From: a virus
Strand: one strand, 5' to 3'
Length of the DNA stretch: 21,037 nucleotides
Virus record (IMG/VR): IMGVR_UViG_3300037153_001173
Coordinates: 1 to 21,037 of that record
The position numbers were made by a program, and so were the translations under genes. Position 1 is the first letter of the stretch; every line of letters begins with the position of its first letter. The notes beneath the pieces were generated by a model. That model was not told the DNA's origin, ran no database searches, and saw only the letters and a program-made list of their open reading frames with translations. Below are positions 1-21,037 of the stretch, piece after piece.

Positions 1-1119
1 CTACGGCTTACGGGTGCTTCCTTTTGTGATGTCCCGGTAGTCCTCCAGCTTCTTGATCGCGTTCGCTGCGAGCGTGCCACGGCGGGCCAGATAGGCGTCA
101 AGGATCCGCTGCGCTTTATCGACCGTCCAGGTCATCGCCTCGGCGATCTCGGGCGCGGTAGCGCCGGCCTCGGCTAGAAGCGTCGCCGCGGTTCCACGGT
201 TGTCGTGGAAATTCAGATCGGCGGTTTTCAGCTGGTCCGCATCCGCGGCGTTTGCCTTCTCGGCATTCGCGGCATCCAGCTTGTCGCAATCCTCGCGCCA
301 ATGGTCGTTGAAATAACGCTTGGTGTAGGCCTTCCCGGTCGGCGTGAGCATGACGAGCGCGCCCTTGCGGCCTTCCTTGGTGAGCGCGTCGAGGTGTGCC
401 TTAAGCTCGCGGGTTGCGGGGATCCAAAGCAGCTTGTCGGTCTTGCTCGATCGGATTTGAACCTGTTCGCCGTTGTAGCGGGTCCACGGAAACTTGCGAA
501 TATCGGCCGCGCGCATTGCGGTGTTGCGGACCAGTATCATCGCCGTTTGCATGGCCGGCCGTGCGGTCTTGATGAACCGCTGCTGTAATTCCTCGGACCA
601 TGTTTTGTCCGCTCTGTCGCTCTTATAGAGCCGCTGGAACGACGGAATCGGATGATACTTGATCCGCCGCTGTTCCTTCGCAAACGAGAGCACGCGGCAA
701 AGCGCGGACATGAGATTGTCAGCGGATCGCCGCGACGCCTTGCCGAGCTCCTGGTGCCATGCAAGCGCGTCGGCTGCGAAGGCGTCGGCGTCGTCGGCGT
801 TGTTGAATGTCTCCTCTGGAACACTGCCCCATTTCTTTTCGATGCGCTTAAGTTTCCAGGGATATTCGCGGCGCGAATCCTCGCTCAAGCCGTCGAAATA
901 GGATGACTGATCAAAGAGCCGGATGAGGTCGGTGAGGGTTTTCTCGTTCGTCCGCCGGGCCTTCTTCTCGGCATCCGCGTAGCTTTGGGCGAGGTTGTCC
1001 GGATCAAGCGGCAAACCGGTGGCACGGTGGAATAGATATTCCTTGATCGTGCCGTCGGCCATCCGCTTCTTGACGCGGTTGATTCCCTTGAGCCTAAGCG
1101 GCTTGGCCTTTACCCGCAT
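1..1119 (-). CDS. int: Tyrosine recombinase / phage integrase
   Basis: A 372-residue site-specific recombinase, expected to integrate and excise the prophage by strand exchange between attP and attB. The C-terminal catalytic domain is readable: first arginine R203 in NTAMRAADIRKF, beta-hairpin lysine K226 in SSKTDK, the H-x-x-R pair H305 and R308 in FHDNRGTAATLLAEAG, W331 where many family members have a second histidine, and nucleophile Y343 in DAYLARRG. Residues about 55-165 look like the helical SAM-like core-binding domain. Length is normal for a full phage integrase, and the stop codon is the first triplet of the window, so the gene is complete. Its start overlaps the upstream HTH gene by 26 bp, so the two are probably translated from one message. 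The attachment site probably lies just outside the window beyond base 1; no tRNA is visible here. Confidence 0.93.
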   Translation of the reverse strand: MRVKAKPLRLKGINRVKKRMADGTIKEYLFHRATGLPLDPDNLAQSYADAEKKARRTNEKTLTDLIRLFDQSSYFDGLSEDSRREYPWKLKRIEKKWGSVPEETFNNADDADAFAADALAWHQELGKASRRSADNLMSALCRVLSFAKEQRRIKYHPIPSFQRLYKSDRADKTWSEELQQRFIKTARPAMQTAMILVRNTAMRAADIRKFPWTRYNGEQVQIRSSKTDKLLWIPATRELKAHLDALTKEGRKGALVMLTPTGKAYTKRYFNDHWREDCDKLDAANAEKANAADADQLKTADLNFHDNRGTAATLLAEAGATAPEIAEAMTWTVDKAQRILDAYLARRGTLAANAIKKLEDYRDITKGSTRKP

Positions 1120-1336
1120 TCTGCGCCTTCCACCGCTGATAGGGTGACAGTTCCGCCGATTCTGTCACAAGGCCGCTGGCGCGGTCTAGGGCCGCGTCAA
1201 GGGCTTTCCGGTCCCATTTGGTGGTGCCTGGGATGGGTCCGGGCACGATGCCCTTAGCGCGCCACTGGTCGAAGGCCGCGAGCGTCTCGCATCCGCAATA
1301 GGCTGCGGCCTCCTTTTTCGAGAGTCCGCGTTTCAT
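1094..1336 (-). CDS. Small HTH DNA-binding protein, AlpA/excisionase-like
   Basis: An 80-residue protein beginning MKRGLSKKEAAAYCGCETLAA. Residues about 5-48 fit the short winged helix-turn-helix of AlpA/excisionase-type proteins: 'LSKKEAAAYCGC' as the first two helices and 'PIPGTTKWDRKALDAAL' as the wing and following helix. It sits directly upstream of the integrase and overlaps it by 26 bp, the usual place of a recombination directionality factor, so a role in excision or in regulating int is likely. Its ATG overlaps the stop of the preceding XRE gene as ATGA, which implies translational coupling. The excisionase function is inference from size, fold and position; it could be only a transcription regulator. 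Confidence 0.75.
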   Translation of the reverse strand: MKRGLSKKEAAAYCGCETLAAFDQWRAKGIVPGPIPGTTKWDRKALDAALDRASGLVTESAELSPYQRWKAQNAGKGQAA

Positions 1337-1683
1337 CCTGCGTCCTCAGTATCATTGAGGGCGCCGGCCGCCATGATGGAGAACGGCACGCCGAGCGCCC
1401 GCGAAAGCCCGTAGACCGTCCAGATCGTCGGATTGACGGCGCGGCCTTGTTCCAGCTCCCACATGTGGGACTTGGTGATGCCGGCGCGATTGGCGACTTC
1501 CTGAAGCGACAAGCCGAGCTTTTCGCCCTCGTCCTTGATGAGGTTGCGCATCGAATAGCGACCGGTGTCCGCGCTCATCGTCGCGGCATCGGCCAGCGCC
1601 TGCATGACCTCTGTGCGGAGATTGACGAGCGCGCGAGCGACGCGACCGCTCGGATGCATGACCTCAGTCATCGTGTCGCTCAT
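1333..1683 (-). CDS. XRE-family transcriptional regulator
   Basis: A 116-residue protein starting MSDTMTEVMHPSG. The Cro/C1-type helix-turn-helix lies at residues about 52-108: GEKLGLSLQEVANRAGITKS, then HMWELEQGRAVNPTIWTVYG, then LSRALGVPFSIM. This is the standard XRE pattern (Q61 in helix 2, recognition helix ITKSHMWELE). The N-terminal ~45 residues are helical and may serve dimerisation. The chosen start gives ATGA coupling to the gene upstream; the reading frame is open far further upstream (see the MSWNY entry). Located between small phage genes and the excisionase-like gene, it probably regulates the operon and lysogeny. The usual divergent cro-like partner and operator region are not present in this window. 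Confidence 0.85.
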   Translation of the reverse strand: MSDTMTEVMHPSGRVARALVNLRTEVMQALADAATMSADTGRYSMRNLIKDEGEKLGLSLQEVANRAGITKSHMWELEQGRAVNPTIWTVYGLSRALGVPFSIMAAGALNDTEDAG

Positions 1684-2757
1684 TGGTAGGCCTCGGGACC
1701 AGGCAGGCAGATAACTACATCCGCGACTTCCGTAGGCGCCGCCGGCTGCTTTCCTTTGCTGAACCTGAAATTGAAGAAGGCCACACCCTTCTCGGTGATC
1801 GAGAAATCGTGCTGCCCGTGCCAGGTCACGATGTCGCTCGGCATCGTGAGAGCGGCCCATGTCAGCGGCAGCGATACGGCCTTTGGCAGGGTGGTGTTGT
1901 GCAACAATTCCATCCGGCTTAGCCGGTGGACGCCGCGCTGACGCGCACGCATGAGCAGGTCCAGCACGCACCACTGCTCGTCCGATAATTCGATCATGCC
2001 GCGTTATCCCACCGCTCATGTTCGTTCCTGCGGAGAGTCCCGCCCGGCGGCTTACGGTGTGCATTGAAGAGAACGAGAGCAAGAAACCGGCAACCTGCCG
2101 GCTAGCTGTCAGGTCGAGTTCGGTGTGGGCGTAGATATCATCCGCCAACTCGTTCTCAGTCGCAGGCTGGGACCGAACAGGAGAACCGTCATCCTTGATT
2201 AAACATCCCTCAAGATGGTGCTGAATGCCTCGCAAAGAGGAGAGTTCGGACGGCACTCGGTCCGGCTGATAATCGAAGTCGTGATGTTCCTCGATGTGCT
2301 CCGAAATTTGATTGATAGCAAACCGGATGCCATCGATCAGATCAGCGCTCTCTGCCGGGGTCCGCGAGTCAACATTAAGTGCTTCGATGATAGACTCCTT
2401 ATTCGACCAAACGAGTTGCGTGATGAAGTCGATCAGCTCTTTCGGCGACTTAGGAAGGTCGTTAATCGGCGCACCTTGGGCAGGCGTCTCGTCGGCGCAC
2501 CGCGATTCCTCATGCGCCGGCGGCTTGCCGGGCCACTTGTCCTCCTCGGGCTCGTCAAAGACCGGGCGCTTGATTGCGTCGACGCGAGCGCGGAGCAGGC
2601 TGGCCTTGATGCCGGCGGGGCCTTCGTCCGTGCCGCTGACGAACTTGGCCGGGCTTTCCGTCATTCCCCAGGGCAGGCCGTCGTCGTCGTAGAACACCTC
2701 ATGCAGGCCGAATCCCTCGCAGCTGCGATAGCGCACGATGCGGTAGTTCCAGCTCAT
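1333..2757 (-). CDS. MSWNY-type phage protein, frame open through to the XRE gene
   Basis: Starts at an ATG preceded by AAAGGAGAG with good spacing and ATGA-coupled to the gene upstream. The first ~85 residues (MSWNYRIVRYRSCEGFGLHE ... DDDGLPWGMTESPAKFV) look like a compact small-protein family found in alphaproteobacterial phages and normally ending near there; this is from memory and no function is known to me. Residues about 98-185 form a second, helical, less Arg-rich segment (PKELIDFITQLVWSNKE, AESADLIDGIRFAINQISE). No stop occurs in frame before the XRE stop at 1333, so the frame is 474 residues: from about residue 254 it overlaps the 105-aa gene in another frame, and from 359 it is the XRE protein. 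Either the original stop was lost, giving a potential fusion, or the true 3' end is hidden by a frameshift around 2000-2100. The product boundary is uncertain. Confidence 0.5.
   Translation of the reverse strand: MSWNYRIVRYRSCEGFGLHEVFYDDDGLPWGMTESPAKFVSGTDEGPAGIKASLLRARVDAIKRPVFDEPEEDKWPGKPPAHEESRCADETPAQGAPINDLPKSPKELIDFITQLVWSNKESIIEALNVDSRTPAESADLIDGIRFAINQISEHIEEHHDFDYQPDRVPSELSSLRGIQHHLEGCLIKDDGSPVRSQPATENELADDIYAHTELDLTASRQVAGFLLSFSSMHTVSRRAGLSAGTNMSGGITRHDRIIGRAVVRAGPAHACASARRPPAKPDGIVAQHHPAKGRIAAADMGRSHDAERHRDLARAARFLDHREGCGLLQFQVQQRKAAGGAYGSRGCSYLPAWSRGLPMSDTMTEVMHPSGRVARALVNLRTEVMQALADAATMSADTGRYSMRNLIKDEGEKLGLSLQEVANRAGITKSHMWELEQGRAVNPTIWTVYGLSRALGVPFSIMAAGALNDTEDAG
1680..1997 (-). 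CDS. Unknown protein, possibly winged-helix-like
   Basis: A 105-residue protein starting MIELSDEQWCVLDLLMRARQ. I do not recognise a named family. The first ~35 residues (DEQWCVLDLLMRARQRGVHR) look like the opening helices of a winged-helix domain, and 'DFSITEKGVAFFNF' (about residues 64-77) resembles the wing plus 'ITEKG' turn seen in small winged-helix phage proteins. The stop overlaps the XRE start as ATGA, so it belongs to the same coupled operon. It is encoded in a different frame on top of the read-through part of the MSWNY frame. The protein reads as genuine (balanced composition, hydrophobic spacing) while the overlapping frame is Arg/Ala-rich there, which is why I prefer this one. Function unknown. 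Confidence 0.7.
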   Translation of the reverse strand: MIELSDEQWCVLDLLMRARQRGVHRLSRMELLHNTTLPKAVSLPLTWAALTMPSDIVTWHGQHDFSITEKGVAFFNFRFSKGKQPAAPTEVADVVICLPGPEAYQ

Positions 2758-3122
2758 CGGCTCTCCTTTCGGGGCTGTCCGGACGAAGCCGCCGCATCCG
2801 GATGCGCGATGCCGGGCGGCGTTGGCCAGGTGGCCTGGAAGAGTTGCATGTCGGCTTCGGTGGCGAAGCCGAACCAGGTCCAGCCGTAGAGGGTGACGCT
2901 GCCGCGGTGCCAGCGGCCGGTTCGGCCGTGGATGGGGGAGGACTGCTCGCCCAGTTCGTGAAAGCACCAGTGCATGATCTGAAATTCGCGCACGCCGTCC
3001 TCGCAGCCGGTGTAGACGTCGATGATCCAGGGCGTCGGGTCCCAGACCTTGCGCATCAACGCGGCGCGCTCGGCGTCGCCGTAATCGAAGGCGAGTGTGC
3101 GGCGGTAGAGATCGGTGGCCAT
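2754..3122 (-). CDS. Unknown phage protein, aromatic-rich, 122 aa
   Basis: A 122-residue protein starting MATDLYRRTLAFDYGDAERA. No catalytic motif or family is recognised. The middle part is rich in aromatic residues (MHWCFHELGEQS, SVTLYGWTWFGFATEADMQL) and the last ~20 residues are Pro/Ala-rich and look disordered. Its start overlaps the stop of the upstream 86-aa gene as TGATG, and its own stop overlaps the MSWNY start as ATGA, so it is embedded in the translationally coupled minus-strand operon that ends in the integrase. This arrangement and the clean reading frame support a real gene; the function is unknown. Confidence 0.7.
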   Translation of the reverse strand: MATDLYRRTLAFDYGDAERAALMRKVWDPTPWIIDVYTGCEDGVREFQIMHWCFHELGEQSSPIHGRTGRWHRGSVTLYGWTWFGFATEADMQLFQATWPTPPGIAHPDAAASSGQPRKESR

Positions 3123-3382
3123 CAGGTGCTCCGGCTCGTTGGCGTCTTGGAATGCTGGCGGCCGACCAGCCGGGCGTTGGCTTGCTCCGCCGCGCGCTCG
3201 AAGAGTGCGTTGACGATCGAAGGGCAGGCGGCGTGCACAGGCGCGGCGATGTCGCTCGTGTGGAAGTGCCGCGCAAGGATCTCGGCCATGCCAAGCTTGA
3301 CGCAGGGCGGCGCATCCCGCTCGGCTTGCGCTCCGCGGGATGCGCCGGCGCCGGCCCGCCGAAACCCTTTCATCGCGTTCAT
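3122..3382 (-). CDS. Unknown small protein, 86 aa
   Basis: An 86-residue protein starting MNAMKGFRRAGAG. The central part (VKLGMAEILARHFHTSDIAA ... FERAAEQANARL) is helical; the N-terminal 28 residues are basic and low in complexity. No family is recognised. The start overlaps the stop of the truncated upstream frame as ATGA, and the stop overlaps the downstream gene as TGATG, fitting the coupled operon. It is the first complete gene after the rearrangement junction, so its original promoter has probably been lost. An alternative start is the second ATG four codons in. Confidence 0.6.
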   Translation of the reverse strand: MNAMKGFRRAGAGASRGAQAERDAPPCVKLGMAEILARHFHTSDIAAPVHAACPSIVNALFERAAEQANARLVGRQHSKTPTSRST

Positions 3383-3456
3383 GCGCGCGGCACCTTGGTG
3401 TCGTCGGGCAGGCCCGCGAGGCGCTTGATCAGCTTTTTGAGGCGATGGCTGGTCGC
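3379..3456 (-). pseudogene. 3' stub of a lost minus-strand gene
   Basis: The frame that ends at the TGA overlapping the 86-aa gene start (ATGA) reads ...SHRLKKLIKRLAGLPDDTKV then PRA and stop. Codon use is strongly G/C-ending and the peptide looks like the C-terminus of a real phage protein. Immediately upstream the sequence becomes the plus-strand coding of the helicase D5 N-terminal region, so only about 20-25 codons of this gene survive. It was presumably the preceding gene of the integrase operon. Product unknown; the exact breakpoint cannot be placed to better than about 15 bases by eye. Confidence 0.5.
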
Positions 3457-3563
3457 TGCGCCGGCAGGATGACGGCGACTATGTCTCGTTCCAGCCGCAT
3501 GATCCGGCCGATCTCATCACCAAGCTTGCACCGGTCGATTATGAGCCGAATGCCGATCGGCCT

Positions 3564-4535
3564 GTGTTCGATGCCTTCCTTGCCCGAATACAGCCTCGCG
3601 CAGAAATGCGCGCGTTCTTGCAGCAATGGCTCGGATTGTCGCTGACCGGCGATGTCTCCGAACAGAAGCTCGCGTTCTTCTATGGCAAGGGCGGCAACGG
3701 AAAATCGGTCTTGATCGACGCCGTGTCCTACGTCGCCGGCGACTATGGCGAGACGGTGCCGATCGAAACCTTCCTCGATCAGGGTAAGGCGCGCAGCGCG
3801 GGGCAGGCCACGCCGGATCTCGCGATGTTGCCGGCCGTGCGGATGCTGCGCACTTCGGAGCCCGAGAAGAATTCGAGGCTCGCAGAGGCGATGATCAAGC
3901 TCGTGACCGGCGGTGAGCCGATCCAGGCGCGGCATCTCAATCGCGACTTCTTCAAGTTCTATCCGCAGTTCAAGTTGACGATGAGCGGCAATTACCGGCC
4001 GCAAATATCAGGCACGGATGAAGGAATCTGGCGCCGTGTGCGGTTGGTGCCGTTCCAGGTCATCGTCCCCAAGGACGAGCGCGATATCCATCTGCCGGAC
4101 AGACTGCGCGGCGAGGCCTCCGGCATTCTGAACTGGCTGCTCGATGGTTTGCGCACCTGGTGCGACAAGGGTCTGCATGAGCCCGACGACGTCGTGCAGG
4201 CCACGGCCGAATATCGCTCGGCGTCCGATCCGCTCGGCCGCTTCCTTGCGACATGTGTGGTCGAGAGCGCGGGCGATCGCGTGCAGTCGTCCGTGCTGCA
4301 CGAGGTCTATGAGGCGTGGTGCAAGGCGTCCGGCGAAAAGGCCTGGTCGGGCCGCGGGCTGTCGATGGCGATGGATGAGCGCGGCTTCAAGCGCAAGCAG
4401 AGCAACGTGATGTGGTGGCTCGACATCAAGCTCACCAAGAGCGTGAACGATTTCGTCGATGCGCAGGGTCATCCGATCCGCATCGTCGATGGCGCAGAAC
4501 AAACGCGGAAGGAGGCGGGCGATATGGAGTTCTGA
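3564..4535 (+). CDS. Phage primase-helicase, P4/D5 type, 5'-truncated
   Basis: Superfamily 3 helicase half of a P4/D5-type phage primase. From the GTG at 3564 it is 323 residues: Walker A GKGGNGKS at 41-48, Walker B region AVRMLRTSEPEK with acidic residues at 99-101, sensor-1 LTMSGNYRP with N143, and arginine cluster WRRVRLVPF at 156-164. The C-terminal ~100 residues are the usual winged-helix DNA-binding tail. Coding resemblance continues upstream of the GTG: in frame back to the TGA at 3438 one reads GDYVSFQPHDPADLITKLAP then VDYEPNADRP, typical of the segment just before the D5 N-terminal domain. Family members are usually 500-800 residues with an N-terminal primase or primase-polymerase domain; that part is absent. 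It would unwind DNA at the phage origin as a hexamer but cannot prime. Whether it is expressed is unclear, since no good ribosome site precedes the GTG. Confidence 0.85.
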   Translation: MFDAFLARIQPRAEMRAFLQQWLGLSLTGDVSEQKLAFFYGKGGNGKSVLIDAVSYVAGDYGETVPIETFLDQGKARSAGQATPDLAMLPAVRMLRTSEPEKNSRLAEAMIKLVTGGEPIQARHLNRDFFKFYPQFKLTMSGNYRPQISGTDEGIWRRVRLVPFQVIVPKDERDIHLPDRLRGEASGILNWLLDGLRTWCDKGLHEPDDVVQATAEYRSASDPLGRFLATCVVESAGDRVQSSVLHEVYEAWCKASGEKAWSGRGLSMAMDERGFKRKQSNVMWWLDIKLTKSVNDFVDAQGHPIRIVDGAEQTRKEAGDMEF

Positions 4536-4799
4536 TCCTCCCATCCTCCCAAAATGGGAGCTTGTGATTCGGCTGTAAGCGTTTGATCGGCAAACGTTTG
4601 GGAGCTTAAGGGAGGTTTGGGAGCTTGTTTCTATACGTACATGCGCGCGTGCGCGCGCGGGCGCACATAAGTAAAACATGGAAATAAGCTCCCATTCCTC
4701 CCATCCTCCCAAAATGAGAAAAACGCCTTTGATAGATAAAGGCTTTTTACGATGGGAGGATAAATCGGAGCCTTCGGCAAGCTCCCATCTATCCTCCCA
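4535..4799 (+). repeat. Iteron-like TGGGAGCTT / ATCCTCCCA repeat cluster
   Basis: Starting at the helicase stop codon, nine-base words recur in both orientations. TGGGAGCTT is at 4555-4563, 4599-4607 and 4618-4626, with its complement AAGCTCCCA at 4686-4694 and 4779-4787. ATCCTCCCA is at 4535-4543, 4543-4551, 4703-4711 and 4791-4799, with its complement TGGGAGGAT at 4753-4761. A 21-bp exact direct repeat containing these words occupies 4536-4556 and 4696-4716. Between them lie a CGTTTG-ATCGG-CAAACG hairpin (4580-4596) and a strictly alternating pyrimidine-purine tract (4632-4659). Such clusters beside a replicative helicase gene suggest an origin of replication or a binding array for a phage regulator; this is inference. 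No gene is evident from 4536 to 4917. Confidence 0.75.
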
Positions 4800-4917
4800 A
4801 TGCCGAGATGTTCCGATCCGGACCGTCTCGACGGCCACAACACACGGCGCGAGGCCTGCGGCGGCAGGCAACGACGACCAGCAAATCGAGGGCAAATCGA
4901 AATGTTGGAGAAACGAA

Positions 4918-5598
4918 ATGAAGCCGTTGAGCGAGGCGTTTTCGCCGGAGGTGATGGCGGAGCTGTCGCGACCGGTCGGCCGTCGGCACCAGCACTTGCC
5001 TGGAGCGGCAGCAGGCATGCCCGCGGTCCACTGCATCGATCCGTGGTGGATCGGAAGGGTTAAGTCCCGCGCGCATCGTCTGGCGCGGGATGCGTTGAAG
5101 CGCGAAGGCTTTGAGGTGTGGTATCCACAGGGACGATTGCTGACGTTGATGCCGCATCGCTTCATCGGTCCGAAGAAGCGGAACCGAAAGCAGATTGTCT
5201 TGCGTGAGGGTGTTCGCGAGCCCTATGGCGACTACATCTTCCTGCGAAGGCTATTCGGGTCGTTCTCGGTGCTGCGGTTGTTTGAGGTCAGTGGTTGTTA
5301 CGGCATTTGTCTAACTGGCGAGCGGCCGGCGACCATCGAGGACTTTGAGGTCGAGATGCTCAGGCTTGGGGAGTTCGACGGCAAGTTCGATCGCTGCGAT
5401 GCCCAGATCACCGCGAAGCAACTCCGGCTGGCCGACGTTCGCCCGACGGACGCCGCGAAGGAACGAGCCGCGTCCGAACCGATCACCCACGCCATCCTTG
5501 ACTCGACTCAGCAAACGCTCCTATTCGTCGAGGTGTTCGGAAGAATCACCCGCGTGGTGGCGGGTATAGGAGGAGACCTTCCAGCATCCGAACCCTGA
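4918..5598 (+). CDS. NusG-like transcription antitermination protein
   Basis: A 226-residue protein starting MKPLSEAFSPEVM, with GGAG eight bases upstream; the frame is open farther back, but that part crosses the repeat cluster and is unlikely to be coding. Residues about 42-150 match the layout of the NusG/RfaH N-terminal domain: WWIGRVKSRAHRLARDALKR, then EGFEVWYPQ, a basic loop PKKRNRKQ, then 'YGDYIFLRR', a 'SGCYGICLTGERPATI' segment and 'EDFEVEMLRLGEF'. The C-terminal 'LLFVEVFGRITRV' resembles the end of a KOW/SH3 domain, though the KOW is incomplete. Such proteins bind RNA polymerase and let it pass terminators; here it would act on phage operons. It lies alone between the repeat cluster and a terminator-like hairpin. 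NusG-likeness is judged by eye. Confidence 0.62.
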   Translation: MKPLSEAFSPEVMAELSRPVGRRHQHLPGAAAGMPAVHCIDPWWIGRVKSRAHRLARDALKREGFEVWYPQGRLLTLMPHRFIGPKKRNRKQIVLREGVREPYGDYIFLRRLFGSFSVLRLFEVSGCYGICLTGERPATIEDFEVEMLRLGEFDGKFDRCDAQITAKQLRLADVRPTDAAKERAASEPITHAILDSTQQTLLFVEVFGRITRVVAGIGGDLPASEP

Positions 5599-5652
5599 CC
5601 AGGCGAGACGCTCCACATGGGGTCACGCTAATGGCGAAGCTTGGAGATGATG

Positions 5653-5687
5653 AAGCCCCCGGCAGCAATGCGCGGGGCTTTTGCTTT
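5653..5687 (+). terminator. Probable rho-independent terminator after the NusG-like gene
   Basis: AAGCCCC at 5653-5659 pairs with GGGGCTT at 5674-5680 around a 14-base loop, followed by TTTTGCTTT overlapping the stem end. It is 55 bases past the NusG-like stop codon and is the last phage-type element before the transporter cargo block. Confidence 0.65.
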
Positions 5688-5689
5688 AG

Positions 5690-6174
5690 CACGTGTACTC
5701 ACACGCATGCTCGATCCGGAATTTGCCGGTTGTGACCCCAGGCGGAAATTGCCGAGTAGCTCAATGATGTGAATATCGCATCTGCGAAAATCTCGTCGCA
5801 ATCCACGATCGTCAGCAGGCTGATCGTCTTGGGTACGATCGACTGGCCAAACCGTTCGTCTTTCGGCCACGATGCATCGAAAAGGAGCGGGTCCCGGATA
5901 ACCCACTCCGTTGCAGGCAGTGATCACGGCCATGCCGAATGACGTCTGGCGCAGTTGTTGCTTGACCGCACGAAGGGCATACCGGCATGTTAAAGGGAAC
6001 CAAATCCGCGAATGAACTTGGGCTTTTGCAACCGAGTTCGTGTTCGGCTCGCATCGTCATGTACGATCCGAAAACTTGTCGTCTAAGTGCGACCAGCAAC
6101 CGACTGGAAGCAAAGACCAGTGCCCCCAAGGTGATCCGCCAGGCCGCCGAAGCGCGATAACACTGGCCAAGAAC
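5690..6174. other. About 490 bases without a convincing gene
   Basis: Between the terminator and the transporter ribosome site there is no reading frame with protein-like composition on either strand. Short minus-strand frames exist (for example within 5812-6129) but have no start signal and a random-looking composition. I found no tRNA-like cloverleaf and no well-matched promoter. It presumably holds the transporter promoter and the left breakpoint of the cargo block. Confidence 0.5.
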
Positions 6175-6189
6175 AAGGAGGTAAGTGCC

Positions 6190-7530
6190 ATGGACGAGAT
6201 CGAAGCAAGAACCATCCGCAAGGTGATGTGGCGGTTGCTGCCTTTTCTCTTTGTCTGCTACTTCGTCGCGTACCTCGACCGAGTGAACGTTGGTTTCGCC
6301 AAACTGCAGATGAACTCGGCGCTCGGCCTGTCAGAGGCGGCATACGGCTTTGGCGCGGGCCTGTTCTTCATCTCCTACTTCCTGTTCGAAGTACCCTCCA
6401 ACCTCGCGCTGGAGAGGTTCGGCGCGCGGCTCTGGATCGCCCGCATCATGTTAAGCTGGGGCGTGATCTCTGCTCTGTTCGCCTTTATCGCCCCGATCTC
6501 AGCGGCAACCGGGATCTCGAGCGAATGGACTTTCTACATCCTCCGATTCCTGCTTGGTCTCGCCGAGGCGGGTTTCTTTCCCGGGATCATTTTTTATTTG
6601 ACGCTCTGGTTCCCCTCCGTCTACCGCGCTCGGGTTGTTTCCCTGTTCATGCTGGCGATCCCGTTCTCGTCGATTGTGGGCGGACCGGTTTCCGGGGCTC
6701 TGCTGAACATCTACGGCGTTGGACTCGACGGCTGGCAGTGGCTCTTCATCCTCGAAGGCGTGCCATCGATCCTGATGGCCTTTGGTGTCATCTTTTACCT
6801 GACCGACCGGCCGGCGATCGCGACGTGGCTTGCGAACGACGAGAGGGGCTGGCTCGAAGGACGGCTAGAGTCCGAGAGGCAGCACAAGGTGGCGGTCGAG
6901 CACGTGGGCATCGTCAAAGCGCTCGCCGATCCTCGCGTCCTCGCCTGCGCGTTCGTCTACTTTTGTCTGAACGCGGCGAGTTATGGTGTGGCGTTCTTCT
7001 TGCCGACGATCATCAAGAACTTCGGCGTGAGCAATTTTGAGACCGGCCTTCTGTCCTCTGTGCCGTTCTTGTTTGGTGCTGTCGGGATGGTCCTGTTAAG
7101 CCGCAACTCCGATCGCACCTTGAAGCGTCGGGAGCACGTTTGCTTCGCTATGCTCCTCGCCGCGCTCGGTCTCGCGGGTGCGGGCCTGGTCTCCGCCCCG
7201 GCGCTGGTGCTTGGCTTCCTCTGCCTGAGCCAGATCGGCGTTTCCGCGACGCCCCCTCTGCTTTGGCCGATACCGAGCGCCTTCCTGACGGGCGCTGCGG
7301 CTGCGGCCGGGATCGCCGCGATCAATGCGCTCGGCAACCTGTCCGGGTTCGCCGGACCCTTCCTCATGGGCTACCTCAAAGACGCGACCGGCAATTTCAC
7401 GGCCGGGCTGCTCGTCCTGAGCGGTTGCGCCTTGGTCGGCAGCCTTGTGGCCCTGACGTTCAAGGTCAATCCGCATCTAGAGGTCGCGGGAGCTGCGCCG
7501 GGCGGGCCGGCGCCGGCACCGGCCAGCTGA
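6190..7530 (+). CDS. MFS transporter, anion:cation symporter (ACS) family
   Basis: A 446-residue inner-membrane permease starting MDEIEARTIRKVMWRLLPFL. The ATG is preceded by a perfect AAGGAGGT (6175-6182) seven bases away, so the longer in-frame start at 6040 is rejected. The protein has the ACS signature YLDRVNVGFAKLQM after TM1, 'FFISYFLFEVPSNL' in TM2, 'RFLLGLAEAGFFPG' in TM4 and WLFILEGVPSILMA at the end of the first six-helix bundle; a central loop (~215-245) and six further hydrophobic segments follow. The last ~18 residues are Pro/Ala-rich. Relatives import organic acids such as tartrate, phthalate or hydroxyphenylacetates by proton symport; the substrate cannot be told here. It stands alone between two phage modules with no metabolic partner genes, so it is best seen as cargo rather than phage function. 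Confidence 0.9.
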   Translation: MDEIEARTIRKVMWRLLPFLFVCYFVAYLDRVNVGFAKLQMNSALGLSEAAYGFGAGLFFISYFLFEVPSNLALERFGARLWIARIMLSWGVISALFAFIAPISAATGISSEWTFYILRFLLGLAEAGFFPGIIFYLTLWFPSVYRARVVSLFMLAIPFSSIVGGPVSGALLNIYGVGLDGWQWLFILEGVPSILMAFGVIFYLTDRPAIATWLANDERGWLEGRLESERQHKVAVEHVGIVKALADPRVLACAFVYFCLNAASYGVAFFLPTIIKNFGVSNFETGLLSSVPFLFGAVGMVLLSRNSDRTLKRREHVCFAMLLAALGLAGAGLVSAPALVLGFLCLSQIGVSATPPLLWPIPSAFLTGAAAAAGIAAINALGNLSGFAGPFLMGYLKDATGNFTAGLLVLSGCALVGSLVALTFKVNPHLEVAGAAPGGPAPAPAS

Positions 7531-7623
7531 GAGAATTAGTCTGCGAACCTCGAAAGCGCGCAGACACTTCTCTCTCCCAGTGTGGCCGATCGAGACGCGG
7601 CTGGTCTACGCGAGGAGCGCACA

Positions 7624-7657
7624 GTCCGCTTGCTAAGCGGACAATCGCTCAGCGATT
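7624..7657. repeat. Two back-to-back perfect hairpins
   Basis: GTCCGCTT-GCT-AAGCGGAC (7624-7642) is followed without a gap by AATCGC-TCA-GCGATT (7643-7657). The first shares the GTCCGCT/AGCGGAC arms of the repeats in the second cargo block. It ends 32 bases before the HNH ATG and 94 bases after the transporter stop, so it may act as a terminator or an mRNA-stabilising element at the right edge of the transporter block. There is no T-tract. Confidence 0.7.
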
Positions 7658-7689
7658 GCCTAACTATCTTATCTACGAGTACGCACCCA

Positions 7690-8040
7690 ATGGCGCAGAT
7701 CAAGGTGCTTGCCCCACTGGTTCCAAGTGGCGATCATCGCACTATCAAGCAGGAACGTAAGCGCGCTGACCCGTTCTACCATTCGGCGGGTCACGAGGCG
7801 TTTCGCAATGCCGTGTTGTCGCGCGCCGGCCATCGTTGCGAATGGATCGAGGATGGCAAGCGGTGCGAAAAGGCGGCACCTCAGCGCCGCCTGTTCGCCG
7901 ACCACATCAAGGAACGCTGCGACGGCGGCGATCCCTACGATCCCAACAACGGCATGTGCCTCTGCGGCTCGCATCACACGACCAAGACCGCCCGCGAGCG
8001 CGCGAGCAGAATGGTCGCGAACGGAGGGGGAGGGGGCTAA
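7690..8040 (+). CDS. HNH endonuclease
   Basis: A 116-residue protein from the ATG at 7690 (MAQIKVLAPLVPSGDHRTIK). The HNH core spans about residues 38-105: zinc-site cysteines C50 and C59 (RCEWIEDGKRCEK) and C90/C92, first histidine in LFADHIKERCDGGD (H72), asparagine in DPNNGMCLCGSHHTTK (N86/N87) and last histidine at H95/H96. The tail is a run of glycines. HNH proteins just upstream of the terminase genes are a known part of HK97-like packaging modules, where they stimulate DNA cleavage at cos or pac sites by the terminase. Order and spacing here (61 bp before the small-terminase-like gene) match that. A longer in-frame start at 7582 would pass through the hairpin pair and is less likely. 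Free-standing homing activity is the alternative. Confidence 0.85.
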   Translation: MAQIKVLAPLVPSGDHRTIKQERKRADPFYHSAGHEAFRNAVLSRAGHRCEWIEDGKRCEKAAPQRRLFADHIKERCDGGDPYDPNNGMCLCGSHHTTKTARERASRMVANGGGGG

Positions 8041-8101
8041 ATTCCTCCCCGTCTCAACCCCCGCCAACCGCACGGGTCCTCATTCGCGGATTTTTTTTCT
8101 C

Positions 8102-8581
8102 ATGGATCAAATTTTCGACCTGTTTGGCGACCCGGTACCAGCCAACTGGGGTGAGCGTGGTCGGCCGGAGCACATCCCGACGCAGCAAAACCGGAATCGT
8201 GTCAGTATGTTAGTCGCGCTTGGCTGGAGTAATCAGCGGATCGCGGCCGCGTTGTTCATCACAGTGCCGACGCTGCGGAAGCATTATTTTTCTGAGCTCA
8301 AATATCGCGACGTTGCGCGTGACCGCTTGACCGCCGGCGTCGCGATGAAGCTGTGGGAAGGCGTCCTGGCCGGAAGCGTCAGCGCGATCCGCGAATTCCG
8401 CGCCTTCGTCGATCGCAATGATCTCATGCTCTATGGTCAGAAAGAGCAGCCGCGCATCGAGAAGGCCGCGAACCCGCCCAAGCTCGGCAAGAAGGAAGCC
8501 GCTGCGCTCGCGGCGCAAAACCCCGATCGCAGCTCAGTGCTCGGCGAGCTGATCGCGCAACGGCGTAACCTCCCGAATTGA
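8102..8581 (+). CDS. Small terminase-like HTH protein
   Basis: A 159-residue protein starting MDQIFDLFGDPVPANWGERG. A helix-turn-helix is visible at about residues 31-60: NRVSMLVALGWSNQRIAAAL, then FITVPTLRKHYFSE. The C-terminal half is helical (residues 70-110) and ends in a basic, Ala-rich tail (KLGKKEAAALAAQN). Position between HNH and TerL, with four bases separating it from TerL, is that of the small terminase subunit, which would recognise the packaging site and deliver DNA to TerL. Sequence alone shows only a DNA-binding fold; the terminase role is from context. No clear Shine-Dalgarno precedes the ATG, which follows an unusual run of eight T (8092-8099). A longer start at 7709 overlaps the HNH gene and is rejected. 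Confidence 0.72.
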   Translation: MDQIFDLFGDPVPANWGERGRPEHIPTQQNRNRVSMLVALGWSNQRIAAALFITVPTLRKHYFSELKYRDVARDRLTAGVAMKLWEGVLAGSVSAIREFRAFVDRNDLMLYGQKEQPRIEKAANPPKLGKKEAAALAAQNPDRSSVLGELIAQRRNLPN

Positions 8582-8585
8582 GACC

Positions 8586-10367
8586 ATGTGGGACTCGAGC
8601 TGCGTCGATTGGGCCGACCGCCTCCGCGACGGCCGCTCGCTTGTTCCTAATCTGCCGCTGATCGAGAGCGAGGCCGAAATGGGCATGGCGTTCTTCGACG
8701 AACTGCGGCTGCCGGATGTGCCCGGCACCCCGCGCCTCGGCGAGGCCTGCGGCCCATGGTTCCGGGATATTGTCCGCGCGGCTTTCGGCTCTTGGGACCA
8801 CGCCAACAAGGTCCGATACATCCGGGATATCCTCGCGCTGGCGCCGAAGGGATCGTCGAAGACGTCCTATGGCGCAGGCCTCGCACTGACGCTGATGCTG
8901 ATGAACAAGCGCCCTCGGGCCGAGGGCGTGTTCATCGGTCCGACACAGTCCATTTCCGATCGCGCTTTTGATCAGGCTGTCGGCATGATCAACCTCTCGC
9001 CTGCTCTGAAGGACAAATTTCACGCGAAGGAACACCTGAAGACGATCGTGGACAACGACAATGGCAGCGAGATGCGCGTCAAGACCTTCGACCTCAACAT
9101 CTTGACCGGCGGCATTCTGATCTTCGCGCTGCTCGACGAACTGCATCTGCTCGGCCGCAACGTCCACACCACGAAGGTACTACGCCAGATCCGCGGCGGT
9201 CTCGACAAGACGCCTGAGGGGCTGTTCCTGATCACGACGACTCAGAGCGACGAGGCTCCGGCCGGCGCGTTCAGGGACGAACTGCACATGGCGCGGAAGA
9301 TCCGCGACGGTCAGTATCGTGGCAAGCTTCACCGTCCGATGCTCCCGGTGCTGTACGAGTTTCCGGACGATGTCGCCAGGAACCCGGCGAAGTGGGAGGA
9401 CCCGGTGAACTGGCACATGGTCATGCCGAACCTGGGCCGTTCGGTGCATCTGCCGACGCTGGTGCCGGATTGGGAGACCGAGAAGGCCAAGGGCGTTCAC
9501 GCCATCGCGGTGTGGGCGAGCCAGCATCTCAACATCGAGATTGGCATCGGGCAGAAGACGGACGCCTGGCCGGGCGCTGAATATTGGGCGCAGGCCGAGG
9601 ACGAAACGCTGACCTTGGAAGAGGTGCTGCGGCGTTCGGAAATCGTGACCGTCGGGATCGACGGCGGCGGCCTCGACGACCTCTTTGGCTTCGCCGTCGT
9701 TGGCCGGGAACGCGAGACCCGACAGTGGCTGTCCTGGTCGAAGGCCTGGTGTCATGGCAGCGTGCTCGACCGGCGGCAGACGATCGCCGCGCGCCTGACC
9801 GATTTCAGCACCGCCGGCGACCTCACTATCGTCGATCACGCGAGCGATGACATCGAGGAGATGACGGGCATCATCGCGGATATCGCCGAGCGCGGGTTGC
9901 TCGGCTGCGTCGCGGTAGACCCTGCCGGCCTCGGTGAGTTCGTCGAGGCAATGGCGGAGATCGACGTGACCGTCGAGAACAAGCTCTTGGTCGGCGCGCC
10001 GCAGGGCTACGGCATGATGAATGCCATCAAGACCGCGGAGCGCAAGCTTGAGAATGGCACGCTCGTCCACGGTCGATCGGGCTTGATGGACTGGTGCGTC
10101 GGCAACGTCAAGATCGAGCCGACGGCGACCGCAATCCGCGCCACCAAGCAGAACGCGGGCGATGCCAAGATCGACCCGTGGGCGGCACTGATGAACGCGG
10201 TCTGGATGATGTCGCGGAATCCGGAGGCCCGGTCGAACTCCGGCTGGAATACCGATGATCTAGACGGCCTGATGGCGCGGATCGATGCGGCCGTCGAGGC
10301 GATGACCGAAATGGGAGATCCCGAGAGTGGCAGGCAGGTTCTCCATGGCATCGGCACGCCTGCGTGA
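8586..10367 (+). CDS. terL: Terminase large subunit (TerL)
   Basis: A 593-residue packaging motor, the normal size for HK97-type TerL. ATPase domain: deviant Walker A APKGSSKT at 86-93, Walker B LIFALLDE at 178-185 (D184, E185), coupling motif ITTTQ at 216-220. The RNase H-like nuclease domain has its three acidic clusters at GIDGGG (D359), VAVDP (D445) and KIDPWAAL (D530). It would use ATP to drive phage DNA through the portal and cut the concatemer. Upstream lie HNH and the HTH protein; downstream the coding sequence overlaps a small membrane protein gene. All key residues are present, so the protein should be functional. The start at 8586 lies four bases after the previous stop. Confidence 0.95.
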   Translation: MWDSSCVDWADRLRDGRSLVPNLPLIESEAEMGMAFFDELRLPDVPGTPRLGEACGPWFRDIVRAAFGSWDHANKVRYIRDILALAPKGSSKTSYGAGLALTLMLMNKRPRAEGVFIGPTQSISDRAFDQAVGMINLSPALKDKFHAKEHLKTIVDNDNGSEMRVKTFDLNILTGGILIFALLDELHLLGRNVHTTKVLRQIRGGLDKTPEGLFLITTTQSDEAPAGAFRDELHMARKIRDGQYRGKLHRPMLPVLYEFPDDVARNPAKWEDPVNWHMVMPNLGRSVHLPTLVPDWETEKAKGVHAIAVWASQHLNIEIGIGQKTDAWPGAEYWAQAEDETLTLEEVLRRSEIVTVGIDGGGLDDLFGFAVVGRERETRQWLSWSKAWCHGSVLDRRQTIAARLTDFSTAGDLTIVDHASDDIEEMTGIIADIAERGLLGCVAVDPAGLGEFVEAMAEIDVTVENKLLVGAPQGYGMMNAIKTAERKLENGTLVHGRSGLMDWCVGNVKIEPTATAIRATKQNAGDAKIDPWAALMNAVWMMSRNPEARSNSGWNTDDLDGLMARIDAAVEAMTEMGDPESGRQVLHGIGTPA

Positions 10368-10554
10368 GGCGCTCGCATCGGCCGCGCGTCGCGTGCCGCA
10401 TGTCATCGCCGACGGGCTCGGCTTCGCCGGCGGCGGCGCGATCGCCTATGGCGCCTGGCTGGTCTATGCGCCGGCCGGTTTCCTGGTCGGCGGCGTGCTG
10501 CTGATGGCGCTGTCGATGCTGATCGGCCGCAAGCTCGAGCGCACCACGACATGA
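10327..10554 (+). CDS. Small phage membrane protein between TerL and portal
   Basis: From GTG 10327 it is 75 residues; an ATG at 10345 would give 69. GGGAG nine bases before the GTG favours the longer form. A positively charged N-terminus (ASARLREALASAARRVPHV) is followed by a hydrophobic stretch of about 37 residues (GLGFAGGGAIAYGAWLVYAP, AGFLVGGVLLMALSMLIG) able to form two membrane helices, then RKLERTTT. It overlaps the TerL 3' end by 41 bp, and its stop overlaps the portal start as ATGA, so it is translated within the late operon. No family name is recognised; small hydrophobic proteins are common at this place in alphaproteobacterial HK97-like phages, role unknown. Confidence 0.78.
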   Translation: MAGRFSMASARLREALASAARRVPHVIADGLGFAGGGAIAYGAWLVYAPAGFLVGGVLLMALSMLIGRKLERTTT

Positions 10555-11831
10555 GCCTGTTCGGTTCTATCGCGCGCGAGTTCAAGGGCGCCGACGGTCT
10601 CACCTGGGGCGAGATCTCCACGCTCTGGGCCGGGCTGTTTGGGACCTATCAATCGCGGTCCGGCGTCGCCGTTGGCTGGAAGAGGGCGCTTCACGTCTCG
10701 ACGTTCCTCGCCTGCACGCGCCGCATTGCGGAGGCCGTGTCGACGGTGCCGACCAAGGTCTACAAGAAACCGCGCGGCGAGACGCGCAAGGAAGCCTTCG
10801 ACCATCCGCTCTACGATCTGCTCGATTCCGAGCCGAACGAGTGGCAGGACCCGCTGCAGTTCAAGGAGACGCTCGCGGTCCATTGCGCCGTCACCAACAA
10901 TGCCTATGCGTTCAAGAACGTGGTGCGCGGCGAGATCAAGGAGCTGATCCCGATCATCCCGACCCATGTGCAGCCGAAATGGACGAGCGACCGCACGCCG
11001 TACTACGTGGTCACCGCGCCGGACGGCTCGCAGGAGAATTTTACCACCGACGAGATCCTGCACATCCGCGGCCTGTCATGGGACGGCCTATGCGGCCTCG
11101 ATGCGGTGCAGTTACTGCAAGAGCCTCTCGGGCTTGCGCTCGCCACCGAGCAGACCCATGCGATGCTGCACGCGCACGGCGCGCGGCCGAGCGGCATCAT
11201 CTCGGTCGCCAAGAACCTCGACGAGAAGGAGCTCGTCCGGCTCGCCGCCTGGGTCAAGAAGCACTATAGCGGCCTCGACAATGTCAGCCGCGTCATGATC
11301 CTGGACAACGACGCAAAGTTCACGCCCTTCGACATGAAGGGCGTCGATGCCGAGCACATCAAGTTGCGCAACCACGAGATCGAGAGCATCTGTCACGGCA
11401 TGGGAGTGCTTCCGATCGTCATCGGCTACCCTGCGGAGATGGCAGCGCGCGCCGCGGCCGAGACGCTGATCGCGATGCATCTGGTACACACGATCAGGCC
11501 CTGGCACCGCCGCTTCGAGAAGGCCTTCAACCGTCAGCTGCTCTCGCGCGCCGATCGCAAGGCCGGCTACTACACCAAGTTCATCGACGGCGAGTTCCTG
11601 CGCGCCACCGCAAAGGACCGCGCCGAATACAACAAGGTCGCGCTGGGCGGCGCCGGCGCGCCCGGCTGGGCCACCATCAACGATGTCCGTGACTGGGACG
11701 ACATGGACGAATACGAGGGCGGCGATCACATCTACGCCCCCGTCAATGCCGGGCCGATCGGGCCGGATGGAATCCCGAAGGTGAGCCCGGCACCGCCGAC
11801 AAAGCCCGGCGGCGAGACGACGGGAGGTTAG
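10551..11831 (+). CDS. Phage portal protein, HK97 family
   Basis: A 426-residue protein starting MSLFGSIAREFKGADG. It has the usual HK97 portal run: 'ALHVSTFLACTRRIAEAVST' then VPTKVYKK near residues 45-75, 'HPLYDLLDSEPNEWQDPLQF' at about 85-105, 'NNAYAFKNVVRGEIKELIPI' at about 115-135, 'EILHIRGLSWDGLCGLDAVQ' at about 168-187, and 'GVLPIVIGY' followed by 'AAAETLIAMHLVHTIRPWHR' in the C-terminal third. Twelve copies form the ring at the capsid vertex through which TerL packs DNA and to which the connector binds. The Pro/Gly-rich tail ends two bases before the protease ATG. Complete, no missing element seen. Confidence 0.94.
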   Translation: MSLFGSIAREFKGADGLTWGEISTLWAGLFGTYQSRSGVAVGWKRALHVSTFLACTRRIAEAVSTVPTKVYKKPRGETRKEAFDHPLYDLLDSEPNEWQDPLQFKETLAVHCAVTNNAYAFKNVVRGEIKELIPIIPTHVQPKWTSDRTPYYVVTAPDGSQENFTTDEILHIRGLSWDGLCGLDAVQLLQEPLGLALATEQTHAMLHAHGARPSGIISVAKNLDEKELVRLAAWVKKHYSGLDNVSRVMILDNDAKFTPFDMKGVDAEHIKLRNHEIESICHGMGVLPIVIGYPAEMAARAAAETLIAMHLVHTIRPWHRRFEKAFNRQLLSRADRKAGYYTKFIDGEFLRATAKDRAEYNKVALGGAGAPGWATINDVRDWDDMDEYEGGDHIYAPVNAGPIGPDGIPKVSPAPPTKPGGETTGG

Positions 11832-11832
11832 C

Positions 11833-12534
11833 ATGCGGATCAGATCAGAACGCAAGTCAGTCGCGTTCGAATACAAGTTCGTCGACGAGGCTGCGCCACC
11901 GGGCACGTTCGAAGGCTACGGATCGGTCTTCAACAACGAGGACGACGGCGGCGATTTGATCCTTCCCGGGGCCTTCGCCGGGGCGATCCAGCGTCACCAG
12001 GCCAAGAGCACGATGCCAAAGATGCTGCTCAATCACGGCAGCATGGGCGGCTTCTTTGGTGGCAGCGATCCGATGGCCGATCTGCCGGTCGGCTGCTGGA
12101 ACACGATGAGCGAGGACACCCATGGCCTGCAGTGCAAGGGCCGGCTGATCAATCTCGACACCGAGAGTGGCAAGCGGATCTACGGCGCGATGAAGGAGCG
12201 CGCGCTCGATGGCCTGTCGATCGGCTACACGGTCGGCGAATTCACCCGCGGCACCAAGCCAAACGAACCACGCCGCACCATCAAGACCATCAAGTCGCTG
12301 CCGGAGGTCTCGCTGGTTACGTTCCCGATGAACGAGCTGGCGCGCACCGGCGCGGTCAAGGCCGCCGACATCCGCACGGTGCGGGAGTTCGAGGACGCAC
12401 TGCGCGACGTGCTCGGCTTCTCATATGCCGCAGCCAAATCGATCGCCCTGCGCGGCTTCAAGGCCGCGAACGACCAGCCGTCGCGGCTCGACGGTTTCAT
12501 CGCATCGTTGCGAGATGTGCGCCGGCAAATCTAG
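11833..12534 (+). CDS. Prohead protease, HK97 family (peptidase U35)
   Basis: A 233-residue serine protease, starting two bases after the portal stop with GGGAGG upstream. Catalytic elements: histidine H68 in MLLNHGS, serine S129 in ALDGLSIGYTVGE and acidic E158 in SLPEVSLVTFP. The N-terminal GTFEGYGSVFNNEDDGGD, LILPGAF stretch is typical. It would cut the scaffolding domain from the capsid protein during prohead maturation. The last ~50 residues (REFEDALRDVLGFSYAAAKS onward) form the usual helical tail. In related phages the next gene is the major capsid protein; here the capsid gene is about 5.6 kb away beyond host-type DNA. Confidence 0.93.
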   Translation: MRIRSERKSVAFEYKFVDEAAPPGTFEGYGSVFNNEDDGGDLILPGAFAGAIQRHQAKSTMPKMLLNHGSMGGFFGGSDPMADLPVGCWNTMSEDTHGLQCKGRLINLDTESGKRIYGAMKERALDGLSIGYTVGEFTRGTKPNEPRRTIKTIKSLPEVSLVTFPMNELARTGAVKAADIRTVREFEDALRDVLGFSYAAAKSIALRGFKAANDQPSRLDGFIASLRDVRRQI

Positions 12535-12554
12535 GTGTTTGCCAAAAGTTCGCG

Positions 12555-12583
12555 ATGTCCGCCTGGTCCCCAATTGCGGACAT
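12555..12583. repeat. ATGTCCGC...GCGGACAT palindrome, left edge of cargo
   Basis: Eight-base perfect arms at 12555-12562 and 12576-12583 with a 13-base loop, 20 bases after the protease stop codon. It shares the GTCCGC/GCGGAC core with the other repeats of this block and marks the first host-like sequence after the head genes. Confidence 0.65.
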
Positions 12584-12672
12584 TACCTAGCAACCAATCC
12601 ATGACCGCGAAGGGCCATAACCGGACTCATCCGCTGAAGCAACACATGCGCACGCTTCGGCATTACCTCAAT

Positions 12673-13161
12673 TCACAGCGGGTTCGGCAGATCGATCACC
12701 TTGGCGGTGTCGGCGCTGTCGCTTGTTTCAATTCGACGTTTGATAGTCTCGCAGGTCTTGCGAACGTCTTCGGTAAACAACGCGCAATCCTCGATGCGCT
12801 TGAAGATCTTCTTGGCTTCCTCGCGATACGCCGCCGCGATCTCGCGCATATATGCAATCGCATTGTGCACTTCCGCCGTCATCGCCTCGCAATTCTTTGC
12901 GGCGCTGATCAGTTCGGCTCCCATTGCTTCAATTTCCTTGGCGGCGGATTCATGGTCGCGCACCATGGCCTCTGCACTGAGCGCGCCGACACGCGGGACG
13001 CCATCCTGACGCTCGACGTAGTCCGGCATCGGATCGGACTGTACTGGTGGTGCGTTGTTGATTGGGATGAGCGAGCGAGCAGGAATCGCCGCCGTGACAT
13101 CCGCTTCAAGTTTAGCCAAGTCTAGTGGCGCGTTTTTGCCTACGTTTTCGGTGCGGGTCAT
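12673..13161 (-). CDS. Unknown coiled-coil protein, 162 aa
   Basis: A 162-residue protein starting MTRTENVGKNAPLDLAKLEA. AAGGA eight bases upstream supports this start. The N-terminal ~65 residues are Pro-rich (AIPARSLIPINNAPPVQSDP); residues about 65-150 form continuous helix with heptad-like spacing (AEAMVRDHESAAKEIEAMGA, AYREEAKKIFKRIEDCALFT), so a coiled coil is likely. No signal peptide or membrane segment is seen. I recall similar proteins as repeated, uncharacterised genes in Bradyrhizobium and relatives, but cannot name a family. It runs opposite to the late operon and its 3' end faces the protease gene. Confidence 0.72.
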   Translation of the reverse strand: MTRTENVGKNAPLDLAKLEADVTAAIPARSLIPINNAPPVQSDPMPDYVERQDGVPRVGALSAEAMVRDHESAAKEIEAMGAELISAAKNCEAMTAEVHNAIAYMREIAAAYREEAKKIFKRIEDCALFTEDVRKTCETIKRRIETSDSADTAKVIDLPNPL

Positions 13162-13261
13162 AGGTCAATCCTTACTAATTACCAAACGTAACAACCTGCG
13201 GCCTTATAGTAACAAAACGCCGCCAACTGTAACTTTACTACCAACGTCCTATCAAACGTGG

Positions 13262-13324
13262 TTAATTTGCTAGGGCATTGGCGATGATGCTCGCCGTCGC
13301 GATGTGGAAGTACACCTGACCCAT
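13262..13324 (-). pseudogene. Possible 20-residue remnant of a small DUF6894-like protein
   Basis: A short frame reads MGQVYFHIATASIIANALAN then stop. The opening 'MxQVYFH' resembles the N-terminus of small Rhizobiales proteins (DUF6894-like, about 75 residues), but the similarity ends after seven residues. It may be the truncated start of such a gene or chance. The rest of the 13162-13554 interval holds only the repeat at 13446-13505. Confidence 0.2.
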
Positions 13325-13445
13325 CGAAGGATTCGGCGCCGCAGACGCCGGGGCGTACCTCGTCCAGATCAATGGAGCGCGTGAAGGACGCGTTATGATC
13401 GATGCGCCATCGCGCGTGTAATGAAAGCAAAGAGATCGGCGCTCG

Positions 13446-13505
13446 CGTCTGCTTAGCCCCAATAGCGGCGTGAGAGCAGACATTCCGGGACCGCCGCTTT
13501 GGGCC
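13446..13505. repeat. Dispersed palindromic repeat, type 1, copy 1
   Basis: GTCTGCTTAGCCCCAATAGC followed by GGCG, then AGAGCAGACATTC and GGGACCGCCGCTTTGGGCC. It aligns over its whole length, by eye at about four fifths of positions, with 15787-15847. Read on the minus strand, it encodes peptides of the 'MSAL-P' type that are familiar as spurious ORFs from intergenic repeats of Bradyrhizobium. Confidence 0.65.
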
Positions 13506-13554
13506 CCACACAACCTGGGCCAATGGCAGACATCAGCACCGAAGAGCCGCCTCC

Positions 13555-13908
13555 TTATTCGTGAAGCAGCGTTTGCCAGTTTGGAGGCACCGCTTCGGTC
13601 GGTCCGGGCACCGGTTGATCCAACGGATGCGAGTGAGGGGCGTGAAGCTCCGGGCCGGCGAAGAACTCTCCAGTACGATAGTCGTAAAACCATCGTTCGT
13701 CCGGCTCAAAGCTCGTGATTATCGGATGACCAGTAGCCGCGTTATGTTTCGATGCATGCTGATTTGGTGAAGTATCACAGCAGCCGATGTGCCCACATTC
13801 GACACACCTGCGAAGATGCAGCCACCACCCGCCCACAGCCGAACATTCGACGCAACCCGTTCCGCTCGGCTTGGCTGCGAGGTTGATGCCATCTCTCTCA
13901 GACTTCAT
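13555..13908 (-). CDS. UBP-type zinc-finger protein
   Basis: A 117-residue protein starting MKSERDGINLAAKPSG. Residues 19-62 are a ZnF-UBP domain: C19 and C22 (CVEC), 'GGWWLHLRRCVECGHIGCCD' giving C35, C38 and C43, then H51, H55 and H61 in NQHASKHNAATGHPI, followed by SFEPDERWFYDYRTGE. In eukaryotes this fold binds the ubiquitin C-terminus; the bacterial stand-alone versions are common in Rhizobiales and Actinobacteria but their role is not settled. The tail is Pro-rich. It follows the VOC gene by 59 bases on the same strand and may share its transcript. Nothing ties it to phage functions. Confidence 0.88.
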   Translation of the reverse strand: MKSERDGINLAAKPSGTGCVECSAVGGWWLHLRRCVECGHIGCCDTSPNQHASKHNAATGHPIITSFEPDERWFYDYRTGEFFAGPELHAPHSHPLDQPVPGPTEAVPPNWQTLLHE

Positions 13909-13967
13909 AGGGTCAGCTCACTGAGAGTGTACGCGGTTCACCACAGATACTTTCACGCGTCCTGCTG

Positions 13968-14423
13968 TTAGCCGTAAGAAACGCCCGGGTTGCTTTGCCC
14001 AACTTCAATAATATAGCCATCAGGATCGCGAATGTAGCAGCGCGTCTCGCCGTACTTGGGCTTCGGCTCCGTGATGAACTCGGCTCCTCGACTTCGCCAA
14101 AGTTTATAACACGCTTGAATATCTGCAACGCGGATATTCATAAAGCTGCTGACTGAATCGGGATTGGCGGGGACGCTGAGCGTTACCGATGGTTTGTCGG
14201 GCGTCGGACCGCCCCCCGGGTTAACAAGGAGCCACGTGTTCGCGATCTGGATGTACCCCGGCGCGCCGCTGCTGTCGCCTCTGCTCAGAATGCGACCTCC
14301 GAAGACCGTTTCGTAAAATCGAAGCGATCGCTCGACGTCGGCGACGGTGAGAAAGTGTGCGACGCTAAACCCCTCCTGCGGCGGCATCTGATAGGTTTTC
14401 TGCTCGACTTGTACTTGGTTCAT
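13968..14423 (-). CDS. VOC family (glyoxalase / bleomycin-resistance-like) protein
   Basis: A 151-residue protein from the ATG at 14423 (MNQVQVEQKTYQMPPQEGFS), which has GGAG six to eight bases upstream; an earlier in-frame ATG at 14489 lacks such a site. It has two beta-alpha-beta-beta-beta modules: 'VAHFLTVADVERSLRFYETV' then FGGRIL (H23 a likely metal ligand), and 'SSFMNIRVADIQACYKLWRS' RGAEF with the closing RDPDGYIIEVGQ (E140 a likely ligand). This is one vicinal-oxygen-chelate domain pair. Members include glyoxalases, dioxygenases and drug-binding proteins; the substrate cannot be read from sequence. Part of the host-type cargo block, upstream of the UBP zinc-finger gene. Confidence 0.88.
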   Translation of the reverse strand: MNQVQVEQKTYQMPPQEGFSVAHFLTVADVERSLRFYETVFGGRILSRGDSSGAPGYIQIANTWLLVNPGGGPTPDKPSVTLSVPANPDSVSSFMNIRVADIQACYKLWRSRGAEFITEPKPKYGETRCYIRDPDGYIIEVGQSNPGVSYG

Positions 14424-14489
14424 AGGCGACTCCAATTCGCTGGGAATGGGCACCCCGCGACACGATATTTGAGCCCGTCGCTCTCGCAA

Positions 14490-14920
14490 GGAAAAGATTT
14501 GTCCAAATAGTTACATGAACCTTACGACAGTATCATCGGCGCCTCGAAGCGGCGGACCATCGTCCGGCCGGTGGGACGCATGTCGATACTGGCGTTGTGG
14601 TGCCAATCAGGGTTTGAGCAATTGGGTCAAAATGCGAAGAACTCAGCGCGAGCAAATATAGTCCGCTCCGCCCCACTCAGCGGACCTCAATCAGACGTGT
14701 CGCCACTTCGTTGACGGGCCAGGAGCTCTCGTACTTGGAACAGGAAGACACGTATACGGATTGCTCCGCCGCATCGCGCTCGGACCGGCGAACGATAGAG
14801 TGGGCCATCACGTTCAGACATGCCGAGGTCTCCGTGCGAGCATTCTAGTGCGAGTGCAAGACTCAGAAATTGACGGCAAGCAAGTTTCATAGCTCACCTC
14901 CTGTGTTACGATAAAGCCGT
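14490..14920. other. Intergenic stretch with one repeat and no clear gene
   Basis: The 430 bases between the divergent VOC and hydrolase genes hold the type 2 repeat at 14640-14687 and presumably the promoters of both genes. Short frames here (e.g. minus 14687-14890) have neither start signal nor protein-like composition. Confidence 0.5.
14640..14687. repeat. Dispersed palindromic repeat, type 2, copy 1
   Basis: Contains GTCCGCT (14661-14667) and AGCGGAC (14679-14685). It aligns with 17897-17944 at 36 of 48 positions by eye, including the flanking AACTCA and GAGCA segments. Confidence 0.65.
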
Positions 14921-14937
14921 GGAAAGAGGTGGCGCCA

Positions 14938-15705
14938 ATGGCAAAGGCACAGTCAGCATCCCTCGAAGTGGTGGTTTGGGGCTTTGGCCCGCGCGTGGTC
15001 TTGGTACACGGCAGCAACTTCAACGGTCCCTTGACGTGGAAGGAGCAGCGACCGCTCGGGGAATGCTGGCGACTGGAGGTCCTCAATCGCCGGGGGTACG
15101 GCGAGAGCCCTCCCCCGGAAGTGCGGTCGGATTTTGAGGAGGATGCGCGGGATATAGCAGCGTTGCTCGGTGACGACGCTCACCTCGTCGGGCACTCTTA
15201 CGGTGCCATCGGCGCGCTCTATGCCGCTGCGCTCCGGCCGCAGGCTGTGCGCTCGCTTACGATTAACGAGCCGCCAGCGTACCGATTGATCAAGGGCAAC
15301 GCGGAGGCAGATGCGATTGCCGCACGGTTAGAAGCGAACAGAAGAGATGTGCACGAACCCCGCGCTTTCCTTGAGGCTTTCAGGAAGATCATCAACGGTC
15401 CCGGAGCGCCTAGCCCCGTGCCGCTACCCGACCCGCTGCCGCCCGACATTCAGCAAGGCGTACTCACGACGATGGCGGCACGCGATCCGAACGAGGCGGA
15501 CATTCCGTTGGGTGCGCTCAGGCGAGCCTCCTTCCCAAAACTTGTCACCTCCGGGGGCCACAGTTCGGTATTCGAGGCGATCTGCGATGTCCTCCAGCGG
15601 GAACTTAACGCCGAACGTGTAATCATCCCCGGAGCTGGCCACTCGGTGCCGCGCGCCGGTGCTGCCTTCAACGAGCGCCTCGAAGCATTTCTGAAGGAGG
15701 CGTGA
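14938..15705 (+). CDS. Alpha/beta hydrolase
   Basis: A 255-residue protein from the ATG at 14938 (MAKAQSASLEVVVWGFGPRV), placed eight bases after GAGG; a GTG three codons earlier is possible. Canonical features: oxyanion-hole HG in VVLVHGSNFNG (H24-G25), nucleophile elbow GHSYG with S87, and catalytic histidine H235 in IPGAGHSVPRAG. 'NRRGYGESPP' is the usual loop before the first helices. A lid insertion lies at about 115-185. The acidic triad member is not obvious; the stretch SGGHSSVFE after beta-6 is where it is often found. It would be a soluble esterase-like enzyme, substrate unknown. It is the only plus-strand gene of the second cargo block and is convergent with the adenylyl cyclase. 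Confidence 0.88.
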   Translation: MAKAQSASLEVVVWGFGPRVVLVHGSNFNGPLTWKEQRPLGECWRLEVLNRRGYGESPPPEVRSDFEEDARDIAALLGDDAHLVGHSYGAIGALYAAALRPQAVRSLTINEPPAYRLIKGNAEADAIAARLEANRRDVHEPRAFLEAFRKIINGPGAPSPVPLPDPLPPDIQQGVLTTMAARDPNEADIPLGALRRASFPKLVTSGGHSSVFEAICDVLQRELNAERVIIPGAGHSVPRAGAAFNERLEAFLKEA

Positions 15706-15786
15706 GCGGGAGGGATCGCTCTAATAGCCAGCAGGACCTAATTTCGGCTCTGGGTCATTCGCGTCATTTTGGACCCAGTTGCGGGA

Positions 15787-15847
15787 TGTCCGCTTATCCC
15801 GTGACAGCGGCGCAAGAGCAGACATTCTCGGACCGCTGCTTCGGGCC
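15787..15847. repeat. Dispersed palindromic repeat, type 1, copy 2
   Basis: TGTCCGCTTATCCCGTGACA then GCGGCG, AGAGCAGACATTC and GGACCGCTGCTTCGGGCC. Matches copy 1 at 13446-13505. Upstream, CTGGGTC (about 15749-15755) and GGACCCAG (about 15771-15778) form a further inverted pair. It lies between the convergent hydrolase and cyclase genes, where it may help terminate both transcripts. Confidence 0.65.
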
Positions 15848-15916
15848 AACAAGAGACTCATGCATCGCAACAAATCGCGTCGTATTCGATCACCTTGTCG
15901 AAGCGACGCACCATAC

Positions 15917-17665
15917 TCATTCGGGCAACCCCGCTTTCCGAAGGCCCTCAATCAGCAGCTTCGAGTTTGATACCCCGCCCCGGGCAATCCACGCGGATAT
16001 TGTAAAGGCGGGATCATGCTCAAGCACACGCGCTGCCGCCTCACGCGCCTCAGCATCACGTCCGAGATGGGCGAAGGCAGATGCGAGACAGCGGTAAGAC
16101 ACCTGAAAGGCGGGGTTCAGACGTTGGGCTTTCTTGCCGGCGACGATGGCCTCGTCAAAGCGACGAAGCTCAACAAAAGCCATCCCCATCCCACCTAACG
16201 TCAGGTGTAGCAACCGGTCTACCGGGCTGATGCGAATGGCGCGTTCAAAGCTCCGGATCGCTTCCTCCGGCAGGCCCGCAATTCTATAGACAACGCCTCT
16301 GCATTGCCATGCGGCGTGCGAATTGGGGTTGAGCGCGACGGCCCGGTCAGCCATTTCGATCGCACGTTCACAATCGCCGACCATGGACGCCGAGATTAAA
16401 GCAACCGATGCTAACGTGTCTGGATCACCATCGTCGAGGCTCAATGCCAGGCGACAAAGCCGAACGGCTTCCTTGCGGTCGAATTCAGGATCGATCGCAT
16501 AGCCCCAATTGACGTTGTGCGCGTGACACTCAGCTGCCCCAGCTGCGGCGGGGCCGAACTGAGGGTCCAGCTCCAAGGCCCGGTGAGCCAACCTGCTCGC
16601 CTCGGCCAACCCTTCGCGGGTCGCTAGGTAAAACTGCTGCAGGCCGCGGAGATAATAATCATATGCAGTGAGGTTTTCCGGTCGCCGCCGCACCGCCATT
16701 GCAATTTCTGTCTGAAGCAATTTGGGCTCAATGGCTGAGACAATAGAGCTCGTCACCTCGTCCTGAAGAGCGAAAATGTCCGTCAGATCGCGCTCGAACC
16801 TATCCGCCCAAATATGGGTGCCGGTCACCGCATCAATCAACTGTCCTGCGATGCGAACTTTCCCCGACGCCTTGCGCACAGACCCCTCAAGGACGTAGCG
16901 CACGCCAAGCCTGCGTCCGACCTCCTTGATATCGACGGCTTTGCCTTTGAAGGTGAAACTCGAATTGCGCGCGATCACGAACAGCGATTTGAACCGCGAC
17001 AGCGCGGTGATGATCTCCTCAACCATCCCATCCGCAAAATACTCCTGTTCGGGGTCGCCGCTCATGTTCTCGAACGGCAGCACGGCGATGGAAAAAGGCT
17101 TGTCTGGAAGTGGCGGGGCCGCACTCAGCCTATCGATCAGCGCGCTAAACGCTCCCGCGCGTACCGCAAAAGCGCGGACCGGCTTGGCAATGTTCTTGAG
17201 CTGTTGTTCGCCCCGGTCCTCGAAGCCAACCTCCAGCTTACCCTCGACCTCGCTGTACACTTTCTCGGAAATCAGGATGCCGCCCGGATCGGCGACCCCC
17301 TCCAGCCGGACCGCAATGTTGATCCCGTCGCCGTAGAGTTCACCGTCCTGCCCAACGATAACGTCACCAAGATTGAGCCCGACACGTAACCTGAAGGGAC
17401 TGCTGCCCGAGGTGAGATGATCCTGTATCTCAACCGCGCATCTCACGGCGGCCAAGGGACTCGCGAACTCGACGAGCGCGCCGTCACCCGTGGTCTTGAT
17501 AAGCCGCCCGTCGTGGCGGGAGAGGCTAGGCTCGATGACTTCGCGCTTCAGCCGTTCAAACTCGGCGTAGGTGGCTTCCTCAGCGCGTTGCATCAACGCA
17601 GAGTAACCGACCACGTCGGCGGCCAAGATCGCCGCTAATCGCCTTTGAACCCGCTGCTCCGCCAC
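15917..17665 (-). CDS. Class III adenylyl/guanylyl cyclase with TolB-like and TPR domains
   Basis: A 582-residue protein starting MAEQRVQRRLAAILAADVVG. Residues 1-175 are a class III nucleotide cyclase: metal aspartates D17 (LAADVVGYSALM) and D61 (TTGDGALVEF), transition-state residues N116 and R120 (GDGINIAVRLEGVADPGG). Residues about 190-320 form the TolB-like periplasm-type fold seen in Rhizobiales cyclases (FSIAVLPFENMSGDPEQEYF, ADGMVEEIITALSRF, VLEGSVRKASGKVRIAGQLI). Residues about 335-565 carry tetratricopeptide-like repeats (SRLAHRALELDPQFGPAAAG, EMADRAVALNPNSHAAWQCR, SFERAIRISP). It would make cAMP from ATP in response to a protein or ligand sensed by the C-terminus. The architecture is typical of Bradyrhizobium and Mesorhizobium, which carry many paralogues. 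Intact; belongs to the host-type cargo block, transcribed against the late operon. Confidence 0.93.
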   Translation of the reverse strand: MAEQRVQRRLAAILAADVVGYSALMQRAEEATYAEFERLKREVIEPSLSRHDGRLIKTTGDGALVEFASPLAAVRCAVEIQDHLTSGSSPFRLRVGLNLGDVIVGQDGELYGDGINIAVRLEGVADPGGILISEKVYSEVEGKLEVGFEDRGEQQLKNIAKPVRAFAVRAGAFSALIDRLSAAPPLPDKPFSIAVLPFENMSGDPEQEYFADGMVEEIITALSRFKSLFVIARNSSFTFKGKAVDIKEVGRRLGVRYVLEGSVRKASGKVRIAGQLIDAVTGTHIWADRFERDLTDIFALQDEVTSSIVSAIEPKLLQTEIAMAVRRRPENLTAYDYYLRGLQQFYLATREGLAEASRLAHRALELDPQFGPAAAGAAECHAHNVNWGYAIDPEFDRKEAVRLCRLALSLDDGDPDTLASVALISASMVGDCERAIEMADRAVALNPNSHAAWQCRGVVYRIAGLPEEAIRSFERAIRISPVDRLLHLTLGGMGMAFVELRRFDEAIVAGKKAQRLNPAFQVSYRCLASAFAHLGRDAEAREAAARVLEHDPAFTISAWIARGGVSNSKLLIEGLRKAGLPE

Positions 17666-17896
17666 AGCGTCCTCCGAACGGCCAGACTAACCACGCGGGT
17701 GGGATAGGGAGAAGCCTAGCACTTTGTTGCGGACCTATGAGCGGTAATCGCGAGAGAGCCCATCTGCCCCCAAGCGGCATTTGCCGGGCCCAGACAGGCG
17801 CTGCGTTCGGGGCCGCGAACAACATCGTGCATCAGGCGGGGGCGCAGACCGGGGGTTCAAGCGGCGTTAATGACCGCTCAGGGTCACACCCGGAAT

Positions 17897-17944
17897 AACT
17901 CACGTTGAGCATATTCAGTCCGCTTCGCTCCAAACAGCTGACCT
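17897..17944. repeat. Dispersed palindromic repeat, type 2, copy 2
   Basis: Contains AGTCCGCTTCGCTCC and a decayed right arm CAGCTGACC. Matches 14640-14687 at 36 of 48 positions by eye. It is the rightmost host-type repeat before the capsid gene. Confidence 0.6.
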
Positions 17945-17995
17945 GGGCAAGACTTCGCAACAAATATCTCGCGGGCCAACCGCGAGACCTCGCCG

Positions 17996-18046
17996 GAGCC
18001 TCGGGATGAGGCCGGCGGCAATACCCGTCAGAGCCTCGGGATGAGG
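17996..18046 (+). repeat. 16-bp direct repeat GAGCCTCGGGATGAGG, two copies
   Basis: Exact copies at 17996-18011 and 18031-18046 with a 35-base period, 72 bases before the capsid ATG. They may be a local duplication at the insertion border or regulator-binding sites in the capsid leader. Confidence 0.75.
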
Positions 18047-18117
18047 ATGACGCGGACAGTGGCCGGCGCTTCGCGCCCGGCCGAACGCAACCCCCAAATA
18101 TCCGGAAAGAGGCTCAT

Positions 18118-19497
18118 ATGCCCGATATCGAAGACGTGCTGGAAGATGCCCAGCGCGAGATCAAGTCCATTGGCGACAACGTCAAATCGCTGAAGGACAA
18201 CATGGAGAAGAACCTTGCGGATGTCCGCAAGATCGCTGAGGACGCGCCGAAGGCCTTTGCCGCGTCTGAGCAGTTCAAGAAGGACATGGAGGCGCTGACC
18301 GCCGGCGTGCTGGAGAAGCACGACGCGGTCGCGCTCAAGGTCAAGGCGTTGACCGACGGTGCGCTGAAGGCCTCGACCGAGCGGATGGATGACATCGAGA
18401 AGAAGCTCAACCGCGGACGGCTCGGCGGCGGCTGGGGCGATGGTGACGAAGGCCGCAAGGGCGCGGAAGCGTTCGCCCGCGATGCCAAGGCACGCAGGGG
18501 GGAGCTGAAGACCGATTTCGACCCGGACAAGGTCGATCTCGAGGAGATCAAGTCCTACTGCAAGGCCTTCCCGGTCTACCTGCGCAAGGACGAGAAGGGC
18601 CTGCAGGGCGCGGAGACGAAGGCGATGAGCGTCGGCTCGGATCCGGACGGCGGCTACATGGTAACGCCGGCTATCGGGACCATCCTCAATGGCGTGCAGT
18701 TCGAGACGTCGCCGATGCGCGCGATCGCCAACATCGAGACGATTTCCTCGGACGCGATCGAATATCCACGCGACGACGACGAAGCCTCCGCCGGCTGGGT
18801 CGGCGAGCAGGAGGATCGGCCCGAGACCGGCACGCCGAAGGCCGGCATGCAGAGGATTCCGGTGCACGAGCTCTATGCCAATCCGAAGGTGACGCAGAAG
18901 CTGCTCGAGGACAACGCCTGGAATGTCGAGGCCTGGCTTGGCAACAAGATCGGCGACAAGTTCGGGCGTGTCGAGGCAAATGCCTTCGTCGCCGGCAATG
19001 GCATCAAGAAGCCGCGCGGCTTCACGACCTATGCCAGCGGCAGCTATGTCGCGGGCGGCTCCGGCAAGATCGAGCAGGTTGCGGCCGCAGCCGCGGGCCT
19101 GATTGGCTGGGACGATCTCATCAATATCCTGACCGCACTGAAGGAGTTCTATCTCGGCGGCGCCAATTGGCTGATGCAGCGCGCCACAGTCGGCAAGGTG
19201 ATGCTGCTGAAGGATGGCGAGGGCCGTTACATCTGGCAACAGAACCAGCAAGCAGGCAAGCCGTCGATCCTGCTCGGTTACGAGGTGCGCCAGGCCGCCG
19301 ACATGGACGCCGTCGGTGCGTCGAAGCTGCCGATCGGCTTTGGCAACTTCAAGATGGGTTACACCATCGTCGACCGCGTCGGCATCTCGACCCTGCGCGA
19401 TCCCTACAGCGCCAAGCCCTTCGTGCAGTTCTACACCCGCAAGCGGGTCGGCGGCGACGTCACCAACTTCGAGGCCATCAAGCTGCTCACGACCTGA
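18118..19497 (+). CDS. Major capsid protein, HK97 family
   Basis: A 459-residue protein starting MPDIEDVLEDAQREIKSIGD, with GGAAAGAGG just upstream. Residues 1-100 form a coiled-coil scaffolding (delta) domain (NVKSLKDNMEKNLADVRKIA, EDAPKAFAAS and onward). A charged linker (about 100-165) precedes the mature shell domain, which begins near SVGSDPDGGYMVTPAIGTIL (171-190) as in other HK97 capsids. The P-loop and A-domain segments follow: 'ELYANPKVTQKLLEDNAWNV' and IVDRVGISTLRDPYS near the C-terminus. The upstream prohead protease would cut before the mature domain. The gene looks intact, although its normal neighbour, the protease, is 5.6 kb away; expression from the late promoter would have to cross the cargo. 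Confidence 0.94.
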   Translation: MPDIEDVLEDAQREIKSIGDNVKSLKDNMEKNLADVRKIAEDAPKAFAASEQFKKDMEALTAGVLEKHDAVALKVKALTDGALKASTERMDDIEKKLNRGRLGGGWGDGDEGRKGAEAFARDAKARRGELKTDFDPDKVDLEEIKSYCKAFPVYLRKDEKGLQGAETKAMSVGSDPDGGYMVTPAIGTILNGVQFETSPMRAIANIETISSDAIEYPRDDDEASAGWVGEQEDRPETGTPKAGMQRIPVHELYANPKVTQKLLEDNAWNVEAWLGNKIGDKFGRVEANAFVAGNGIKKPRGFTTYASGSYVAGGSGKIEQVAAAAAGLIGWDDLINILTALKEFYLGGANWLMQRATVGKVMLLKDGEGRYIWQQNQQAGKPSILLGYEVRQAADMDAVGASKLPIGFGNFKMGYTIVDRVGISTLRDPYSAKPFVQFYTRKRVGGDVTNFEAIKLLTT

Positions 19498-19509
19498 TCG
19501 CGGCGGCCA

Positions 19510-19532
19510 GCCTGCGCAGGTCCTGCGCAGGC
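19510..19532 (+). terminator. Strong hairpin after the capsid gene
   Basis: GCCTGCGC (19510-19517) pairs with GCGCAGGC (19525-19532), loop AGGTCCT, 13 bases after the capsid stop. It consists of two copies of the self-complementary CCTGCGCAGG. Only a weak T-rich tail (CACTTCTT) follows, so partial termination or mRNA protection is more likely than a full stop. Confidence 0.5.
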
Positions 19533-19572
19533 CACTTCTTCCCCGACATCCAATTCAAGGAGCCAACTCGTC

Positions 19573-19998
19573 ATGCGCGAGCTTCACGACAATATCGACG
19601 TCAAGCGCGGCATCTCGCCGGCGGCGGCGACGACCGACAACACGCCGGTCGTTTCGCAGATCCTCGACATGCAGGGCCTGTCGAGCGCGGAATTCATCAT
19701 CCTGTGCGGCGCGCTCGCCGATGCGGATGCGACCTTCACGGTGCTGGCGGAGGAGGGGGAAAACCCCGCTCTGACCGACAATACCGCGGTCGATGACCGC
19801 GATCTGCTCGGCCTGGAGGCGCAGGCGGGCTTCGACTTTTCCGCCGACAACAAGGTGTTCAAGCTTGGCTTCCGGCCGAGCGGCAAGCGCTACAAGCGCG
19901 TCACGATCACCCCGGCCAACAACACCGGCAACGTGTTTCTGGCCGGCCTCTGGCTGACGCTGCCGCTGATGCGTCCGACGCCGAACCCGCCGGTCTGA
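19573..19998 (+). CDS. Putative phage structural protein, 141 aa
   Basis: A 141-residue protein starting MRELHDNIDVKRGISPAAAT, with AAGGAG eight to nine bases upstream (19558-19563 region). It is beta-rich: 'SAEFIILCGALADADATFTV' LAEEG, 'NKVFKLGFRPSGKRYKRVTI' TPANNTGNVFLAGLWL. No named family is recognised by me. The position directly after the capsid gene and the all-beta look suggest a head decoration, stabilisation or minor structural protein. The C-terminus ends in a Pro/Asn-rich tail. Functional call is from context only. Confidence 0.75.
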   Translation: MRELHDNIDVKRGISPAAATTDNTPVVSQILDMQGLSSAEFIILCGALADADATFTVLAEEGENPALTDNTAVDDRDLLGLEAQAGFDFSADNKVFKLGFRPSGKRYKRVTITPANNTGNVFLAGLWLTLPLMRPTPNPPV

Positions 19999-20007
19999 GA
20001 TCTCTCG

Positions 20008-20029
20008 CGCGCGCCCTCGCTGGCGCGCG
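20008..20029 (+). other. Intergenic hairpin CGCGCGCC-GGCGCGCG
   Basis: Eight-base arms at 20008-20015 and 20022-20029 with loop CTCGCT, 10 bases after the 141-aa gene. No T-tract follows. Like the hairpin after the capsid gene, it may tune transcript levels between structural genes. Confidence 0.4.
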
Positions 20030-20063
20030 TTCCACTCGTCAACATGTCAGCAGGAGGGCCGCG

Positions 20064-20465
20064 ATGACGGCGCAATCCAATTCGCAGAATGTCAAGGTGG
20101 GCATCGAGCAGGGCGCTGCCCGCATGTTCGTCAAAAGCGGCGGCGTCCTCGACATCGAGCCCGGCGGGGTGCTGTCGCAAGGCGGCATGCCCCTGAAGAT
20201 CGCGCGTGGCCAGCTCACGACGGTGACCGCTGCGGACACGGTCGTGACGGGCCTCTCGACGGTCGTCTCCGTCGTCGCCTCGCTGGAGTCCGACCCGACC
20301 GACAATCCCTTCATGGTGACGGCCCAGATCGGCGACCAGGCGGGCACGCCGGCGGCCGGCTCGATTATCATCAAGACCTGGCAGAACACCGGCGGCACCG
20401 ACCCGACGCCGGCGGCCGCCTCGACCTTCGGCAAGAAGGTCAACTGGATCGCGATCGGCACCTGA
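20064..20465 (+). CDS. Putative phage structural protein, 133 aa
   Basis: A 133-residue protein starting MTAQSNSQNVKVGIEQGAAR, preceded by AGGAGGG at good spacing. It is rich in Gly, Thr, Val and Ala with short beta strands: 'MFVKSGGVLDIEPGGVLSQG' then 'GQLTTVTAADTVVTGLSTVV' and 'IIKTWQNTGGTDPTPAAAST' FGKKVNWIAIGT. The composition resembles capsid cement or spike-like phage proteins; I cannot name a family. Its stop overlaps the start of the connector gene (TGATG), so it is in the same translational unit as the head-tail genes. Confidence 0.75.
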   Translation: MTAQSNSQNVKVGIEQGAARMFVKSGGVLDIEPGGVLSQGGMPLKIARGQLTTVTAADTVVTGLSTVVSVVASLESDPTDNPFMVTAQIGDQAGTPAAGSIIIKTWQNTGGTDPTPAAASTFGKKVNWIAIGT

Positions 20466-21037
20466 TGCGTTCCATCGTCGAGATCGTCACGCCGGCCGCC
20501 TCCGAGCTGCTGACCACGCTTGAGCGCGTCAAGGCCGAGCTCAATATCACGACGGACGCGAATGACGAGATCCTGGAGGCGAAGATCGCCGAGGCCTCCT
20601 CCGACATCCAGGCAGCACTCGGCAAGCGTATGCCGCAGGAGGACGTCAAGGAGACCTTCTGGCATGATGACGACAGGCATCTGCAGCGCGTGGCGCACTT
20701 CGGCAATCCCGCGCAGACAACGCTATTCCTGAACCGCACACCGGTCTCCGCGATCGCCAGCGTCACAGTCGACGACCTCGTGCTCGATCCCGCGGAGCAC
20801 CGCCTCGATCCCGACGCGGGTCTGCTCGATCGGCTCTCGACCGACGGCATTCCCTGCGCCTGGTGTTTCTGCAAATCGGTGATCGTCGCCTACACGGGTG
20901 GCTTCATCCTGCCGGGCCAGGACGGCCGCAATCTCGCCTTCGCGATCGAAGGCGCGGTGGTCGCCCTGGTGTCGGATTATTGGGCAAGCCGCGGCCGCGA
21001 TCCGACGCTGCGATCTGAATCCATTCCCGGCGTCATC
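20465..21037 (+). CDS. Head-tail connector, gp6-like (partial at window end)
   Basis: 191 codons are present and the frame runs off the window. The protein starts MRSIVEIVTPAASELLTTLE, then RVKAELNITTDANDEILEAK and IAEASSDIQAALGKRM, which is the four-helix opening typical of HK97 gp6 / phage head-tail connector proteins. A middle beta region (TTLFLNRTPVSAIASVTVDD) and 'CKSVIVAYTGGFILPG' with a following helix 'NLAFAIEGAVVALVSDYWAS' complete the usual pattern. It would bind under the portal and join head to tail. The start overlaps the previous stop as TGATG. Confidence 0.85.
   Translation, partial: MRSIVEIVTPAASELLTTLERVKAELNITTDANDEILEAKIAEASSDIQAALGKRMPQEDVKETFWHDDDRHLQRVAHFGNPAQTTLFLNRTPVSAIASVTVDDLVLDPAEHRLDPDAGLLDRLSTDGIPCAWCFCKSVIVAYTGGFILPGQDGRNLAFAIEGAVVALVSDYWASRGRDPTLRSESIPGVI

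Follow-up and report, generated by a model that had tools for sequence, protein, structure and literature searches.

Moron hotspots have been described in Burkholderia siphoprophages (PMC2920897), in which extra genes of deviating GC content are located between conserved phage genes and differ from one relative to the next. In Cluster J mycobacteriophages, which are isolated, functional phages (PMC3706429), the head operon is broken by 8 to 10 nonstructural genes, variable among relatives, between the capsid gene and the head-tail connector genes. At the dusA islands (PMC4482086), which are inserted by an integrase, mostly at the 5' end of dusA, the target gene gains a new end and the old end stays behind as a relic.

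The locus described here was found in an IMG/VR virus record of 21,037 bp, in the following termed the window, which comprises the left portion of an HK97-like phage in its integrated state, with the gene order integrase (minus strand), primase/helicase remainder, NusG-like protein, MFS transporter, HNH nuclease, terminase, portal, protease, insert, capsid, small protein, and head-tail adaptor. The window ends (position 21037) within a connector gene, ahead of any tail or lysis genes; the related contig L006 runs on into tail genes. This bears on a capsid-forming PICI, which was considered as well and would have head genes but no tail genes. The nearest named phages by capsid, Azospirillum phage Cd (51%) and Bradyrhizobium phage ppBeUSDA76-1 (44%), have the same gene order as the window, but with adjacent protease and capsid genes (spacing of 12 and 7 bp, respectively). 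The insert resembles the Burkholderia morons in its position between conserved phage genes, its deviating GC content, and the variation of cargo among relatives at one spot; it differs from them in being larger (five genes), in lying at the protease-capsid junction, in combining scattered chromosomal genes with host repeats, and in being known from sequence alone. The Cluster J interruption is located one gene further downstream, and the part of that report considered here describes no swap of the protease 3' end as seen in the window. The latter feature is reminiscent of the dusA islands, from which the window differs in that its insert lacks an integrase.

With a probability of roughly 70%, we interpret the block as a moron, i.e., a cargo of several genes from Bradyrhizobium-type chromosomal DNA, which occupies a recurrent accessory site immediately after the prohead protease gene of an integrated HK97-like phage. 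In our judgment, the host genes behind the protease represent a moron-type cargo hotspot, i.e., a known kind of arrangement rather than a unique accident. Such a site would be a specific place at which host genes have entered repeatedly, within a gene pair that ranks among the most conserved of HK97-type phages, and both its empty form and intermediate states are at hand for comparison. It would speak against the assumption that head operons tolerate no insertions and offer a view of how the end of a phage gene is rebuilt when foreign DNA arrives.

The inserted block and its host-type genes

The features of the window are listed in Table 1. The first-pass annotation had placed five complete nonphage genes, four of them on the minus strand, between intact protease and capsid genes; all five were found at these places and on these strands (12673 to 17665), and both flanking genes are full length and open. 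The proposed gene identities held for the four proteins with claimed domains, the coiled-coil protein being without a Pfam match, and none of the five matched a PHROG family describing phage structural genes. The base composition of the insert differs from that of the phage, with a GC content of 58.8% versus 64.5% in the left and 64.8% in the right flank. The insert had also been thought to sit exactly in the intergenic gap. This applies to its left edge, which coincides with the protease stop, but the phage side on the right starts near 17990, where homology to relatives begins, and not at 18117; the supposed gap before the capsid gene derives in part from the 3' end of the protease gene itself, which persists there as a relic. 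The palindromes noted near both borders were found again, the left one 20 bp past the protease stop.

Table 1 Coordinates of the features in the window
Feature	Position	Strand	Remarks
Truncated primase/helicase	3456-4535	+	Residues 538-893 of the 893-residue L211 prim-pol remain
NusG-like protein	4678-5598		PF02357, E 0.009, below cut-off
Prohead protease S78, alternative C-terminus (GFKAANDQPSRLDGFIASLRDVRRQI)	11833-12534	+	Peptidase_S78, E 7e-21; full length, open; stop at 12534
Inserted host-type block, 5,455 bp	12535-17989	.	Occupies the place of a 20-22 bp spacer in L219/L220
Palindrome ATGTCCGC-N13-GCGGACAT	12555-12583	.	Adjoins left border
Coiled-coil protein	12673-13161	-	75-77% amino acid identity to chromosomal homologs (L207, L174); 79% DNA; no Pfam match
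Repeat, called dispersed, copy 1	13464-13505	.	86% to 15806-15847; also in L004 cargo
zf-UBP protein	13555-13908	-	91% amino acid identity to L205; neighbors VOC there too
VOC/glyoxalase protein	13968-14489	-	94% DNA identity to chromosomal homolog (L206); likely true start 14441
Dispersed host-type repeat	14622-14721	.	77% to copy on contig of cyclase genes in L204
Alpha/beta hydrolase	14929-15705	+	Domain match
Repeat, called dispersed, copy 2	15806-15847	.	Partner of 13464-13505
Adenylate/guanylate cyclase catalytic domain + TPR	15917-17665	-	Chromosomal homologs, 80-84% DNA
Dispersed host-type repeat, right end of insert	17869-17946	.	Found dispersed in Bradyrhizobium-type genomes (BLAST)
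Perfect palindrome TCTCGCGGGCCAACCGCGAGA	17967-17987	.	At right border
Phage-side pre-capsid stretch	17990-18117	+	Contains the motif twice (17999, 18034); remnant of ancestral protease 3' end
HK97-type major capsid protein	18118-19497	+	Phage_capsid, E 3e-71; full length, open

Dispersal in hosts was established by BLAST for the right-end repeat only; for the 42-nt repeat, a strict pattern search gave one copy in seven genomes. The insert contains no integrase, and no direct repeat was found at its two borders. Insertion of an IS element or transposon was ruled out, as there is neither a transposase nor a target duplication. A split prophage with the chromosome between its halves was likewise dismissed: 5.5 kb lie between the halves, both of which are in normal order.

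Homologs of the genes for the coiled-coil, UBP, VOC, and cyclase proteins were located at unrelated chromosomal places in host genomes, but the hydrolase had no close homolog among 266 genomes of the genus. This genus is likely Bradyrhizobium, because a prophage resembling ppBeUSDA76-1 of B. elkanii is present in one of the genomes. The UBP-VOC pair shows 88% DNA identity to the host and is adjacent in one genome (L205), and host homology of the cyclase region ends at 17888 in two genomes. DNA searches, evaluated for the best few candidates per genome, gave neither a match covering the entire block nor a single genome with all five genes. Among viral contigs, which were searched with the UBP and cyclase proteins, there was no close UBP relative and one cyclase relative with 49% identity. 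With host homologs for four of the five genes, the earlier suggestion of chromosomal DNA inside the prophage is supported; judged by these comparisons, the block is host DNA that possibly came from several places or from a host outside the genome collection. The cargo ORFs are intact and show dN/dS values of 0.11 to 0.26 against their homologs, low values that mostly reflect evolution before capture. A role of the cyclase in a Pycsar system was rejected; its fit to Pycsar cyclase models is weak (E 5e-6) and of a kind that any class III cyclase may show. PADLOC reported no defense system, and the other insert genes match no PADLOC model.

Empty sites and the protease gene's 3' end

Alignment of the flanks with relatives in which protease and capsid genes are adjacent revealed empty-site alleles in L219 and L220, whose capsids are 81 to 84% identical. 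In these contigs the protease stop is followed by 20 to 22 bp, two copies of the CCTCGGGATGAGG motif (37 bp apart), and the capsid gene; in the window, 5,465 bp separate the stop from the first motif copy, and the copies are 35 bp apart. The protease-capsid spacing is 136 to 322 bp in L219, L220, and L214 and 10 to 24 bp in L217, L010, L218, L009, and L011. In L217, L010, L218, and L009 the motif is single and belongs to the protease coding sequence, being translated as SEPRDED roughly 29 codons ahead of the stop; no further occurrence was found in the phage contigs checked. The protease of L214 has a different C-terminal tail, and the old tail, identical to L217 in 91 of 97 bp, follows 3' of the new one just before the capsid gene. 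The proteases of the window, L219, and L220 carry L214-type tails, and of the old tail these loci keep the motif part alone, in two copies; the clear match of the relic in the window extends over about 26 to 29 bp, unlike the full tail in L214.

The most economical reading of a new 3' end with the old one as a spacer is a join by homology in the protease body combined with a nonhomologous join further down. Entry thus probably occurred by way of the 3' end of the protease gene, and one common swap event may underlie the window, L219/L220, and L214. Between the protease and capsid genes of L214, a 47-codon GIY-YIG-like remnant was observed (12677 to 12817; E 0.01, below the Pfam cut-off). GIY-YIG homing was set aside as a cause, this weak remnant being present in one relative, and is kept as a lead.

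Cargo and probable decay in related phages

Among the nearest relatives by protease (at least 70% identity), none with the same five genes at the same place was found. The relatives have different genes there, which points to a recurrent site and not to a one-off event. Three groups (L002/L211, L004/L212/L005, and L006/L007/L215) show minus-strand genes ending about 0 to 360 bp from the protease stop and no capsid gene behind the protease on their contigs; in L211 and L212 this is because the contigs end. The cargo of L211/L002 encodes, on the minus strand, a 410-residue protein that matches nothing in Pfam and for which 147 genomes of the genus yielded one homolog (44%); that of L212/L004 consists of chromosomal DNA encoding a 619-residue protein and fragments of a PHA regulator and an integrase; that of L215/L006 is a minus-strand gene with a Tle1-like phospholipase domain, followed by tail genes. 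In a maximum-likelihood tree, the protease of the window and those of three cargo-bearing relatives cluster together (support 91/99; recovered in 96% of bootstrap trees), and protease dN/dS against the cargo-bearing sisters is 0.14 to 0.17. Either one opened site was inherited with turnover of its cargo, or the site was hit repeatedly.

A neighboring position, between portal and protease, is occupied by cargo in L214, L217, and L010/L210 (GDSL hydrolases, an acyltransferase, a recombinase-like protein, and an ankyrin protein). The corresponding cargo of L003 (3497 to 7827) includes a GDSL hydrolase, an acyltransferase with a possible role in surface modification, and a recombinase-like gene. 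The end of L210 and the start of L010 (metagenome 3300031507) look like halves of one phage broken within this cargo.

The expectation that a phage would hardly package with such a load was not borne out, as relatives with open head genes carry 3.8 to 4.5 kb between portal and protease. The Cluster J phages (PMC3706429) are functional with their extra genes between capsid and connectors; cargo in the head operon is therefore not by itself a block to packaging. Portal, protease, and capsid genes are open, with dN/dS values of 0.08 to 0.25 against relatives. Signs of decay were found elsewhere: the prim-pol of the window lacks residues 1 to 537 of 893 (about 60% of its length), TerL of L212 contains a frameshift and an in-frame stop (6504 to 8328), and in L215 and L006 (8682 to 10064) the protease and phospholipase genes are directly followed by tail genes, with capsid and connectors missing. 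Because prim-pol is truncated in the window and head genes are broken in two sister contigs, the prophage is probably partly defective; the alternative of a domesticated or decayed prophage is probable, though short of proof. Lesions were present in 3/4 contigs with this junction versus 0/5 compared relatives (Fisher P = 0.048, in a small sample with groups chosen afterwards), which suggests an association of decay with the junction.

Origin and expression of the locus

These lesions are what could be expected if host DNA had landed randomly in a degenerate, dying prophage, without a cargo site and without function. We consider such a one-off accident unlikely, because four distinct contigs have the junction at exactly the same codon, cargo also occurs next door, between portal and protease, in relatives whose head genes are open, and the window's own protease, portal, and capsid genes are all open. 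An assembly artifact, in which border repeats led the assembler to join a phage contig to host contigs, was judged highly improbable. Repeats and palindromes do lie close to both borders, and the sequence is known from the IMG/VR record alone. The metagenome contig L082 (capsid 96%) shares 17885 to 18116 at 99.6% and begins there, within the repeat, a start of the kind that assembly branch points produce; by the same token, part of the host-type repeat is attached to the capsid side in L082, and the right border is therefore not private to the window's assembly. At the left border, no second contig matched a 30-base exact pattern across the border, so misassembly may apply there. Two chimeric joins would be needed, however, both phage halves fit one phage in correct order around the insert, and the same type of junction occurs in sister contigs.

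Distinctly unlikely, in our view, is a site-specific mobile element, i.e., an island with an integrase or homing endonuclease that is directed to the 3' end of the protease gene and makes the gene whole again with a 3' end brought along by the island. It would account for the swapped C-terminus, the displaced old tail, and the twofold motif, and is in line with the integrase fragment in the L004 cargo, the recombinase-like gene in the L003 cargo, and the GIY-YIG-like remnant of L214. Yet the window's insert contains no recombinase, IS element, or target duplication, its cargo is not flanked by the two motif copies, and ordinary homologous recombination can also give a swapped C-terminus. Very doubtful, too, is the notion of a dedicated capture site, at which a putative homing- or integrase-type activity would swap the C-terminus and open a spacer where host DNA is collected and exchanged between prophages.

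According to the preferred reading of a recurrent moron site, an earlier recombination, by homology at the protease and illegitimate at its other end, would have given the protease gene a new 3' end and displaced the old tail downstream, thereby creating a spacer ahead of the capsid gene that was tolerated. Into this spacer, host DNA would then have entered, probably via breaks at dispersed palindromic repeats. As a rule, cargo genes of this kind are morons and are expressed independently in the lysogen (PMC2920897). Those of the window would likewise be transcribed on their own in the lysogen, mostly from the minus strand, and their likely products (a VOC-fold protein, a hydrolase, and a cyclase-TPR signaling protein) would act on the host and not on the virion. 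Capsid expression, if still occurring, would depend on read-through, perhaps aided by the NusG-like protein, or on a local promoter. A consensus scan gave 2 promoter-like (1.9 expected) and 7 terminator-like sequences (6.2 expected), i.e., chance level; consensus promoter scans fit alphaproteobacterial promoters poorly.

Upstream in the window, the MFS transporter gene (6040 to 7530) is located between the genes for the NusG-like protein and the HNH nuclease. L209, the closest portal relative, has an unrelated minus-strand gene for a 783-residue protein at this place, which therefore looks like a further cargo site.
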